DNA of 64,000 bases from Leifsonia sp. 466MF (lineage in GTDB: Bacteria; Actinomycetota; Actinomycetes; Actinomycetales; Microbacteriaceae): assembly GCF_900100265.1 (NCBI RefSeq), contig NZ_LT629696.1:3658001-3722000 (forward strand), given 5' to 3'. Positions 1-64,000 of the stretch are shown here, piece by piece (the first letter of the stretch is position 1; each line of letters starts with the position of its first letter). The notes beneath the pieces were generated by a model. It was not told where the DNA came from and did no database searches. It saw only the letters and a program-made list of their open reading frames with translations. Made by a program: the position numbers and the translations under genes.

Positions 1-598
1 GCTCCACCTCCGACAGGATGTGGCTCGACAGCAGTACCGTCGCACCCTCCGCCGCGACGCGCTGGATCTCGGCATCGAACACCGCCTCCATCAACGGGTC
101 GAGTCCGCTGGTCGGCTCGTCGAGGATGTACAGGTCGGCCGGCGTCGCGAACGCCGCGACCAGGGCCACCTTCTGCCGGTTGCCCTTCGAGTAGGCGCGG
201 CCCTTCTTCGTCGGATCGAGCTGGAACACGTCGATGAGGCGCTTCTTGCGCGCGGCGTACTGCGCGTGGTCGGCGGTGCCGCCGCGCAGGCGCGCGAGGA
301 GGTCGATCGCCTCTCCACCGGAGAGGTTGGGCCAGAGGCTGACGTCGCCTGGCACGTACGCGAGGCGGCGGTGCAGAGCGACCGCGTCCTTCCACGGGTC
401 GCCCCCGAAGACGGTGGCGCGGCCGCCGTCGGCCCGGGCGAGACCCAGCAGGACTCGGATCGTGGTCGACTTCCCCGCTCCGTTCGGGCCGAGGAAGCCG
501 TGAACCTCGCCCGGCGTCACCGTCAGGTCGAGGCCATCGAGAGCACGTACGCGGCCGAATCTCTTCTCGAGACCGGCGACGTCGATCACTGCATCCAT
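1..598 (-). CDS. ABC transporter ATP-binding protein (3' end outside window)
   Basis: ATPase subunit of an ABC exporter, probably ABC-2 type; it would act at the inner face of the membrane with a permease lying beyond the window. The 199 visible codons show Walker [10 protein letters not shown] near residue 35, a signature region reading YSKGNRQK instead of LSGGQ, Walker B LYILDEP followed by TSGLDP, and the H-loop SSHILSEVE. The C-terminus is cut off by the window edge. The ATG at 598 is chosen because a TAGCAT -10 box ends 7 bases upstream, a leaderless arrangement. An inverted repeat at 618-635 overlies the promoter. Substrate is not predictable from this half. Confidence 0.9.
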
Positions 599-617
599 GG
601 GCGGGATGCTACGCCTT

Positions 618-635
618 TTTCAGTAATTTGTGAAA
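618..635. promoter_or_regulatory. Inverted repeat over the promoter of the ABC ATPase gene
   Basis: TTTCA (618-622) and TGAAA (631-635) face each other around an 8-base spacer in an unusually AT-rich patch of a GC-rich window. On the minus strand it lies upstream of the TAGCAT -10 box (605-610), about where the -35 region should be, so a bound repressor would block the promoter. TetR-family operators commonly look like this. No candidate regulator is visible nearby. Confidence 0.4.
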
Positions 636-667
636 GTTGTGTTTTCTGGCGTGCCAGCGCCGCCGTG

Positions 668-1699
668 TCACGCCTGGCCGCACTGGACCGACTCGATGCC
701 CGCGTAGTCGTACTCGGAGGCGCTGTCGGGGATGGTCAGGTCGTACGGGACACCGGCCTCCAGGTCGACCGTGGTGGTCCACGAGTCGAGCGTCTCGCCC
801 TCCGGGGTGTCGGCGAACGTGGCGGTGACGGTCGCGCCGGCGCAGGTCTGGCCGGGCGTGAGCTCGAAGGTCCAGCCGTCGACGTAGTGGACGTGAACGC
901 CGTCGACGTCGTAGTCGTCGACCTCGGAATCGCCGGAACCGGGGTCGCCGGAGCCCGGGTCCGAGGGCTCCTCGGACGGGTCGTCGGACGAGCCGTCGCC
1001 CGGGTCGCTCTCGTACGGCGAGGCGCTGGAGCTGCTCTCGGCCTGCGCGATCCGGCTGGTGCTGGCGCCGATCGAGACGATGACGAGCACCGCGACCAGC
1101 AGGATGGCGAGCCCGCCGACGATACCGCCGACCGTGATACCCACGATGGCGCCGGTCGACATGCGCTTGCGGGGTGGCGGGGGCGGGTAGCCCTGGTACG
1201 CACCGAAGGCACCGGGGCCGTAGCCCGGCGCGGGTTGCCCGGGCTGGGGTTGGCCGGGCTGGGGCTGGCCGGGTTGCGGCTGGCCGGCCTGGGGTTGGCC
1301 GGCCTGGGCGTACCCCTGCTGCGGATAGCCGGGCGGCGGGTAGCCGCCCTGCGCTGCGCCGGGGTAGGACCCTCCGCTCGGCGTCTGGGGCGCCGCGCCG
1401 TACGGCTGCTGCGGGGCGAAGGGAGGCTGCGGCTGGGTCGGCGCATTCTGCGGCGGATACGGCTGCGTCGGTTGAGCGGGCGCGTTCTGCGGCGGATACG
1501 GCTGCGTCGGCGCGTTCTGCGGGTAGGGCGGCTGCCAGGCGGATGCCGCGGCCAGCGCATCCCGTGCCGCGGTCAGGGCATCACGGCGCTGCGGGTCGCC
1601 ACCGGCCTCAGCGAGCCGCGCCTGATAGGTGCGCTCCACCTCGTCGCTTGTCGCTCCCGGCGACACCCCCAGCAGTTCTGCCGCCTCGTTCGGACTCAC
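668..1699 (-). CDS. J-domain-like, Pro/Gln-rich single-pass membrane protein
   Basis: Function unknown. The 343 residues divide into an N-terminal J-domain-like helical part (about 1-53) that lacks the HPD tripeptide needed to stimulate Hsp70, a long Pro/Gln/Tyr/Gly-rich low-complexity stretch (about 55-175) with tandem QPxPG-type repeats, a transmembrane helix (about 180-212), an acidic Ser/Asp/Pro linker, and a small extracytoplasmic C-terminal domain with two cysteines (in TCAGA and VQCGQA) that could form a disulfide. It probably has its N-terminus in the cytoplasm and C-terminus outside. GTG start preceded by a GGGGGG-rich Shine-Dalgarno. The gene lies 69 bases upstream of the ABC ATPase gene on the same strand. 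Confidence 0.75.
1231..1312. repeat. Tandem coding repeats of the Pro/Gln-rich linker
   Basis: Degenerate copies of a roughly 15-base unit (GGCTGGGGTTGGCCG-like) encode repeated QPxPG/QPxAG pentapeptides in the minus-strand membrane protein. Such repeats readily change copy number by slippage. Confidence 0.7.
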
Positions 1700-1805
1700 C
1701 GCGCCCCCCGTTCAGCTCACGCGTATGGCTCGATCGTAGTGGCGGATCGCCGAGCCGCACCCCGCCATTGAGGACACGGCCGGCGCGACCCCATGCGGGA
1801 ACAGA

Positions 1806-2441
1806 TCAGACGAGCGCCGCGCCGAGCCCGCGCGTCAGCCCGGGAGCATCCCGTCGGCCCGGACGCTCCGCCGTGGCGATCTCGCCGAGTTCACGGATCA
1901 CCCGGTTGTAGTACGCCGCAGCGACGCCCGTGCGGTATGCGGCGGGCTGCAGGTCTGCCTCGTTGCGCAGACGGATCTCAGCCCGCGCCGCCTCGATCGG
2001 TGTGATGATCTTCACGCCCGCGCGGTACCGGATCAGCCGGTGCACCCACTGGTCGAGCGCCTCCGGCAGCCCCTTCGCCACCCGGTCGTGCTCGGTGGCG
2101 AGGGACGTGAGGGAGCGAGCTGCCGACGTGCTCGTCGACCCACCGGCCGACGCCGTCCCGTTCGCGGCGGCCTCTCGCTCGGCCGCGCGCCGGTCCGCCG
2201 CCATGACCGTGAGGAGGTCGTCGTGCCGGTTGGCCTGCCGCGACAGCACCTCGAGCTCGTCGAGAGCCGTCGCGTACTCCTCCTCGTAGTCGGCGTAGTC
2301 GGCCGGATGCGCGGCGCGGTCGTTCACGAGGTCGGTGCGCGCGGTCGCCGCCTGGGCCCGGGTGAGCACCGTGCGACCGTTGCGCACGCGCTCGAGCCGC
2401 CAGGTCCAGGTCGCGAGGGGTTCCGGCATCAGGTGGCTCAT
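1806..2441 (-). CDS. Hypothetical protein, helical, about 211 aa
   Basis: I do not recognise a family. The protein is hydrophilic and predicted mostly helical, with no signal peptide or membrane segment. It has a Glu/Ala-rich central part (DYADYEEEYATALDELEVL), a short Gly/Ser/Thr linker near residue 100, and a C-terminal half ending in an AAYYNRVIRELGEIA helix. The start is supported by a TACAGT box 6 bases upstream of the ATG. It is divergent from the MATE exporter gene. Codon composition matches its neighbours, so I take it as a real gene. Confidence 0.7.
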   Translation of the reverse strand: MSHLMPEPLATWTWRLERVRNGRTVLTRAQAATARTDLVNDRAAHPADYADYEEEYATALDELEVLSRQANRHDDLLTVMAADRRAAEREAAANGTASAGGSTSTSAARSLTSLATEHDRVAKGLPEALDQWVHRLIRYRAGVKIITPIEAARAEIRLRNEADLQPAAYRTGVAAAYYNRVIRELGEIATAERPGRRDAPGLTRGLGAALV

Positions 2442-2516
2442 GGCTCCACTGTAGGAAGGGCCACCGACATCGGTCCGACGACACGACGTCGGCGGCCCGG
2501 GCTAGCGTGGATGGTC

Positions 2517-3851
2517 GTGAGCACCCTTCTCCGCCGCCCGGTCGACCGCGAGATCCTCCGCCTCGCCGTTCCCGCTCTCGGGGCTCTGGTGGCGGAGCCG
2601 ATCTTCCTGCTGGCCGACTCGGCGATGGTCGGGCACCTCGGGGTCGCGCCCCTCGCGGGTCTCGGCATCGCGAGTGCGGTGCTGCAGACGATCGTTGGGC
2701 TGATGGTGTTCCTCGCCTACAGCACGACTCCCGCTGTCGCGCGGCGGCTGGGAGCGGGCGACGAGCGCGGTGCGGTCGCGGCGGGCGTGGACGGCTGCTG
2801 GCTCGCGCTCGTGCTCGGAGTGGTGCTCGCCGGCGCGGGGTGGGCGGCCTCGCCGTTCCTGGTGAGTCTGTTCGGAGCGTCGTCCGAGGTCAGCGAGCAG
2901 GCGACCCAGTACCTGAGCCTGTCCATGCTCGGGCTCCCGGCCATGCTGCTGGTCTACGCCGCGACCGGGCTGCTGCGCGGACTCCAGGACACCCGCACGC
3001 CGCTCGCCGTCGCGGTCGCGGGCTTTGCCGCGAACATCGTGCTCAACTATCTGTTCATCTACGTCGCCGGACTGGGCATCCGCGGGTCGGCGCTCGGTAC
3101 CGTCGCGGCGCAGTGGGCGATGGTGCTGGTGTACGCGATCATCGTCGCCCGTCACGCCCGCCGGGTCGGAGCCTCCCTCCTCCCCCATCACACCGGCATC
3201 GGCCGGACGGCGCGTGCCGGCGGCTGGCTGTTCCTCCGCACGGCGAGCCTGCGTGCGGCCATGCTTCTGGCGGTCTTCGCCGCAACCCGTCTCGGACCGG
3301 ACGAACTCGCCGCCTTCCAGGTCACGATGACCGTGTTCGCGACTCTCGCCTTCGCCCTCGACGCCCTCGCCATCGCCGCGCAGGCACTCATCGGGAAGGG
3401 GCTGGGGGCCGGCGACCTCGAGAACGTCCGTGCGGTGCTGCGCCGGTGCGTGCAGTGGGGAATCGGCGCGGGCGCGGTTCTCGGCCTGGTGACGATCGCG
3501 CTGAGCCCTGTCGCGGCGGGCGTCTTCACGAGCGATCCGTCGGTCGCCGCGCTGCTGCCGCTGTCGATGGCGATCGTGGGCGCAGGCGCCCCGCTGGGCG
3601 GGTACGTGTTCGTGCTCGACGGGGTGCTCATCGGCGCCGGAGACGCCCGGTATCTCGCCCTCACCGGCCTCGCGAACGTGGCTGCGTTCGTCCCGCTCGC
3701 GGTCGCCGCCGCCGTCTGGGGCGGGCACGATGCGACCGGCCTCGCCGCCCTGACGGCGGCGTTCGCCTTCGGCTACCTCGGCGCCCGCGCGCTCACGCTC
3801 GGTCTGCGCGCTCGCGGCCGCACGTGGATGCGTGCGGGCGCGACGATCTAG
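2517..3851 (+). CDS. MATE family efflux transporter (DinF-like)
   Basis: Inner-membrane antiporter of the multidrug and toxic compound extrusion family, exporting organic cations or metabolites in exchange for H+ or Na+. About 444 residues with 12 predicted membrane helices in two similar halves. The N-terminal EPIFLLADSAMVGHLG stretch is the classic MATE signature (DxxMVGHLG), as in DinF-type proteins. GTG at 2517 is chosen because TAGCGT (2503-2508) ends 8 bases upstream. An in-frame ATG at 2511 would add two residues but sits too close to the -10 box. It converges with the M20 amidohydrolase gene 36 bases downstream. Substrate cannot be inferred. Confidence 0.9.
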   Translation: MSTLLRRPVDREILRLAVPALGALVAEPIFLLADSAMVGHLGVAPLAGLGIASAVLQTIVGLMVFLAYSTTPAVARRLGAGDERGAVAAGVDGCWLALVLGVVLAGAGWAASPFLVSLFGASSEVSEQATQYLSLSMLGLPAMLLVYAATGLLRGLQDTRTPLAVAVAGFAANIVLNYLFIYVAGLGIRGSALGTVAAQWAMVLVYAIIVARHARRVGASLLPHHTGIGRTARAGGWLFLRTASLRAAMLLAVFAATRLGPDELAAFQVTMTVFATLAFALDALAIAAQALIGKGLGAGDLENVRAVLRRCVQWGIGAGAVLGLVTIALSPVAAGVFTSDPSVAALLPLSMAIVGAGAPLGGYVFVLDGVLIGAGDARYLALTGLANVAAFVPLAVAAAVWGGHDATGLAALTAAFAFGYLGARALTLGLRARGRTWMRAGATI

Positions 3852-3887
3852 GCCTCTCGCGAAGCCGGCCCCTCAGCCCGTGAGCCC

Positions 3888-5096
3888 CTACGCCAGCCAC
3901 TCCCGCGCAGCGACCACGAGCGCCCGGACCCCGGTGTCGATCGTCGGCTGCGGAAGCGGCGCGAAGAACGGCGAGTGGTTGGTCGGGATGTCGGTGTCGA
4001 CCGTACCCGCCGCCATCGCGGTGAGCACCGTCTCCGGATCGGCCCCTCCGAGCATCCAGTAGACCAGCGGGGCACCGGCCGCCGTCGCGAGATTGCCGAC
4101 GTCCTCACTGCCGGAGAGCGCGCCGGGGTGCAGCACCCGATCGACCCCGAACTCGGCCGCGAAGGCCGCGTTGACCCGCTCGGTCGACTCTGGGTCGTTC
4201 ACAGTGACGGGGTAGCGCTCCCCCCACTCCATATCCGGAGCCTTCGGGGCGCCGGACGCCTGCGACTCCGCCGCGATGACGCGGTGGACGCCGTCCAGCA
4301 CGCGCTGCCGGACCTCTTCGTTGAAGCTGCGCACACTGATCCCGAGCGTGGCTTCGGCCGCGATGATGTTGTTCTTGGTGCCGGCATGGAGGCTGCCGAC
4401 CGTCACGACGGCGGTGTCCTGCGGCGAGATCTCGCGCGACACGACCGTCTGCAGGCGCATGACCGTCGCCGCCGCCATCACGACGGGATCGATCGTCGTC
4501 TCGGGCCGGGATCCGTGACCGCCGCGCCCGTGGAGCGTGACCTCCATCGTGTCGACCGCCGCCATGGCCGCACCGGGGTGCGCGCCGACCATCCCGGCCG
4601 GGTACGGCAGCACGTGCTGCCCCAGCACGACATCCGGAACCGGCACCTTCTCATACAGACCGTCGTCGACCATCACCTGGGCTCCCCCGCCGTGCTCCTC
4701 GGCCGGTTGGAAGAGGGCGACGAGGGTTCCGGACCACTCGCCGCGCGAGTCGTTCAGCGCCTCGACGGCACCGAGCAGGCAGGTGATGTGGATGTCGTGG
4801 CCGCACGCGTGCATCAGCGGCACGGCGTTGCCCGCCTCGTCGGTCACCGTCTCGGTCGAAGCCCACGGGAGCCCGGTCTGCTCGCGAACAGGGAGCGCAT
4901 CCATGTCGGCTCGGAGCAGCACGGTCGGGCCGTCGCCGTTGCGCAGGACGCCCACGACGCCTGTCGTGGCGATGCCGGTGTGCACCTCGAGCCCCAGTTC
5001 GGTCAGCCGCTCGGCGACGATGCCGGCCGTGCGGTGCTCGGTGAAGGCGAGTTCGGGGTGGGCGTGAAGGTCGCGGTAGAGGGCTTCGAGATCCAT
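3888..5096 (-). CDS. M20 family amidohydrolase (hippurate hydrolase / IAA-amino acid hydrolase type)
   Basis: Cytoplasmic metal-dependent hydrolase of the M20D type, cleaving N-acyl amino acids or related amides. The 402 residues include RADMDALPV (about 62-70), the metal-binding MHACGHDIH (about 93-101), PAEEHGGG with the catalytic Glu pair (about 130-137), and RGGHGSRPE in the dimerisation domain. The C-terminal part keeps the GSEDVGN motif. It begins 4 bases after the stop of the upstream LacI regulator gene, so the two are almost certainly one transcript. Together with the divergent MFS transporter this suggests uptake and hydrolysis of one amide or conjugate, controlled by the LacI protein. 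The true substrate is unknown. Confidence 0.9.
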   Translation of the reverse strand: MDLEALYRDLHAHPELAFTEHRTAGIVAERLTELGLEVHTGIATTGVVGVLRNGDGPTVLLRADMDALPVREQTGLPWASTETVTDEAGNAVPLMHACGHDIHITCLLGAVEALNDSRGEWSGTLVALFQPAEEHGGGAQVMVDDGLYEKVPVPDVVLGQHVLPYPAGMVGAHPGAAMAAVDTMEVTLHGRGGHGSRPETTIDPVVMAAATVMRLQTVVSREISPQDTAVVTVGSLHAGTKNNIIAAEATLGISVRSFNEEVRQRVLDGVHRVIAAESQASGAPKAPDMEWGERYPVTVNDPESTERVNAAFAAEFGVDRVLHPGALSGSEDVGNLATAAGAPLVYWMLGGADPETVLTAMAAGTVDTDIPTNHSPFFAPLPQPTIDTGVRALVVAAREWLA

Positions 5097-5100
5097 GCCG

Positions 5101-6192
5101 TCAGCCTACGACCGGCGCCCCCGAGGAGACCCGTGGAGCCGCCGTTGTGTTGCCCTGGTGGAAAACGCTCGTGAATGTGGAGGGAATCGGCTCCCCGCCC
5201 TCCAGCATCTCGACGACCGCCCGTCCCGCGGCACGTCCCTTCTCGACGGCGGGCTGAACGAGCGTCGTGAGGTCGTACGGCCAGAGGCCGTCGACGCGCA
5301 CACCGTCGAAACCGACGACGCTGACATCCCACGGCACTTCCAGACCCAGCTCCTCCGCCGCACGGATGACGCCCGCGGCCAACAGGTCGCTCTGGGCGAT
5401 GACGGCGGTCGGCCGGTGCCGCGCGTCGGCGAGGAGGGCACGGCCGGCGGCGCGTCCTTCCTCCACGAACGACCCGCGCGTGACCCAGCCGGGGGCGTCC
5501 GGGAAGACGTCCCGGGCGCCGGCGAGCCGGTCGAGCGCGGTGGTGGAGCTGGCCGCCGCCAGGCGGTCCGGTGTCAGCGGTCCGCGCGCGCGATCGCGGG
5601 TGAGCGACAGCGTCACCACCGAGACGTCGCGGTGGCCGAGGTCGTAGAGGTGCTGGGCGGCGACGCGGGTGGCCTCCCGGTTGTCCTGACCGATCGTCGG
5701 GACGCCGTCGGCCGGGTCTCCCTCGATCGCGACGAGCGGGATGCCGCGCTGGCGGAGAGTCGCCACCGACTCGTCGAGACGCGGGCTGCAGCCGACAAGC
5801 ACGACCGCATCCATCGGGGCGTCCTCGATCCGCTGCGCGGCCTCACCGGCGTCGGTGAGGATGAGGAGGCCCGCGTCGATCGCGCCGATCTCCTCCGTGA
5901 TGCCGTCGAGCAGGGCGATCTTGATGGGGTCGCGGAAGGCGTCGCGCACGCGCTCCTCCATCACGACACCGACGATGCCCGAGCGACCGCGGCGCAGCGA
6001 GCGCGCCCGCGGGTCGGGCCCGGCGTAGTTGAGGCGCTTCGCGGCGGCGAGCACGCGCTCGCGGGTGGCGTCGGAGACCGGGCCTGTTCCGGAGAACGCG
6101 AGCGATGCGGTGGAGTTCGACACACCGGCCAGGCGGGCGACCGCGGCCAGGGTGGGCCGGACGGCCGCAGGGGCTGTGCTGGGTTCGTTCAC
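5101..6192 (-). CDS. LacI family transcriptional regulator
   Basis: DNA-binding repressor of about 363 residues. The N-terminal helix-turn-helix (about 13-65) carries the LacI signature TLAAVARLAGVSNSTAS and the hinge-helix region LNYAGPDPRARSLR. The rest is a periplasmic-binding-protein-like effector domain ending with VVGFDGVRVDGLWPYDLTT, typical of the LacI/GalR class. The GTG start sits 7 bases after a TAAGCT box (6200-6205). The perfect palindrome at 6207-6234 lies just upstream and would place a dimer over its own -35 region and over the divergent MFS promoter. It is likely autoregulated and controls the M20 gene and the MFS gene together; the effector is unknown. Confidence 0.93.
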   Translation of the reverse strand: MNEPSTAPAAVRPTLAAVARLAGVSNSTASLAFSGTGPVSDATRERVLAAAKRLNYAGPDPRARSLRRGRSGIVGVVMEERVRDAFRDPIKIALLDGITEEIGAIDAGLLILTDAGEAAQRIEDAPMDAVVLVGCSPRLDESVATLRQRGIPLVAIEGDPADGVPTIGQDNREATRVAAQHLYDLGHRDVSVVTLSLTRDRARGPLTPDRLAAASSTTALDRLAGARDVFPDAPGWVTRGSFVEEGRAAGRALLADARHRPTAVIAQSDLLAAGVIRAAEELGLEVPWDVSVVGFDGVRVDGLWPYDLTTLVQPAVEKGRAAGRAVVEMLEGGEPIPSTFTSVFHQGNTTAAPRVSSGAPVVG

Positions 6193-6206
6193 GTGTGATA
6201 GCTTAG

Positions 6207-6234
6207 TCGAATCGTTTCGATCGAAACGATTCGA
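6207..6234. promoter_or_regulatory. Perfect 28-bp palindrome, probable LacI-family operator
   Basis: Half-site TCGAATCGTTTCGA is followed by its exact reverse complement, centred between 6220 and 6221. The core TCGTTTCGATCGAAACGA resembles LacI/GalR operators, which have a central CG. It lies in the 69-base gap between the divergent LacI regulator and MFS transporter genes. Assignment to this regulator is inferred from position. Confidence 0.85.
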
Positions 6235-6261
6235 GCAGACGAACCCACAGGAATTCGCCCG

Positions 6262-7524
6262 ATGTCACAGCCGATCTCGACCACCACGCGCTCCCGTCGG
6301 GAGCTCACCGCCTGGCGCAACGCGGTCTTCGTCATCTTCATCCTCTCCGGGCTCGCCCTCGCGACCTGGGTGGCCCGCATCCCGGGCATCCGCGACGACC
6401 TGGGACTGGGCAAGGACCCCTCGGCCGTCGGGCTCCTCATCCTCGGGATGTCGGTGGGCGCCATCCTCGGCCTCACCGTCTCCTCCCCCATCCTGGTCCG
6501 CTTCGGCCCGCATCGCGGGATGGTCGCCGGCCTCGTGATCGTCGCCATCGGCATCCTGTTCATCGGCTTCGGAGCGACGACCTTCCACTCCATCCCCTCG
6601 GTCGCCGTCGGGCTCATCCTGCTCGGCTTCGGCAACGGCATGGTCGACGTGATGATGAACGTCGAGGCCACCGCCGTCGAGCGTGAGATCGGGAAGACGC
6701 TTCTGCCGCTCATGCACGCGTGCTTCAGCCTCGGCACGGTGATCGGCGCCGGCATCGGTGCGGCGGCCGCAGCGCTCGGGGTCGCGGTCGTCTGGCACCT
6801 GCTCGGCACGGCCGTGGTCATCGTCGCGATCGCGATCGTGGCCGTCCGCTACATCCCGCGCGAGGCCGAACTCGGCGACGAGGCGGCCGAGAAGGAGCGC
6901 ATCCCGTTCGGCGAGCGCATGCGCACGTCGCTCGCCGTCTGGGCCGACTGGCGGCTCATCCTCATCGGCGTCGTCATGCTCGGCATGGCGTTCGGCGAGG
7001 GCTCGGCGAACGACTGGATCTCGCTGGCCGTCGTCGACGGTCATGGTCAGGCCAACTCCGTCGGCGCGCTCGTGTTCGGCTTCTTCGTGGTCGCGATGAC
7101 CGTCGGCCGGGTCGTCGGCGGCCCGATCGTCGACCGCATCGGCCGCGTCAATGCCATCCGGATCACCGCCGGCATGGGCGCTGTCGGCCTCGTACTGTTC
7201 ATCGTGGGCGGCCCGATGTGGCTGGTCGTCATCGGAACCGTTCTCTGGGGCTTCGGCGTCTCGCTCGGCTTCCCGCTCGGGATGTCGGCGGCCGCAGACG
7301 GCGCCGCGAACCCCGCCGCACGCGTCTCCGCGGTCGCGATCATCGGCTACTGCGCCTTCCTGGCCGGTCCGCCGCTGATCGGCTTCCTCGGCCAGCACTT
7401 CGGCCTCCTGAACGCGCTGTTCCTCGTGCTCGCGCTGCTGGTCGCCGCGTTCCTGGCGGCACCGGCCGTGCGTCCGGTCGACGCGCCCGCGGAGCGCCGC
7501 GCCGCCTCCCCCGACCCCGCCTGA
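6262..7524 (+). CDS. MFS transporter, fucose-permease-like
   Basis: Twelve-helix secondary transporter of about 420 residues. The loop between helices 2 and 3 reads approximately GMSVGAILG, and GFGNGMVDVMMNVEATAVER around residue 115-135 is characteristic of the FucP/YbjJ-like MFS branch (the N-M-D/N-V pattern in helix 4). A Shine-Dalgarno-like AGGAATT precedes the ATG. It is divergent from the LacI-M20 pair and shares the palindromic operator, so it probably imports the compound processed by the M20 enzyme. Specificity is inference. Confidence 0.88.
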   Translation: MSQPISTTTRSRRELTAWRNAVFVIFILSGLALATWVARIPGIRDDLGLGKDPSAVGLLILGMSVGAILGLTVSSPILVRFGPHRGMVAGLVIVAIGILFIGFGATTFHSIPSVAVGLILLGFGNGMVDVMMNVEATAVEREIGKTLLPLMHACFSLGTVIGAGIGAAAAALGVAVVWHLLGTAVVIVAIAIVAVRYIPREAELGDEAAEKERIPFGERMRTSLAVWADWRLILIGVVMLGMAFGEGSANDWISLAVVDGHGQANSVGALVFGFFVVAMTVGRVVGGPIVDRIGRVNAIRITAGMGAVGLVLFIVGGPMWLVVIGTVLWGFGVSLGFPLGMSAAADGAANPAARVSAVAIIGYCAFLAGPPLIGFLGQHFGLLNALFLVLALLVAAFLAAPAVRPVDAPAERRAASPDPA

Positions 7525-7537
7525 TGCAGCGCGAAAG

Positions 7538-7567
7538 CTGACGCCGCGCTCGACCTGACGCCGCGCT
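7538..7567. repeat. Two 13-bp direct repeats at a convergent gene junction
   Basis: CTGACGCCGCGCT occurs at 7538-7550 and again at 7555-7567, the second copy running into the stop codon of the minus-strand lactonase gene. No obvious hairpin forms. Role unknown; it may be chance in GC-rich DNA. Confidence 0.5.
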
Positions 7568-8612
7568 AGACGAAGCGGAGGCAGACCGGGGTCGGGACGG
7601 GCGAGGTCCCGAGCAGACGGAGGCTGCGCTGGGCATCGTCGAACGCCAGCACCGCGATCTCGTCGCTGTCCTGGCAGGCCGTCAGCACCCGGTCGCCCCC
7701 GGGCGCGATCACGAGGTCACGCGGCGTGCGGCCACCGACCGCGACGGAGTCCACCAGACTCAGCCGCGACGCCTCGGCGTCGAACGCGAAGATCGCGACC
7801 GCGTCATCCCCGCGGTTGCTCACCAGCACCGTGCGGCCCGAGTCGCTGATGCACACGGCGGCGGTCAGGTTGTCGCCGTCGGCCCCGTCGGCCCGGGTCG
7901 TCGTGCTCTGCACCCGCACGAAGCGGTCGCCCTCCCGCCGCAGCACGTCGGCGCTGGAATCGAGCTCGTTCACCAGCACCACGTGACGGCCGTCGGGATG
8001 GAACGCCAGGTGCCGCGGGCCCGCCGAACCGAGCACGACGGTCGCCTCCGGCCGGAGGGTCAGCGCGCCGGCATCCGAGAACGCGTACCAGCGCACCTCG
8101 CCGATGCCGAGATCCACGACGACGACATCGCCGCTCACCGGGTCGACGCTCAGCTGGTGCACGTGCGGCGCATCCTGCCGCTCCGGGTCGGGTCCGCGGC
8201 CCTCGTGCCGCACGAACGCGGTGCGCTCTCCGAGCGATCCGTCAGCGGCGAGCGCGAACACCGACACGGTGCCGCCGCCGTACGTCCCCGCGATGAGGAA
8301 TCGCCCGCTCGGGTGCACCACCGCGTGCGCCGGAGACGGCCCGCCGCTCGACGCCGAGCCCAGCTCCGTCAGCGAGCCGTCGGCCGCGCGGGCGAAGGCG
8401 AAGAGGCCACCGTCGGGCTCCGTCTCGCTCACCGCGTACACGTGCTCACCACCGGGCGCGGCCGTCACCCAGGACGGGTTCGCCACCCGCGCCGCGACCG
8501 ACACATCGGTCACGTCCGACCCGTCGAAGCGGGCGCTGAGCACCCCCTCGGCGTGACCGTCGACGTGCGGGAGGCGTTCGGTGTAGGTGCCGATGAGGAG
8601 CTCGTGGGCCAT
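7566..8612 (-). CDS. Lactonase family beta-propeller (6-phosphogluconolactonase-like)
   Basis: Member of the Pgl/YbhE seven-bladed propeller family (about 348 residues). It begins LLIGTYTERLPHVDGHAEG, the typical first strand, and carries blade repeats such as NPSWVTAAPGGEHVYAVSE, GPSPAHAVVHPSGRFLIAGTYGGG and DAPHVHQLSVDP. YbhE-type members hydrolyse 6-phosphogluconolactone, but many homologues have unknown lactone or carbohydrate substrates. The protein has no signal peptide and is presumably cytoplasmic. Start ATG at 8612; an ATG at 8621 would add three residues. Divergent from nucS with a 45-base gap. Confidence 0.85.
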   Translation of the reverse strand: MAHELLIGTYTERLPHVDGHAEGVLSARFDGSDVTDVSVAARVANPSWVTAAPGGEHVYAVSETEPDGGLFAFARAADGSLTELGSASSGGPSPAHAVVHPSGRFLIAGTYGGGTVSVFALAADGSLGERTAFVRHEGRGPDPERQDAPHVHQLSVDPVSGDVVVVDLGIGEVRWYAFSDAGALTLRPEATVVLGSAGPRHLAFHPDGRHVVLVNELDSSADVLRREGDRFVRVQSTTTRADGADGDNLTAAVCISDSGRTVLVSNRGDDAVAIFAFDAEASRLSLVDSVAVGGRTPRDLVIAPGGDRVLTACQDSDEIAVLAFDDAQRSLRLLGTSPVPTPVCLRFV

Positions 8613-8657
8613 GCCGACCATCCAACCACCGTCCCCGGCTGCACTTAGGATGTTGCG

Positions 8658-9353
8658 GTGCGCCTCGTCATTGCCAACTGCTCCGTCGACTATGCGGGGC
8701 GGCTCAGCGCGCACCTGCCGCTGGCGACACGGCTGCTGATGCTCAAGGCCGACGGCAGCCTCCTCGTCCACTCCGACGGCGGGTCGTACAAGCCGCTCAA
8801 CTGGATGAGCCCGCCGTGCACGCTGACCGTCGACGAGCCAGACGAGCTGCAGCGCGCGGCCGGGATCCGCGAGGTCTGGCGCGTCACCCAGGCGAAGACC
8901 GCCGACATGCTCGTCGTGTCCATCCACGAGATCATCAGCGACACCGCGCACGACCTCGGCATCGACCCGGGTCTGCAGAAGGACGGCGTGGAGGCACACC
9001 TGCAGAAGCTCCTCGCCGAGCAGATCCACCTTCTCGGCGACGGCCACGTGCTGGTCCGCCGGGAGTACATGACCGCGATCGGCCCCGTCGACATCCTCGC
9101 CCGCGACTCCGCGGGAGCTGCGGTCGCCGTCGAGTTGAAGCGACGGGGCGACATCGACGGCGTCGAGCAGCTGACGCGCTACCTGGAGTTGATGAACCGC
9201 GACCCGCACCTCGCCCCGGTCACCGGCGTGTTCGCCGCCCAGGAGATCAAGCCGCAAGCGCGCACGCTGGCTGAGGACCGCGGCATCCGCTGCCTGGTGC
9301 TCGACTACGACGCTATGCGCGGCCTCGACGACAGCGACAGCAGGCTGTTCTGA
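8658..9353 (+). CDS. nucS: Endonuclease NucS (EndoMS), non-canonical mismatch repair
   Basis: Mismatch-specific double-strand endonuclease that replaces MutS/MutL in most Actinobacteria. The 231 residues match the usual length: an N-terminal beta-rich DNA-binding domain (about 1-110), then a RecB-like nuclease domain with GPVDILARD (Asp145), AVAVELKRR (Glu159, Lys161) and [10 protein letters not shown] (Gln171). The C-terminus ends Asp-Ser-Arg-Leu-Phe, resembling the sliding-clamp-binding tail known for NucS. GTG start sits 6 bases after TAGGAT (8646-8651), a leaderless promoter. The stop overlaps the next start (TGATG), coupling it to the SseB-like gene. Confidence 0.95.
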
Positions 9354-9772
9354 TGGCGCAGCCGCGTTTCCCCCAGAGCTACGAGAACGTCCCGGTCCGC
9401 AAGGCCCTGACCGCCCTCGCCGCCGAGCCGACTCTGGAGAACCTGGATGCGCTGCTCGCCACCGCGGTGAAGGGCGCCCTGGTGGTGGATGTGACCGGCT
9501 CCACTCCGCAGGACACCCGGCTGCGCACCATCAGCTCCACCACCGGCGAGGCGGTGCTCCCCCTCTTCACGTCGATGAACGCGCTCCGGGCGGCCGTCGC
9601 CCAGTCGGCGGAGGGCGAGGGAGCGCGCGTGCAGGCGGTCATCGTGCCGGCGCTCGAGGCGCTGGGATTCATCCGCACCGCCGAGTTCGTCGCCGTGCAG
9701 TTCGACCCAGGAGCCGCGCACACCATGGTCGTCGCACGTTCTCACATCGAATCCGCCCTCGGCGAGCGCTGA
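9353..9772 (+). CDS. SseB-like protein coupled to nucS
   Basis: 139-residue soluble protein resembling the SseB N-terminal domain family, named after an enhanced-serine-sensitivity protein; biochemical role unknown. Family-like features are the opening NVPVRKALTALAAEPTLENLDALL, the central GALVVDVTG, and VLPLFTSMNALRAA. The ATG overlaps the nucS stop by one base (TGATG), so it is translated by coupling and lacks its own ribosome binding site. The tight linkage hints at a role linked to DNA repair or stress, but nothing in the sequence shows this directly. Confidence 0.8.
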   Translation: MAQPRFPQSYENVPVRKALTALAAEPTLENLDALLATAVKGALVVDVTGSTPQDTRLRTISSTTGEAVLPLFTSMNALRAAVAQSAEGEGARVQAVIVPALEALGFIRTAEFVAVQFDPGAAHTMVVARSHIESALGER

Positions 9773-9809
9773 CCTGCGCTTCAGATACGTCACATACCAT
9801 AGGACCGCT

Positions 9810-10487
9810 ATGACCAACCCGACTTCCACCGTCACCCGGACCTGGACCTGCGTCCTGTTCGATCTCGACGGCACCCTCACCGACTCCGCACCCGGCATCA
9901 CGTCGTCGCTCGCCCGCATGTTCGCGACGATCGGTCAGCCGGTGCCGTCCCCCGCCCAGCTCCTCGAGTACGTCGGTCCGCCGCTGCTCGACTCGCTGCA
10001 GAGCCTGGGCGGCATGACCGAGCCGGCCGCACGCCACGCACTCGCCGTCTACCGCGAGGACTACGCCGCCCACGGCGCGTTCGACTCCGCCGTCTTCCCC
10101 GGGGTGCGCGGCCTGCTGCAGCGTCTGCACGCGGCCGGGATCCCCCTCGCCATCGCGACCAGCAAGCCCGAGGCGCAGGCGACCCGCATCCTCGAGCACT
10201 TCGGCCTGGCCGAGTACTTCGACGTCATCACCGGCGCGACCGACGACGAGAGCCGCAGCGCCAAGGCGGATGTGGTGGCCGAGGCTCTGCGCCGCCTCGG
10301 CGAGCGCGGCGTCGACCTCGAGCACACCGTCATGGTGGGCGACCGCCAGTACGACGTCGAGGGTGCGGGCGCGCACGGTCTGCCCACCATCCTCGTCGAG
10401 TGGGGCTACGGTTCGCCGGCCGAGGCCGCCGGGGCGATCGCCGTCGTGCACTCCGCCGACCAGCTGAGCGCTCTGCTGCTCGGCTGA
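9810..10487 (+). CDS. HAD family hydrolase, phosphoglycolate phosphatase-like
   Basis: Cytoplasmic phosphatase of the HAD superfamily, subfamily IA (225 residues). Motif I is FDLDGTLTDSAPGI (nucleophile Asp19), the helical cap covers about 30-90, motif II is ATSKPE with Ser/Thr, and motif IV is MVGDRQYDVEGA with the metal-binding Asp. The layout is that of Gph/PpaX enzymes that act on phosphoglycolate or pyrophosphate. A TACCAT box (9795-9800) lies 9 bases upstream of the ATG. It is a single gene between the nucS pair and the lipoprotein gene. The substrate is uncertain, as is usual for this family. Confidence 0.88.
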   Translation: MTNPTSTVTRTWTCVLFDLDGTLTDSAPGITSSLARMFATIGQPVPSPAQLLEYVGPPLLDSLQSLGGMTEPAARHALAVYREDYAAHGAFDSAVFPGVRGLLQRLHAAGIPLAIATSKPEAQATRILEHFGLAEYFDVITGATDDESRSAKADVVAEALRRLGERGVDLEHTVMVGDRQYDVEGAGAHGLPTILVEWGYGSPAEAAGAIAVVHSADQLSALLLG

Positions 10488-10590
10488 CCGCTTCCGCCAC
10501 TGTTCACCGACACGGACTAGGCGGCCCGGTGCGCTCACGGGTAGGCTGATGTGTTGCGAAACCGCACTTCATACAGCACTAGGAATCCAT

Positions 10591-11028
10591 ATGCGCACAC
10601 GTAATCCGTTCGTTCCGGCTGCCATCGTGGCGGCCCTCACCATCGGCTCGCTGGCGGCCTGCTCCAGCGGCGGCAACACCAACTACGTCTCCTCGCACAC
10701 GCCCGCGTCGTCGTCCTCGTCGGCGGCCGGTTCGTCCGAGGACGCGAAGTCCGAGGAACTGCCCTCCGACTTCCCGAAGGACGAAGTACCCGTCGTCGAC
10801 GGCACCGTCGTCGTCGCCCGTGGCGACAAGGAGAACGGCTGGTCAGTCACCGTCCAGCCGTCGGGCAAGAACGGCTTCGCCGACGCGAAGTCCGCGCTCG
10901 AGGGCAAGGGCTTCACGCAGCAGCCCGGCGCCACCGACACGTCCGCCGTCTACACCAACGACACCTACACGGTCTCGGTGAAGACTCCCGGCGTCTCCGT
11001 GACGTACAACGTCACCGCCAACCAGTAA
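10591..11028 (+). CDS. Small lipoprotein, unknown function
   Basis: 145-residue exported lipoprotein. The signal peptide (Arg at 2 and 4, hydrophobic 9-20) ends in the lipobox SLAAC with Cys24 as the lipidation site, followed by a Ser-rich linker and a folded domain of about 80 residues (EVPVVDGTVVVARGDKENGW to VTYNVTANQ) that recurs in actinobacterial lipoproteins without known role. AGGAAT six bases upstream supports the ATG at 10591. An upstream ATG at 10549 would put 14 residues before the signal peptide and is rejected. A large hairpin follows the stop codon. Confidence 0.85.
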   Translation: MRTRNPFVPAAIVAALTIGSLAACSSGGNTNYVSSHTPASSSSSAAGSSEDAKSEELPSDFPKDEVPVVDGTVVVARGDKENGWSVTVQPSGKNGFADAKSALEGKGFTQQPGATDTSAVYTNDTYTVSVKTPGVSVTYNVTANQ

Positions 11029-11048
11029 CACCTCCTTCTCGCACCCCG

Positions 11049-11127
11049 CCGCCCACCGTCGACTACGCGAAAACTGCACGGAATCACGCGATTTCCGGTC
11101 AGTTTTTGCGGACTCGACGGTGGGCGG
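11049..11127. terminator. 79-bp imperfect hairpin between convergent genes
   Basis: Outer arms CCGCCCACCGTCGA (11049-11062) and TCGACGGTGGGCGG (11114-11127) match perfectly. Inner arms continue with GCGAAAACTG against CAGTTTTTGC and GGAATC against GATTTCC around a four-base loop. It probably terminates transcription from both sides (lipoprotein gene and mtlR-like gene). Its size and nested symmetry are greater than needed for a simple terminator. Confidence 0.7.
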
Positions 11128-11160
11128 TGGTGCGTAGGGGCGGGGCGCGGCGGGCGGCGG

Positions 11161-13065
11161 TCAGGCGTCGATGATGCGGACGAGCTCGTCGATGAAGGCG
11201 GTGAAGGTGTCGGCACGGCGGATGAGGCCGAGCACGGTCTCGCGGTCGGAGAACACCTCCACGAACTGGTCGAAGACCGTCTGGAAGGACGCGCGACCCG
11301 CCGCCGAGAAGGCGATGAACGCGATCACGTTGACCCGGGCGTCGCCCCAGTCGATCGCCGTGTCGTTGACGACGATCGCGATCGCGGTGCGGTGTGCGCT
11401 CATCGTCATGGCGTGCGGCACGGCGAGGGAGTCGGTGAACGCCGTGGACGACATCTGCTCGCGCTCGACGGTCTGGTCGACGTACTCCTGGTCGATCGCG
11501 CCGGCCGCGATCATCCGGTCACCGAGGGCGCGGATCATCGTGATCGGGTCGCGTGCATAGAAGTTCCGCAGAAACAGGCTCTCGTCGAAGTACTCCAGCA
11601 ACTCGCTCTTGATCCGCGCGCGGTGGCGCTGACGGCGGATGCGGGACGCGGCCTGACGGATGTGCTCCACGTCGGTCTCGGTGAGGAACGGCTGCACGAT
11701 GACCGTGTTCTCGCGCCGCCCGCGCGGGTCGATGGTGGTCAGCACCAGGTCGGCATCGATGGCGTCCCAGTCGGCGTCTGTCGACGTGATGACGCTGGTG
11801 ATGTCGAGCTCGTCGCCGAGGGTGCTCTCCAGCCGGTCGCGCAGCAGGATGTGCATGTCGTAGTAATTGGGGCACACCACCGCGCAGGTGACCGCATCCC
11901 GCCGCCGTGACTGCTGCTCGAGGTAGGCGCCGACGTGCATCGCGATGTAGGCGATCTCGTCGTCGTTGACCTCGATGCCCTCGGCCGACTGCAGCCGGCT
12001 GGCGATGTAGACGGCCAGCTCGTAGATCATGGGGTACGAGCTCTTGATCGACCGGGTGAGCGGGTTGCGCGAGTAGGTGTTCTCGTGCGCCCGGGCCACC
12101 AGGTTCTGCACGTGCAGGGTCAGGCGGACGATGAAGTTCTCGTCGTGGAGGTCGACGAGGTACTCGGTGGATGCGCGGTCCACGATGCCGCGGACCACCG
12201 CCAGGTCGGCCGGGCTGACGAACTCCTCCACCGTGTCGCGCCCGGCGCCGGGTGCGATGACGCGCGTGCGCATGAGGATGGCCAGGTAGCGCAGCTCGGT
12301 CGTGTCGAGGGCCGTGCCGAAATGCCGTTCGATCAGTTGCCCCAGGTCGTGCGCGAGCGAGCGGATGGTCTCGCTCGCCTCCGGCTCCTCGACAGCGGGG
12401 AGCACCCGATCCTTCGCGACGCGGTCGAGAGCGACCGCCATGTGCAGGAGGACGTCGTTGATGCCGTACTCGTTGACGAAGAAGCCGCGCGCGTCGAGCA
12501 TCGCGACCAGGTCGGACTTGAAGTCGACCAGACCGCTCGATCCGAACGCCTCCTGGATGCGCGCCACGTCGACGACGCTCTGCCGCATCTCGTCGCGGAA
12601 CAACCGGCTGAGCAGCTTCCGTCGCGCGATCTCGGGCCCGAGGAGCTGCACCACGGCGCCGTGGCGTTCGAGGGCGAGCTCCGTGCCCGAGAGGAGGCCG
12701 CGCATCCTGGTCAGGTCCGACTCGATCGTGGAGTCGCTGACGAACAGGCTCTCGGCCGTCTCGTAGACGTCGATTCCGTCCGGCTCGTCGAGCAGGCGCC
12801 GGGCGAGGAAGACGAGCCGTTCCTGCGGGGAGCCCGCCGTTCCGGTCTCCGAGGTGCCGTCGCCCGCCAGGTACGCGGCATAGGCCTCGGGCTTCACCCG
12901 GTAGCCGTTCGATCCGGACTCGACGACATCGCCGAGCGCTGCAGCGTAGCTGCGGATGCTCCGGGTCGTCACCCCGATGTCGTGCGCGAGCTCGGCAGCC
13001 GTCACCCAGGCAGCACGACGCGCGAGGATGTCGAGCATCCTCGTCTGCTTCGCCGAGAGCGCCAC
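11161..13065 (-). CDS. mtlR: PRD-containing transcriptional activator of the mannitol operon (MtlR-type, BglG family)
   Basis: 634-residue activator whose activity is set by PTS phosphorylation. Order of parts: helix-turn-helix (about 1-60) and second winged-helix region (about 80-150), PRD1 (about 180-290, with LLHMAVALDR and IERHFG histidines), PRD2 (about 295-400, with LHVQNLVARAHEN and AMHVGAYLE), an EIIB-like domain with Cys in VVCPNYYDMH (about 405-500), and an EIIA(Mtl)-like domain with His in SLAVPHAMTMS (about 500-634). GTG at 13065 is preceded by GAAAGGTGG. Divergent from the PTS operon, which it most likely activates when mannitol is present. Confidence 0.92.
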   Translation of the reverse strand: MALSAKQTRMLDILARRAAWVTAAELAHDIGVTTRSIRSYAAALGDVVESGSNGYRVKPEAYAAYLAGDGTSETGTAGSPQERLVFLARRLLDEPDGIDVYETAESLFVSDSTIESDLTRMRGLLSGTELALERHGAVVQLLGPEIARRKLLSRLFRDEMRQSVVDVARIQEAFGSSGLVDFKSDLVAMLDARGFFVNEYGINDVLLHMAVALDRVAKDRVLPAVEEPEASETIRSLAHDLGQLIERHFGTALDTTELRYLAILMRTRVIAPGAGRDTVEEFVSPADLAVVRGIVDRASTEYLVDLHDENFIVRLTLHVQNLVARAHENTYSRNPLTRSIKSSYPMIYELAVYIASRLQSAEGIEVNDDEIAYIAMHVGAYLEQQSRRRDAVTCAVVCPNYYDMHILLRDRLESTLGDELDITSVITSTDADWDAIDADLVLTTIDPRGRRENTVIVQPFLTETDVEHIRQAASRIRRQRHRARIKSELLEYFDESLFLRNFYARDPITMIRALGDRMIAAGAIDQEYVDQTVEREQMSSTAFTDSLAVPHAMTMSAHRTAIAIVVNDTAIDWGDARVNVIAFIAFSAAGRASFQTVFDQFVEVFSDRETVLGLIRRADTFTAFIDELVRIIDA

Positions 13066-13117
13066 CAGCGACCACCTTTCCCGACGAGTCAACCACCCCG
13101 TAGGGTGCCGCCGTGCG

Positions 13118-13147
13118 CTTCCGGCCAACTTTCCGCACCCCCGGAAG
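13118..13147. promoter_or_regulatory. Inverted repeat in the mtlR / PTS divergent promoter region
   Basis: CTTCCGG (13118-13124) and CCGGAAG (13141-13147) form 7-base arms around a 16-base spacer inside the 165-base gap between the regulator and the PTS operon. It is the best candidate here for an MtlR binding site, but arms this short are weak evidence. Confidence 0.3.
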
Positions 13148-13230
13148 AAACGCTGCTGGAGCGCGGGCGCACAGCGAGGGAGCATTGCTGACGTTCCATG
13201 AGCTCCACCCAGCACGAAAGGCAAGGATCG

Positions 13231-13539
13231 ATGAAGATCGTGGTCGTCTGCGGCGCCGGTGCGTCCAGCACCTTCGTGGCCGTCAAGCTTCGCAGTGCCG
13301 CCCGTGAGCGCGGGGCGATCATCGAAGTCCAGCCGGGGAGTGCGAGCCAGCTGGAATCCCTCGCCGGAGTGGATGTCGTTCTCGTCGGCGCACACCTCGA
13401 GTCGGCCGTCCCGGCGATCCGTGAGCGGGCTGCCGCCACCGGCACCGCCGTCGCCGTGCTTCCTCCCGTCTCCCCGGCCGCCCTCGACGGCGAGCGCGCC
13501 CTGGACCTGGCTCTCAACGCCAAGGCGGCGGCACTATGA
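13231..13539 (+). CDS. Orphan PTS EIIB component (lactose/cellobiose-like)
   Basis: 102-residue phosphocarrier of the EIIB fold. The N-terminus IVVVCGAGASSTFVA contains the phosphorylatable cysteine (Cys8) and P-loop typical of lactose/cellobiose-type EIIB proteins. No matching EIIC or EIIA of that type is present here, and the mannitol permease has its own EIIB domain. It is therefore an orphan that may pass phosphate to another permease or act in regulation, for example toward the MtlR-like protein. Start at 13231 has GGCAAGG upstream. First gene of the PTS operon. Confidence 0.8.
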   Translation: MKIVVVCGAGASSTFVAVKLRSAARERGAIIEVQPGSASQLESLAGVDVVLVGAHLESAVPAIRERAAATGTAVAVLPPVSPAALDGERALDLALNAKAAAL

Positions 13540-13602
13540 GCAGAGCCGCATACGGAATGGCGGCGGCCACCAGGCCATCACGGAACGAAGGAGACCACAA
13601 CC

Positions 13603-13869
13603 ATGGCTGAACGGATCATCACGGTCGGATCGACGCACGGGCTGCACGCCCGCCCGGCGAAGCTCTTCGTGGAGGCGGTCAACAGCTCGGGCGCAAAGGT
13701 GAAGCTGACCAAGGAGGGCGGCAAGACCGTCGACGCCGGCAGCATCCTCGGCGTGATCTCGCTGGGCATCGACCACGGCGACAAGATCGTGCTCACCACC
13801 GACGCGGACAACGGCGAGGCGGTCCTCGACGACCTCGCGGTGATCCTGGCCACTGACCACGACGCCTGA
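13603..13869 (+). CDS. ptsH: HPr phosphocarrier protein
   Basis: General PTS phosphocarrier (88 residues), taking phosphate from EI-His to EIIA. The active-site motif GLHARPA places the catalytic His at position 15, as in all HPr proteins, and GSILGVISLGI contains Ser47, at the place of the regulatory serine of Gram-positive HPr. Whether an HPr kinase exists cannot be judged here; most Actinobacteria lack it. A strong ribosome binding site (GAAGGAG) lies upstream. Directly followed by ptsI. Confidence 0.97.
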   Translation: MAERIITVGSTHGLHARPAKLFVEAVNSSGAKVKLTKEGGKTVDAGSILGVISLGIDHGDKIVLTTDADNGEAVLDDLAVILATDHDA

Positions 13870-13883
13870 GCGGCGGACGCATC

Positions 13884-15593
13884 ATGAGCGACACGAACAT
13901 CCTCACCGGCGCCGGCATCGGGCAGGGCGTCGCCGTCGGCCCCGTCCTGCGGATGTCGGCCCCGCTGCCCGAGCCATCGGACCAGCCGAGTACTCGCACC
14001 CCCGACGAGGAGAAGGCCCGCGTGCAGCAGGCCGTCGCCACGGTCGCGGCGGACCTGCGCGAGCGCGCATCCACCGTCCAGGGCACGGCGGCCGATGTGC
14101 TGGAGGCGCAGTCGATGATGGCGGAGGACTCGACCCTCGCCGACGACGTCGCCTCCCGCATCGACGGAGGGAAGACCGCAGAGCGCGCCGTCTTCGAGGG
14201 CTTCGCCGTCTTCCGCGACATGCTCAAGGAGCTGGGCGGCTACATGGGCGAGCGCGCCGGCGACCTCGACGACGTCTCGCAGCGCGTCGTGGCGGCCCTG
14301 GAGGGCAAGCCGGCGCCCGGCGTGCCGCAGTCGGAGACGCCGTTCGTCCTGGTCGCGCACGATCTCGCCCCCGCCGACACGGCGCTGCTCGATCTGACCA
14401 AGGTGCTCGGGCTCGTGACCACCGAGGGCGGCCCCACCTCGCACACCGCCATCCTGGCGCGGGAGAAGTCCATCGTCGCAGTCGTCGGTGCGGCCGGCGC
14501 CGGAAGCCTCGCCGACGGCGACGAGGTCGTAGTGGATGCGGCGGCCGGCACGGTCACCGTCTCACCGACCGAGCCCCAGCGGGCTGACGCGCTCCGTCGC
14601 ATCGAGGAGCGCGCCGCCGCCCTCGCCGGCGGCGTCGAGCCGGGCGCGCTCGCGGACGGCACCGCCGTCCCGCTGCTCGCGAACCTCGGCTCGGCCGCGG
14701 GGGCCGAGGACGCGCTGGCCGCAGGCGCCGAGGGCGTCGGACTGTTCCGCACGGAGTTCCTCTTCCTCGACCAGCGCCTGGCGCCCGATGTCGCCCAGCA
14801 GCGCGAGCAGTACGTGAAGCTGCTCAGCGCGTTCGGCGGCGGGCGCAAGGTGGTCGTCCGGGTGCTCGACGCCGGCGCGGACAAGCCGCTCGAGTTCCTC
14901 AACGACGCGCACGAGGACAATCCGGCACTCGGGCTGCGCGGGCTCCGCTCGCTGCGCGCCAACGAGGACATCCTCCGCGAGCAGCTCACCGCGCTCGCCG
15001 AAGCCGACGCGCAGACCGACGCGGACCTCTGGGTCATGGCACCGATGGTCTCGACCGTCGAGGAGACCCGCTACTTCACGGAGCTCGGCCGCGAGTACGG
15101 CCTGAAGACCGTCGGCGTCATGGTCGAGGTCCCCTCGGCGGCGCTGCTCGCCGACCGTGTGCTCCAGATCGCGGACTTCGCCTCGATCGGCACCAACGAC
15201 CTCACGCAGTACACGCTCGCGGCCGACCGCCTGCTCGGTTCGGTCGCCGGGTTCCAGGACCCGTGGCATCCGGCTGTCCTCCGCCTCATCGGCGAGGTCG
15301 GCGCGGCAGGTGCGGCTTCGGGCAAGCCCGTCGGCATCTGCGGTGAGGCGGCGGCGGACCCCCTGCTCGCCGTCGTGCTCGTCGGCCTCGGCGCGACGAC
15401 GCTCTCGATGTCGCCCGCGGCGATCGCCGACGTGCGGCTCTCCCTCAAGCGCTACACCCTCGGCCAGGCCCGTTCGCTGGCTGAGACCGCCCTGGCCGCC
15501 GATGGCGCGGCCGAAGCGCGGGCGGCGGTCCGTGAGGCCGCCGACCGTTTCACCTCACCAGCCCCCGACAACAGAAACGAGGCACCACAATGA
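13884..15593 (+). CDS. ptsI: PEP-protein phosphotransferase (PTS enzyme I)
   Basis: First enzyme of the PTS, transferring phosphate from PEP to HPr in the cytoplasm; 569 residues, normal for the family. The phosphohistidine is His187 in TTEGGPTSHTAILARE. The C-terminal barrel holds the PEP site with GVGLFRTEFLFLD, the metal-binding region DLTQYTLAADR, and the catalytic Cys in VGICGEAAADP. The stop overlaps the mannitol permease start (ATGA), so EI is translationally coupled to EIICB. This is unusual compared with genomes where ptsHI stands alone. Confidence 0.97.
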   Translation: MSDTNILTGAGIGQGVAVGPVLRMSAPLPEPSDQPSTRTPDEEKARVQQAVATVAADLRERASTVQGTAADVLEAQSMMAEDSTLADDVASRIDGGKTAERAVFEGFAVFRDMLKELGGYMGERAGDLDDVSQRVVAALEGKPAPGVPQSETPFVLVAHDLAPADTALLDLTKVLGLVTTEGGPTSHTAILAREKSIVAVVGAAGAGSLADGDEVVVDAAAGTVTVSPTEPQRADALRRIEERAAALAGGVEPGALADGTAVPLLANLGSAAGAEDALAAGAEGVGLFRTEFLFLDQRLAPDVAQQREQYVKLLSAFGGGRKVVVRVLDAGADKPLEFLNDAHEDNPALGLRGLRSLRANEDILREQLTALAEADAQTDADLWVMAPMVSTVEETRYFTELGREYGLKTVGVMVEVPSAALLADRVLQIADFASIGTNDLTQYTLAADRLLGSVAGFQDPWHPAVLRLIGEVGAAGAASGKPVGICGEAAADPLLAVVLVGLGATTLSMSPAAIADVRLSLKRYTLGQARSLAETALAADGAAEARAAVREAADRFTSPAPDNRNEAPQ

Positions 15594-17107
15594 CATCGGC
15601 GACACAGACGTCGGCGACGGCGTCGGCCCCGAAGAAGCCCAACAGCGCGCGCGTCCACGTGCAGCGGTTCGGCACCTTCCTCTCCAACATGGTGATGCCC
15701 AACATCGCCGCATTCATCGCGTGGGGCATCGTCACCGCGCTCTTCATCGACAAGGGTCCGTTCCCCAACAAGGACATCGCGAGCCTCGTCGGCCCGATGA
15801 TCACCTACCTGCTCCCGCTCCTCCTCGCCAACACCGGCGGCCGCCTCGTCTACGGCGTGCGCGGCGGTGTGGTGGGCACCATCGCGGCCATGGGCGTGAT
15901 CGTCGGCACCGACATCCCGATGTTCATCGGAGCGATGATCATGGGTCCGCTCGGCGGCTACCTGATGAAGCAGGTCGACCGCATCTGGGAGGGGAAGATC
16001 AAGGCGGGCTTCGAGATGCTCGTCAACAACTTCTCCGCCGGTATCCTCGGCTTCCTCCTTGCGATCGGCGCCTTCTTCGGCATCGCCCCGCTGGTGCAGG
16101 GTCTGAGCAAGGCGCTCGAAGCCGGTGTGGATTGGCTGGTGTCGGTCCACCTGCTCCCCCTGGTCAGCATCCTGGTCGAGCCGGGCAAGGTGCTGTTCCT
16201 CAACAACGCGATCAACCACGGTGTGTTCACGCCGATCGGCACACTGGAGTCGCAGCAGGCGGGCAAGTCGATCCTGTTCCTCATCGAGACGAACCCCGGC
16301 CCCGGTGCCGGAATCCTGCTCGCCTGGGCGATCTTCGGTCTCGGTGCGGCCCGCGCGGCCGCCCCGGGCGCCTTCATCATCCAGTTCTTCGGCGGCATCC
16401 ACGAGATCTACTTCCCGTACGTGCTCATGAAGCCCATCCTGATCATCGGCGCCATCCTCGGCGGCATGACCGGCGTCGCGGTGAACGTGGCCTTCCAGAC
16501 GGGCCTTCGAGCACCCGCTGCACCAGGATCGGTGTTCGCGATCTTCGCGCAGGCACCCGTCTCGAACATGCTCGGAATCGCCTTGGCGATCATCGCCGCT
16601 GCCGCGGTCTCGTTCACCTTCACCGCAGTCGTCCTGCGATCCAGCCGCAAGCGCGACCTGCTGGCCGGCAACGCCGGCGACCTGTCGGCCGCCGTCGCCC
16701 AGACCGAGGCGAACAAGGGCAAGTCCTCCTCGGTGCTCGGCGGCCTCGTCGACGAGGCCGAGCACGACACCGGCGACGCCCAGGGCGACGCCACGGATCG
16801 ACTGGTGCGCAACATCGTCTTCGCGTGCGACGCTGGCATGGGTTCGAGCGCGATGGGCGCATCGGTGCTCCGCAACAAGATGAAGAAGGCCGGAGTGGAG
16901 GGGGTCACGGTCACGAACCAGGCGATCAGCAACCTCGACGGAACGGCCGACCTGGTCATCACGCAGCAGCAGCTGACGGACCGCGCCAAGGGCCAGTCGC
17001 CCGACTCGATCCACGTCTCGGTCGACAACTTCATGAACAGCCCCAAGTACGACGAGGTCGTCGACCTCGTCAAGAACCAGCGAACCACGGAGGACGCCAA
17101 CAAATGA
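15590..17107 (+). CDS. mtlA: PTS mannitol transporter subunit EIICB
   Basis: Mannitol permease that phosphorylates its substrate during uptake, giving mannitol-1-phosphate inside the cell. 505 residues: membrane EIIC domain (about 25-350) with FGGIHEIYFPYVLMKP, the mannitol-family substrate motif, and N-H-G-V-F-T-P-I; a linker; then EIIB (about 405-505) with phosphocysteine Cys413 in FACDAGMGSSAMG. The EIIA domain that is fused in E. coli MtlA is here a separate gene immediately downstream. ATGA overlaps occur with both neighbours. Confidence 0.96.
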   Translation: MTSATQTSATASAPKKPNSARVHVQRFGTFLSNMVMPNIAAFIAWGIVTALFIDKGPFPNKDIASLVGPMITYLLPLLLANTGGRLVYGVRGGVVGTIAAMGVIVGTDIPMFIGAMIMGPLGGYLMKQVDRIWEGKIKAGFEMLVNNFSAGILGFLLAIGAFFGIAPLVQGLSKALEAGVDWLVSVHLLPLVSILVEPGKVLFLNNAINHGVFTPIGTLESQQAGKSILFLIETNPGPGAGILLAWAIFGLGAARAAAPGAFIIQFFGGIHEIYFPYVLMKPILIIGAILGGMTGVAVNVAFQTGLRAPAAPGSVFAIFAQAPVSNMLGIALAIIAAAAVSFTFTAVVLRSSRKRDLLAGNAGDLSAAVAQTEANKGKSSSVLGGLVDEAEHDTGDAQGDATDRLVRNIVFACDAGMGSSAMGASVLRNKMKKAGVEGVTVTNQAISNLDGTADLVITQQQLTDRAKGQSPDSIHVSVDNFMNSPKYDEVVDLVKNQRTTEDANK

Positions 17108-17541
17108 CCGACACGATTCTCGACCGGGCGAACGTCGTGGCCGCGGGCACCGCGACCACGCGGGAGGACGCGATCCGGGAGGCGGGTGAGCTGCTCGTGC
17201 AGGCGGGCGCCGTCGAGCCGGGTTACGTCGACTCGATGCAGGAGCGCGAGAACACCGTCTCCACCTTCATGGGGAACGGCCTCGCCATCCCGCACGGCAC
17301 CAACGAGTCCAAGGACGAGATCAAGCGGTCCGCGCTCTCCTTCATCCGCTACTCCTCGCCGCTCGACTGGGGCGGCGAGGAGGTGCGGTTCGTGGTCGGC
17401 ATCGCCGGCCAGAACAATGAGCACCTCGAGATCCTGTCGAAGATCGCCATCCTGTTCTCGGAGGAGGACGATGTCCAGAAGCTGCTCGACGCCCCCGACG
17501 CCGAGGCGCTGTACACGCTGTTGGGAGATGTGAACGAGTGA
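17104..17541 (+). CDS. mtlF: PTS mannitol transporter subunit EIIA
   Basis: 145-residue cytoplasmic phosphocarrier that takes phosphate from HPr and passes it to the EIIB cysteine of MtlA. The active-site histidine is His64 in [12 protein letters not shown], the standard EIIA(Mtl) motif. The ATG at 17104 overlaps the stop of the EIICB gene (ATGA), and its own stop overlaps the GTG of the dehydrogenase gene (GTGA). This layout keeps the subunits in fixed ratio. Confidence 0.95.
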
Positions 17542-18710
17542 AGGCCGTCCACTTCGGAGCCGGCAACATCGGACGCGGCTTCGTGGGGCTCCTGCTCCAC
17601 GAAGCCGGGTACGAGGTCGTGTTCGCGGACGTCAATGCCGAGCTCATCGACGCCCTCGCCGCGGCGGACTCGTACCGCGTCCACCTGGTCGGTGAGGACT
17701 CGGAGACGAAGACCGTCACCGGGTTCCGCGCGATCAACAGCGCGACCGAGGAGGATGCGCTGGTCGCCGAGATCGCCTCGGCCGACGTGGTGACGACGGC
17801 GGTGGGTCCGCGCATCCTCCGCTTCGTCGCCCCGGTGATCGCCCGCGGTCTGGCCGCTCGGGCGGACGACGCGCCCCGCCTGGCCGTAATGGCCTGCGAG
17901 AACGCGATCGGCGCCTCGGACCTGCTGGCGGCGGAGCTCATGGACGGGCTCCCGGACGACGACACCCGCGAGCAGCTGGCCGCGCGTGCGGTGTTCGCGA
18001 ACACGGCCGTCGACCGCATCGTCCCCGCGCAGGCGGCGGACGCCGGGATCGACGTGACCGTCGAGACGTTCTACGAGTGGGTCGTCGACCGTTCGCCGTT
18101 CGCCGGGCACGCGCCCGAGATCCCGGGCGCCCACTTCGTCGACTCACTCGGCCCGTACATCGAGCGGAAGCTGTTCACGGTCAACACCGGGCACGCGACC
18201 GTGGCATACACAGGCTTCCTTCACGGGGCCACCACGATCAGCGAGGCCATCGCGATCCCCGCCGTACGGGAGGCGGCAGAGGCCGCTCTGCGCGAGACCT
18301 CGGCGGCGCTCAGCGCCAAGCACGGGCTGCCGGAGGAGGAGCTCGCCGCGTACCGCGCAAAGATCCTGGGCCGGTTCGCGAACCCGTACCTGGTCGACGA
18401 GGTCACTCGCGTCGGGCGCGAGCCCATCCGCAAGCTCGGCAGGAACGACCGCTTCATCGGTCCGGCTTCCGACTACGCGGAGCACGTCGGCGGCATCCCG
18501 ACGGCCCTGATCCAGGCAGTCGGCTCCGCCCTGCGGTTCGATGTGCTCGAGGACACACAGAGCGTCGAGCTGCTCAAGCTGCTCGACGAGGCCGAGCCGG
18601 CCGCGATCGTCGAAGAGGTCATGGGCGTAGAGCCCGGCGAACCGCTCCACGAGCCGCTCGTCGAGACCGTCGCCCTGGCTCAGCAGGAGCGCTTGGACGC
18701 GGCGCTCTGA
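17538..18710 (+). CDS. mtlD: Mannitol-1-phosphate 5-dehydrogenase
   Basis: NAD-dependent enzyme oxidising mannitol-1-phosphate to fructose-6-phosphate, the entry to glycolysis. 390 residues, typical of the polyol long-chain dehydrogenases. The N-terminal [13 protein letters not shown] is the dinucleotide-binding glycine motif. The family signature around [20 protein letters not shown] contains the Asn and His of the catalytic region. GTG start is inside the EIIA stop (GTGA). Last gene of the operon; a G+C-rich hairpin follows. Confidence 0.95.
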
Positions 18711-18715
18711 CAGCT

Positions 18716-18748
18716 GCGGCCGGGCGGCTCCCCCCGCCGTCCGGCCGC
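18716..18748 (+). terminator. Hairpin after the mannitol operon
   Basis: GCGGCCGGGCGG (18716-18727) pairs with CCGTCCGGCCGC (18737-18748) with one G-T wobble around a 9-base loop, 5 bases after the mtlD stop. There is no good U-tract, so termination may be inefficient or need Rho. Confidence 0.6.
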
Positions 18749-18806
18749 CCCTGAGCATCCGCCGACCGCAGATCACAGCGCGCGGGGCTGGTGGTACGTT
18801 TCGCAT

Positions 18807-19997
18807 GTGAGCCGAATCGTGTCGGTGGCCCCGGTGCTCCCCGCCCGGAGCTACAGCCAAGGGGAGATCACCGCCGCGCTGCTCGCGATGATCACGTCGG
18901 ACCCCGCCAGGCAGCAGGTGATGCGCCGCATCCACGCCTCCTCCGGTGTGCAGACCCGCAGCCTCGTGATGCCCCTCGAGCGTTACAGTTCGCTGGCCTC
19001 GTTCCAGGAGTCGAACGACTTCTTCATCGCCGAGGGGACGACGCTGGCCGAGCGCGCCGTGACCGCGGCCCTCGACTCCGCCGGTCTCGCGCCCACCGAC
19101 GTCGACTTCCTGCTCTTCACCTCGGTGACCGGCATCGCCGCCCCCTCCATCGACGCGCAGCTGGTGTCGCGGCTGGGCCTGCGCACCGACGTCAAGCGTC
19201 TCCCGAGCTTCGGGCTGGGATGCGTCGCCGGCGCCGCCGGGATCGCCCGCGTCAACGACTACCTCGCTGGCCACCCGGACGAGGTGGCCATCCTGTTGTC
19301 CGTGGAGCTGTGCTCGCTCACCGTGCAGGCGAGCGACGACTCCATGGCGAACATCGTCGCGAGCGGCCTGTTCGGCGACGGCGCCGCCGCCGTCGTCATG
19401 GTCGGCGACCGGCGCGCTGAGAAGCTGGGGCTGGCCGGACCCGACGTCGTCGACTCGCGCAGCCACATCTACCCGGACACCGCTGACGTGATCGGCTGGG
19501 ACATCGGCGGCACCGGCTTCCGGATCGTCCTGAGCGCGGGCGTGCCCGAGGTCATCGAGCGCAACTTCGCCGGAGACGCCCGCGGCATCCTCGCCGCCCA
19601 CGATCTGGAGGTGTCGGACGTCGGCGCCTGGGCCGCGCATCCCGGTGGGCCGAAGGTGCTGGAAGCGTTCTCGCAGGCCCTCGACCTGCCCGACGGCGCC
19701 CTCGACGCCAGCTGGCGCTCGCTCGCGAACGTCGGCAACCTGTCCTCGGCGGCGGTGCTGCACGTGCTGGCGGAACAGCTGGATGCGCACGCAGCCGGCA
19801 CCATCGGGCTGCTGTTCGCGCTCGGCCCGGGGGTGACGAGCGAGCTCGTCCTGCTGCGCTGGGCGGATGGCGCAGAGCGGTCGGGGCTGGTCTCCGTGCC
19901 GGCCGCGCTGCCCGCCGCGGTCGAGGCTGGCGCGCCCGCCGCATCCACCGCCCCCGCCGCGCTTCCCGCGGCCGCCATGATCGACCCGGTCCCGTGA
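18807..19997 (+). CDS. Type III polyketide synthase (alkylresorcinol/alkylpyrone synthase-like)
   Basis: Homodimeric chalcone-synthase-fold enzyme that extends an acyl starter with malonyl-CoA and cyclises the chain. 396 residues with the catalytic triad Cys139 (FGLGCVAGA), His278 (AAHPGGPK) and Asn311 (NVGNLSSA). The last 45 or so residues are an Ala/Pro-rich tail not needed for the fold. GTG start lies 6 bases after TACGTT (18795-18800). It heads a three-gene coupled operon with an ICMT-like methyltransferase and an FAD monooxygenase, the same enzyme set as srsA-srsB-srsC of Streptomyces griseus, which makes phenolic lipids. The product here is inferred. Confidence 0.92.
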   Translation: MSRIVSVAPVLPARSYSQGEITAALLAMITSDPARQQVMRRIHASSGVQTRSLVMPLERYSSLASFQESNDFFIAEGTTLAERAVTAALDSAGLAPTDVDFLLFTSVTGIAAPSIDAQLVSRLGLRTDVKRLPSFGLGCVAGAAGIARVNDYLAGHPDEVAILLSVELCSLTVQASDDSMANIVASGLFGDGAAAVVMVGDRRAEKLGLAGPDVVDSRSHIYPDTADVIGWDIGGTGFRIVLSAGVPEVIERNFAGDARGILAAHDLEVSDVGAWAAHPGGPKVLEAFSQALDLPDGALDASWRSLANVGNLSSAAVLHVLAEQLDAHAAGTIGLLFALGPGVTSELVLLRWADGAERSGLVSVPAALPAAVEAGAPAASTAPAALPAAAMIDPVP

Positions 19998-20521
19998 TCT
20001 GGTACACCGTTCTCGTCCTCGCGACGGGCGCAGAACGCATCGCCGAGCTGATCGTCTCGACCCGCAATGCGAAGTGGTCGTTCGCCCGCGGCGGCGTGGA
20101 GTTCGGCAAGGGGCACTTCCCGCCGATGGTCGCGCTCCACACCGGGCTGCTGCTGGCGTGTCTGGCGGAGGTCTGGTTCGCCGACCGGCCCTTCCTTCCG
20201 TGGCTCGGCTGGCCGATGCTCGTGCTGGTGCTCGCCAGCCAGGCGCTGCGCTGGTGGTGCATCGCCACGCTCGGTCCGCGCTGGAACACGCGCGTGATCG
20301 TCGTGCGCGACCTGCCGCTCGTGACCGGCGGACCCTACCGCTGGCTGAAGCACCCGAACTACGTCGCGGTGGTCGTCGAGGGCTTCGCCCTTCCGCTGGT
20401 CCACACCGCCTGGATCACGGCTCTCGTGTTCACGGTGCTGAACGCCTGGCTGCTCGTGGTGCGCATCCGCTGCGAGAACCGGGCGCTCGCCACCGTGCTC
20501 GCCGCACCGGCACGCACATGA
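19994..20521 (+). CDS. Isoprenylcysteine carboxyl methyltransferase family protein (SrsB-like)
   Basis: Integral membrane methyltransferase of 175 residues with about five helices. The C-terminal half carries the SAM-binding features of the ICMT family: VTGGPYRWLKHPNYVAVVVEG (arginine/histidine-rich GPYR-x-x-x-HPNY) and the terminal R-x-x-C-E-N-R. In type III PKS operons such proteins methylate phenolic hydroxyls of the alkylresorcinol product rather than prenyl-cysteine. GTG start overlaps the PKS stop, and its stop overlaps the next start (ATGA), so all three enzymes are translated together. Confidence 0.9.
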   Translation: MIWYTVLVLATGAERIAELIVSTRNAKWSFARGGVEFGKGHFPPMVALHTGLLLACLAEVWFADRPFLPWLGWPMLVLVLASQALRWWCIATLGPRWNTRVIVVRDLPLVTGGPYRWLKHPNYVAVVVEGFALPLVHTAWITALVFTVLNAWLLVVRIRCENRALATVLAAPART

Positions 20522-21558
20522 ACCCGCGGGTCGTCGTGGTCGGGGGCGGCCCCATCGGCCTCGCCTGCGCCATCGAGGCACGCGTGGACGGCCTGGAGGT
20601 CGTCCTCGTGGAGCCGCGGGTGGGGCCGATCGACAAGGCGTGCGGAGAGGGCCTGATGCCGGGAGCGCTGGCCGCACTGCACCGGATCGGGGTCGATCCC
20701 GCCGGGAGGCGGCTCGACGGCGTCGCGTACATCGACGCGGGATCCCGCGTCGAGCACCGCTTCGCGGAGCGCCCGGGGCGGGGCGTGCGACGCACCGTGC
20801 TGCACCAGGCTCTGGCGGAGCGGGCGTCCGAGCTGGGCGCTCAGCGCATCCACGCCAGGGTCACCGGACTCAGCCAGGACGCCGGCGGGGTCGACCTGAC
20901 CCTGAGCGACGGCGAGACACTGCGTGCACCCTGGGTGATCGCGGCCGACGGCCTGCACTCGCCGGTGCGTCGCATGCTTCGGCTGGACGGGCGTGCGCAG
21001 CCCGGCACGCGGAGGCGGTTCGGCCTGCGGAAGCACTTCGCCGTCGAACCGTGGACGTCGCTGGTGGAGGTGCACTGGTCTGCTGGGGCCGAGGCGTACG
21101 TGACCCCCGTCGACGAGCGCCTGGTCGGCGTCGCCGTGCTCGGCTCGCGGCCCCTCGATGTGGATGAGGTGATCGCGGGCATCCCCGAGCTCGCCGAACG
21201 CCTGCACGGCGCCGAGGTGGTGACCGACCCTCGCGGGGCAGGACCCCTGCTGCAGCGGGCGCGCTCGCGGGCCTCGGGGCGGGTGCTGCTGGCGGGCGAC
21301 GCCTCCGGCTATGTGGACGCCCTGACCGGCGAGGGGATGCGCGTGGGCTTCGCTCAGGCGCGAGCGGCCGTCGCCGCGGTCACCATGGGGAACACAGAGC
21401 AGTACGAGCGGGCCTGGCGGGCGACGACACGGGATTTCCGCATGCTCACCTCCGCTCTGGTCGTGGCGGCGCGCTCGCGCTTCCGGCCGCGGATCGTGCC
21501 GACCGCCGCTCGTCGCCCCGAGCTGTTCGGCTCGATCGTGGAGCGCCTCTCGCACTGA
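20518..21558 (+). CDS. FAD-dependent monooxygenase (SrsC-like)
   Basis: Flavoprotein hydroxylase of 346 residues. The N-terminal VVVVGGGPIGLACAIEA is the GxGxxG dinucleotide motif. KACGEGLMPGAL resembles the second conserved region of the geranylgeranyl-reductase/UbiH-like group, and GRVLLAGDASGYVDALTGEGM is the FAD-ribityl-binding GD motif. In the S. griseus phenolic-lipid operon the equivalent enzyme hydroxylates the methylated resorcinol to a quinone. ATG at 20518 overlaps the methyltransferase stop (ATGA). No terminator is obvious in the 188-base gap downstream. Confidence 0.9.
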   Translation: MNPRVVVVGGGPIGLACAIEARVDGLEVVLVEPRVGPIDKACGEGLMPGALAALHRIGVDPAGRRLDGVAYIDAGSRVEHRFAERPGRGVRRTVLHQALAERASELGAQRIHARVTGLSQDAGGVDLTLSDGETLRAPWVIAADGLHSPVRRMLRLDGRAQPGTRRRFGLRKHFAVEPWTSLVEVHWSAGAEAYVTPVDERLVGVAVLGSRPLDVDEVIAGIPELAERLHGAEVVTDPRGAGPLLQRARSRASGRVLLAGDASGYVDALTGEGMRVGFAQARAAVAAVTMGNTEQYERAWRATTRDFRMLTSALVVAARSRFRPRIVPTAARRPELFGSIVERLSH

Positions 21559-21649
21559 CGCCCTCTTCCGGGCCCGGCGCGCCTCCTCACGCTTCCGCGC
21601 TCGGGAGGCGGCGGTCGTCGGGCGTTATGCCTGCATACTCGGGCATTTA

Positions 21650-21659
21650 AAGCATGCTT
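21650..21659. promoter_or_regulatory. Short palindrome upstream of the ribbon-helix-helix-like gene
   Basis: AAGCATGCTT in an AT-rich patch, with further GCAT repeats at 21633 and 21644, about 90 bases before the gene at 21747. It could be an operator for the encoded DNA-binding protein. Low confidence because ten bases can arise by chance. Confidence 0.3.
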
Positions 21660-21746
21660 AGCACCTGTGGAATGTGGTCTCCGCACGGGTAGACCGATTA
21701 GTATCTGGAATCGAGCATCGAAATCGGATATGCCGAAAGGTGAGAC

Positions 21747-22031
21747 ATGAACGCATCCGCACCCGGCCCCGTGGACGACGCGACCGCCCCCGCGCAGAAG
21801 GCGGTCAAGAAGCGCACGACGGTGACCTTCTACCTGACCGACGCCATGCGGAATCGTGCACGCGCCGCCTACCGCCAGACTTCGTTCGACGAACGCGACG
21901 GCAGTTGGTCGGAGATGCTGAACAAGGCCCTGCTGGCCGAAGTGCAGCGTCGTGAGAAGGCCTACAACGAGGGCAAGGTCTTCGTGGGCAACGACGAACC
22001 GCTGACGCCCGGGCGACCGATCGGGTTCTGA
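21747..22031 (+). CDS. Ribbon-helix-helix-like / small ParB-like protein
   Basis: 94-residue protein without membrane segments. The middle (KKRTTVTFYLTDAMRNRARAAY followed by WSEMLNKALLAEVQRRE) has a short beta-strand with alternating charged residues then two helices, as in ribbon-helix-helix DNA-binding proteins and small centromere-binding proteins paired with ParA. No ParA is in the window. The N-terminus is disordered (Ala/Pro-rich) and the C-terminus is PGRPIGF. GAAAGGTGAG precedes the ATG. Role unknown; a transcriptional regulator is my preferred reading. Confidence 0.65.
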   Translation: MNASAPGPVDDATAPAQKAVKKRTTVTFYLTDAMRNRARAAYRQTSFDERDGSWSEMLNKALLAEVQRREKAYNEGKVFVGNDEPLTPGRPIGF

Positions 22032-22065
22032 CCCGCGCTCCGAACGCGTACCAGACACGACGAAC

Positions 22066-22106
22066 TCCCGGCACGTCGACGGCTGGGGAGCGTCGACGTG
22101 CCGGGA
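22066..22106. terminator. Bidirectional terminator hairpin
   Basis: TCCCGGCACGTCGAC (22066-22080) and GTCGACGTGCCGGGA (22092-22106) form a perfect 15-bp stem with an 11-base loop. It sits between the convergent ribbon-helix-helix-like gene and the chaplin-like gene. Confidence 0.85.
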
Positions 22107-22136
22107 AGCGTCCGACCCGCGATCAGCGGGCGTCGA

Positions 22137-23624
22137 TCACCGGGTGTGGTGGCGGCGCGTCCGGTTGGCGGACACGAACGCCAGCATCACTCCGAGGAGA
22201 GCGAGGAGGGCGCCCAGGGCGCCGACACCCAGCTCGTTGGAACCGGTGGAGGCGAGGGCCGCAGCCCCCGACCCGCTGCCCGCGGCCAGCGACATGATCC
22301 CGCCCGCGGACGCCGTCACAATGCCGGCACCGGTGCCACCCGTGGTCGGGGTGGTCGGAGTCGTCGGGGTGGTCGGAGTCGTGGGCGTGGTCGGGGTGGT
22401 CGGGTCAGTCGGGTCGGTCGGGGTGGTCGGCGTCGTGGTGGAGCCGGTGGTGGTGCTGTCGCCGACGACGCTGATCGCGTTGCCGCCGACGGTCACGGGA
22501 ACGTCCACACCGATCGGCAGGTCGATTCCGCCGAGGGTGCCGTCGCCGGTGGTCCCACCGGTCGTCCCACCGCCGGTCGCCGGGGCGCTGGTGGAGGATC
22601 CGGCCGAGGTGGAGTCACCGACCACCGAGACCGCGTTACCGCCCGCCGTCACCGGCACAGCAGCATCGATCGGAGCCTGGATGCCGGACAGCAGCCCGCC
22701 ATCCGAACCAGAACCCGACGTGGTGCTGCCGCTACCGGCAGCCGGAGCCGCCGTGTCCGAACCCGACGTCGTCGAGTCACCGACCACCGAGACCGCGTTC
22801 CCGCCGGCCGTCACCGGCACAGCAGCATCGATCGGAGCCTGAACACCCGACAGGATGCCACCATCCGAACCAGAACCCGACGTGGTGCTCCCGCTACCGG
22901 CAGCCGGAGCGGTCGTCTCCGAGCCCGAGGACTGCGAGTCGCCGAGGACGGAGATCGCATTGCCGCCGACCGTCACCGGCACTGCGGCGTCGATCGGAGC
23001 CTGGATGTCGGAGAGCAGTCCGCCGTCCGAGCCGGAGCTCGACGCCGTCGCCGACGAGCCGGAACCCACGGCGGGGGCCGTGGCCGACGAATCGGTCGAC
23101 GTCGAGTCGCCGAGGACCGAGATGGCGTTGCCACCGGCGGTCACCGGAACATCCACCGCCACAGGTGCCTGGATGCCCGACGCCACGCCGTCCGAACCAT
23201 CGGAGGTGGCGCTCGCTCCCGAGTCGGCGGGCGCCGGAGCGGCAGCCGAATCGGATCCGGAACTGGTGGAGTCACCGAGGACGCTCACCGAGTTCCCCGC
23301 CACCGTCACCGGGACGCTGACCGAGGCCACCGCCTGGTCGCCGCTGAGGACGCCGCCGATCGAGTCGGGCGAGATGGACACCGAGGGAGCCGCCGGTGCC
23401 GCCGGAGCCGCGGCGGTGGAGCCGCTGCTCGTCGAGTCGCCGAGGACCGAGATGCCGTTGCCCGAGAGGGACACCGGAACCGTGACGCCGACGACCGCCT
23501 GGTCGCCGCTCGCGACGCCGTCGCTGCTGGGAGCCTCGGCCGCGTTGGCCGCGGCCGTTCCGGCGAGCCACAGGCCGCCGACGCAGAGGGTGAACCACAT
23601 CCCTCTGGATACGTACTTGTTCAT
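22137..23624 (-). CDS. Seven-repeat chaplin-like surface protein with sortase signal
   Basis: Exported wall-anchored protein of 495 residues. Signal peptide 1-29; seven chaplin-like repeats at about 36-65, 91-121, 146-175, 201-230, 256-285, 309-338 and 362-390, each following the pattern G-(I/V)-x-S-G-x-Q-x(6)-V-P-V-x(4)-G-N-x-(I/V)-S-V-(L/V)-G-D-S; a Thr/Pro repeat (about 394-428); and a C-terminal LASTG sorting motif (457-461), hydrophobic helix and Arg/His tail. Chaplins are amyloid-forming surfactants of Streptomyces; long chaplins have two domains and an LAxTG signal. These repeats lack the paired cysteines of most chaplins. The ATG at 23624 has AAAGG upstream. No sortase is in the window. 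Confidence 0.85.
   Translation of the reverse strand: MNKYVSRGMWFTLCVGGLWLAGTAAANAAEAPSSDGVASGDQAVVGVTVPVSLSGNGISVLGDSTSSGSTAAAPAAPAAPSVSISPDSIGGVLSGDQAVASVSVPVTVAGNSVSVLGDSTSSGSDSAAAPAPADSGASATSDGSDGVASGIQAPVAVDVPVTAGGNAISVLGDSTSTDSSATAPAVGSGSSATASSSGSDGGLLSDIQAPIDAAVPVTVGGNAISVLGDSQSSGSETTAPAAGSGSTTSGSGSDGGILSGVQAPIDAAVPVTAGGNAVSVVGDSTTSGSDTAAPAAGSGSTTSGSGSDGGLLSGIQAPIDAAVPVTAGGNAVSVVGDSTSAGSSTSAPATGGGTTGGTTGDGTLGGIDLPIGVDVPVTVGGNAISVVGDSTTTGSTTTPTTPTDPTDPTTPTTPTTPTTPTTPTTPTTGGTGAGIVTASAGGIMSLAAGSGSGAAALASTGSNELGVGALGALLALLGVMLAFVSANRTRRHHTR
22342..22440. repeat. Thr/Pro tandem repeat in the chaplin-like gene
   Basis: GGTCGGAGTCGTC-like short tandem units encode PTTPTTP-type wall-spanning linker on the minus strand. 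It is of low complexity and prone to length change. Confidence 0.75.
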
Positions 23625-23714
23625 GATCAAGCCTTTCGAATGAGTGTCTGCGCCCGGGCATGAGGATGCCGGGCGGATGGTCGCGTGCTGCCTCAGAGGG
23701 CAGCGGCGACCCAC

Positions 23715-24674
23715 TCAGTCGGGGCTGATGTCGTGATCGGCGACGGGAGCCGCGGGGATGCGGTCATCCGCGGCAGCGCCGATGCGCCCGCTCCACGCGG
23801 AGCCGGGCAGGAGGAAACCGTCGGCCGTCGCGGCCGCACCGGGCGCAGCTCCGCCCGGGCCGCCGGAACCACCGGTCGTACCGGCGGTCCCGCCACCGGG
23901 CAGACCACCGCCCGGCAGGCCACCGCCAGGAAGACCTCCGGGCGCGTCTGAGGGCGCACCACCGGCTCCGGCTCCAGACGGGGCGACGAGCCCCGCGCCC
24001 GCGACGAAGGACGTGGCACCGGTCGCGGCGAGCAGCCCGAGAGCGGCACCGGCCGGCACCGCTGCAGTGGCCGGGCCGGCCGCTGCACCAGGCGAGAGAA
24101 GGGATCCGAGGAGGTCCGTACCGTCGGACACCGTGGTGCCCGGGTCAGGCACGGGAAGCGCGGCGGCGGGAGGAGTCAGCGGCGTCACGGCCGTGTCGAC
24201 CGCGCCCACGACATCCGACACCGCCTGGTCGACGCCACCGGTGACCGGCTGCGTGACCGATGAGACCGGGGCCGGCGGGAGGATGTCGCTGACGATCGGC
24301 ACCTGCGCGACGACCTGGTCCACCACATCCACCACCGGGTCGACCGTGCTCGAGACCGGCGACTGCTCGGCGACCTGGTCGACCGTGTCGGTGACCGGGG
24401 TCACCACCGCGGAGACGACCTGCTGCACGGGCTCGGGGACGACCGGCGCGACGGCCGAGGTGACCGATCCGAGGACGTGTCCCACGGCTCCGGTCGCGTT
24501 CGATACGACCGCCGAGACGGGCGAGGACGGCGGGGCCGGTTCGGCCGCAGAGGCCGGCGAGCCTCCCATCAGGAAGCCGAGGACGGTCAGGCCGGCGCCG
24601 GCGATCAGAGAGCCGATCAGCACGCGCGCAGGGCTGACCTGGCGCGGGTGCAGCTGCTGAGCAGCATCCGGCAT
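23715..24674 (-). CDS. Secreted hypothetical protein next to the chaplin-like gene
   Basis: 319 residues. A membrane/signal segment (about 18-43, ending SPASAAEP) targets it outside. The middle (about 50-170) repeats V-x-x-V-D-x-V/P-V-T patterns with many Val and Pro, and the C-terminal half is Ala/Gly-rich with GGLPGGGLPGGG repeats. No sorting motif or second membrane segment is evident. GGGGGTGATC supports the ATG. It lies 90 bases upstream of the chaplin-like gene on the same strand, so the two may be co-expressed surface proteins. I do not recognise the family. Confidence 0.7.
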   Translation of the reverse strand: MPDAAQQLHPRQVSPARVLIGSLIAGAGLTVLGFLMGGSPASAAEPAPPSSPVSAVVSNATGAVGHVLGSVTSAVAPVVPEPVQQVVSAVVTPVTDTVDQVAEQSPVSSTVDPVVDVVDQVVAQVPIVSDILPPAPVSSVTQPVTGGVDQAVSDVVGAVDTAVTPLTPPAAALPVPDPGTTVSDGTDLLGSLLSPGAAAGPATAAVPAGAALGLLAATGATSFVAGAGLVAPSGAGAGGAPSDAPGGLPGGGLPGGGLPGGGTAGTTGGSGGPGGAAPGAAATADGFLLPGSAWSGRIGAAADDRIPAAPVADHDISPD

Positions 24675-24725
24675 ACGATCACCCCCTGACCGTTCGAGAC
24701 AAGGGGGACTGTACTCCGCCGTCTA

Positions 24726-25928
24726 CTAGAACGGAAGCGATGCGTCCGAAGTCGCGATCTCGGCGCGTTCGTCGCGCGACGAGCGGCGACGGGATGCGGC
24801 CGCCGCGATCGCGATGACGACGAGGGCTCCCACCGTCATCGCGGCGCCCACCCACAGGGGCGACGTGTAGCCGAGACCCGCCGCGATGGTGAGGCCGCCC
24901 AGCCAGGCGCCCAGAGCGTTGCCGAGGTTGAAGGCGGCGATGTTCCCGCCCGAGGCGAGGGTCGGTGCGTGGGAGGCGTAGGAGAGGACCCGCAGCTGGA
25001 GGGCCGGGACGGTCGCGAAGCCGAACGCTCCCATGAGCACGAGGGCGATCACCGCACCGACCGGGATCCCGGCGACCAGGGCGAAGCCCACCAGCACGAC
25101 GGCGAGAGCACCGAGCAGCCAGAGCAGCGTCCCGTCGATGGAGCGGTCGGCCAGGCGGCCGCCCACCCAGTTGCCCGCGAACAGCCCCAGCCCGAAGAGG
25201 ATGAGGAGCCACGGAACCGCGGACGAGGGGAATCCGGAGACGCCGGTGAGCGTGTAGGCGATGTAGGTGAAGGCGCCGAACATCCCACCGAAACCGAGCA
25301 CGGTCGCGGCCAGCGAGAGCCACACCTGCCCGGACCGGAACGCCGATAGCTCGCCGCGGAGCCCGGCGGTCGGCCGGTCGCCGGCGTCGCGCGGCACGAG
25401 CAGGGCGACGCCGATAATCGCGGCCACGCCGATCACCGTGATGGCCCAGAACGTCGACCGCCAGCCGAAGGCCTGGCCGAGAAGGGTGCCGAACGGCACG
25501 CCGAGCACGTTCGCGGCGGTGAGCCCGGTGAACATGACGGCGATGGCACGCGCCTGCTTCTCCGGAGCGACGAGACCGGCGGCGACCACGGAGCCGATGC
25601 CGAAGAACGCGCCGTGGCAGAGTGCGGCGAGGATGCGCCCGGCGAGCATGACGCCGTAGTCCGGGGCGATCGCCGAGAGCAGGTTGCCCACGATGAAGAG
25701 CACCATCAGCCCGAGCAGTGCCGCCTTGCGCGGGATACGCGTGGCGGCGGCGGTGAGGCCGAGCGCGCCGACGACCACCGCGAGCGCGTACCCCGAGATC
25801 AGCCAGCCGGCGGTCGCCTCGTCGACGTGGAAGTCGGCGGCGACCTCGGGCAGGAGCCCGGCGATCACGAACTCGGTGAGTCCGATGCCGAACCCTCCGA
25901 GTGCGAGGGCGATCAGGCCAGCGGGCAT
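24726..25928 (-). CDS. MFS transporter (AraJ/DHA1-like drug or sugar efflux)
   Basis: Twelve-helix efflux transporter of 400 residues in the DHA1 branch. It begins LIALALGGFGIGLTEFVIAGLLPEVA, the helix 1 signature shared by AraJ, YdhP and chloramphenicol-resistance type exporters. GFATVPALQLRVL and LASGGNIAAFNLGNALGAWLGG are further family marks in the C-terminal half. A clear AAGGAGA precedes the ATG. It is divergent from a MarR regulator and both promoters carry inverted repeats, the usual design of a regulator controlling an efflux pump. Confidence 0.9.
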   Translation of the reverse strand: MPAGLIALALGGFGIGLTEFVIAGLLPEVAADFHVDEATAGWLISGYALAVVVGALGLTAAATRIPRKAALLGLMVLFIVGNLLSAIAPDYGVMLAGRILAALCHGAFFGIGSVVAAGLVAPEKQARAIAVMFTGLTAANVLGVPFGTLLGQAFGWRSTFWAITVIGVAAIIGVALLVPRDAGDRPTAGLRGELSAFRSGQVWLSLAATVLGFGGMFGAFTYIAYTLTGVSGFPSSAVPWLLILFGLGLFAGNWVGGRLADRSIDGTLLWLLGALAVVLVGFALVAGIPVGAVIALVLMGAFGFATVPALQLRVLSYASHAPTLASGGNIAAFNLGNALGAWLGGLTIAAGLGYTSPLWVGAAMTVGALVVIAIAAAASRRRSSRDERAEIATSDASLPF

Positions 25929-25970
25929 GGATGTCTCCTTCGGGATGCGGGGGTGGTGCGCTACTCTGTT

Positions 25971-26007
25971 AGTTGCAGACGCGCTATAAATACTTGCACG
26001 TGCAACT
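25971..26007. promoter_or_regulatory. Probable MarR operator between efflux pump and regulator genes
   Basis: AGTTGCA (25971-25977) is mirrored by TGCAACT (26001-26007), and within it TTGCACGTGCAA (25994-26005) is a perfect 12-bp palindrome. GCTATAAAT (25983-25991) looks like a -10 region for the MarR gene and is enclosed by the repeats. A MarR dimer here would repress both divergent genes. Confidence 0.7.
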
Positions 26008-26051
26008 ACTTCGCGCAACCCGTCTGCCGAGACGACCGGGAAGGGGCGCCC

Positions 26052-26504
26052 ATGGGCATCGCCGACGACGCCGTAGAGGTGCGCGCGCACGGCTGGCGCA
26101 CGCTCGCCGCGCTGCACGGGTACATCGAGGCGGAGCTGGAGCGCGAGCTGAGCAAGGCGGTGCAGCTGTCGGTCGTCGAGTACACGGTGCTCGACGCGCT
26201 GGCCCGCCAGGACGGCTGGCACATGCGCATGCAGCAGCTCGCCCGCGCGAGCGCCCTCAGCCCGAGCGCGACCACCCGTCTCGTCAACCGTCTCGAAGAC
26301 CGCGGCCTGCTCACCCGCATCCTGTGCGACGACGACCGCCGCGGGATCTACACCGAGCTGACGGCGGACGGGCACGGCCTGCTCGACACCGCCCGCCCCG
26401 TCCACGACGCCGCGCTCTCGCGCGCACTCGACGGCGCTCGCGAGGTGCCGGAGCTCGCCCCGCTGGTGGACGCCCTCCCCCAGCTCAGCGTGCAGCCGGC
26501 CTGA
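26052..26504 (+). CDS. MarR family transcriptional regulator
   Basis: 150-residue winged-helix repressor. The DNA-binding domain (about 35-105) includes LSVVEYTVLDALA, MQQLARASALSPSATTRLVNRLEDRGLL (recognition helix) and the wing DDDRRGIYTELTADG. Flanking helices at both ends form the dimer interface. It is divergent from the MFS efflux gene and most likely represses it and itself, releasing when a small aromatic or drug binds. AAGGGG lies near the ATG. Confidence 0.92.
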   Translation: MGIADDAVEVRAHGWRTLAALHGYIEAELERELSKAVQLSVVEYTVLDALARQDGWHMRMQQLARASALSPSATTRLVNRLEDRGLLTRILCDDDRRGIYTELTADGHGLLDTARPVHDAALSRALDGAREVPELAPLVDALPQLSVQPA

Positions 26505-26510
26505 ACCGGG

Positions 26511-27014
26511 TCAGCGCAGCACCTCGACCAGGGCGACCCACGAGAACAGCACGGTCGTGACGATCGCCAGGATGGTGCCGACGGCCACCAGGACCAGCCC
26601 GAGCGGCAGCGTCGGCGCGAACACGAGCACGAGCCCGCCCACCGCGTAGACCGCGGGCGGAAGGGCGAACAGCGCGACCCGCTCCGCGGTGTAGCCGCGG
26701 AATCCGGTCTGGGCCGCATCCCGCTGCACCGCCACAGCGGAACGCACCACCACGACGGCGCACAGCGCGGTGCCGATGAGCACCTGGACGCCGTACCCGA
26801 TCGTCCCCTGACCCGGGATGAGCGCGGCGCACGACAGCGCGACGCCCAGGATCAGGCCGGCGATGGATGCTCCCGCGCGGGCCGCGAGTCCCCGCGACTC
26901 GGCGATGGTCCTGATGTTGACCGACAGGGCGACGATCAGCAGACCGCCGAGGGCGGCGCCTGCCCCGGCGACCGCGACATTGAATTCCGACCACGACGCG
27001 AAGGGCTCCTCCAT
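26511..27014 (-). CDS. Small integral membrane protein, unknown function
   Basis: 167 residues with about five membrane helices (starting FNVAVAGAGAALGGLLIVALSVNI, then GASIAGLILGVALSCAALI, GVQVLIGTALCAVVVV, ALPPAVYAVGGLVLVFA and a last helix). It resembles uncharacterised actinobacterial membrane proteins annotated as modulators of FtsH-like function only by domain name. Leaderless promoter: TACGCT ends 7 bases upstream of the ATG. It converges with the MarR gene, 6 bases apart. Confidence 0.75.
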   Translation of the reverse strand: MEEPFASWSEFNVAVAGAGAALGGLLIVALSVNIRTIAESRGLAARAGASIAGLILGVALSCAALIPGQGTIGYGVQVLIGTALCAVVVVRSAVAVQRDAAQTGFRGYTAERVALFALPPAVYAVGGLVLVFAPTLPLGLVLVAVGTILAIVTTVLFSWVALVEVLR

Positions 27015-27061
27015 GGGCGCCAGCGTAGCGGTGCCCAGCGGCCAGGGCGTATAACGGGGAC

Positions 27062-27424
27062 ATGGCCGACGCGCTCACCACCTGGATCGACCGCTACCGA
27101 CGCGCATGGGAGAGCAACGAGCCCGACGACATCCGCGCACTCTTCACCGAAGACGCCAGCTACCGCACCGAGCCGTTCGCCGAACCGTGGGACGGTCACA
27201 TCGAGATCGTGGAGGGTTGGCTCGACGCCCAGGACGACCCGGGCGCGGCCACCTTCGAGTGGCGGCTCCTCGGGCAGGACGGCCCGGTGTACTTCGTCGA
27301 GGGCGTGACCGACTACCGCGACGGCCCGATCTACAGCAACCTGTGGATCATCCGGCTCGCAGAGGACGGCCGCGCCGAGGAGTTCACCGAGTGGTGGATG
27401 GAGCAGGAGCCCGACCAGGACTGA
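27062..27424 (+). CDS. NTF2-like / SnoaL-like protein
   Basis: 120-residue cytoplasmic protein with the cone-shaped NTF2 fold: an N-terminal helix pair (LTTWIDRYRRAWESNEPDDI), DIRALFTEDASYRTEPF, HIEIVEGWLDAQDD, and strands ending LWIIRLAEDGRAEEFTEWWMEQ. The family includes small enzymes such as polyketide cyclases and ligand-binding proteins. No catalytic set can be assigned. TATAAC lies 6 bases before the ATG. Confidence 0.8.
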   Translation: MADALTTWIDRYRRAWESNEPDDIRALFTEDASYRTEPFAEPWDGHIEIVEGWLDAQDDPGAATFEWRLLGQDGPVYFVEGVTDYRDGPIYSNLWIIRLAEDGRAEEFTEWWMEQEPDQD

Positions 27425-27448
27425 CCCGGCACGCCGGTCCGTCGGTCG

Positions 27449-27826
27449 TCACGCGAGCTGACCGAGCCACAGGCCGAGGCCGGCTGCGGCGAGCGCCAGC
27501 ACCAGCATCCCGACGCCGTTGAACAGCGCCGCCCGATAGCGTCGCTGCTGCGCCAGGCGGACCGTCTCGTAGCTCGCGGTGCTGAACGTGGTGTAGCCGC
27601 CCAGGAAGCCCGTCCCCAGCACGGCACGCCACTCCGGGGGCAGGCCGTGGACGAGCGCGAGCCCGGTGACCAGGCCGAGCAGGAACGATCCGGTCACGTT
27701 GATCACCGTCGTGCCGAGCGGGAACGAGACCCGCACCCGTGCCTTAAGGACGCCGTCGAGCACCAGCCGGGCGACCGCGCCCAGCCCGCCGGCCACCGCG
27801 ACGGCGACCACCAGCAGCGCGGTCAT
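27449..27826 (-). CDS. crcB: Fluoride channel CrcB/Fluc (second of two)
   Basis: 125-residue four-helix membrane subunit of the fluoride exporter Fluc. Conserved features are TTVINVTGSFLLGLVTGL (helix 2 with the Asn of the pore) and GTGFLGGYTTFSTASYE (helix 3 break with the Phe/Thr/Ser fluoride path). The ATG overlaps the stop of the preceding crcB (ATGA). Gram-positive bacteria often have two unequal CrcB subunits that form a heterodimer, and this pair fits that. No fluoride riboswitch is recognisable upstream of the operon. Confidence 0.93.
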   Translation of the reverse strand: MTALLVVAVAVAGGLGAVARLVLDGVLKARVRVSFPLGTTVINVTGSFLLGLVTGLALVHGLPPEWRAVLGTGFLGGYTTFSTASYETVRLAQQRRYRAALFNGVGMLVLALAAAGLGLWLGQLA

Positions 27827-28266
27827 CGGCCGCTCCGGTCGGCCCGGCGTCGCGCGATGCCGGACGCCAGGGCGATCCCCGCGACGGACGCGATGGCGCC
27901 GACCGCCACCGTGGCGATGGCGTACAGGATGCTGAGGCCGACACTCTGTGCGGCGATCAGGCCGTCCGTGTCCACCGCGAGCGAGCTGTACGTGGTGTAC
28001 CCGCCGAGGATGCCGGTGCCGACGAACAGGCGGAGATCGCGCCGCCGGCCCTCGTCCGGTCCGCGCAACGCGAGCGACTGCAGGAGCCACCCGAGCACGA
28101 AGGCGCCCGTCACATTGATGAGGAACGTGATGAGCGGCACGCCCGCGACGGGCGGCACCGACAGCGTGAGCAGGTACCGCACGGCCGCACCGAGCGCACC
28201 CCCCACGAACACGAGCAGGATCGAGCGCCAGTGCAGGTGCACGGGCGCGGGCGCGCGGGTCGTCAC
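27823..28266 (-). CDS. crcB: Fluoride channel CrcB/Fluc (first of two)
   Basis: 147-residue CrcB homologue with a short basic N-terminal extension. Conserved motifs: GGALGAAVRYLL (helix 1), FLINVTGAFVLGWLL (helix 2), GTGILGGYTTYSSLAVD (helix 3, with Tyr where the partner has Phe). The GTG start lies within the stop of the UspA-like gene (GTGA), so the fluoride channel pair is translated as part of a three-gene unit with a stress protein. Confidence 0.92.
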   Translation of the reverse strand: MTTRAPAPVHLHWRSILLVFVGGALGAAVRYLLTLSVPPVAGVPLITFLINVTGAFVLGWLLQSLALRGPDEGRRRDLRLFVGTGILGGYTTYSSLAVDTDGLIAAQSVGLSILYAIATVAVGAIASVAGIALASGIARRRADRSGR

Positions 28267-28790
28267 GAGACCGGCGGCTCTTCCCACGGGAGCTTCTGGG
28301 CACCCGGCACCGGATTCAGCGGAACCACCACGACCGGGCGGTGCTGCCGGTGCGCCAGGTGCACGCCGACGGAGCCGTTGAAGAACTCGCGAAGGCTGCC
28401 GCGCAGACCGGCCTCGCGCGTCCCGACGACGATGTAGCGCGCCTCCATGTCGTCCGCCAGCCGCGACAGCGACCACGCGAGGTCACCGGCCAGCTGCTGC
28501 AGGAAATAGGGGATGCCGCGACCGTCGAGGAACCGCCGGATGTGCGCCTCCAGGTCCGGGTCGAACCGCGTCTCCTCCGTCTCGGGGAGGTCCGGGTCGT
28601 ACGGCAAGGCGACCACCGTTCCGTCGACGTAGCTCGAGACGAGGTACCGGTCCGGGTCGACGTTGGCGCAGACGAGCGGGACGTCCAGGTCGTCTGCGAG
28701 ACGGGCGGCCTCCTCCAGCACCGCGATCGGCTGACCGGGGACGACGGCCACCAGGATGCCACCCCGGCCGGAGAGCGCATTGCCGTTCAT
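28263..28790 (-). CDS. Universal stress protein (UspA domain)
   Basis: About 175-residue cytoplasmic UspA-fold protein. It starts with strand GGILVAVVPGQP, keeps VCANVDPDRYL, and ends with the Gly-rich nucleotide-loop region (VVGTREAGLRGSLREF then NGSVGVHLAHR) and RPVVVVPLNP. UspA proteins bind ATP or AMP and act in stress survival. This one is first in a coupled operon with two crcB genes, which is not a standard arrangement. ATG at 28790 chosen; an ATG at 28808 would add six residues. Role in fluoride response is inference. Confidence 0.88.
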   Translation of the reverse strand: MNGNALSGRGGILVAVVPGQPIAVLEEAARLADDLDVPLVCANVDPDRYLVSSYVDGTVVALPYDPDLPETEETRFDPDLEAHIRRFLDGRGIPYFLQQLAGDLAWSLSRLADDMEARYIVVGTREAGLRGSLREFFNGSVGVHLAHRQHRPVVVVPLNPVPGAQKLPWEEPPVS

Positions 28791-28875
28791 GCCCCTAGTG
28801 TGCACCATCCGGGTTCACTCGTACCGACGGGTGGGGTACGTTCGGCCATACAGCGTCCGAAGGGAGCCCGAACCG

Positions 28876-29304
28876 ATGGCCCATACGCCTCCGCTGCCGC
28901 GCGAGCGCCGCCGCACCACCCGCGGACTCCGTCCGCTCCCTGAGCTGACGAAGGACCTCGTCGCTCAGCTGCGCCGCCTCGTCGCGTCGGAGATCGCCCT
29001 CTTCAAGGCGGAGATGACCGCCAAGGCGAAGGCGGCGGGGATCGGCGCAGGGCTTCTCGTCGGAGCCCTGCTGTTCCTGTTCTTCGCGTTCGGTGTGCTG
29101 GTGACCGCCGCCGTCCTCGGCTTCGCGCTCATCCTCCCCGCCTGGCTGGCGGCGCTCATCGTCGCGGGCATCCTCATCCTGATCGCCGTCGTCCTCGGCC
29201 TCATCGGCTGGAGCAGTCTCAAGAAGGGCGTCCCGCCGGTGCCCGACGACCTGGGTAGCGAGCTGAGCGCCGACGCGAAGGCCCTGAAGGGAGAGCAGCC
29301 GTGA
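28876..29304 (+). CDS. Actinobacterial holin-X / DUF1469 family membrane protein (copy 1)
   Basis: 142 residues: a basic N-terminal tail, an amphipathic helix (LTKDLVAQLRRLVASEIALFKAEM), two membrane helices (about 55-85 and 88-118) and a hydrophilic tail. It belongs to the family called phage holin-X in actinobacteria, but nothing here is viral and the name is historical. GAAGGGAG precedes the ATG. It is the first gene of a cluster with a DUF3618-like protein and a YihY protein, a gene order that recurs at 55.8-58.0 kb. Confidence 0.85.
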   Translation: MAHTPPLPRERRRTTRGLRPLPELTKDLVAQLRRLVASEIALFKAEMTAKAKAAGIGAGLLVGALLFLFFAFGVLVTAAVLGFALILPAWLAALIVAGILILIAVVLGLIGWSSLKKGVPPVPDDLGSELSADAKALKGEQP

Positions 29305-29579
29305 CCTCGGACACCACACCATCGGTGAGCCGCCAGGGCCAGCGCCCTGCCGGACGCCCGCCGCTCCCCAAGGGCGCCGGCATCAATTCGCTGAAGCTCG
29401 ACCTGGAGGTGACCAGGGAGGAGCTCGCGACCACGCTCGACGACCTCTTCGCCACCTTCAACATCCGGGTGCAGATCCGGTCGCATCCCACGTTCTTCGT
29501 CGGGCTCTTCCTCGCACTGACCGGGGCGGCGGCGGGAATCGCTGCGCTCCTGCTGCGGAGACGCGGGCGTGTCCGCTGA
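29301..29579 (+). CDS. DUF3618-like small membrane-anchored protein (copy 1)
   Basis: 92 residues. An N-terminal disordered part (about 1-28) is followed by the DUF3618 pattern LKLDLEVTREELATTLDDL, corresponding to the DIEATRRNLSGDVDAL of the second copy, then a linker and a single C-terminal membrane helix ending RRRGRVR. GTG overlaps the holin-X stop (GTGA). It overlaps the following YihY gene by 11 bases. Function unknown; perhaps a partner or anchor of the YihY protein. Confidence 0.8.
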   Translation: MTSDTTPSVSRQGQRPAGRPPLPKGAGINSLKLDLEVTREELATTLDDLFATFNIRVQIRSHPTFFVGLFLALTGAAAGIAALLLRRRGRVR

Positions 29580-30609
29580 CCAGGGCGGCGTCGGGAGCGA
29601 CCGCGCCAAGGCGGTCCGGCGGATCGAGGATCGCCACAGTCTGCCCTGGTACCGGCTGCCGTGGGGGTTCATCCTCAAGCGGACGATGCGCAGCTTCAGC
29701 ACCGACCAGTGCACCGACCTCGCCGCCGGACTGACCTACTTCGCCGTTCTGTCGCTGTTCCCTGCGCTGCTGGCGCTCGTCAGCATCCTAGGCATCGTCG
29801 GCCAGAGCCAGACCGGCATCGACGCCCTGTTCGGGATGGTCAACGAGCTGGCGCCCGGGATGACCGACGTCCTGAAGGGGCCGATCGAGGGCCTTGCGTC
29901 CTCTCCCGCCACCGGCTGGGCGCTGGTCATCGGAATCGTCGGCGCCGTGTGGTCGGCGTCGGGATACGTCGGCGGCTTCGGCCGGGCGCTCAACCGCGTG
30001 TACGGCGTGCCCGAGGGGCGCACGGCCCTGGTGCTCCGCCCGGTCCAGCTCGGCGTCACGCTGCTCACGCTGGTGCTGATCTCGCTGCTCGCCCTGATGC
30101 TCGTGGTGTCCGGCCCCGTACTGTCGTTCCTCGGCGGCCTGATCGGGCTCGACGAGGCGTTCCAGGTGGCATGGTCGATCCTCCGCTGGCCGGTCGTCAT
30201 CATCGTCCTGGTGCTGCTGCTCGCCGTGCTGTACGCGTCGACGCCGAACGTGAAGCATCCGCGGTTCCGCTGGCTGACGCCGGGCTCGCTCGCAGCGATC
30301 ATCGTGCTCGGCATCGCGTCGGCCCTGTTCGCCTTCTACGTCGGCAACTTCGGCAACTACGACCGCACCTATGGCGCGCTGGCCGGCATCATCGTGTTCC
30401 TGCTGTGGATCTGGATCGCCAACAACGCTCTGCTGTTCGGCGCCGAACTCGACTCGGAGGTCGAGCGCGCGCGGGAGCTCGTCGCGGGCATCGAGGCGGA
30501 CGACGTGCTGCGGCTGCCGCTCAAGTCGGACAAGGCACTGCTCAAAGCTCGTGAGGCGCACGCGGGCGACATCCTCGCCGCGCGAGAGCTTCGCCGCCGC
30601 TACCGCTGA
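29569..30609 (+). CDS. YihY/BrkB family membrane protein (copy 1)
   Basis: 346-residue inner-membrane protein with six predicted helices. The family signature is visible: CTDLAAGLTYFAVLSLFPALLALVS near residue 45-70, SASGYVGGFGRALNRVYG, and the C-terminal GALAGIIVFLLWIWIANNALLFGAEL. Once called RNase BN, the family is not a nuclease; a transport or envelope role is presumed. GTG start lies within the upstream DUF3618-like gene. Its paralogue at 56923-57984 has the same motifs and gene neighbourhood. Confidence 0.92.
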   Translation: MSADQGGVGSDRAKAVRRIEDRHSLPWYRLPWGFILKRTMRSFSTDQCTDLAAGLTYFAVLSLFPALLALVSILGIVGQSQTGIDALFGMVNELAPGMTDVLKGPIEGLASSPATGWALVIGIVGAVWSASGYVGGFGRALNRVYGVPEGRTALVLRPVQLGVTLLTLVLISLLALMLVVSGPVLSFLGGLIGLDEAFQVAWSILRWPVVIIVLVLLLAVLYASTPNVKHPRFRWLTPGSLAAIIVLGIASALFAFYVGNFGNYDRTYGALAGIIVFLLWIWIANNALLFGAELDSEVERARELVAGIEADDVLRLPLKSDKALLKAREAHAGDILAARELRRRYR

Positions 30610-30658
30610 CACCGGAGCCGGCGCCGGGGCTCGTCTCCCGCGAAGTTAGTCTCGAAGC

Positions 30659-31315
30659 ATGAGCGACCAGCGACCCGGCCACGACCTCCCCGACGCACGC
30701 GGACGGTCGGGACTCCACCGGACAGGGCTCGACCTCGACGGCAACCCGGACGTCCGGGTGCGGGAGGTCGAGGTCACCTCCGACGGCTGGCACGTGCTCC
30801 GGCGCACCACCTTCGACTACCGCGGACGCGACGGACGGTGGACGACGCAGACGCGCGAGACGTACGACCGCGGCAACGGGGCCACCGTGCTGCTGTACGA
30901 CCCGGCCGGCCGAACGCTCCTGCTGACGCGCCAGTTCCGCTTCCCCGTCTACGTCAACGGGCATCCGGACGGGATGCTGATCGAATCGGCGGCCGGGCTC
31001 CTCGACGGCGATTCCCCGGAGGAGGCGATCCGGCGGGAGGCGGCGGAGGAGCTCGGGGTGAGCATCGGCGAACTGACGCACCTGTTCGACCTCTACATGA
31101 GCCCCGGTTCGGTCACCGAGCGCGTGCACTTCTACGCGGCGCCCTACGTCCCCGCCGAGGTGGTCGGCGGAGGAGGCGTCGAGGAGGAGGGCGAGGAGAT
31201 CGAACCGGTCGTCGTCCCCTACGACGAAGCACTCCAACTGATCGCGGACGGCCGGATCGCCGACGGCAAGACGGTCATCCTGCTGCAGTGGGCGGCGCTC
31301 AACCTCTTCGGCTGA
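30659..31315 (+). CDS. Nudix hydrolase (NudK-like GDP-mannose/ADP-sugar pyrophosphatase)
   Basis: 218-residue cytoplasmic hydrolase of nucleoside diphosphate derivatives. The Nudix box runs from GLLDGDSPEEAIRRE to AAEELGV (G-x5-E-x7-R-E-x2-E-E-x-G) at about residue 113-135, and AAGLL before it and PGSVTERVHFYAAPY after it are typical of the NudK/ADP-ribose pyrophosphatase branch. The N-terminal domain (NPDVRVREVEVTSDGWHVLRR) matches NudK dimers. TAGTCT lies 6 bases before the ATG. Confidence 0.9.
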   Translation: MSDQRPGHDLPDARGRSGLHRTGLDLDGNPDVRVREVEVTSDGWHVLRRTTFDYRGRDGRWTTQTRETYDRGNGATVLLYDPAGRTLLLTRQFRFPVYVNGHPDGMLIESAAGLLDGDSPEEAIRREAAEELGVSIGELTHLFDLYMSPGSVTERVHFYAAPYVPAEVVGGGGVEEEGEEIEPVVVPYDEALQLIADGRIADGKTVILLQWAALNLFG

Positions 31316-31348
31316 GTCTGCGGACGCCCGATCGGGCCGAGTGGGCGA

Positions 31349-32407
31349 TCAGCCGTAGCGGAGCGCGGGACCGTCCGACTTGAGGAAATCGATGTGCAGG
31401 TGGTTGCACGTGTCGTCGAACGGCTTGAAGTTGGTGAGGTCCATGGAGGAGCGGCAGCCGATCTGACCGAGACCCGTGCCGTCCGGCACGATCGGGTCGA
31501 GGATCTTGATGAGCTGCACCGACTTCGCGTCGCCGCCGGTGAGGGGCGAGCCGTTGAGCAGATAGAAGTCGAGGGCGTGACCGCCGCCGTCGGCGTAGTG
31601 GGCGGACTCGGTTCCCGCTCCCTCGATCTGGCCGGTGCAGCGACGGTTGATGTCGCTGACGCCGACCTGGTTGAAGTTGTCGAGCGCGATCGAGATGGCC
31701 TGCAGAACGCGGTAGTCGATCCCGCAGCCGGGGACCGCGCGGCCCTCGGCGAGGTCGGCGATCTCGGGGATGTGGTTCGGCGTCGAGCCGACCAGGCGAC
31801 CGGCCGCGACCGCGCCCATGAGCTGGACGGCGAGGGCCTGGACCGTCGGAGACACCGTCGTGTTGGTGGTGGAGTCGAGCGCCTGCGGGCTCTCCTGGAT
31901 GTCGAGGCCGTCGCGGGCGACCACCTGGGTCACACCGCCGCCGGTCAACGTCTGCACCGCGAGGGCGGTCCGTGCGGCACCGACCGTGGAGCCCTCGCCC
32001 GTCGTCGCATAGGCCGGGAGTGCTGCAGTGCCGAAGAAGGCGGCCAGCGCGAGCATGACGACGGCGTGGACGCCCCAGCGCCGGCCCTCGGTGCGAGCTG
32101 GGCGGGCCGACCGCGGTGTCCGTGTGCGGCGCGGCGGACGGTTGGCGCGCTCCGCACGGGCGGCGGCTTTAGCATCGCGTCGGTCGCGGGTCGGGCGCAC
32201 GACGACGCGCTCGCGCTTCGCCGGCCGGCTGCGCTCGGCCTCGAGGGCGGCGCGGCGGCTCGGGAAGGTCTGCGTCGCGGTCAGTTCCTCGGCCGTGGTG
32301 AACGCGCTGACCGGGTCGTCCGAGAGTTCATGCTGCTGGTCCACATCCACCACGACGGGTGCCCTGAAACTGCGGCGAGGCCGCACTGAGGGAGTGGACT
32401 GGGGCAA
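31349..32407 (-). CDS. Membrane-anchored extracellular protein with a C-terminal HLHIDF domain
   Basis: 352 residues. A basic cytoplasmic N-terminus (about 1-108, many Arg), one membrane helix (about 112-135, HAVVMLALAAFFGTAALPAYA), then an extracellular part. The last 150 residues hold VPGCGIDYRVLQAISIA, AHYADGGGHALDFYLLNG and CNHLHIDF. The pattern G-G-H-A-x-D and H-L-H-x-D/F resembles metal-site regions of actinobacterial M15-like or ARB-07466-type domains, so a cell-wall hydrolase is possible. Four cysteines may form disulfides. Ligands for zinc are not proven. Confidence 0.7.
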   Translation of the reverse strand: MPQSTPSVRPRRSFRAPVVVDVDQQHELSDDPVSAFTTAEELTATQTFPSRRAALEAERSRPAKRERVVVRPTRDRRDAKAAARAERANRPPRRTRTPRSARPARTEGRRWGVHAVVMLALAAFFGTAALPAYATTGEGSTVGAARTALAVQTLTGGGVTQVVARDGLDIQESPQALDSTTNTTVSPTVQALAVQLMGAVAAGRLVGSTPNHIPEIADLAEGRAVPGCGIDYRVLQAISIALDNFNQVGVSDINRRCTGQIEGAGTESAHYADGGGHALDFYLLNGSPLTGGDAKSVQLIKILDPIVPDGTGLGQIGCRSSMDLTNFKPFDDTCNHLHIDFLKSDGPALRYG

Positions 32408-32527
32408 GCTGCTGGTACTTCCTTGGCGAGACGGTCGGAGGATCGCGCCGGGGGGATGGGCGCGAAAGCGTACCGATCCTTTCTACCCGATTCCGCCTGG
32501 ATGTTCCATCAATGCAGACGAATGGAT

Positions 32528-32587
32528 CCCGGTCGGGGGCCCATCCCGCGCGTTCGGGTCACGCAGGGGCCCCCACCCGGGACCGGG
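32528..32587. terminator. GC-rich hairpin in the 275-base gap upstream of 32407
   Basis: GGGGGCCC (32535-32542) pairs with GGGCCCCC (32567-32574), flanked by CCCGGTC and GACCGGG with a small bulge. It could terminate the sensor-kinase transcript arriving on the minus strand, whose stop is at 32683. Otherwise the gap 32408-32682 holds no gene I can see. Confidence 0.5.
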
Positions 32588-32682
32588 GTCGGCGCCGTCG
32601 TCCGTCCTCTGAAAACGTAGGCGTCGCAACGGATCGCGGGGTGACGGGATACGGCTGGCACGACCGGCCGTTCAGCATCCGG

Positions 32683-34359
32683 TCAGGGGATGGCGACCGC
32701 CAGTTCGACACGCCCGGACCGTTCGCGGAGGGCGACCGTTCCGCGCTCCGACAGCTGCTTGAGACCGATCCCGGCCTCGGAGGCGGCGAGCGCTCCGCCG
32801 GAGAGGACCACGACCTCGACGCCGCCGGACGCGGCCGCCCGCAGCTCCAGCGCGACCGGCGAGCCGTCGCCGTGCCGGACCGCGTTCGCGAGCCCTTCCG
32901 AGATCGCGTCGACCACCGCGGCGGTGCGCGACGCATCCCCCAGACGCTCCCAGACGCCGTCGCCGATGCCGACCGTCAGGCCGATGGCGGAGGACCAGCT
33001 GTCGAGCAGCGTCCGCACCTGCTCGGCCGCGTCCGGCTCGTCGTTAGCGCCGCGGAGGGCATCGCGCGCACGGCCGACGATCTCGGCCGTCCGTGCGCCG
33101 GCGTCGTTCGGGCCGGCGGAGACGGTCAGCGAGAGCGCGCCGGCGATCAGCTCGGACTGCACGCCCGCGTGCAGCAGTCGGGCGAGGGAGGCGCGCTCTC
33201 GCTCGTACTCGCTGCGGATCCGGGCGGCGGTGGCGACGTTGGACTGCAGCGCCGTCTCCAGCTCCGCCTGATCGAGACGCGTGCGGACGGCCAGAGAGCC
33301 CACGAAGGCCACCGCCACGGCGATGAGCGGGTAGGTCGCAGCCTCGAACCAGACGGACTCCGGCCGCACCCCCACGACCAGGAGGGTCGTCTCGCCACTG
33401 AGCGCGAGCAGCACGCCCACCAGGGCGTAGATGCCGAGAAGAAGGAGCAACCGCACGACGGGCCGGTGCGGGAGGCGGAGCCGCGCGACCACGGTGTTGG
33501 CCACCAGGAGCACCACGAGACCGACGACGAGCGGCAGGAGGCTGATCGCTCCGAACAGGAGCACACCGAACGGCACCACCAGGGCGGAGAAGAGTGTGGC
33601 GGTCGCGATCGGCGGGGCGGCACGCATCCCGCCCAGGACGCTCACGGACCATTCCCGCGCTCCCGCCACTGCGCCTTCCGGCACCGCGTCCGGTGCGGGA
33701 GTGGCGTAGACGCGATGGCTGGCGGGCCGCACGACGTCCTCGGCGAGCGTCCGCAGCAGCCGGGCGGCCGCACTCGGCTCCATCGGCCGGGAGGCGGCCG
33801 ATGCCGCGGCCTCCTCCAGCGCCGCCACGACGCCGTCCACGGTGTCGGCGCGCAACTGCCCGAGGCGCTCCGAGGCGTTCTCGACATCGAGCTGCGACGC
33901 GCGTTGCGCCGTCCGCAGCCGCCGGAAGACCCCGCGGTGCTCGCGGACGAGATCGACGCCGACGGCGATCAGCGAGAAGGCGACGACGAGGGCGACGACG
34001 TTGATGCCGATCCGGCCGGCCAGGTCGCCGGGCGCGACCGGGATGGAGAGGAGGCCGCCCGCCTCCAGGAAGAGGATGGGCCGGAGTCCGCCAGCGACGG
34101 CGAAGAATGCGAAGACCACGAGAGGACGCGCGCGCCCGCGCACCACGCGAAGCAGTGCGGCCCCGGCGAGCAGCACGCCGCCGAGGATGGCATGGGCGAG
34201 ACCCGAGACGGCGAACACCTCGAGCGGCCCGCCGCCGACGTACTGCAGCCCCGACATGACGGTCACCGCGAAGGGAAGCGTGATGAGCCACGACCAGACG
34301 GTGATCGCCGACGGTCCGTAGACGCGTGCGAAGGAGCGGCGGAAGTTCGTGAGGAGCAC
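32683..34359 (-). CDS. Two-component sensor kinase with altered phosphoacceptor box
   Basis: 558-residue membrane sensor. About eight helices in two blocks (20-135 and 250-360) separated by a hydrophilic region, then a cytoplasmic HisKA_3-like segment ERASLARLLHAGVQSELIAGAL (His397) and an HATPase domain (about 470-558) with the N-box SEGLANAVRHGDG and GIGLKQLSERG. In NarL-type kinases the histidine is followed by an acidic residue (LHD/LHE); here it is Ala398. The kinase may be weak or work differently. It follows the response regulator gene by 3 bases. Confidence 0.8.
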   Translation of the reverse strand: MLLTNFRRSFARVYGPSAITVWSWLITLPFAVTVMSGLQYVGGGPLEVFAVSGLAHAILGGVLLAGAALLRVVRGRARPLVVFAFFAVAGGLRPILFLEAGGLLSIPVAPGDLAGRIGINVVALVVAFSLIAVGVDLVREHRGVFRRLRTAQRASQLDVENASERLGQLRADTVDGVVAALEEAAASAASRPMEPSAAARLLRTLAEDVVRPASHRVYATPAPDAVPEGAVAGAREWSVSVLGGMRAAPPIATATLFSALVVPFGVLLFGAISLLPLVVGLVVLLVANTVVARLRLPHRPVVRLLLLLGIYALVGVLLALSGETTLLVVGVRPESVWFEAATYPLIAVAVAFVGSLAVRTRLDQAELETALQSNVATAARIRSEYERERASLARLLHAGVQSELIAGALSLTVSAGPNDAGARTAEIVGRARDALRGANDEPDAAEQVRTLLDSWSSAIGLTVGIGDGVWERLGDASRTAAVVDAISEGLANAVRHGDGSPVALELRAAASGGVEVVVLSGGALAASEAGIGLKQLSERGTVALRERSGRVELAVAIP

Positions 34360-34362
34360 GGC

Positions 34363-35037
34363 TCAGAGCCCCGAGGCGGGATCGCCGAACGTCGTCGTGT
34401 AGAGCGTCGCGGCGGCGACGCGCGGTGTCGTGCGCTCACCGCCGAGCCCGAGCGCGGAGAACACCCGCTCGACACTCTTCTCCACGGCGCGCACCGACAC
34501 GCCCCGCCGCCGCGCGATCTCGGCGTTCGACAGGCCGGCGGCGAGCAGCCGGGTGGTCTCCAGCTGCGCGGCGGTCAGCCGGAGCAGCCGCGCCTGGGCG
34601 TCCGAGGCGGCGAGGTCACGAGACACCGGCCGATCGGCGAGCACGGCCTCCGCCGCATCCACCAGCTCGTCGACCGATTCGACGGCGGCCTTGTTGACGA
34701 ACGAGGCGCCGGCGACAGTGCTCTGCGCCTGCGCGGAGGCGGCCTCACGGGACAGGTTGCTCAGGAAGAGGATGGCGACGTGCGGGGCACGGGACCGCAG
34801 GATGGTGGCCAACTCCACACCGTTCGGTCGCCGGCGGAGGTCGATGTCCGTCACCAGAAGGTCCGGATCGAAGGCGTCCGCCAGGGCGAGGGCCTCCGGA
34901 GCGGACTGGGCGGACGCGACCTCGAAACCCCGCGCGCGGAAGGCATCGGAGACCAGGGAGCGCATGAGGGCGTGATCCTCCACCACGAGCGCGCGCCGGA
35001 GCCAGGTGCTCTCCCCCGCCCGACCAGTCTCCACCAC
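34363..35037 (-). CDS. LuxR/NarL-type response regulator
   Basis: 224 residues. Receiver domain (about 14-130) with ALVVEDHALMRSLV, phospho-acceptor Asp64 in LLVTDIDL, FLSNLS and FVNKAA with the conserved Lys. LuxR-type helix-turn-helix (about 152-212) with LTAAQLETTRLLAAGLSNAEIARR and VSVRAVEKSVERVFSALG. It pairs with the membrane sensor gene 3 bases downstream. A CopC-like gene is divergent, separated by 114 bases, and is a plausible target, but the signal is unknown. Confidence 0.92.
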   Translation of the reverse strand: MVETGRAGESTWLRRALVVEDHALMRSLVSDAFRARGFEVASAQSAPEALALADAFDPDLLVTDIDLRRRPNGVELATILRSRAPHVAILFLSNLSREAASAQAQSTVAGASFVNKAAVESVDELVDAAEAVLADRPVSRDLAASDAQARLLRLTAAQLETTRLLAAGLSNAEIARRRGVSVRAVEKSVERVFSALGLGGERTTPRVAAATLYTTTFGDPASGL

Positions 35038-35151
35038 CCGGCCAGACTAACCCGACACGCCGGGCGTTCCCGCTGGTCCGGCGGCCCCCGTTGTGGTCCC
35101 GTTCGCCCCGCGTACGCCACCCCCGCAGGACCGCAGCGTAGGGTTCTCGGC

Positions 35152-35865
35152 ATGACGACCAGGCTGCTCGCCGCGGCCGCCGGCTTCGCCGCGGCCGCCG
35201 TTCTCGCGCTCGCTCCCGTGTCCGCCGCATCGGCCCACGACTACGTGGTCGGCAGCGACCCGGCCGCCGGCTCCACGGTGACGACGGCACTCGACACGGT
35301 GACCGTGACCTTCAACGACCGCGTGCTCGACCTCTCGGGCACCGGATCGACGAACCTGCTCACGGTGACCGGCCCCGACGCGGGGACCCGTCATTTCGAA
35401 ACGGGATGCGCCACTGTCGCCGACACCACGCTCAGCGCGCCGGTCGCCCTCGGCGGGGCCGGTCAGTACACGGTCACGTACCAGATCGTGTCAGCCGACG
35501 GCCACACGGTCTCGTCGTCCTACCCGTTCACCTACCAGCCGCCGTCCGGCGCCGCGGCGGCCGCGGGCTCAGAGACACCCGGCTGCGGCGCGGGAGGGTC
35601 GACAGCTCCGGCGACGACGGGCCCGACGGCGCCGACCCCGCAGGCGGGCTCCGGGCCCACCGCGACGGCGGCCGCATCCACTCCGCAGCCGACGACGCAG
35701 GCCTCCGGCACCGACCTGGGCCTGGTGATCGGCATCGCCGTCGCCATCGTCGTGCTGGCTGTCATCGGTGTCGTGATCGTCCTCCTCACCTCTCGGCGCC
35801 GCCGCCCTTCCGCCACGGATGCGGACGACGACACGCACTTAGAGAGCTCTCAGGACGATCTCTGA
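35152..35865 (+). CDS. CopC domain copper-binding / YcnJ-like exported protein
   Basis: 237 residues: signal peptide (1-28, cut after ASA), then the CopC beta-sandwich beginning His-Asp-Tyr at the mature N-terminus, the Cu(II) site His1 of this family. VTVTFNDRVLDLSG and ADGHTVSSSYPF carry the other ligands. A Pro/Thr/Ala-rich linker (about 140-185) leads to a single C-terminal membrane helix and basic/acidic tail, so it is anchored outside. Copper delivery or storage is the likely role. Leaderless: TAGGGT (35139-35144) 7 bases before ATG. Divergent from the response regulator. Confidence 0.88.
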   Translation: MTTRLLAAAAGFAAAAVLALAPVSAASAHDYVVGSDPAAGSTVTTALDTVTVTFNDRVLDLSGTGSTNLLTVTGPDAGTRHFETGCATVADTTLSAPVALGGAGQYTVTYQIVSADGHTVSSSYPFTYQPPSGAAAAAGSETPGCGAGGSTAPATTGPTAPTPQAGSGPTATAAASTPQPTTQASGTDLGLVIGIAVAIVVLAVIGVVIVLLTSRRRRPSATDADDDTHLESSQDDL

Positions 35866-35912
35866 GGCGGATGGGGCTTTCGGCTCCTGAGTTGCTGGCG
35901 TAGCGTTCGCGC

Positions 35913-36056
35913 ATGGCCAGACAGACGACCGACCAGCAGACCGAGGACTTCCCGGACGTCGTGCCCGAGGAGCAGATGGATCCGGACATCGTCCCGGCTC
36001 CCCAGCCCGCGCCCGACTCCGTCGATGACGGCGACGAGGAGGACGGCCGCCTCTGA
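35913..36056 (+). CDS. Small acidic protein, 47 aa
   Basis: MARQTTDQQTEDFPDVVPEE is followed by a Pro/Asp/Glu-rich tail ending EEDGRL. About a third of residues are acidic, with no membrane segment or cysteine. TAGCGT (35901-35906) ends 6 bases before the ATG, the same leaderless geometry as proven-looking genes here, which is why I accept it. Conservation cannot be checked here. It converges with another tiny acidic protein gene 4 bases away. Confidence 0.6.
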   Translation: MARQTTDQQTEDFPDVVPEEQMDPDIVPAPQPAPDSVDDGDEEDGRL

Positions 36057-36060
36057 GCGG

Positions 36061-36216
36061 CTAGGGCGCCTCGCCCTCGCCCGACTCCTCAAGCTGTCCG
36101 TGCTCCGAGTCGTGCGCCGTCAGATCGGCGCTCGTGTACTGACGCTCGCCGGCGTCGAGGTCCTCGCGCTCGTCGTCGCCCTTCGCGATCGGCTCGTCGG
36201 ATCGGGATCCGGGCAT
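36061..36216 (-). CDS. Small acidic protein, 51 aa
   Basis: Hydrophilic 51-residue protein with about 30 percent Asp/Glu (GDDEREDLDAGERQYTSAD near the middle, ending EESGEGEAP). GAAGGAGC is well placed before the ATG at 36216. It has no recognised domain and is presumably intrinsically disordered. Convergent with the 47-residue protein. Confidence 0.6.
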   Translation of the reverse strand: MPGSRSDEPIAKGDDEREDLDAGERQYTSADLTAHDSEHGQLEESGEGEAP

Positions 36217-36351
36217 GGGGTGCTCCTTCGTCTCGGGATGCGGTGGAGCTTCGAACGGTAGACCTGCGCCACCCGCGCCGACAGGGGATCGCCAGCCGCC
36301 GCAGAGCCGCGGTTGAGCGGGCGTCCAGTCTTCTGGGGCAGGGTATGCCCC

Positions 36352-37539
36352 GTGGAGATCGTTGTCGACGTCGTGCTCGTGGTGCTCGGCATCCTCGCGA
36401 TCGCGGCCGGTTGGAGCAAGGGCGCCATCCGTTCGGCCGGCACCCTCGTGGGTCTCGGGCTCGGTCTCTGGCTGGGGCTGACCATCGCCCCCATCGTCGT
36501 CGGCTGGTTCGCCGACTCCGGTTTCGGCGGGGTCACGCAGCGGTCCGTCGTCGCGGCCGTCGTCATCATCGTGTGCGCGGGCGTCGTGTACGCCATCGCG
36601 GGCGCCCTGGCGAGCATCATCGGCAAGCTCCTGCGCCACGGCCCCATCCGCTGGCTCGACTCCCTCGTCGGCGCCGTGCTGGGCCTGGCCACCTGGGCCG
36701 TCGTGGTCTGGCTGCTCGCCGGGTTCGCTCTGGCGACCAACCTCGCGACCGTCGTCCAGGCGGCGAACTCCTCCCGGGTCGTCTCGACCCTCAACAGCAT
36801 GGCCCCGCTGCCGTCGTCGACCGTGCTCGGCGCGGTGGACGACGCCCTCGCCGGTGCCGGGCTCCCGAAGGTGTTCGAGGGCGGCGAGACCATCAAGGCG
36901 GTCCCGGCACCGGACGGCTCCGTTCCCGCCGCCGTCTCGGCCTCGGAGCAGTCGGTGGTGACGGTGCTCGCCTCCAAGCCCGCCTGCGGTGTCGACTCCG
37001 AGGGCAGTGGATGGGTCGTGCAGCGCGGTCGTGTCGTGACCAACGCGCACGTGGTCGCCGGTTCCTCCTCCATCGTCGTGCGGATGTCCGGGAGCCCCGA
37101 CGTCGAGCGTGCGACCCTCGTCGCCTTCGACCCGTCACGCGACCTGGCGGTGCTCGACGTCACCGACCTGACCGCGCCGGCGCTCGACATCGGACCGGAC
37201 CTGACCGCCGGCGCCGCCGCGTTCGCCGCCGGGTACCCGGGCAACGGGCCGTTCACCATCGCACCGCAGCGCGTCCGCGATCGGGTGGTCGCGCGCGGCA
37301 CCGACATCTACCAGAGCGGCTCGGTCGACCGCGACATCTACTCGCTGCGCGGCGTCGTCCGTCCCGGCAACTCGGGCGGACCACTGCTCGACTCCGATGG
37401 CCGGGTCGCCGGGGTCGTGTTCGCCCGGAGTGCCACGAACCCCGACACCGGCTACGCGCTGACCCTTGCCGAACTGCGGCCGGTGCTCTCGTCCGTCGGC
37501 TCCGCACCGATCAGCTCCGGAGCCTGCTCGGCGGGCTGA
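36352..37539 (+). CDS. MarP-like membrane serine protease (CvpA + trypsin-like)
   Basis: 395-residue protein. Four N-terminal membrane helices form a CvpA-like domain (about 1-140). The periplasmic chymotrypsin-like protease follows with His233 (TNAHVV), Asp264 (RDLAVLD) and Ser341 (GNSGGPLL). Cys212 and Cys392 match the positions of the stabilising disulfide of mycobacterial MarP, which protects cells against acid and oxidative stress. GTG at 36352 is preferred; a TTG at 36313 would add 13 residues without a ribosome site. It is a single gene. Confidence 0.92.
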   Translation: MEIVVDVVLVVLGILAIAAGWSKGAIRSAGTLVGLGLGLWLGLTIAPIVVGWFADSGFGGVTQRSVVAAVVIIVCAGVVYAIAGALASIIGKLLRHGPIRWLDSLVGAVLGLATWAVVVWLLAGFALATNLATVVQAANSSRVVSTLNSMAPLPSSTVLGAVDDALAGAGLPKVFEGGETIKAVPAPDGSVPAAVSASEQSVVTVLASKPACGVDSEGSGWVVQRGRVVTNAHVVAGSSSIVVRMSGSPDVERATLVAFDPSRDLAVLDVTDLTAPALDIGPDLTAGAAAFAAGYPGNGPFTIAPQRVRDRVVARGTDIYQSGSVDRDIYSLRGVVRPGNSGGPLLDSDGRVAGVVFARSATNPDTGYALTLAELRPVLSSVGSAPISSGACSAG

Positions 37540-37592
37540 CACGCGCCTGGGCCGCTCTCCCGTCCCGCCGTTCGCCGTGGTTGGCTTGTGAC

Positions 37593-38612
37593 ATGAAGGC
37601 TGTGAGCTACTCCTCCACCGGCGATTCCGACGTCCTGACCCTCGGCGAGCGCGAGGAGCCGCACCCCGGACCGGATGAGGTGCGCGTCCGCATCCACGTG
37701 TCCGGTGTGAATCCCACCGACTGGAAGGCGCGGCGGGGCAGCGGCCCGGCGGAGCTTCCCCGGCCGCAGGTGCCGAACCAGGACGGCGCCGGCGTCGTCG
37801 ACGAGGTCGGCGAGGGCGTCACGGCCTTCCGCGCGGGCGACCGTGTGTGGGTGTGGGATGCCGCCTACCAGCGTCCCGACGGAACGGCACAGGAGCTGGT
37901 CGTGCTTCCCGAGAAGCTGGTGGTCGCCCTGCCCGATGACGTCAGCTTCGACGAGGGCGCGTCGTTCGGCATCCCGGCGCTCACCGCCCACCGCGCGCTG
38001 ACCTCGTACGAGCACGCCCCGGCGGAGCTCTCCCCCGGTTCGCTGGAGGGCCGCACCGTGCTCGTCGCCGGAGGGGCGGGCGCCGTCGGCCACGCCGCCA
38101 TCCAGCTCGCCGTGTGGGCGGGCGCCACGGTCATCGCGACCGTCAGCAGCCATGAGAAGGCGGAGCTCGCGCGAGCCGCCGGCGCGCACCACGTCGTCAA
38201 CTACACCGACCCGGACACCGCGGAAGCCATCGGTGCGCTGGCGCCCCGCGGCGTGGACATCGTGGTGGAGGTGAACGTGATCGCCAACGCGGCGCTCGAC
38301 GTGAAGGTCACCGGCCGCAACGCCACGATCGCGAGCTACGCAGACGCCCCCGGAGCGGAGGAGGTGACCATCCCCGTCCGCCCGAGCATGTCGAAGAACC
38401 TCCGCTGGCAGTTCGTGCTCACCTACACGGTGGCTCCGGAGAACAAGGAGGCCGCGGTGCGGGCCGTCGCCGCCGCTGCCGCCGACGGCGCACTGCGTGT
38501 CGGCGAGGAGCACGGCCTCCCGATCACACGCTTCCCGCTCGATCAGACGGCCGCGGCCCACGACGCCGTCGAGGACGGCATCGTGGGCAAGGTACTCATC
38601 GACGTGGCTTGA
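37593..38612 (+). CDS. NADPH:quinone reductase family oxidoreductase (zinc-free MDR)
   Basis: 339-residue medium-chain dehydrogenase. N-terminal GroES-like domain with VNPTDWKARRG (quinone-reductase type), then a Rossmann fold with VLVAGGAGAVGHAAIQLA and HHVVNYTD. It lacks the zinc ligands of alcohol dehydrogenases. Probable reduction of quinones or reactive carbonyls with NADPH. It converges with the MFS gene, and the two overlap by 17 bases at their 3' ends. Confidence 0.9.
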   Translation: MKAVSYSSTGDSDVLTLGEREEPHPGPDEVRVRIHVSGVNPTDWKARRGSGPAELPRPQVPNQDGAGVVDEVGEGVTAFRAGDRVWVWDAAYQRPDGTAQELVVLPEKLVVALPDDVSFDEGASFGIPALTAHRALTSYEHAPAELSPGSLEGRTVLVAGGAGAVGHAAIQLAVWAGATVIATVSSHEKAELARAAGAHHVVNYTDPDTAEAIGALAPRGVDIVVEVNVIANAALDVKVTGRNATIASYADAPGAEEVTIPVRPSMSKNLRWQFVLTYTVAPENKEAAVRAVAAAAADGALRVGEEHGLPITRFPLDQTAAAHDAVEDGIVGKVLIDVA

Positions 38613-39852
38613 TGGCCTGGACGACGAGCGCGACCACCGCGGCGACGGCGATCGCGGCGGCGTAGCCGAGTACCGTCGGCAGCAGCCCGATCGCGGTGAT
38701 CAGCTCGCCGGCGACCAGCGCGGGAACGCCGTAGGCGAGGTAGCTGACGAGGAACACCCCGGCGAAGAGCTCCGCCCGCTGATCGTTCGGCGCGAGCGGG
38801 GCCAGGATGCGGAGGACCGCCGCGAAGCCGGCGCCGAAGCCGCCGCCCGCGATGGTCGCCCCCACGAAGAGCAGCGCGAGGATGCCCGCGCCGATCCCGA
38901 TGGCGGCGAGCGCCACACCGACGAGGATGGCCGCCATCGCCCAGACGGCCGTGATCCGGGCGGGAGCGCGGGTCAGCAGCAGGGCGGCGACGGCTCCGAC
39001 CGCCGGCGGCACGGCGACGATGGCACCGTTGAGGAGTCCGCTGTCGAGGTGGAAGACGCCGTGCAGGATCGACGGCGAGAGTCCGATGAAGAGGCCCGCC
39101 AGCATCCACGTCGCCAGGAAGAGCGGGATGGCGCGAACGAACTCCGCGCGGGCGGGACGCGGCACGAACAGGCGAGGGATCAGCGATCGCACCGCGCCGG
39201 GCCGACGCTCGACCGTCTCCGGCGACACGGCGATCACGACGATACCGGCGGCGAACAGCAGTGCCAGCGCGACGAACACGACGATCGTGGGCTGCGGCAC
39301 GAACTGCACCGCGAGTCCGGTCAGGAAGGCTCCGATGGCGATGCCGCCGACGGGCGCCGTACTGCCGATGGTCGCACCCAGCTTCTTCTGGCGCTCGGGA
39401 GCGAGCTCGACCAGGGCGGCGGTGAAGGTGCTCATCGCCGCACCCGTGGCGACGCCCTGCACGGAGCGAGCGCCGATGATCCACCCGATGTCGGGAGCGA
39501 ACAGGAAGATCAGCATCGCCACCACCTGCAGTGCGAGCGCACCGATCAGGACCGGCCGCCGGCCGATGTGGTCGGAGAGCGACCCGGCGATGAGGAGCGT
39601 GATGAGGAGCGTCACGGCGTAGATCGCGAACGCGACGGTGAGCAGCCATGGCTGGAAGCCCCACTCCTGCTCGTACAGCACGAACAGCGGGCTCGGAGCG
39701 CCGACCGCCAGGGCGACGGCGACGAAGGCCAGCGCGGTGCCCGCGAACGCCGCCGCGGGACGGAGCCGGCGGGGGCCGGAACCGCCCGTCGACCGCGCGG
39801 GCCGGACGGCGAGCATCCCGCCCGTGGGGAGGGTCTCTTCGGCTGTGGTCAT
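38596..39852 (-). CDS. MFS transporter, regulated by the adjacent TetR protein
   Basis: 418-residue 12-helix transporter. FVLYEQEWGFQPWLLTVAFAIYAVTLLITLLIAGSLSD-type helix 2 and GRRPVLIGALALQ loop are classic MFS motif A; YXFAPD and GVATGAAMSTFTAALVELAP follow. It is divergent from a TetR gene with two identical operators in between, so drug or metabolite efflux under TetR control is likely. The regulatory logic is strongly supported; the substrate is unknown. Confidence 0.9.
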   Translation of the reverse strand: MTTAEETLPTGGMLAVRPARSTGGSGPRRLRPAAAFAGTALAFVAVALAVGAPSPLFVLYEQEWGFQPWLLTVAFAIYAVTLLITLLIAGSLSDHIGRRPVLIGALALQVVAMLIFLFAPDIGWIIGARSVQGVATGAAMSTFTAALVELAPERQKKLGATIGSTAPVGGIAIGAFLTGLAVQFVPQPTIVVFVALALLFAAGIVVIAVSPETVERRPGAVRSLIPRLFVPRPARAEFVRAIPLFLATWMLAGLFIGLSPSILHGVFHLDSGLLNGAIVAVPPAVGAVAALLLTRAPARITAVWAMAAILVGVALAAIGIGAGILALLFVGATIAGGGFGAGFAAVLRILAPLAPNDQRAELFAGVFLVSYLAYGVPALVAGELITAIGLLPTVLGYAAAIAVAAVVALVVQAIKPRR

Positions 39853-39863
39853 GTCCAGCTCCT

Positions 39864-39885
39864 TAAAGCAAACTTGATTGCTTTA
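39864..39885. promoter_or_regulatory. TetR operator copy 1
   Basis: TAAAGCAA-N6-TTGCTTTA, a 22-bp palindrome 12 bases upstream of the MFS start codon. Same arms and spacing as the copy at 39910-39931. Confidence 0.85.
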
Positions 39886-39909
39886 GTGACTATACGAGGG
39901 GATGTGGGA

Positions 39910-39931
39910 TAAAGCAACGAAATTTGCTTTA
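39910..39931. promoter_or_regulatory. TetR operator copy 2
   Basis: Second TAAAGCAA-N6-TTGCTTTA palindrome, centred 46 bases from copy 1 and 11 bases before the TetR start codon. The spacers differ (ACTTGA versus CGAAAT) while the arms are identical, which shows the arms are the conserved part. Confidence 0.87.
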
Positions 39932-39941
39932 AGCTATTCCC

Positions 39942-40487
39942 ATGGAAACTACGACCACTCCGTCGAAGCGGACGGGCGGACGCAGCGCCGCGGTCATCCA
40001 CAACGTGCGCACCGCCGTCGAAGAGCTCGTCGAGGAAAAGGGCCAGGACCGCGTCACCGTTCCGATGATCGCCGAGCGCGCCGGCGTCAACCCGACCAGC
40101 ATCTACCGCCGCTGGGGCGACCTCCCGACCCTCATCAACGACATCGCGACCTACCAGCTCAACCCCGAGCGACCCCTGCCCGACAACGGCGACCTGCAGC
40201 GCGACCTCACAGCCTGGGCCTCCGAGCTGGTGGAGCACTACCGCAACCCGGTCAACGCGGCGCTCCTTCGCGGCGGCGCCTCGGCGGCCGGCGAGCGACA
40301 GTCGAACTGCCTCCGCAACCGGCGCACCGAGGCGGGCCTCATCCTGCAGCGCTATCCGGACTCCCCCGTCACCGACGACGACATCCTCGACGTCGTGGTC
40401 GCGCCGATCATCTACCGCGTCATCTTCGTGCCCTGGACGCTCGAGGACTCCACCGCCGAACACCTGGTCGAGCGACTGTTCCGCTGA
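39942..40487 (+). CDS. TetR family transcriptional regulator
   Basis: 181-residue repressor. The helix-turn-helix (about 30-75) reads VTVPMIAERAGVNPTSIYRRWGDLPTLINDI, matching the TetR consensus; the ligand-binding C-terminal half contains DDDILDVVVAPIIYRVIFV, typical of the TetR_C_16-type group. Its promoter and that of the divergent MFS gene each contain the same palindrome, so it represses both. Confidence 0.93.
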   Translation: METTTTPSKRTGGRSAAVIHNVRTAVEELVEEKGQDRVTVPMIAERAGVNPTSIYRRWGDLPTLINDIATYQLNPERPLPDNGDLQRDLTAWASELVEHYRNPVNAALLRGGASAAGERQSNCLRNRRTEAGLILQRYPDSPVTDDDILDVVVAPIIYRVIFVPWTLEDSTAEHLVERLFR

Positions 40488-40518
40488 CCCGACCGCCACC
40501 CGGTAATGTCGGGAGGCG

Positions 40519-41259
40519 ATGCGCCAGGAACGGACCAGCGAGGAACGCGCCGCGGCCCGCTCCGGCTGGGCCGTCGGGATCGCGACGGCCGTCTACGGCA
40601 TCTCCTTCGGCGCCCTGGCAACGGCTTCCGGGCTCGACGTCTGGCAGACCTGCGTGCTCAGCCTGGTCATGTTCAGCGGCGGCTCGCAGTTCGCCCTCAT
40701 CGGCGTGCTCGCATCCGGCGGAGCCGCGGCCGGCGGCACCGCGATCATCAGCGCCGCGCTGCTGGGCGTGCGCAACTCCTTCTACGCCCTGCGGGTGTCG
40801 CGCATCATCGGCCCGGGATTCTGGAAGCGAGCCGCCGCCACCCAGCTGACCATCGACGAGTCCACCGCCGTCGCGACCGCCCAGAGCGAGCCGCGCGCGC
40901 AGCGCATCGGCTTCTGGATCACCGGCCTCGTCGTGTACATCGGCTGGAACTTGATGACGCTCGCCGGCGCGCTCCTGGGCGACCTGATCGGCGACGTGAA
41001 GGCCTACGGGCTGGATGCGGCTGCGGCCGCCGCGTTCCTCGGCCTGCTCTGGCCCCGGCTGAAGGCACGCCAGACGCAGGCCGTCGCCGTCGCCGGCGGA
41101 TTCGTCGCGACCCTGCTCACTCCGTTCCTCACCCCCGGCCTGCCCGTGCTGGCGGCGGCGGTCGTCGCCATCGTCGTCGGCGTCCTCAACCTGTTCGGCC
41201 GGCGGAACGACCCACCCCATCCGGAAGCGGTGCCCATGGAACGGGAGGTGGAGCCGTGA
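40519..41259 (+). CDS. azlC: AzlC family branched-chain amino acid exporter subunit
   Basis: 246-residue membrane protein with about eight helices, the large subunit of an AzlCD/BrnFE-type exporter for leucine, isoleucine, valine or similar. Family marks: ISFGALATASGLDVWQTCVLSLVMFSGGSQFA (the FSGGSQFA motif), ALLGVRNSFYALRVS, and FWITGLVVYIGWN. The downstream small subunit starts within its stop codon. GGGAGG precedes the ATG. Confidence 0.92.
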   Translation: MRQERTSEERAAARSGWAVGIATAVYGISFGALATASGLDVWQTCVLSLVMFSGGSQFALIGVLASGGAAAGGTAIISAALLGVRNSFYALRVSRIIGPGFWKRAAATQLTIDESTAVATAQSEPRAQRIGFWITGLVVYIGWNLMTLAGALLGDLIGDVKAYGLDAAAAAAFLGLLWPRLKARQTQAVAVAGGFVATLLTPFLTPGLPVLAAAVVAIVVGVLNLFGRRNDPPHPEAVPMEREVEP

Positions 41260-41561
41260 CCACCTGGCACGTCATCCTGCTCGCCTCGATCTGCGTGCTC
41301 GGGCTCAAGGCCGTCGGCTGGATGGTGCCGCCGAAGGCGCTCGACCACCCGACGGTCGCGCGGGTGAGCGACCTCCTCACGGCCGCGCTGCTCGCCGCGC
41401 TGATCTGCGTGCAGACCCTCGGGGCCGGCCAGTCGCTGCAGCTCGATGCGCGGCTGCCCGCCGTCGCGATCGCGGCCGGACTCTACGCGCTCCGGGTGCC
41501 GTTCATCGTCGTCGTCCCAGCGGCCGCGGTGGTCGCGGCGCTCATCCGGCTCTTTACCTGA
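41256..41561 (+). CDS. azlD: AzlD family branched-chain amino acid exporter subunit
   Basis: 101-residue protein with four predicted membrane helices. It pairs with AzlC to form the exporter. LGLKAVGWMVPPKALDHPTVARVSDLLTAALLAALI matches the AzlD/BrnE family pattern. The GTG overlaps the azlC stop (GTGA). Confidence 0.9.
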   Translation: MTTWHVILLASICVLGLKAVGWMVPPKALDHPTVARVSDLLTAALLAALICVQTLGAGQSLQLDARLPAVAIAAGLYALRVPFIVVVPAAAVVAALIRLFT

Positions 41562-41575
41562 CCTGCCTTGGACGC

Positions 41576-41644
41576 TCAGTCGTAGCCGAGGATGACGACG
41601 TCGTCGTCGGTGCGTTCCTGGTCGACTGCGGCACTGGGGGTCAT
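41576..41644 (-). CDS. Candidate 22-aa peptide
   Basis: MTPSAAVDQERTDDDVVILG followed by Tyr-Asp. The reading frame is very short, but TAGCAT (41651-41656) ends exactly 6 bases upstream of the ATG, as in leaderless genes nearby. A Gly-Tyr-Asp C-terminus is notable. It may be a real micropeptide or chance. Confidence 0.35.
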   Translation of the reverse strand: MTPSAAVDQERTDDDVVILGYD

Positions 41645-41780
41645 GCAGGGATGCTAGGGCGGCGGAGCAGATCCTGCCGATGTACATGACGTCCATCGCG
41701 CCGCGCGTTCCCGACGCGGTGTACAAGAGCGCGGCGAAGCCGGGCGTGGCGGTGTCGGCGGCGTCGCATACCGTGACGCC

Positions 41781-42257
41781 GTGAGCGCATCCTGGCATCC
41801 GGTGGCGAATGCGCAGCCCAGCGAGTGGCTGCTCCGCCAGGGGACGCTCGGCACGCCGTACGGCGTGATCCGCCGGTTCACGTTCGGAGACCCCAACCGC
41901 CCGGAGGTGTGGTTCCGCGTCGTCACCTGGGCGCCGACCTCGGAGGGGCGCGAGCTGATCGGCTGGTGCCGCACGCTCGAAGCCGCGGCCGCTGCGGCCT
42001 GGGATCACCGCTGCGCCGCTGAATCGTGGCGGCACCACATGGCCGCCCGCCGGACGGATGTCGCGACCATGGCCGCGCAGCGCCCGTCAGCCGCAGAACT
42101 CGTCCGGTTCTATCGGGCCGCGCTGCGGCGGGCGGACAGCACGCCCTCCAGCTCCGTGAGGAGATCCACCCCGAGCTCGTCAGCCCGACCCGCGCCGGCC
42201 TCCGGAGGCGTCTCGGCACCGAGGGCGCGGATGAGCGCCACGACCCTGGCGGGCTGA
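41781..42257 (+). CDS. Hypothetical protein, 158 aa, 3' part antisense to the GntR gene
   Basis: Unrecognised protein. The first 100 residues look coding (EWLLRQGTLGTPYGVIRRFTF, VWFRVVTWAPTSEGRELIGWCRTL), with many Trp and Arg. The last 50 (Ser/Pro/Ala-rich) are antisense to the 3' end of the GntR gene and could reflect a lost or shifted stop codon. GTG start with TACCGT 6 bases upstream. No domain assignment. Confidence 0.6.
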   Translation: MSASWHPVANAQPSEWLLRQGTLGTPYGVIRRFTFGDPNRPEVWFRVVTWAPTSEGRELIGWCRTLEAAAAAAWDHRCAAESWRHHMAARRTDVATMAAQRPSAAELVRFYRAALRRADSTPSSSVRRSTPSSSARPAPASGGVSAPRARMSATTLAG

Positions 42258-42781
42258 AGCACCGCACGCGCGGCCGGCTCGAGCAGCAGATACCGGACCA
42301 CACGGAGGTCCGCCGCCCGCACGGCCTCGGCGAGGACACGGTTGGGGAGGGTGTCGACCACGACCGACAGAGCGCGATGGAGCCCGTGGGCCGGATCGAC
42401 GTCGCCGCGCTCGACCCGTCGGGCGAGCAGGGTCAGCTCGACCTCGCGCTCCAGAGAGGAAGCGTCCGGGAAGCTCGCCAGCACCGCCGGCCAGAGCAGC
42501 CGGAGCACCGCTACCGCATCCGCGACCTCCGCTTCGTCGAGCACGGCGACCTCGGTGTAGCGGTTGGGCGACGTGGACATGAGCCCGACGGCGGTCAGGC
42601 GGCTCACCGCCTCACGGACCGGTGTCCGCGAGACGCCCAGCCACGAGGTCAGGTCCGCGTCGCGCAGACGCTGGCCCGGCCGCAGCTCCCCCGAGAGGAT
42701 GCGCTCCAGCACGAGCTCGTAGACATCGTTGCGGAGCAGCCGACGGCCGTCGTATCGCGCACGCGCATCCTGCTCCACCAC
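42110..42781 (-). CDS. GntR family regulator (FCD/VanR type)
   Basis: 223-residue regulator with a winged helix (about 15-80: LVLERILSGELRPGQRLRDADL then GVSRTPVREAVSRLTAVGL, the GntR signature) and an all-helical effector domain resembling FCD. The usual metal-binding histidines of FCD domains are not obvious. It lies upstream of no clear target; the flanking chvE operon on the same strand is preceded by its own terminator. It may act elsewhere. Confidence 0.88.
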   Translation of the reverse strand: MVEQDARARYDGRRLLRNDVYELVLERILSGELRPGQRLRDADLTSWLGVSRTPVREAVSRLTAVGLMSTSPNRYTEVAVLDEAEVADAVAVLRLLWPAVLASFPDASSLEREVELTLLARRVERGDVDPAHGLHRALSVVVDTLPNRVLAEAVRAADLRVVRYLLLEPAARAVLQPARVVALIRALGAETPPEAGAGRADELGVDLLTELEGVLSARRSAAR

Positions 42782-42923
42782 GGCTCCTCAACGTCAGAAA
42801 CGGTTCATACCTGTCCTAACATACCAGCCGCTTCGGGTGGGCACGGAGGAGCATATCCGTGCTGCCACCGATGCCGACGGCGAGAGCCGCGTCCTAGCCT
42901 GTGATCAAGCTCGGCCAGGGGGA

Positions 42924-42948
42924 CCGATCCCGTCGGGGGACGGATCGG
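42924..42948. terminator. Weak hairpin in tandem with the chvE terminator
   Basis: CCGATCC (42924-42930) pairs with GGATCGG (42942-42948), extended by CGTC/GAC with a bulge. Next to the strong hairpin at 42950-42990. The gap 42782-43012 has no gene. Confidence 0.45.
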
Positions 42949-42949
42949 G

Positions 42950-42990
42950 AAAGGGGCCGGAGTGCATCGCACTCCGGCCCCTTTCGTTTT
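42950..42990. terminator. Strong terminator after the chvE gene
   Basis: AAAGGGGCCGGAGTGC (42950-42965) and GCACTCCGGCCCCTTT (42969-42984) form a perfect 16-bp stem with a 3-base loop, followed on the plus strand by CGTTTT. The same stem also ends the minus-strand chvE transcript with a short U-run. It likely insulates both directions. Confidence 0.88.
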
Positions 42991-43012
42991 CACACGCGGG
43001 GTGTGAGAACCG

Positions 43013-44104
43013 TTACTTGGTCAGCGGCTCCAGGGTCGGGTCGTTGGCGTACGCCTCGGCCGCGTTCTCCTTGGTGACGATGACCGGCTTCAGCAGGAAC
43101 GCCGGGACGACCTTCTTGCCGTTGTCGTACGACTTGTCGTCGTTGATCTCGGGCTTCTTGCCCTGCTGCAGGTCCTTCACCATGGTGATGGCCTGCTTGA
43201 CCAGGTTGCGGGTGTCCTTGTTGATGGTCGAGTACTGCTCGCCCGCCATGATGGACTTGACCGACTCGGCCTCCGAGTCCTGACCGGTGACGATCGGGAC
43301 CGGCTTGCCTGCACCCTTCACCGAGGTGATGATGGCGCGGGCCAGGGTGTCGTTCGGCGACAGGACGCCGTCGAGCTCAGTGGAGGCGTAGTTCTTGGCG
43401 AGCAGGTTGTCCATGCGGGTCTGCGCGTTCGCCGGCAGCCAGCCCTGGGTGGAGGTCTGCTTGATCTCGGTCTGACCCGAGACGACCTTCAGGGTGCCGT
43501 CGTCGATCTTCGGCTGGAGGACCTTCATGGCGCCGTTGAAGAAGACAGCCGAGTTGGCGTCGTCCGGCGAGCCCGAGAAGAGCTCGATGTTGAAGTTCTT
43601 CTTGTCCGGGAACTTCGCCTTCATGCCGTCGAGCAGGGCCTGACCCTGCAGCTCGCCGACCTTCTCGTTGTCGTACGCGACGTAGTAGTCCACGTCGTTG
43701 GTGTTCAGGATCAGGCGGTCGTACGCGATGACGGTCGCGCCGGCGTCGTGCGCGGCCTTGGCCTGCGCGGCGAGCTGGCCACCGTCGACGGCGCCGATGA
43801 TGACGACCTTCGCACCGTTGGTGATCATCGACTGGATCTGCGACTGCTGGTCGGAGACACCGGAGCCACCGGCGTACTGGACGTCGCCCTTGAAGCCGGC
43901 CTCCTTGAGCCCGTCCTCGAACAGGCCACCGGCGAGAACCCAGTTCTCCGACGTCTTAGTCGGGAGGGCGACACCGATGGTGGAGTCCTTGGCGAAGCCG
44001 GACGCGGAGCTGCTGTCCGAACCGGAGCGGCTCGACGAGCAGCCGGTCAGGGCGAGCGCGGCGGCAGCTGCGACGGCCACTGTCGCGAGTGCGATTTTGC
44101 GCAT
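43013..44104 (-). CDS. chvE: Monosaccharide ABC transporter substrate-binding lipoprotein (ChvE-like)
   Basis: 363-residue solute-binding protein of the xylose/galactose type. The signal peptide ends in the lipobox LALTGC, Cys22 is the lipid site, followed by a Ser-rich linker and the two-lobed periplasmic-binding fold: IGVALPTKTSENWVL, MITNGAKVVIIGAVDG, GATVIAYDRLI, GVLSPNDTLARA, and PIVTGQDSEAESV. Third gene of an operon with MmsA and MmsB, as in the ChvE/GguAB systems of Agrobacterium. The sugar cannot be fixed from sequence alone. Confidence 0.92.
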   Translation of the reverse strand: MRKIALATVAVAAAAALALTGCSSSRSGSDSSSASGFAKDSTIGVALPTKTSENWVLAGGLFEDGLKEAGFKGDVQYAGGSGVSDQQSQIQSMITNGAKVVIIGAVDGGQLAAQAKAAHDAGATVIAYDRLILNTNDVDYYVAYDNEKVGELQGQALLDGMKAKFPDKKNFNIELFSGSPDDANSAVFFNGAMKVLQPKIDDGTLKVVSGQTEIKQTSTQGWLPANAQTRMDNLLAKNYASTELDGVLSPNDTLARAIITSVKGAGKPVPIVTGQDSEAESVKSIMAGEQYSTINKDTRNLVKQAITMVKDLQQGKKPEINDDKSYDNGKKVVPAFLLKPVIVTKENAAEAYANDPTLEPLTK

Positions 44105-44159
44105 TGCGTTTCTCTTTCTCTGTGTGTTGATGGTGCAGGGGGGATGAAAAACTAGGTGA

Positions 44160-45503
44160 TCAGGACGTCAGCGAGCGCGAGCTGTCCTCGGCGGAGTCGC
44201 CGGACGGCACGACGGCGGGCTGCTCGGCGGCAGCGGCGTTCGCCTCCTGCGTCTTGCCGCCACCGAACATCCTGCCGATCAACGACGGACCGCCCCGGCG
44301 CTTCGAGTAGACGTCCACACCGACCGCGACGAGCAGGACCAGACCCTTGATGATCTGCACCTTGTCGCTGGTGACGCCGAGGAGCTGCAGGCCGTTGTTG
44401 AGGACGGCGATGACCAGACCACCGATGATGGAGCCGGCCACGGTTCCGATACCGCCGGAGACCGCAGCACCACCGATGAACACGGCCGCGATCGCGTCGA
44501 GCTCCCAGCCGAGGCCGTCCTGCGGCCCGGAGGAGACGGAGCGGGCGACGGCGATCATGCCGGCCAGCGCCGCGAGCACCGACATGTTCATCATGACGAA
44601 GAAGTTGATGCGCTTGATCTTGACGCCCGACAGCTCCGCGGCGTGCCAGTTGCCGCCGACCGCGTAGATGTGGCGACCGAAGATGGTGCTGCGCGTGATG
44701 AACGAGTACAGGATGATGAGCACGCCGAGGATCACGCCGGCGACGGGGAACGAGGTTCCGACCCGGCCGCTTCCGAACAGCACCGCAGCGTAGATCACGA
44801 CGGCGTCGAGGATGACCACCTTGAACACGCTGACCCACAGGGGAGCCTTCTCGGAGCCCATCTTCGTCTGCTTGCGACGGGTGCGGACCTCCGCCAGCGC
44901 GATGACGACCGCGATGATGATGCCGAGCAGCAGGGTGGAGTTGTTGAAGCCCGTGTTCGGGCCCCACTCCGGAAGGAAGCCGCCGCCGATGAAGGTGAAG
45001 CCGTCCGGGACGGGAATCGTGTTCGCGCTGCCGATCAGCTGGTTCAGACCGCGGAAGATGAGCATGCCGGCCAGGGTGACGATGAACGCGGGGACGCCGA
45101 CGTAGGCGACCCACCATCCCTGCCAGGCTCCGATGACGACACCCACGAGCAGTCCGAGGATGATCGCGAGCGGCCACGGCACGTTCCAGTTGGTCATCGC
45201 CTCGGCGACGATGATGCCGACGAGGGCGGCGACCGAGCCGACCGACAGGTCGATGTGGCCGGCGATGATGACCATCACCATGCCGATGGCCAGGATCAGG
45301 ACGTACACGTTCTGATTGACCAGGTTGATGAGGTTGACCGGCTCGAGCGTGGTGCCGCCCGTGAGCACCTCGAACAGCAGGATGATGACGACGAGGGCGC
45401 CGAGGATGCCGAACTGGCGTCCGGTGGACTGGCCGCCTCCGAACATCTTGCCGAGGTCGCGGAGACCGCCGGACTTCTTCTTCTCGGGAATCTGTGTGGT
45501 CAT
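44160..45503 (-). CDS. mmsB: Monosaccharide ABC transporter permease
   Basis: 447-residue permease with about ten helices. VMVIIAGHIDLSVGSVAALVG is the family signature of XylH/RbsC-type sugar permeases (G-G-I-D-L-S-V-G-x-V), followed by VAYVGVPAFIVTLAGMLIFRGL and the conserved GIGTVAGSIIGGLVI near the end. The C-terminal 40 residues are a cytoplasmic tail rich in Gly/Ala/Ser. It lies 2 bases after the ATPase gene, in one transcript. Confidence 0.93.
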   Translation of the reverse strand: MTTQIPEKKKSGGLRDLGKMFGGGQSTGRQFGILGALVVIILLFEVLTGGTTLEPVNLINLVNQNVYVLILAIGMVMVIIAGHIDLSVGSVAALVGIIVAEAMTNWNVPWPLAIILGLLVGVVIGAWQGWWVAYVGVPAFIVTLAGMLIFRGLNQLIGSANTIPVPDGFTFIGGGFLPEWGPNTGFNNSTLLLGIIIAVVIALAEVRTRRKQTKMGSEKAPLWVSVFKVVILDAVVIYAAVLFGSGRVGTSFPVAGVILGVLIILYSFITRSTIFGRHIYAVGGNWHAAELSGVKIKRINFFVMMNMSVLAALAGMIAVARSVSSGPQDGLGWELDAIAAVFIGGAAVSGGIGTVAGSIIGGLVIAVLNNGLQLLGVTSDKVQIIKGLVLLVAVGVDVYSKRRGGPSLIGRMFGGGKTQEANAAAAEQPAVVPSGDSAEDSSRSLTS

Positions 45504-45505
45504 GG

Positions 45506-47053
45506 CTATCGGGCAATCCTCTTCTTGGCGGATGTCATGCTTTTCAGGAGGGTTTCGGGCGTCGCCTCGGCGATGGGCAGCTCGTCGGTGATCTGGCCCT
45601 CGAAGATCGTGTAGATGCGGTCCGAGATGCCGAGCAGTTCGGGCAGTTCGGACGAGATGACGATGACGCCCTTGCCCTGTGCGGCGAGCTGCTGGATGAT
45701 CCCGTAGATCTCGAACTTGGCGCCGACATCGATGCCGCGGGTGGGCTCGTCGAGGATCAGGATGTCGGGGTCGGTGAACATCCACTTGGCCAGCACGACT
45801 TTCTGCTGGTTGCCGCCGGAGAGCGTCGACACGCCGCGGTCGACGTCGGGCGTCCGGATGCGGAGCAGCTTGCGGTACTCGTCCGCGACCGCGTACTCCT
45901 CCAGGTCGTCGACGACGCCGCGCTTGGCGATCTTCTTGAGCTTGGCGGCGACGACCGACTGCTTGATGTCGTCGAGGAGGTTCAGACCGAGCACCTTGCG
46001 GTCCTCGCTCACGTACGCCATTCCGTTGTCGATGGCCTCGGAGACGTTGCGGACCTGGATCTCCTTGCCGTCCTTGTAGATCTCACCCGAGACCCAGTTG
46101 CCGTAGGAGTGGCCGAAGACGCTCATCGCGAGCTCGGTGCGGCCGGCGCCCATGAGGCCGGCGAAGCCGACGATCTCGCCGCGACGGACGTAGAAGCTGG
46201 AGTTCTTGACGACCAGTCGGTCCGGCACCTGCGGGTGCTGCACGACCCAGTCCTTCACCTCGAAGAACTTCTCGCCGATGTTCGGCGTGCGCTCCGGGAA
46301 GCGGCTCCCGAGCGTGCGGCCGACCATGCCGCGGATGATGCGGTCCTCATCGACGCCGTCCGCCTTGACGTCGAGCGTCTCGATCGTGCGGCCGTCGCGG
46401 ATGATGGTGATCTGGTCTGCGATCTGCTCGATCTCGTTGAGCTTGTGGCTGATCATGATCGAGCTGACGCCGCGACCCTTCAGTCCGAGGATCAGGTCGA
46501 GGAGGTGCTGCGACTCGGCCTCGTTGAGCGCCGCGGTCGGCTCGTCGAGGATGAGGAGCTTGACGTTCTTGTTGAGCGCCTTGGCGATCTCGACCAGCTG
46601 CTGCTTGCCGACGCCGATGTTCTTGATCTGGGTGTCCGGGTCGTCCGTCAGACCGACACGGGCGAGCAGCTCGACGGCGCGGGTCTTCGCCTCGCCCCAG
46701 TTGATGACGCCGCCGCGGCCCGGCTCGTTGCCGAGGAAGATGTTCTCGGTGATCGAGAGCTCGGGGATGAGCGCGAGCTCCTGGTGGATGATCACGATGC
46801 CCTGCTGTTCGCTGGACTTGATGTCCTTGAACCGCATCACGTCGCCCTGGTAGACGATGTCTCCGCTGTACGTCCCATAGGGGTACACGCCGGAGAGGAC
46901 CTTCATGAGGGTGGACTTCCCCGCGCCGTTCTCGCCGCAGATCGCGTGGATCTCGTCGGCGTGGACGGTGAGGGAGACATCCTCCAGCGCTTTGACCCCG
47001 GGGAACTCCTTGGTGATCGCGCGCATCTCGAGGATGACTGCGTTCGACGGCAT
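45506..47053 (-). CDS. mmsA: Monosaccharide ABC transporter ATP-binding protein (double ABC)
   Basis: 515 residues with two ATPase domains, as in all sugar-importing RbsA/XylG/MglA-type proteins. Domain 1: Walker [10 protein letters not shown] (about 37-45), signature [13 protein letters not shown], Walker [10 protein letters not shown]. Domain 2: degenerate Walker [12 protein letters not shown], then [16 protein letters not shown] and [13 protein letters not shown]. Energises uptake with MmsB. GCAAGGAGCG precedes the ATG. The 118-base region upstream contains the operon promoter and a possible ROK operator. Confidence 0.94.
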
Positions 47054-47074
47054 CGTCGCTCCTTGCGGGCTCGG

Positions 47075-47140
47075 GAATGGATGTGCCTAAGTAGTAAACG
47101 CTATCTTCGCACTTGTCGTCAAATAGTGAAGACAACGATG
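47075..47140. promoter_or_regulatory. Promoter region of the mms/chv operon with imperfect dyad
   Basis: In this AT-richer patch TCTTCGCACT and AGTGAAGA face each other about 18 bases apart, and TTGTCGTC and GACAACGA repeat the theme. A ROK-family regulator encoded upstream would be the natural ligand. The dyad is imperfect, so this is only a candidate. Confidence 0.4.
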
Positions 47141-47171
47141 CGATAACGGCCGAAAGAGGTAGCGGGGGACG

Positions 47172-48362
47172 TCAGCCCTCTTGCCCGGCCAGGGCGCCTT
47201 TGATGACGATCGCGGCTGCTCCGAGCGACTCGGCGCGGTCGCCCAGCGACGAGATCCGGACCGTCGTGGTACCGGCGATGATCGGGATGGCGTTCTGCCG
47301 GATCCCGTGCCTGATCGGGTCGAGCAGCGCGTCGCCCAGACCGACCAGCGGTCCGCCGATGAGCACCAGTTCCGGGTTGATGACGTTCGCGATGTTGCCG
47401 ATCGCCTGGCCGATCGCCGTGCCCGCGTCGCTGACGACGCGGAGGACGGCCGGGTCTTTGGCAAGCCCGCGGCGCAGGATGTCCGAGGCCGTGCGCGCGC
47501 CGTCGCCCCGCCCGAGCGATTCGAGCATCACGCTGGTCGACGCGATCGTCTCCAGGCAGCCGCGGTTGCCGCAGCGGCAGATCACGCCGTGCTCCGCGAC
47601 CGGCGTGTGACCGAGTTCGCCCGTGATGCCGAGGAACCCGTAGTACGGCTGGCCGTTGAGGATGAGGCCCGCACCGATCCCTGTGCCGATCTTGACGAAG
47701 ATCAAGTTGCGCTCTCCGCGGTTCGCTCCCCAGGTGACTTCGGCGAGCGCACCGAGGTTGGCGTCGTTGTCGACGACGACCGGGAAGCCGAACACATCCT
47801 CCAGCTCCCGCCGGGTGATTCCGACCCATTCGGGGAGGATGGCGCCCTGCAGAACCGTTCCGGTACGGCGGTCGATGGGTCCGGGGATGCCGACGCCGAC
47901 GGCGAGAACGGACTCGCGGTCGTGGCCGCCTTCGGCGAGCATCCGGTCGAGCAGCCGTGCAGCCTCCCGCACCGCGCCGAGCACGTCATAGCCGGGTTCG
48001 AGCGCCACCTGCTCCTCGGCGATGACGTCATAGCCGAGGGTGGTGAGCACGATGCGCACGTGGCGGCGGCCGAAGTCGACGCCGACGGCGATGTCGCCGG
48101 TGTCGGTGAGCTGCACGAGCAGGGCCCGCCGCCCGCTGGAGGTCACCGGGGAGGTCGTGACCACGCCCTTGGCCGCCATGTCGCGAACGATGTTCGACAC
48201 GGTGGCGGTGGACAGGCCGGTCCCGCGCGCCAGCTCAGCCTGGGTGGACGGTCCGTTGGCCAGGAGGAACTCGACGAGTCGTTCCTGGTTCAAGTGCCTC
48301 AGTGCGCCCTGCGACCCGGGATTGCGTGCGCCACGAGGGATCAGCCCCTGGGTGGCGGTCAT
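47172..48362 (-). CDS. ROK family transcriptional regulator (xylose-repressor type)
   Basis: 396 residues. N-terminal winged helix (about 20-80) with RLVEFLLANGPSTQAELARGTGLSTATVSNIV, then a ROK sugar-kinase-like domain with GVDFGRRHVRIV (ATP-phosphate loop), IFVKIGTGIGAGLIL, and the zinc motif CRCGNRGCLE. The upstream position and same strand as mmsA-mmsB-chvE suggest it represses that operon and senses its sugar. Leaderless start: CACGCT 7 bases before ATG. Divergent from the AroE-like gene. Confidence 0.9.
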   Translation of the reverse strand: MTATQGLIPRGARNPGSQGALRHLNQERLVEFLLANGPSTQAELARGTGLSTATVSNIVRDMAAKGVVTTSPVTSSGRRALLVQLTDTGDIAVGVDFGRRHVRIVLTTLGYDVIAEEQVALEPGYDVLGAVREAARLLDRMLAEGGHDRESVLAVGVGIPGPIDRRTGTVLQGAILPEWVGITRRELEDVFGFPVVVDNDANLGALAEVTWGANRGERNLIFVKIGTGIGAGLILNGQPYYGFLGITGELGHTPVAEHGVICRCGNRGCLETIASTSVMLESLGRGDGARTASDILRRGLAKDPAVLRVVSDAGTAIGQAIGNIANVINPELVLIGGPLVGLGDALLDPIRHGIRQNAIPIIAGTTTVRISSLGDRAESLGAAAIVIKGALAGQEG

Positions 48363-48473
48363 AGCGACAAGCGTGAACGATCGGGCTGTTGGAGTCAAGC
48401 TGTGAACGCAAGAGTTCGCCCCAGATCGGGTGACGGACCTGAGAATGCTGACACCTACTGCGATGATGGAGTC

Positions 48474-49289
48474 ATGCCCATCCTGAACAAGGACATGCAG
48501 GTCTGCATCTCGCTCGCCGGTCGCCCCAGCAATATCGGGACGCGCTTCCACAACTTCCTGTACGACGAGCTCGGCCTGAACTTCGTCTACAAGGCGTTCA
48601 CGACGGACGACCTGGAGGGCGCCGTGCGCGGCATCCGCGCGCTCGGGATCCGCGGATGCTCGGTCTCCATGCCGTTCAAGGAGGCGATCATCCCGCTCGT
48701 CGACAACCTCGAGGCGTCGGCCGTGGCGATCGAGTCCGTGAACACCGTCGTGAACGAGGACGGCCTGCTGACCGCCTCCAACACCGACTACGAGGCCGTC
48801 GCGCAGCTGCTCGCCGAGCACGACGTCGACGCGGCGCAGCGCGTTCTAGTGCGCGGGTCGGGTGGCATGGCGAAGGCCGTCGTCGCGGCGTTCCGCGGCG
48901 CGGGATTCGACGAGCTGACCGTCCTCGCGCGCAATGCCGAGGCCGGCCCCGCTCTCGCCGAGCGGTACGGCTACGAGTGGGTGGCGGAGGACCCGGAGCC
49001 CGGCTTCGACGTCATCGTCAACGTGACGCCGCTCGGGATGCGCGGCGACGCGGAGGACGTGATGGCGTTCGACGAGGCGTTCATCGAGCGCGCGACGACC
49101 GTGTTCGACGTCGTCGCCTTCCCCTCCGAGACGCCGTTGATCCGCGCCGCGCGGGCGACGGAGACGGCGGTGATCACCGGGGCGGAGGTCATCGCCCTGC
49201 AGGCCGCGCGTCAGTTCGAGCGATACACCGGTGTGCGGCTCACGCCGGAGCAGGTGGCCCGGGCGTCCGAGTTCTCGCGCGCCGAGTAG
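48474..49289 (+). CDS. Shikimate dehydrogenase family protein (AroE/YdiB-like)
   Basis: 271-residue NAD(P)-dependent dehydrogenase. The N-terminal substrate domain keeps GCSVSMPFKEAIIPLVD (the catalytic Lys of AroE in SxPxK) and SNTDYEA with the conserved Asp. The Rossmann domain has VLVRGSGGMAKAVVAA (GxGGxxxA). In AroE the loop is SVTIPHK; SMPFKE differs, so the protein may be a quinate/shikimate dehydrogenase of a catabolic branch rather than the biosynthetic enzyme. Start with GATGAT 6 bases upstream. Confidence 0.85.
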   Translation: MPILNKDMQVCISLAGRPSNIGTRFHNFLYDELGLNFVYKAFTTDDLEGAVRGIRALGIRGCSVSMPFKEAIIPLVDNLEASAVAIESVNTVVNEDGLLTASNTDYEAVAQLLAEHDVDAAQRVLVRGSGGMAKAVVAAFRGAGFDELTVLARNAEAGPALAERYGYEWVAEDPEPGFDVIVNVTPLGMRGDAEDVMAFDEAFIERATTVFDVVAFPSETPLIRAARATETAVITGAEVIALQAARQFERYTGVRLTPEQVARASEFSRAE

Positions 49290-49372
49290 CTCCGGTCGCA
49301 TCGACGGACCAGTGTGATGCGCTCCGGCGCGTCGGGGAGTAGCTTGAGCCCCGGACGTGAAGGAGCGTGCGC

Positions 49373-49615
49373 ATGGGCATCGGAAGCGGCATCTTCATCT
49401 TCGTCGTCGGCCTCATCCTGGCCTTCGCCCTGCAGGTGCAGGTGAGCTGGATCGACCTGAAGATCACCGGGTACATCCTCATGGGCGCCGGCCTGGTCGT
49501 CTTCATCATCTCGCTGGCGTTCGCGCTGCGGCGCAGACCGCGCACGTCGATCCGGCAGGACGGCATCGACCCCGTCACCGGCCAGCGGGTCGAGCGGCGC
49601 ACCGATGAGTATTGA
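49373..49615 (+). CDS. DUF6458-like small membrane protein
   Basis: 80 residues with two predicted membrane helices (GSGIFIFVVGLILAFALQV and ITGYILMGAGLVVFIISLAFAL) and a basic C-terminal tail. A family widespread in actinobacteria with no known role. GAAGGAG 7 bases upstream supports the ATG at 49373; a GTG at 49367 is also in frame. Confidence 0.8.
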   Translation: MGIGSGIFIFVVGLILAFALQVQVSWIDLKITGYILMGAGLVVFIISLAFALRRRPRTSIRQDGIDPVTGQRVERRTDEY

Positions 49616-49643
49616 GGCCAGGACCCAGCCATACAATGGCCGG

Positions 49644-50081
49644 ATGTCCGACGACCTCCTCGCACTCGAGAACCAGGTGTGCTTCGGCCTCGCCGTGGCC
49701 GCGCGGAGTGTCATCGCGCTCTACCGCCCGGTGCTCGAACCGCTGTCGCTGACGCATCCGCAGTACCTCGTGATGCTGGCGTTGTGGGAGCGCGAGCCGC
49801 GGTCGGTCAAGGACCTCAGCGACACCCTTGCCCTGGAGCCGGCCACCCTCTCCCCTCTGCTGAAGCGGCTCGAGGCGACCGGTTACGTCGAACGGCGGCG
49901 CAGCGCCGCCGACGAGCGCGCGCTCGAGGTGCGCCTGACGGAGTCCGGGCGGGCGCTCCGAGCGGAGGCGGAGAAGATCCCGCCGCGCATCGTGGAGCGG
50001 CTCGGCCTTCCGGTCTCAGAGCTCGAGAATCTGCGCGAGAGCCTGCAGACGATCATCGGTGCGGCCGTCCGCACCGGATGA
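49644..50081 (+). CDS. MarR family regulator, OhrR-like
   Basis: 145 residues. ENQVCFGLAVAARSVI near the N-terminus contains the single conserved cysteine at the position that OhrR uses to sense organic peroxides. The winged helix follows (SVKDLSDTLALEPATLSPLLKRLEATGYVERRRSAADERAL). OhrR regulators usually sit next to the peroxidase gene ohr, which is absent in this window. TACAAT 6 bases before the ATG: leaderless. A MarR-like 22-bp palindrome is found 245 bases downstream in front of the zinc-ribbon gene. Confidence 0.85.
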   Translation: MSDDLLALENQVCFGLAVAARSVIALYRPVLEPLSLTHPQYLVMLALWEREPRSVKDLSDTLALEPATLSPLLKRLEATGYVERRRSAADERALEVRLTESGRALRAEAEKIPPRIVERLGLPVSELENLRESLQTIIGAAVRTG

Positions 50082-50088
50082 CGCGGGT

Positions 50089-50316
50089 TCAGGCCGCCTG
50101 AACGGGCGCGGGGCACACCAGCCGCGTCGCGTCGCGCTGGCCGCCGGGCCGCAGCACCTCGTGCTCGGTCATCGGCCGGCCGCACATCGGGCAGGGAGCC
50201 GCGGCGGAACGCCGGTCGGGCGCCTCCGGGTGGCCCGCGCCGAGCTGCGCCGGACCGGCGATGCGGATGAGCTTCTCGTTCCACCGCGAATACCAGCTGG
50301 CGAAGCGTCCGGCCAT
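50089..50316 (-). CDS. Small zinc-ribbon-like protein
   Basis: 75 residues. The C-terminal half has CPMCGRPMTEHEVLRPGGQ then RLVCPAP: three cysteines, so the fourth zinc ligand may be a histidine or be missing. The N-terminal half is basic and aromatic (RFASWYSRWNEKLIRIAG). GAGGGATC lies before the ATG. The palindrome at 50326-50347 lies in its promoter. Function unknown. Confidence 0.7.
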   Translation of the reverse strand: MAGRFASWYSRWNEKLIRIAGPAQLGAGHPEAPDRRSAAAPCPMCGRPMTEHEVLRPGGQRDATRLVCPAPVQAA

Positions 50317-50325
50317 GATCCCTCG

Positions 50326-50347
50326 ATTCATTAGTGCACTAACGAAT
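50326..50347. promoter_or_regulatory. 22-bp near-perfect palindrome, MarR-like operator
   Basis: ATTCATTAGTGCACTAACGAAT with one mismatched pair and perfect core TTAGTGCACTAA (50331-50342). It precedes the zinc-ribbon gene on the minus strand and lies 250 bases from the OhrR-like gene. Confidence 0.65.
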
Positions 50348-50363
50348 AGTGTACGCCATCTGG

Positions 50364-50385
50364 ACCCTGACCCGCGGGGCAAGGT
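50364..50385. promoter_or_regulatory. MerR-type dyad promoter
   Basis: ACCCTGACCCGCGGGGCAAGGT reads as an imperfect dyad (four mismatched positions) centred 34 bases before the MerR start codon, with TACGCT (50387-50392) as a probable -10. MerR proteins bind dyads in the long -35/-10 spacer, so autoregulation is likely. Confidence 0.5.
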
Positions 50386-50408
50386 CTACGCTGACAGCGG
50401 AGGACGAC

Positions 50409-50807
50409 ATGCGCATCAGCGAACTGGCCGAGCGGGCGGGTGTGACGGTCAAGGCCGTGCGGTACTACGAGCGGCTCGGGCTCGTCTCGCCGGACCGGCT
50501 CGGCAACGGCTACCGCGAGTACGGCGACGAGCATCTGCGCGCTGTGCTCGAGATCCGCGAACTGGCCGACACGGGCATCCCGCCGGGCAAGGCGCGTCCC
50601 TTCATCGACTGCCTCGGCTCGGGCCACGCGCACAGCGACGAATGCCCCGCCTCACGCGACGCCTACCGCGACGGACTGGCCGAGCTGGATGCGGCGATCG
50701 CCGCTCTGGAGCGCCGCAGGAACCTCCTCGCCCGCCGTCTGGCCGGCGCCGAGCACCGCATCCCCGAGCCGGCCGACGGCTGCGGGTGCACCATCGACCC
50801 CTCCTGA
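50409..50807 (+). CDS. MerR family transcriptional regulator with a Cys-rich C-terminus
   Basis: 132 residues. The winged helix MRISELAERAGVTVKAVRYYERLGLVSP is the MerR signature. After the dimer helix come Cys in FIDCLGSGHAHSDECPAS and the C-terminal DGCGCTIDPS, giving four cysteines and two histidines. This could bind a metal or form a redox sensor, as in CueR/SoxR-like groups, but no effector gene is adjacent. The ATG is preceded by AGGACGAC. Confidence 0.88.
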   Translation: MRISELAERAGVTVKAVRYYERLGLVSPDRLGNGYREYGDEHLRAVLEIRELADTGIPPGKARPFIDCLGSGHAHSDECPASRDAYRDGLAELDAAIAALERRRNLLARRLAGAEHRIPEPADGCGCTIDPS

Positions 50808-50939
50808 CCGACACCGGGATCATCCCCAGGGATGACCTCCTCCCTACCTGGGGTCGATGCCCTTCGGGCGCGTACCCGGTTGACTCGGATATGTCCGCTC
50901 GAGCTCCCGTCTCGAGCGTCGACACGAAGGGGGAGACCG

Positions 50940-51197
50940 ATGACGACACTGGGACACGGACTGCGAACCGCACCGACACTCGGTACGGCATCGGTGCCGG
51001 TGCGGCGGCGAGCGCGGGGGCTGCTCGCCGCCGTCACCGGGAACCCCTACCTGCAGCTGCTCGTCACTCTCGTGCTGATCGCTGCGGGGGCGACCCTGCT
51101 GATGATCGGGATCGGCCTGGTGCTGGATGTCGCGGTGCCGTGGATCTTCGACGACGAGCTGCGCGCACTGAAGACCCTTCTGCCGCAGATCGGCTGA
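50940..51197 (+). CDS. Small membrane protein
   Basis: 85 residues. A basic N-terminus and one strong membrane helix (LQLLVTLVLIAAGATLLMIGIGLVLDV), then a short amphipathic tail (PWIFDDELRALKTLLPQIG). GAAGGGGGAG lies before the ATG. No family recognised. The 132 bases before it contain nothing obvious. Confidence 0.65.
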   Translation: MTTLGHGLRTAPTLGTASVPVRRRARGLLAAVTGNPYLQLLVTLVLIAAGATLLMIGIGLVLDVAVPWIFDDELRALKTLLPQIG

Positions 51198-51252
51198 CGG
51201 TCGGGTGAGCCGGGCTCTGGCCCCGGCGATCGGCCGCCCCTAGAGTCCCTGC

Positions 51253-51810
51253 ATGGGACGTCTCCTCTTCTCGGCCATCGCCTCGATCGACGGCTACACC
51301 GTCGACAGCTCCGGATCGTTCGACTGGGCGCAGCCCGACGAGGAGGTCCATGCGTTCGTCAACGACCGGGAACGTGACATCGGCACCTACCTGTACGGCC
51401 GGCGGATGTACGAGACCATGCGGGTCTGGCAGGACCTGGGCGATAGCGAAGAGCCGGTGGTCGCCGATTACGCGGCCGTCTGGCAGCACGCCGAAAAGGT
51501 CGTGTTCTCATCCATCCTGAGCGAGGTGACGACGCCGAAGACCCGGCTGCTGTCGCGGTTCGATCCCGAGGAGGTGCGCCGCCTGGTCGCGGGCGCCGAC
51601 CACGACGTCTCCATCGGCGGTCCGACGCTCGCCGCTGCGGCTTTCGCGGCCGGGCTGGTGGACGAGGTCCGGCTCTTCCTCGTCCCGGTCGCCGTCGGCG
51701 GCGGCACCCCGGCCCTCCCCCAGGGGCAGTTCCTGCGACTGCGACTGTTGGAGGAATGCGCCTTCGCAGGAGGCACGCTCGGGCTGCACTACGCGGTCGA
51801 GAAGTCCTGA
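51253..51810 (+). CDS. DHFR-family reductase (RibD C-terminal domain)
   Basis: 185-residue protein of the dihydrofolate-reductase-like group used in riboflavin biosynthesis and in unknown reductions. SIDGYTVDSSGSFDWA, YLYGRRMYETMRVW, and VSIGGPTLAAAAFAAGLVDEVRLFLVPVAVGGG are family marks; the last holds the NADPH-binding GG motif. TAGAGT (51241-51246) lies 6 bases before the ATG: leaderless. No riboflavin genes are nearby, so the substrate is unknown. Confidence 0.88.
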   Translation: MGRLLFSAIASIDGYTVDSSGSFDWAQPDEEVHAFVNDRERDIGTYLYGRRMYETMRVWQDLGDSEEPVVADYAAVWQHAEKVVFSSILSEVTTPKTRLLSRFDPEEVRRLVAGADHDVSIGGPTLAAAAFAAGLVDEVRLFLVPVAVGGGTPALPQGQFLRLRLLEECAFAGGTLGLHYAVEKS

Positions 51811-51920
51811 CTCGTCGACAATTCCTGAGCAAACCTCGCCTTCTACTCCCCGCGAGCCCCGCGGAGCGCTAGCGTGTGCCGCGACAGGCCCGCGACGGAA
51901 CGGGCCGGGGAGCGTCGACG

Positions 51921-53855
51921 ATGGCCAAGCATCGATTCCTCACCGTGGCGGGGCTTGCCGCCGCTGCCGTCATCCTCAGCGTCAGCGTGCCGCAGAGTGT
52001 CCAGGGCGTGGCGGCCGGAGCGGGCACCGTCCACTTCACCGCATCCGGCGACTACGGCCCGGGCACCGCGGCGCAGGCCGTGCTCACGGGCATCAAGAAC
52101 CTCAGCCCCGACCTGCACCTCGCCCTCGGCGACCTCTCGTACGGCACAACGGGCCAGGAGCAGGCCTGGTGCGACCTCGTCACCAGCCGGACCGGCGCGG
52201 GCTTCCCGTTCGAACTCGTCTCGGGCAACCACGAGAGCAGCGGGCAGAACGGCAACATCAACGACTTCTCCGCCTGCCTCCCGAACCAGCTCCCCGGAGC
52301 GGTCGGGACCTACGGTCGCGAGTACTACGTCGATGTCCCGCAGGGCGCTCCCCTTGTGCGCTTCATCATGATCTCCCCCGGCCTCCCCTTCTCGGACGGC
52401 ACGTGGACGTATGCATCGGGCACCTCCCACTACTCGTGGACGCAGGCCGCCATCGACGGAGCACGCGCGGCCGGAACGCCGTGGGTCGTCGTCGGAATGC
52501 ACAAACCCTGCCTCTCGCTGGGCGACTACCCCTGCGAGGCCGGAGCCGACATCCTCAACCTGCTGGTGTCGAAGCGCGTGGATCTGGTGCTCACCGGACA
52601 CGAGCACCTCTACCAGCGCACGAAGCAGCTGGCGACGGGAGCGGCCTGTCCGACGATCTCGCCGGGCACCTACACCGCGGCTTGCGTGGCGGATTCGGAC
52701 GGGACACTCGTGAAGGGCGCGGGAACCGTCTTCGCGACGGTCGGTACCGGCGGCAACGGCAACTACGAGGTCCACCCGGCCGACAGCGAAGCCAACTACT
52801 TCGCGGCTTCGTACGGCAGCGCCGCCACACCGCTCTACGGCTCGCTCGATGTCAGCGCGACGGCGAGCCAGCTGACGGCGTCGTTCGTCCGGGCCGCGGG
52901 GCCGTCGTTCACGGACGGCTTCTCGATCGGGCCGCCCGCCGCCGGCAACCAGCCTCCGAGCGCCGTGTTCGCCTCCTCCTGCGCCGACCTGACCTGCTCG
53001 CTGGATGGAACGGGCTCGACCGATCCGGACGGCGCGATCACCTCGTTCGCCTGGGACTTCGGCGACGGCTCGTCGGGCACCGGCGGCACGATCACGCACA
53101 CCTACGCCGTCGCCGGCACCTACACCGCGCGGCTGACCGTGCTGGACGACGGCGGGGCGACAGCGTCGACCACCCGCACGCTGACCGTGACCGCGCCACC
53201 CCCACCCGCCGACACGCTCGCCGCCGATCCGTTCGAGCGCGCCGTGACCAACGGCTGGGGAACCGCCCCGACCGGCGGGAACTGGTCGGTCTCGGGCAGC
53301 TCCAGCCTGTATTCGGTCGCGGGCGGGACGGGACGCATCCAACTCCCCGCGGGCTCGGGCGGCACCGCCCGGCTTCCCGGAGTCAGCGCGACCGGCATCG
53401 ACCTGCGACTCGGAATGACGATCGACAAGCTGCCCTCCTCGGGCAACGTGTATGTGACCGTCCAGGGACGGCGGATCGCGACGACCGGCTCCTACGGGTC
53501 CAAGGTGATCATCTCGTCGGCGGGCAAGGTGACCATCCAGATCGTCCGCGTCGACCAGAACGGCGGGAACGAGGTCGTCGTGCAGACGTCGGCCACCGTT
53601 CCGAACGTCACCTACACCGCGGGCATGCGCCTGAACGTGCGGATGCGGACCACCGGGACATCGCCGACGCTCGTCGAGACGAAGGCATGGGCCGACGGCA
53701 CTCCCGAGCCGTCTACCTGGCAGCGGTCGGCGACGGACAGCACGGCCGCACTGCAGGGTGCGGGCGGGCTGGCGGTGACCGGGTACCTCTCGGGCGGGGT
53801 CGTGAACGCGCCGGTCACCCTGACCGTCGACGACCTGACCGCCGTGAAGCCGTGA
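51921..53855 (+). CDS. Secreted metallophosphoesterase with PKD domain
   Basis: 644 residues. Signal peptide (1 to about 37, ending VQGVAAG). Calcineurin-like phosphoesterase domain (about 38-360): ASGDYGPG, LALGDLSYG, SGNHES, GMHKP and TGHEHLYQR supply the two-metal centre. PKD domain (about 365-445) with DLTCSLDGTGSTDPDGAITSFAWDFGDG; C-terminal beta-sandwich (about 450-644) resembling LamG/carbohydrate-binding modules. Extracellular, likely hydrolysing phosphomonoesters or phosphodiesters bound to polysaccharide. ATG at 51921 chosen because the signal peptide starts there. Confidence 0.88.
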   Translation: MAKHRFLTVAGLAAAAVILSVSVPQSVQGVAAGAGTVHFTASGDYGPGTAAQAVLTGIKNLSPDLHLALGDLSYGTTGQEQAWCDLVTSRTGAGFPFELVSGNHESSGQNGNINDFSACLPNQLPGAVGTYGREYYVDVPQGAPLVRFIMISPGLPFSDGTWTYASGTSHYSWTQAAIDGARAAGTPWVVVGMHKPCLSLGDYPCEAGADILNLLVSKRVDLVLTGHEHLYQRTKQLATGAACPTISPGTYTAACVADSDGTLVKGAGTVFATVGTGGNGNYEVHPADSEANYFAASYGSAATPLYGSLDVSATASQLTASFVRAAGPSFTDGFSIGPPAAGNQPPSAVFASSCADLTCSLDGTGSTDPDGAITSFAWDFGDGSSGTGGTITHTYAVAGTYTARLTVLDDGGATASTTRTLTVTAPPPPADTLAADPFERAVTNGWGTAPTGGNWSVSGSSSLYSVAGGTGRIQLPAGSGGTARLPGVSATGIDLRLGMTIDKLPSSGNVYVTVQGRRIATTGSYGSKVIISSAGKVTIQIVRVDQNGGNEVVVQTSATVPNVTYTAGMRLNVRMRTTGTSPTLVETKAWADGTPEPSTWQRSATDSTAALQGAGGLAVTGYLSGGVVNAPVTLTVDDLTAVKP

Positions 53856-53885
53856 GCAGGGCCGGCTGGCGCCGGTAGTCCGGCG

Positions 53886-54818
53886 TCAGGCGGCGTCCCA
53901 CCACCGCAGGACACGGAGCGCCCGAAGTGTTACCCACTTGCTCTGGAATCCCTCCATGTCGAACTCGACGATCACCGGCCCCTCGTGGATGTTCTCGAGC
54001 ACCCACCTGCCGTCGGCGTCGGCCTTGCCGCGGACCAGTTCGACGGCATCCGCCAGGCGCGGGTCGCGACGGTCCTGCTGCCGGAAGTGCTCCAGCCCGC
54101 GCAGGATGTCGTGGTACCAGCGCACGGGATACGACAGCATCGTGATCCGCGGGTCCGGGGTGGAGCCGTCCGTGCGCCTCCGGTAGAGGCCGCGCTCGAG
54201 GAGGTACTCCTCGCCGGCCTCGACGACCTCGGTCGCGCGCGCGTCGTCGCCGCCGGCGCGCATCCACGCGCGCAGTCCCTCGACGGCGCAGATCGTGGAG
54301 TGGAAGGACGACACCCGGGCGCCGTACTCGGCCCAGCAGTTCCAGCCGCCGTCGTCCAGCCGGGAGCCGACGAGCGTCTCGGCGATCCGGTCGCCATCCT
54401 CGCCGAAGTAGGCGGCGATCGTCAGGGCGACGCCGTTGATGCACGGCTCGGTCTCGCCCTCGAAGTAGGGCTCGCCGGCGTGCTCCCAGCGAACATTTTC
54501 GCGGACGCGGGCTACGGCCCGACGCGCCTCCTCGCTCGACGGGTCGAGTCCGAAGTCCACGAGCTGCTGGAGGCTGAAGTGGGTGCCGCTCCACGCGTCG
54601 AAACCGTCGCGCTCGGGCGGAATCCACCCGGGACGGTACGTGCCGCCATCCCAGAGCCCGTCCTCCGCCTGCTCGGCGAGGAACGTCGCCCCCCAGCCGT
54701 CCGTTGCCACGCGGGCACGTTCGGCGGCGACCTCTTCCGGCGGGGCTCCCACCAGATCGTGAAGCACCTGCCAACGGATCGCCGGGTCGGAGTCGAGCAG
54801 CCAGTCCTGTACGTCCAT
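53886..54818 (-). CDS. Alpha/alpha-toroid (squalene cyclase-like) protein
   Basis: 310-residue soluble protein with Trp/Gly-rich repeats (EDGLWDGGTYRPGW, SGTHFSLQQLVDFG, DDGGWNCWAEYG) as in prenyltransferase/terpene-cyclase toroids, but without the catalytic DxDD motif of cyclases. Such single-domain proteins are of unknown function. TACGGT sits 7 bases before the ATG (leaderless). Convergent with the metallophosphoesterase gene, 30 bases apart. Confidence 0.75.
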   Translation of the reverse strand: MDVQDWLLDSDPAIRWQVLHDLVGAPPEEVAAERARVATDGWGATFLAEQAEDGLWDGGTYRPGWIPPERDGFDAWSGTHFSLQQLVDFGLDPSSEEARRAVARVRENVRWEHAGEPYFEGETEPCINGVALTIAAYFGEDGDRIAETLVGSRLDDGGWNCWAEYGARVSSFHSTICAVEGLRAWMRAGGDDARATEVVEAGEEYLLERGLYRRRTDGSTPDPRITMLSYPVRWYHDILRGLEHFRQQDRRDPRLADAVELVRGKADADGRWVLENIHEGPVIVEFDMEGFQSKWVTLRALRVLRWWDAA

Positions 54819-54977
54819 TCCGGTCACCGTAGTCGCCACCCGCGACGAGGGGCAGTCCTCCGCGCACGAATACCCCCCGCCGGGGGGACGGTCAATCGCT
54901 GTACCCGCCTCAATCCGGTGTCTTGAGTGGTCCTCAACATCCCAACCGGACACATCCACCGAAAGGAAACGGCAGTC

Positions 54978-55826
54978 ATGACCATGTCAGACGACCAGTC
55001 CGCGGACACACCGATCTTCGACAGCAGACGCGACGCGCTCGAGCCGGAGGCGGGCCTTCCCGAGACGGTGCAGCCGACCGGCGGCTCGCTGGGCGGCGGC
55101 GCACGGAATGGCGGGGGCCTCAGCGACGGTGCCTCGACCGGTGAGCAGAGCGGCGTCCGCGAAGAAGCGGGGCGCGTCGCCGGCTCGGCAGCAGAGGCCG
55201 GCAAGGACGTCGCGGCCACCGCGAAGGAGCAGGCAAAGAACGTCGCGGGCGAGGCGAAGTCGCAGGCGAAGGATCTCTACCGCCAGACGCAGGAGGAACT
55301 CCGGACGCAGGCGGCGCAGCAGCAGGAGCGGGTCGCCAGCGGGCTCCGCTCTGTGGGCGACGAACTCGACCAGATGGCGTCCCCCTCCGAGTCGGACGGC
55401 CTGGCGACCGACCTGGTACGGCAGGCGGCGCAGCGCACCCACGCGATCGCCGGCTGGCTGAACGAGCGCGACCCCGGCTCCCTGCTGAACGAGGTGAAGT
55501 CGTACGCGCGGCGCAACCCGGGTACCTTCATCGCCGCGGCTGCCATCGCCGGCGCCCTCGCCGGCCGGCTGACCCGAGCCCTCGCCAGCGGCGGTGACGA
55601 CTCCGGCAGCAGAACCGGCACGACGACCGGCACCACGGGCACCACCGGGACGACCGGCCTGGCGCCGAGCCCTGATATCACCGCCGTCGGCACCACCGGC
55701 GTCGGCGGCGCGGGCACCGGATCCACCGCCGGCGGCTACGGAAGTGCCACCGGCGATCTCTACGAAGACTCCGGCAACGACCTTCCCGAGCTGCCGGGCG
55801 CCGGGTACACCGGAGGCCGGGCATGA
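54978..55826 (+). CDS. Membrane-associated helical protein heading the second YihY module
   Basis: 282 residues. A low-complexity N-terminus; a long amphipathic LEA-like helix (EEAGRVAGSAAEAGKDVAATAKEQ and onward to about 140); a membrane helix near 187-208 (NPGTFIAAAAIAGALAGRLTRAL); and a Thr/Gly-rich tail. GAAAGGAAAC precedes the ATG. Its stop overlaps the holin-X start (ATGA). The first holin-X cluster has no counterpart of this gene. Confidence 0.75.
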   Translation: MTMSDDQSADTPIFDSRRDALEPEAGLPETVQPTGGSLGGGARNGGGLSDGASTGEQSGVREEAGRVAGSAAEAGKDVAATAKEQAKNVAGEAKSQAKDLYRQTQEELRTQAAQQQERVASGLRSVGDELDQMASPSESDGLATDLVRQAAQRTHAIAGWLNERDPGSLLNEVKSYARRNPGTFIAAAAIAGALAGRLTRALASGGDDSGSRTGTTTGTTGTTGTTGLAPSPDITAVGTTGVGGAGTGSTAGGYGSATGDLYEDSGNDLPELPGAGYTGGRA

Positions 55827-56239
55827 CCGATCAACCCACCCCCTCGGAGCAGCAAGCCGCGAACAGTTCGCTCGGCGAGTTGCTCGGAGAGGTCAGTCGT
55901 GACCTCTCCACACTGATCCGCCAGGAGATGGAACTCGCGAAGGCCGAGATCAAGCAGACCGTCACGCGTGCCGGCAAGGGCGCAGGGCTGCTGGGCGGCG
56001 CGGGCTACGCAGGCCTCATGGCCGTCTTCTTCCTGTCGATCGCCCTGTGGTGGGCGCTCGGCTACCTGGTGGGCAACGCCTGGTCCGCGGTGATCGTCGC
56101 GGTCATCTGGGGCGTCGTCGCACTGATCCTGTACCTGCGCGGTCGCAAGCAGCTCGAGACCGTCAAGGGTGCCCCCCAGACCGTGGAGACGGTCAATGAA
56201 TTCCCCGAGACACTGAAGCGAAATGAGGAGAACCGATGA
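55823..56239 (+). CDS. Actinobacterial holin-X family membrane protein (copy 2)
   Basis: 138 residues; SLGELLGEVSRDLSTLIRQEMELAKAEIKQTV is followed by two membrane helices (about 60-82 and 84-110) and an acidic tail. It has the same shape as copy 1. The ATG overlaps the upstream stop and its own stop overlaps the DUF3618 start, each by ATGA. Confidence 0.87.
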   Translation: MTDQPTPSEQQAANSSLGELLGEVSRDLSTLIRQEMELAKAEIKQTVTRAGKGAGLLGGAGYAGLMAVFFLSIALWWALGYLVGNAWSAVIVAVIWGVVALILYLRGRKQLETVKGAPQTVETVNEFPETLKRNEENR

Positions 56240-56814
56240 GCGACGACCCCGACGCGATCCGCGCCGACATCGAGGCGACGCGCCGCAACCTGAGCGGTGA
56301 TGTCGATGCCCTGGCCGACAAGGTCACGCCAAGCAAGATCGCCCAGCGCCAGACGCGCAAGGTGAAGGGCGCCTTCCATTCCATCAGCGAGCGGATCATG
56401 GGATCCGCCGACGACGTCCGCAGCGGCGTGGGCGGCGCCGTCTCCGACGCCGGCAGTTCGGTGGCCGACGCGGGCCGGACCGTCGTCGACAAGGCGCAGG
56501 GCAATCCGCTCGCCGTCGGCCTCATCGCCTTCGGCATCGGCGCCCTGATCGCCTCCCTCATCCCGCCGAGCACCAAGGAGCAGGAGCTGGCATCCGCCGC
56601 CAAGGATGCCGCGCAGCCTCTGCTCCATGAGGCCGCGGAGGTCGGCAAGCAGGTCGCCGACGACCTCAAGGAGCCGGCGCAGCAGGCCGTTCAGTCGGTC
56701 AAGGAGACCGCGCAGGAGGGGGTGTCCACCGTCAAGGAGGAGGCCACCGATCGCGCGTCCGACGTCGCCGACGACGCCAAGCAGTCCGGACAGCGCTTGC
56801 AGTCCGACCACTAG
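56236..56814 (+). CDS. DUF3618 domain protein (copy 2)
   Basis: 192 residues. DPDAIRADIEATRRNLSGDV is the canonical DUF3618 motif, DALADKVTPSKIAQRQTRKVKGAFHSI follows, then one membrane helix (about 95-115) and a long Glu/Lys-rich coiled-coil tail. Copy 1 is shorter, with the motif closer to the membrane helix. ATGA overlap with holin-X. Confidence 0.87.
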   Translation: MSDDPDAIRADIEATRRNLSGDVDALADKVTPSKIAQRQTRKVKGAFHSISERIMGSADDVRSGVGGAVSDAGSSVADAGRTVVDKAQGNPLAVGLIAFGIGALIASLIPPSTKEQELASAAKDAAQPLLHEAAEVGKQVADDLKEPAQQAVQSVKETAQEGVSTVKEEATDRASDVADDAKQSGQRLQSDH

Positions 56815-56824
56815 CACCCACGAC

Positions 56825-56872
56825 GAAGCGCGGCGGCAGGCCTCCCCCGGGCCTCCGCCGCGCTTCTCTTTT
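56825..56872 (+). terminator. Rho-independent-like terminator after the DUF3618 gene
   Basis: GAAGCGCGGCGG (56825-56836) pairs with CCGCCGCGCTTC (56855-56866), followed by TCTTTTC. It separates the three-gene coupled unit from the YihY gene, which therefore may have its own promoter or be reached by readthrough. Confidence 0.8.
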
Positions 56873-56922
56873 CTCCCGTCACCCTTCCCCGTCAGCGACG
56901 CGCAACCGAGAGGACCAGCACG

Positions 56923-57984
56923 ATGAGCGACGTCGGGGCCAGCAAACGCCTGGCCGATGCCCCCTCCCCCGAAGACTCCCGCAAGCCGGACAGCCCTCCC
57001 CACCTCGAAGGATCATCGTGGAAGCTGGTGCTCAAGCGCACCTTCCGCGAGTTCAGCACCGACAAGTGCACCGACATCGCCGCATCGTTGACCTACTATG
57101 GCATCCTCTCGCTCTTCCCCGGGCTGATCGCCCTGGTCTCGCTACTCGGCGTGCTCGGGCAGGGCAAGTCGGCGACGGATGCGATGCTCGGCATCATCAC
57201 GGGCGTCGCGCCGGGCTCGACCGCCCAGCTGCTGCGCGGTCCGATCGAGAACGCCGTGAACTCGCCCGGCTCCGGTTTCGCCCTGGTCGCCGGCATCGTG
57301 CTCGCGATCTGGTCCGCCTCCGGATACGTCGGCGCGTTCTCCCGCGCGATGAACCGCATCTACGAGATCGACGAGGGCCGTCCGTTCTGGAAGCTCAAGC
57401 CGCAGCAACTGCTCGTGACGGTGATCACCGTCGTGCTCGTGACCATCGTCGCGCTCATCCTCGTGGTCTCCGGACCGGTCACGCGCGCCGTCGGAGACGC
57501 CCTCGGTCTCGGCTCCGCCCCGCGGATCGCCTGGGAGATCGCGAAGTGGCCGCTGCTCTTGATCATCGTCGTCCTGATCATCGCGATCCTGTACTACGCG
57601 GCTCCGAACGCCCGTCAGCCCAAGTTCCGCTGGATCAGCATGGGCGCGATCATCGCGATCGTCGTGCTCGCCGTCGCCACGTTCCTGTTCGCGTTCTACG
57701 TCGCGACGTTCGCCAACTACGAGAAGACCTACGGCCCGCTCGCCGGGGTGATCGTCTTCCTGCTGTGGGTCTGGATCGCGAACCTCGCGCTGCTGTTCGG
57801 CGCGGAGTTCGACGCCGAGACCGAGCGCGGGCGCGAGTTGCAGGCGGGCATGGAGGCCGAGGAGACCATCCAGTTGCCGCCGCGCGACACCCGGCTCAGC
57901 GAGAAGTCGGCGGACAAGGAGGAGGCACTCATCGACGAGGCCCGTCGGGTGCGCGAGGACGCCGACGCATCTGACGACCGCTGA
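56923..57984 (+). CDS. YihY/BrkB family membrane protein (copy 2)
   Basis: 353 residues, six helices. CTDIAASLTYYGILSLFPGLIALVS, SASGYVGAFSRAMNRIYE, and GPLAGVIVFLLWVWIANLALLFGAEF match copy 1 nearly residue for residue. The tail is longer and more charged. The preceding terminator and ATG with AGAGGACC upstream suggest independent expression. Function as for copy 1. Confidence 0.92.
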   Translation: MSDVGASKRLADAPSPEDSRKPDSPPHLEGSSWKLVLKRTFREFSTDKCTDIAASLTYYGILSLFPGLIALVSLLGVLGQGKSATDAMLGIITGVAPGSTAQLLRGPIENAVNSPGSGFALVAGIVLAIWSASGYVGAFSRAMNRIYEIDEGRPFWKLKPQQLLVTVITVVLVTIVALILVVSGPVTRAVGDALGLGSAPRIAWEIAKWPLLLIIVVLIIAILYYAAPNARQPKFRWISMGAIIAIVVLAVATFLFAFYVATFANYEKTYGPLAGVIVFLLWVWIANLALLFGAEFDAETERGRELQAGMEAEETIQLPPRDTRLSEKSADKEEALIDEARRVREDADASDDR

Positions 57985-58010
57985 CGAAGTCGGTCACGCG
58001 GCGGATCTGC

Positions 58011-59330
58011 TCAGGCGACAGTGGCACCCACGACGCGGTTGCCCCCGGCGTTCTTCGCCGAGTACATCGCGTGGTCGGCCTCGCGGATCAGCCGGTCCGG
58101 GTTCCATCCGGGGTCCTGGGTGCGCGCGAGCGACATGCCGATGCTGGCGCTGATCGGGAAGCCTTCCGGGATGTCCTGGAACGGCTGCTCGATGGAACGG
58201 CGGATGCGGTCGGCCACGTCTTCGGCGGCCGCCACCTCCGGCACCTCGCAGACGACCACGAACTCGTCGCCGCCGTAGCGGGCCACCAGGTCCTCCTGAC
58301 GGACGGCCGCCTGCAGCCGCAGCCCGACCTCCCGGAGCAGCAGGTCGCCCGTGTGGTGGCCGAGGGCGTCGTTCACGCGCTTGAACCCGTCCAGGTCGAT
58401 GAACAGTGTGGCGACGAGTGTGGAGGCCGACTGCTGGTATTCGATCAGCTGCGTCTCCAGGCGTCGGCGGTTGGGCAGCCCGGTCGTCTCGTCGTGCATG
58501 GCGGCGTGCTCGAGTTGCCGCTGCAGCCGCAGGGTGGTGATCGCCTGCGCCGCCTGTCCGGCCAGCGCGTCGGCCAGCGGTGCGGCCTCGGAGTCGAACT
58601 GCCGCGGGTGGAGGAAGAAGGCGGCGAACAGCCCGAAGAGCACGTCGTCGTGCTGGATGGGCGCCACCAGGACGGCATGCACGCCCGCGTCGCGCATGGC
58701 CTGCCCGAGCACCGGGGCGATCTCGTCCGCGGCCGCCGCGCCGCTGAGCGCGACCACCCGGCGGAGCTGCGAGGCCTGCGTCACCAGCGATCCGGTCTGC
58801 TCCAGGGAGCGCAGCGGGTTGCTGCCGGAGGCCTGCGTGAACATCCCGAGCTCGTCGATCAGGAACACAGCGGACTGCTCCGCCTGGTACGCCTTGGCGA
58901 CGGTCGACGCGAGGATGTCGACCAGCGACTGCTCGTCCGCCGCGGCCGAGAAGGCGATCGACGAGTCGATGATGAGCTCGAGTCGGTTGCGCGTACGTTC
59001 CTGGAGGGTGTGCGAGCGCACCATCTCCTGCTCGTGCTCGGCGCGCTCGGTCGCATCCACCAGGGTCAGCAGCTCACCGGCCTCCGAGGAGCGCCGGCCG
59101 ACGATGACCGCCCTCGACGACCCGTCCACGTGCGCCAACCGGACGAGGCCGTCGTCGCGGCCGTCGACCCCGGGGATCCGGATGCGCAGCGAGCTGAACG
59201 ACCGGCCCTGCAGCTCGGTCATGGATAGACCGGTCCAGGCGACGAACAGCTCGTTGGCGTCCTGGATGCGGCCGTCTCCATCCACCTCGACGAGAGCGCA
59301 GGGCAGGTCGTCCGCAGCAATGGGCCGCAC
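58011..59330 (-). CDS. PAS-GAF-GGDEF diguanylate cyclase
   Basis: 439 residues. PAS domain (about 1-125: PCALVEVDGDGRIQDANELFV), GAF domain (about 135-275: VAKAYQAEQSAVFLIDELGMF), GGDEF domain (about 280-439) with NRRRLETQL, DLDGFKRVNDALGHHTGDLLL and the intact catalytic RYGGDEFVVV. The product-inhibition I-site RQED lies five residues before GGDEF. Makes c-di-GMP; PAS and GAF suggest redox or ligand control. Same strand, 51 bases after the EAL gene. Confidence 0.93.
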   Translation of the reverse strand: MRPIAADDLPCALVEVDGDGRIQDANELFVAWTGLSMTELQGRSFSSLRIRIPGVDGRDDGLVRLAHVDGSSRAVIVGRRSSEAGELLTLVDATERAEHEQEMVRSHTLQERTRNRLELIIDSSIAFSAAADEQSLVDILASTVAKAYQAEQSAVFLIDELGMFTQASGSNPLRSLEQTGSLVTQASQLRRVVALSGAAAADEIAPVLGQAMRDAGVHAVLVAPIQHDDVLFGLFAAFFLHPRQFDSEAAPLADALAGQAAQAITTLRLQRQLEHAAMHDETTGLPNRRRLETQLIEYQQSASTLVATLFIDLDGFKRVNDALGHHTGDLLLREVGLRLQAAVRQEDLVARYGGDEFVVVCEVPEVAAAEDVADRIRRSIEQPFQDIPEGFPISASIGMSLARTQDPGWNPDRLIREADHAMYSAKNAGGNRVVGATVA

Positions 59331-59381
59331 CGCACTCTCCTTCGGATGGCTGGGCCGCTTCGCGGCGAGTACACAATGAAT

Positions 59382-60149
59382 TTAGCGCACGAATGTACCC
59401 AGACGGTCACCGAGGTCATCGGGAGGACACGGACGTGCGATGTAGTAGCCCTGGGCGCGGTCGCATCCGGAGGTGCGGATCTGCTCCAGCTGTTCGCGGG
59501 TCTCGATGCCCTCGGCGACGACCCGCATCCCGCTGTCCTGGGCCATCGCCACCGCGTCGCCGACGGCGTCCCAGTCCCCCCGCGCGACGAGGCTGCGATC
59601 GAGCTTGAGCTCGCGGGCGTGGACGCCGACCGCCCGTTCGATCGACGAGTGTCCCGCGCCGAAATCGTCGATCGACACGGTGACCCCCCACTGCTGCACG
59701 ATGTCGAGGCGCCCGGCGACGACCGCGTAGTCCTCGATGCGCTCGGCTTCCGTCACCTCGACGATGAGGTCGGCGGGAGGAAGACCCGACTCGGCGAGCT
59801 GACGTTCCAGCTCATCGAAGAAGCGGTCGGTCTCGAGCTGCAGGGGCGAGACGTTGACGGCGATGGCGAGCTGGTAGCCGCGCTCGCGCCAGTCGCGGCC
59901 GATGCGGCAGCACTCGCGCAGCGCGAACAGGCCCAGCTCGTGGATGGTTCCGCTGGCCTCGGCGAGCGCCACGAACTCCGCGGGAGGGATGGGACCGCGG
60001 GTGGGATGCGTCCAGCGGCTGAGGCCTTCGACGGCGACGATCTCACCCGTCGCCAGGTCGATCTGCGGCTGGACGTGCACCTCGAGTTCGTGCGCGGCGA
60101 TGGCGTGGGACAGCTCTCGCGCCTCCACCTCGCACGTCACCACGCACAC
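59382..60149 (-). CDS. EAL domain c-di-GMP phosphodiesterase
   Basis: 255 residues, a lone EAL domain. VEGLSRW (ExLxR), NVSPLQL, VEVTEAE, IDDFGAGHSS, LKLDRSLV, VAEGIET and RAQGYYIARP are all present, so the metal and catalytic residues of an active phosphodiesterase are kept. The central residue of the EAL motif is Gly rather than Ala. It has no sensor domain, in contrast to its partner GGDEF gene downstream, so opposing activities are encoded together. Confidence 0.92.
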   Translation of the reverse strand: MCVVTCEVEARELSHAIAAHELEVHVQPQIDLATGEIVAVEGLSRWTHPTRGPIPPAEFVALAEASGTIHELGLFALRECCRIGRDWRERGYQLAIAVNVSPLQLETDRFFDELERQLAESGLPPADLIVEVTEAERIEDYAVVAGRLDIVQQWGVTVSIDDFGAGHSSIERAVGVHARELKLDRSLVARGDWDAVGDAVAMAQDSGMRVVAEGIETREQLEQIRTSGCDRAQGYYIARPCPPDDLGDRLGTFVR

Positions 60150-60248
60150 CTCCCTCGCCGGCCGCCGGCTCCGCTGGCCTGGACGCGATAGTGCCCGCGT
60201 GCGCAGCCGCTGTCAACGGGCTGGCCCCGGACCGGACGCCGGACGCGC

Positions 60249-60821
60249 TCAGCGGAACGTCGGTCGCGGGTCGGTGTGGAGCACGCTCATGAGGATGGAA
60301 TCGGTCCACTCGCCGTCCCAGAACAGGGTGTCGCGCTGGCGGCCCTCCACCACGAATCCGGCCTTCTCGTACGACCGCAGCGCCCGCGGGTTGAACGCGT
60401 ACACGTCGAGTTGGACGCGGTGCAGTCCGATCTCCGCGAAGGCGTGATCGAGCACGACGGTCATCGCCTCCGTGCCGTACCCGCGGCCGGGTTGCCCGGG
60501 TGCCAACGCGATGCGCGTGTTCATGGATGCGTTGTCCTCGTCGAGCTCGTTGAGCACGATCTCGCCCAGGAAGCGATCGGTGGCCCTGTCGAGGATCGCC
60601 CAGTCCGCGCGGTCCGGCGCGGCGCCGATCCGTGCAAGGTGCGCGGCGATGACCTCCTCGGTGAACTCGGCGCGCGTCCCCGTCAGGCGGAGGTTCTCGG
60701 CATCGTCGAGCCCGGACAAGACGTCGTCGAGGTGCTCCGGTCCGAGGGGCACCAGCCGGATGCGCGGGCCGTCGAGCGTTCGCACGGCGGTGAGCTCGGC
60801 GAGCGCCACCTCCGACTTCAC
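60249..60821 (-). CDS. GNAT acetyltransferase (RimJ/RimL-like)
   Basis: 190 residues. IRLVPLGPEHLDDVLSG (N-terminal), DRFLGEIVLNEL, the acetyl-CoA loop ALAPGQPGRGYGTEAM (Q/R-x-x-G-x-G/A), and LHRVQLDVYAFNPRALRSYEKAGF. Transfers acetyl to protein N-termini, or to small molecules. Its start overlaps the stop of the upstream 230-aa gene (ATGA), making a two-gene operon. Confidence 0.9.
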   Translation of the reverse strand: MKSEVALAELTAVRTLDGPRIRLVPLGPEHLDDVLSGLDDAENLRLTGTRAEFTEEVIAAHLARIGAAPDRADWAILDRATDRFLGEIVLNELDEDNASMNTRIALAPGQPGRGYGTEAMTVVLDHAFAEIGLHRVQLDVYAFNPRALRSYEKAGFVVEGRQRDTLFWDGEWTDSILMSVLHTDPRPTFR

Positions 60822-61510
60822 AGTTCGGGCTCCCTCGGCCGCAGGTCCGGCCGGGGGAATTCGGCGTCGAAGTCGCCGGTGGGATCCTCCTGGCGCAGCG
60901 TGTCCACGATGCTCGGGCCCGAACCGACGGGCGAGAACGCGGCGCGGTCGCCGCGGACGCTGCTCTGATACGTCTTCATCCGTCCGTCCACCGGAAGGTC
61001 GATCTCGGCCGGCGGCCGCCCCTCGTCGAGCGGGATGGCACGCTGCGTCGTGGTGCCGTCCTCCTCGACGAAGTCGGCGATGCCGAACGTCAGGTGGCCT
61101 CGGTCGAAGGAGGCCCGGACGAGCAGGTAGGTGCGCAGCGCGTCGTCATCGAGTGCCGCCACCTCCGCGGCGAGCGCCCGCACGGCATCCGTGCGACCGA
61201 GCGCGTGCTCACCGTCATCCGGCGCTTCGGCCCAGGAACGGACGTGGCCGGCGAGGTCCGCGATGGCCTCCTCGTACGACGTCGGCGATGTCCCCCGGAT
61301 GCCGAAATCGCCCCAGTCGGCCCAGTAGCGGTCGCCCTCGTCGTCGTGGCCCACGGGGACGGTGACGCGCGTCGCCGCCGTGCGGGAGGCCTTCCAGGCC
61401 GCCAGCTCGTCCGCGCTGAACAGCTCGCCCAGCTGCCGGATGGCGTCGTCGTCGCCAGGGCCGGCGGCCGATGCGAGGATCGCCCGCTCGAAGAACGCGT
61501 TGTCGTCCAC
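60818..61510 (-). CDS. Hypothetical protein, 230 aa
   Basis: Soluble acidic protein. Family unrecognised. NAFFERAILASAAGPGDD at the start, repeated Trp/Tyr/Asp-rich DRYWADWGDFGI, and a C-terminal PTGDFDAEFPRPDLRPREPEL tail. GTG at 61510 has GAAGGGAACG upstream. Coupled by ATGA to the GNAT gene, so a link to the acetyltransferase is possible. Divergent from the APC permease. Confidence 0.7.
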   Translation of the reverse strand: MDDNAFFERAILASAAGPGDDDAIRQLGELFSADELAAWKASRTAATRVTVPVGHDDEGDRYWADWGDFGIRGTSPTSYEEAIADLAGHVRSWAEAPDDGEHALGRTDAVRALAAEVAALDDDALRTYLLVRASFDRGHLTFGIADFVEEDGTTTQRAIPLDEGRPPAEIDLPVDGRMKTYQSSVRGDRAAFSPVGSGPSIVDTLRQEDPTGDFDAEFPRPDLRPREPEL

Positions 61511-61624
61511 TGCTCGTTCCCTTCGTCCCTGCCAGCATCGCATCCCCCGGCGCCAGTTCCGAGCCGGGCGACGGAATCGGCTAACGTCGAGGGGCAGTCA
61601 GAACCGGTACCGAAGGAGACGCCC

Positions 61625-63013
61625 GTGACGACCACCCTGCCGACGACGACCGCGAAGGGCGCGTCGCTGCGGCGCAGCCTCGGGCTGTGGGCCATCGTCG
61701 GTCTCGGTCTCGGCTACATGACGCCGACGGTCGTCTTCGACACGTTCGGCATCGTCTCCGGACAGACGAACGGCGTCGTCCCGGCCGCCTACCTCGTCGC
61801 GCTCGTCGTGATGATGTTCACGGCGATCAGCTACGGCAAGATGGCGGGCGCCATCCCGAGCGCCGGCTCCGCCTACACGTACGTGCGCGAGTCCATCCAC
61901 CCGAACCTGGGATTCATGGTCGGCTGGACTTCGCTCGTCGACTACGTGCTGCTTCCGATGGTGAACTGCCTCATCATCCGGCTGTACCTGGAGCAGCTGT
62001 TCCCCGCCGTCCCCGGATGGATCTGGGTGGTCGTGTACTGCGCGGGTGTCACCACTCTCATCGCCGTGACTATGCGCGGCACCTCGAACGTCAACATGAT
62101 CCTGCTCGTCTTCGCGATCGCTGTGATGACCGTTTTCGTCGTGATGGTCGTCGTCCAGCTCGCCGGCGGCGCCGGTGACGGCACGGTCGCCTCGGTCAAG
62201 CCGTTCGTGCACGATGGGGTCACACTCGGCGCGGTCCTCACCGGAGCGACGGTCGTCTGCTTCTCGTTCATCGGCTTCGACGCGGTGACGATGTACGCGG
62301 AGGAGGCCAAGACGCCGAAGATCATGCCGCGCGCCATCCTCTTCACCGTCATCATCGGCGGCGCGATCTTCCTGATCGCCGCCTACTTCACCCAGCTCCG
62401 CTTCCCGACCAATGCGCCGTTCGGCGAGTTCACGGACGACCCGCTGCCGCAGATCGGCCGGATCGTCGGCGGCCCGGTGTTCCAGGCCATCTTCGTCTCC
62501 GCCGGCTTCTGCGCCACCCTGGCGTCCGGACTCGCGTCACACGCGTCCGTCAGCCGGATGCTGCTGGTCATGGGACGGAACAGCGTCCTCCCCCGCCGCT
62601 TCTTCGGGTACATCAGCCCGAAGACGCAGACGCCCATCTTCAACATCGTGCTGGTCGGCGTGATCTCGCTGCTGGCGATGGCGTTCTCGCTCGAGCTGAT
62701 CTCCGCTTTCATCAACTTCGGCGCCCTGATCGCGTTCACCTTCGTCAACATCTCGGTGATCGCCTGGTTCGCGATCCGCAAGGGACGCCGTCGCACGGCG
62801 AAGGACATCGTGCGGTTCATCGTGCTCCCGGCGATCGGCACGGTGCTCACGGCCATCCTGTGGGTGAACCTCCACGCCGACGCGCTGGTCGGCGGCATCG
62901 TCTGGGCGGTGATCGGCTTCGCCTACCTCCTGTTCCTGACGCGCGGTTTCCGCCGCCCGGTCGCCGCGTTCGACGAGAGCCAGCCGGTGACCGGGTTCAA
63001 TAAGGCCGTATAG
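61625..63013 (+). CDS. APC superfamily amino acid permease
   Basis: 462-residue 12-helix transporter. LWAIVGLGLGYMTPTVVFDTFGIVSG is helix 1 with the unwound GxG region typical of the APC/putrescine importer (PuuP)-like group; YVRESIHPNLGFMVGWTSLVDYVLLPM and GFDAVTMYAEEAKTPKIMPRAIL are further APC marks. GTG with GAAGGAGACG upstream. Twelve bases later comes an amino-acid racemase gene, so uptake and racemisation of an acidic or neutral amino acid is likely. Confidence 0.9.
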   Translation: MTTTLPTTTAKGASLRRSLGLWAIVGLGLGYMTPTVVFDTFGIVSGQTNGVVPAAYLVALVVMMFTAISYGKMAGAIPSAGSAYTYVRESIHPNLGFMVGWTSLVDYVLLPMVNCLIIRLYLEQLFPAVPGWIWVVVYCAGVTTLIAVTMRGTSNVNMILLVFAIAVMTVFVVMVVVQLAGGAGDGTVASVKPFVHDGVTLGAVLTGATVVCFSFIGFDAVTMYAEEAKTPKIMPRAILFTVIIGGAIFLIAAYFTQLRFPTNAPFGEFTDDPLPQIGRIVGGPVFQAIFVSAGFCATLASGLASHASVSRMLLVMGRNSVLPRRFFGYISPKTQTPIFNIVLVGVISLLAMAFSLELISAFINFGALIAFTFVNISVIAWFAIRKGRRRTAKDIVRFIVLPAIGTVLTAILWVNLHADALVGGIVWAVIGFAYLLFLTRGFRRPVAAFDESQPVTGFNKAV

Positions 63014-63025
63014 AAGAGGTACGCC

Positions 63026-63715
63026 ATGAAGAGGATCGGGCTGCTCGGAGGCATGAGCTGGGAGAGCTCCGCTCTCTACTACCAGGCGATCAACGAGGGG
63101 GTGCGCGAACGGCTCGGCGGACTGCACTCGGCCGACCTAGTGATGATCTCCGTCGACTTCGCCGACATCGAGAGGCTGCAGTCGTCGGGCGACTGGGAGC
63201 GCGCCGGTGACATCCTGGCCGAGGAGGCGATTCGGCTCGAGCGCGTGGGCGCTTCTTGCGTCGTGATCTGCACGAACACCATGCACAAGGTCGCCGACCG
63301 GGTGCAGGCGGCCGTGGGCATCCCGCTGCTGCATCTGGCCGACGTCACGGCTGCAGCCGTCATCGATGCCGGCGTCCACCGGGTCGCGCTCCTCGGCACG
63401 CGCTTCACGATGCGCGAGCCGTTCTACCGCGAGCGCTTGGAGTCGACCGGCCTGGAGGTGATCGTGCCGCCCGAGGAGACCCAGGCGATCCTGGACGGGA
63501 TCATCTACGACGAGCTCGTCCTCGGTGTGGTCACCGAGGCCTCCCGAGCCGTCTACCGGGAGGCGATCGCCGGCCTGATCGCGAGCGGCGCGGAGGGCGT
63601 CATCCTGGGCTGTACCGAGATCGAGCTGCTGGTGCGGCGGGAGGACTCGGCCGTGCCGACGTTCCCGACCACGGCATTGCACGCCGCTGCGGCCGTCGAC
63701 TTCGCGCTCGGCTGA
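63026..63715 (+). CDS. Aspartate/glutamate racemase family protein
   Basis: 229 residues of the YgeA-like cofactor-independent racemase family. GLLGGMSWESSALYYQ is the start motif; the two catalytic cysteines are in VICTNTMH and LGCTEIELL, with the TNTMH pattern of amino-acid racemases. Cytoplasmic. It follows the permease gene with 12 bases spacing (GAAGAGG). Confidence 0.92.
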   Translation: MKRIGLLGGMSWESSALYYQAINEGVRERLGGLHSADLVMISVDFADIERLQSSGDWERAGDILAEEAIRLERVGASCVVICTNTMHKVADRVQAAVGIPLLHLADVTAAAVIDAGVHRVALLGTRFTMREPFYRERLESTGLEVIVPPEETQAILDGIIYDELVLGVVTEASRAVYREAIAGLIASGAEGVILGCTEIELLVRREDSAVPTFPTTALHAAAAVDFALG

Positions 63716-63808
63716 CGCTCAGCGGGATTCCACAACTCATACAGTGCGCATAGGGCGCTCCCAGCCCACGTAAGAATCCACAAAGAATGCGTCTGCATCG
63801 TGGAATAC

Positions 63809-64000
63809 ATGGATCAGACGTTGAGCGTTCCCGTGTCGGCACCGCCTGCGCCGCGCCGCAGCCGCAGAGCTGTCGGCGACCCGCGCCGGGGCGCCAGAAC
63901 CGTTCGCGCCGTCCTCGCGCTCGGAGTCGTCGCTGTTCTCGGGATGTGGTGGCTGAGCGTGCCCGCCGGCTTCGCCGCCACCCCTGCCGACGCTCTCACC
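63809..64000 (+). CDS. Exported or membrane protein (3' end outside window)
   Basis: 64 visible codons, still open at the edge. Basic N-terminus with a Pro/Arg-rich lead, then a hydrophobic segment VLALGVVAVLGMWWLS (about 35-50) and FAATPADA, which resembles a signal peptide or first membrane helix. The rest lies beyond the window, so the function cannot be given. The start is tentative. Confidence 0.5.
   Translation, partial: MDQTLSVPVSAPPAPRRSRRAVGDPRRGARTVRAVLALGVVAVLGMWWLSVPAGFAATPADALT

Follow-up and report, generated by a model that had tools for sequence, protein, structure and literature searches.

A multi-repeat chaplin of Leifsonia sp. 466MF and the gene directly upstream of it, here called the partner, suggest a so far undescribed two-gene system for a bacterial surface coat. 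The pair is probably a surface-display module, in which the partner aids the export or assembly of a wall-anchored β-repeat coat protein. The conserved partner and the signal-peptide type linked to it are what is new relative to a first-pass annotation of the window (the whole stretch of 64,000 nucleotides that was analysed); the multi-repeat chaplin itself is no oddity. That annotation read the chaplin repeats, the sorting signal and the host correctly, mistook the lack of cysteines and the number of repeats for a peculiarity, and missed the upstream gene.

The chaplin gene is laid out as follows (positions in the window).

22137..23624, minus strand: coding sequence of the multi-repeat chaplin, 495 residues plus stop, ATG start (open frame, PF03777 match)
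23538..23624, minus strand: signal peptide of the module-specific type, residues 1-29, MNKYVSRGMWFTLCVGGLWLAGTAAANAA (secretion signal and cleavage site by inspection)
23433..23519, minus strand: chaplin repeat 1, residues 36-64 (repeat profile and our own chaplin HMM, as for all repeats below)
23268..23354, minus strand: chaplin repeat 2, residues 91-119
23103..23189, minus strand: chaplin repeat 3, residues 146-174, largely inside the best PF03777 stretch (residues 129-172)
22935..23021, minus strand: chaplin repeat 4, residues 202-230
22773..22859, minus strand: chaplin repeat 5, residues 256-284
22611..22697, minus strand: chaplin repeat 6, residues 310-338, identical to repeat 5 at 27 of 29 residues
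22455..22541, minus strand: chaplin repeat 7, residues 362-390
22335..22454, minus strand: Thr/Pro-rich spacer (from the sequence)
22242..22256, minus strand: LASTG sorting motif, residues 457-461, with a hydrophobic stretch and then RTRRHHTR behind it (from the sequence)

The closest database entry by identity (P0004; 97%, 351 residues) is not exactly the protein that the window encodes; it stops within the repeat region, with six repeats counted, and is either from a close relative or the result of an incompletely assembled repeat array. Elsewhere in the window, the plus strand at 18807-21558 carries a type III polyketide synthase, an ICMT-type methyltransferase and a FAD-dependent oxidoreductase in one run.

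The repeat unit measures about 55 residues, and its 29-residue core ends in VPV...GN.(I/V)SV(L/V)GDS. Seven repeats of chaplin pattern had been claimed at first pass, and a search against the Pfam chaplin family had been named as the check; PF03777 (ChpA-C) indeed matches the 495-residue protein significantly, in seven stretches (E=3.8e-16, 59.1 bits, cut-off 21). For our own chaplin HMM we took 31 domain rows, one or more of them an antisense frame, from a genus that is rich in chaplins and presumably Streptomyces. This HMM scores the protein at 69.0 bits, far above 1000 shuffled controls (best 9.7 bits among 500 global and 3.8 bits among 500 local shuffles). All seven repeat alignments end at position 44 of the 56 in this model, with one GN per repeat; the LLNPAFGNxC part, which holds the third GN and the second Cys, is therefore absent from every repeat. 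The first Cys position of the domain is occupied by Ala, Gly or Ser. The three GN motifs of a full-length chaplin domain, spaced 12-13 residues apart, are found in none of the seven, nor is the pair of cysteines per domain, as no Cys follows residue 14. Judged by sequence, each repeat is thus a truncated chaplin. Residue 14, within the signal peptide, is the only Cys of the whole protein, and residues 30-495 contain 30 Asp, 3 Glu and 4 Arg with no Lys or Cys. Repeats 5 and 6 are nearly identical, as had been noted (27/29 amino acids, 77/87 nucleotides). Repeat 7 had been called the most divergent; the lowest summed pairwise identity belongs instead to repeat 1 (102 of 174; repeat 2 has 109 and repeat 7 has 110). 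At E<=10, every PF03777 match in the genome falls inside the 22137-23624 frame, and so no short chaplin was found there.

Lack of cysteines and a high number of repeats turned out to be common among the relatives of this protein. At E<=0.001 there are 237 homologues, fragments included, and among the best 120 of these each has 3-10 repeats and 114 have a Cys-free repeat region, which rules out uniqueness on either count. Within the last 80 residues of the same best 120 of 237, LAxTG occurs in 102, LPxTG in 2 and neither in 16. Public records give several of the relatives the name "chaplin family protein". At 80 named loci (see below), a single Cys occurs in the repeat region of 6 of 81 chaplin frames; elsewhere, the chaplin at locus L217 has 11 cysteines in its multi-repeat region and is an exception to the Cys-free rule. 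Two further loci are of interest in their own right. Microbacterium hydrocarbonoxydans has a very long chaplin-type frame with 16 repeat hits (L180, 7917-15746) and, on the other strand, an additional partner gene (16620-17723), and at L164 (7890-10221) the repeats are divided over two overlapping frames (6 + 5 hits), perhaps by a frameshift. PF03777 used alone undercounts such proteins, matching 21 of 28 congeners at E<=0.01 against 26 of 28 by repeat profile, and two of the 21 matches are weak and are not multi-repeat chaplins. In Streptomyces, too, two cysteines are usual rather than universal: according to passages of PMC3079736 and PMC13251363, the second ChpB domain is without them, and PMC3079736 describes, in part of its text, ChpE as devoid of both cysteines yet fibril-forming, and cysteines as dispensable for chaplin fibrils in vitro.

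The repeat cores are hydrophobic (mean 0.77-0.87), β-prone relative to the spacers and better conserved than these, and their hydropathy is close to that of one Streptomyces-type domain. In an AlphaFold model of the chaplin, for which 27 sequences were used, each repeat has four or five short strands, at a pLDDT of mostly 50-80; mean pLDDT of the two models made in this work is 62.5 (chaplin) and 61.0. Foldseek returned nothing significant for either the chaplin or the partner model, and PDB sequence searches gave either three matches, confined to the C-terminal low-complexity part, or none. The repeats may form amyloid. The protein might instead be a flexible stalk or hydrophilic cushion, whose likeness to chaplins reflects ancestry only and which forms no ordered β assembly. 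The Ser/Gly/Ala/Thr-rich, disordered-looking spacers would suit such a protein, as would the loss of the third GN and second Cys from every repeat and the modest confidence of the model. We regard it as unlikely, given the hydrophobic and better conserved cores and the strands predicted in each repeat.

The LASTG motif named by the first-pass annotation stands at residues 457-461, behind the Thr/Pro spacer, and the class E sortase that the annotation had proposed looking for is present. Neither of the outcomes that would have overturned the annotation, no significant chaplin-family match for any repeat or no LAxTG-recognising sortase in the genome, was observed. The genome (4.14 Mb, one contig) contains one PF04203 match at E<=1, and this sortase belongs to class E (NF033747, 241.9 bits, cut-off 160), with SrtE1 (5cuw) among its PDB relatives. 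The features of a class E substrate are all there: LASTG, a predicted C-terminal helix at 465-493 and the basic RTRRHHTR tail. From a reading of the frames, the neighbours of the sortase gene are presumably a PASTA-domain protein, a glutamine amidotransferase, a CrgA-like protein and a rhomboid protease. The PF00746 profile gave no match over its cut-off in this genome. The guess of a probably non-sporulating host is also supported, since the closest named loci are from Leifsonia, which is not known to sporulate.

Directly upstream of the chaplin lies the partner gene.

23715..24674, minus strand: coding sequence of the partner, 319 residues, predicted to be secreted by inspection
24177..24521, minus strand: predicted amphipathic helices of the partner, residues 52-166 (AlphaFold model, hydrophobic moment)
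23718..23768, minus strand: conserved C-terminal tail of the partner, DDRIPAAPVADHDISPD (comparison across loci)

The AlphaFold model of the partner (41 sequences) places helices within residues 52-166 (block pLDDT 64-86) and disorder beyond. These helices are strongly amphipathic, with a hydrophobic moment of 1.44-1.77 at 100 degrees, compared with 0.18-0.45 at 170. The partner of the window has no match in Pfam or NCBIfam with E<=0.01. Among 41 relatives there are scattered single weak matches to families that differ from one to the next; a phasin model is weakly matched by two of the 41, which agrees with amphipathic helices and is not evidence of descent. The tail follows the pattern DDxLPxSPVxDxDxSPD. 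In a set compiled without a filter on the ending, 76 of 77 tails end in PD; in a set of 103 tails, partly filtered for that ending, position -13 is Pro in 101, -5 is Asp in 96 and -16 is Asp or Glu in 102. Outside the window, the same genome encodes an apparently secreted partner-like paralogue that ends in PPGDHDVSPG (C1:4132891-4133763; L264 8889-9866, minus strand). No chaplin adjoins it, and the partner may therefore have other roles. A strict DNA pattern for the tail was found in 6 of 6 sampled congeners and in 0 of 293 other family genomes; we discarded this negative because the tail is present elsewhere, spelled differently. A search of the phylum with the partner profile, which undercounts as only 7 candidates were scored per genome, matched the Leifsonia genome itself and two further members of the family. 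It also gave four hits in distant genomes, all of them weak and partial (E 5e-8 to 4.6e-6), which we did not judge to be partners.

The partner and the chaplin occur together with great regularity. Within the genus, 26 of 28 genomes (including that of the window) have the partner. In each of these 26, the next gene downstream, in the same orientation, encodes a chaplin with 5-11 repeat hits and an LA(S/D/E)TG motif. The two remaining genomes are small (2.6-2.7 Mb); neither has a partner match genome-wide, and each has one weak PF03777 match with no repeat-profile hit within the surrounding 20 kb. Scanning genome contigs with the single protein gave no relative, and loci were obtained with alignment A1 instead, from which the best 80 of 377 named loci were taken. 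These 80 come from Leifsonia, Agromyces, Microbacterium, Agrococcus, Labedella, Humibacter, Schumannella, Cryobacterium, Frigoribacterium, Herbiconiux, Agreia, Okibacterium, Janibacter and a few MAGs. A partner HMM match lies directly upstream at 77 of them; of the others, L157 (Janibacter) and L172 have, on inspection, an upstream frame with the layout and tail of a partner, and L122 is cut by a contig end. In an order-level sample, PF03777 matched 12 genomes besides our own, and ten regions were inspected. A multi-repeat chaplin is present in nine, L220 lacking one, and the partner lies upstream in 9/9; four of these nine loci are from the same family, one is again Janibacter L157, and one is L217, whose chaplin has the 11 cysteines mentioned above.

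An even sample of 100 genomes of the family gave the same picture. The partner profile matched 25 genomes and the chaplin profile 28, of which 24 were kept; in G062, G082, G089 and G124 only the low-complexity tail of the profile had been matched (positions about 303-442). Both genes were found by profile in 21 genomes and are adjacent, by coordinates, in 21/21. In the other three chaplin genomes, a region-only search detected a diverged partner upstream (E 6.5e-7, 2.7e-9 and 4e-21), so that with these the partner precedes the chaplin in 24/24. For the raw 21/3/4/72 table, Fisher's test yields p=1e-14 with relatedness ignored. Pairs can be inherited vertically, and our pairing counts are uncorrected for relatedness; partner and chaplin could in principle be neighbours through common descent only, with no functional link. 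We consider this very improbable. At 49 of the 80 named loci, where low-Arg frames only were compared, no other neighbour is convincingly conserved across genera, and the three small neighbour clusters found there are scattered in position. In addition, as described next, the pairing outlasts an exchange of the downstream protein, and partner and signal-peptide type coincide at 29/29 loci.

The signal peptide of the chaplin is of a type that goes with the partner. In the genome of the window, a profile of this type has a single match at E<=0.001, the chaplin itself (E=1.7e-14). A large profile, made from 77 of 81 chaplin signal peptides and searched against the 14,698 frames of the compared loci, recovered 91 of 94 chaplin frames at E<0.01 (training set included). 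Only five non-chaplin frames among the 14,698 had E<1, and all five are proteins encoded directly behind a partner (1.4e-10 to 2.6e-4; the next frame has 2.4). A small profile, made from 22 of these peptides, some perhaps from the sampled genomes, was searched against the 100 whole family genomes and gave 29 sites in 28 of them at E<=0.001. By coordinates or frame reading, all 29 sites are in the gene directly after a partner, and the 28 genomes comprise, without exception, the 24 that have a chaplin and the four that have the partner only. The latter have five loci (L327, L328, L329, L330 and L331) at which a large non-chaplin repeat protein lies directly downstream of the partner. No chaplin repeats were detectable in these five passengers, which begin with the same signal-peptide type as the chaplins and end in sorting signals (LAYTG, LPQTG, LASTG, LAMTG and LPATG). 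The L328 passenger has a collagen-like stretch. At 30 chaplin loci of the presumed Streptomyces genus, taken with 1.5 kb flanks, the module signal peptide was not found (best E=0.015), and neither was any frame with a partner-like ending, save one opposite-strand frame overlapping the chaplin.

Survival of the pairing through passenger exchange suggests that the partner serves an export step of the signal-peptide class rather than the chaplin fold. The partner could also be a structural co-component of the coat, as rodlins are beside Streptomyces chaplins, within a polyvalent, wall-anchored amyloid or adhesive fibre. Both proteins look secreted, the repeats are hydrophobic and β-prone with the hydropathy of a Streptomyces-type domain, and the dispensability of cysteines for fibrils in vitro fits a fibre as well. 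We hold this to be somewhat unlikely: the predicted fold of the partner is helical, not β, and its position before five repeat proteins without detectable chaplin repeats suits a passenger-independent helper better.

The partner and chaplin genes are closely spaced, and the sequences around them contain candidate control elements.

23625..23714, minus strand: intergenic region with predicted hairpins, then a GAAAGG ribosome-binding site (folding, sequence)
24708..24737, minus strand: promoter-like CTTCCG-N17-GTACAGT ahead of the partner gene; conservation within the genus is partial
22067..22105, minus strand: perfect 15-bp hairpin after the chaplin stop, with no T-run (folding, sequence)

The gap between the two genes is 80-98 nt in 26/26 genus loci. 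Folding was tested at 57 non-redundant loci outside the main Leifsonia group, drawn from 67 with a gap of 60-140 nt. Relative to dinucleotide shuffles, the folding energy of the gap has a mean z of -2.52, with 47 of 57 loci below -1.5; for equal-length coding controls on the two sides, mean z is -0.75 and -0.74, with 14 of 57 each below -1.5. Two-stem folds are not in excess (34 of 57 gaps against 30 and 36 controls), and for this reason we claim RNA structure, not a fixed two-hairpin shape. RNAalifold on a MAFFT alignment of the genus gaps gave six consensus pairs, three of them changed on both sides; in our opinion, the pairs are few because the stems are spelled differently and align poorly. 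The one Rfam match is sub-threshold and lies outside the gap. Upstream of the partner, the ribosome-binding site AGGGGGTGA is kept in 18 of the 19 congeners (of 26) that were aligned, CTTCCG-N15-19-GTAC in 13 of 19 and the exact CTTCCG-N17-GTACAGT in 7 of 19. The hairpin behind the chaplin is a possible end of the transcript.

Taken as a module, the pair most likely works as follows. The chaplin gene is the second of a conserved unit and would be cotranscribed with the partner, and the structured intergenic RNA would set the ratio of the two products. The long, Cys-free chaplin would be exported via its module-specific signal peptide, after which the class E sortase would attach it to peptidoglycan at LASTG; the seven short, β-rich, uncharged-to-acidic repeats would then be displayed as a coat or adhesive layer, making the surface sticky or hydrophobic. 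The partner is seen as a secreted protein in which some four predicted amphipathic helices are followed by a long, disordered Gly/Pro linker and an acidic conserved C-terminal tail. As a dedicated helper, it would maintain the solubility of the sticky repeat protein, or direct its targeting, up to export and anchoring. Its helices and free C-terminus may bind either the hydrophobic passenger or the export site, and it may then hand the passenger to the sortase. More tentatively, and at somewhat less than even odds, this may be a dedicated route by which Micrococcales-type actinobacteria export and assemble wall-anchored coat proteins: an amphipathic-helix helper with a DxSPD tail would be matched one-to-one with a protein bearing the fitting signal peptide, the passenger would be exchangeable, with truncated chaplins the commonest, and intercistronic RNA would set the ratio.

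Chaplins are known as surfactants of the aerial growth of sporulating Streptomyces. Among the open-access titles and abstract openings surveyed, none deals with Leifsonia or Microbacterium chaplins or with this partner; in PMC8852316 and PMC5043138, to judge from portions of their text, "Chaplin" is an author's name. Chandra and Chater, in a passage of PMC4255298, note a chaplin-like gene in one non-sporulating Arthrobacter and consider that attachment may have come first. The system described here, which occurs in many Microbacteriaceae and some other Micrococcales, is simpler, as it consists of a single chaplin locus, a single sortase and the recurring partner. It allows the attachment-first question to be tested in bacteria that are unicellular and have little redundancy among these genes. 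How aggregation-prone wall proteins may exit without clogging the cell can be approached through the partner, its link to the signal-peptide type and the RNA element.

The closest known system is that of the long Streptomyces chaplins ChpA-C, which share with our protein the chaplin domain homology, a signal peptide, a C-terminal sorting signal and a class E sortase. ChpA-C have two full domains, whereas here there are seven truncated repeats (3 to 16 hits in relatives) without cysteines or the third GN; the upstream partner and the module signal-peptide type, which is not found at the 30 presumed Streptomyces loci, are further differences, as is the lack of a detected short chaplin in the genome. 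The short chaplin ChpE, which resembles our repeats in lacking both cysteines according to part of PMC3079736, differs in having a single domain and in not being sortase-anchored. Outside Streptomyces, CwpA and CwpB of Actinoplanes missouriensis are likewise SrtE-anchored hydrophobic surface proteins, but they have no chaplin domain by their authors' analysis, as given in an excerpt of PMC13251363. Like the partner, the rodlins RdlA and RdlB are secreted companions of chaplins; the partner, which is predicted to be helical and has no Pfam or NCBIfam match at the threshold given above, may differ from them. Finally, YSIRK/GxxS is a signal-peptide subtype of Firmicute wall-anchored proteins that is common to sortase substrates with different mature parts. 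By inspection, the chaplin signal peptide reads KYVSRGMWFTLCVGGLWLAG and does not contain that motif. The likeness is one of working only, a single signal-peptide subtype serving differing mature sortase substrates; the sequence and the phylum are other, and here the signal peptide is tied to a neighbouring partner gene.
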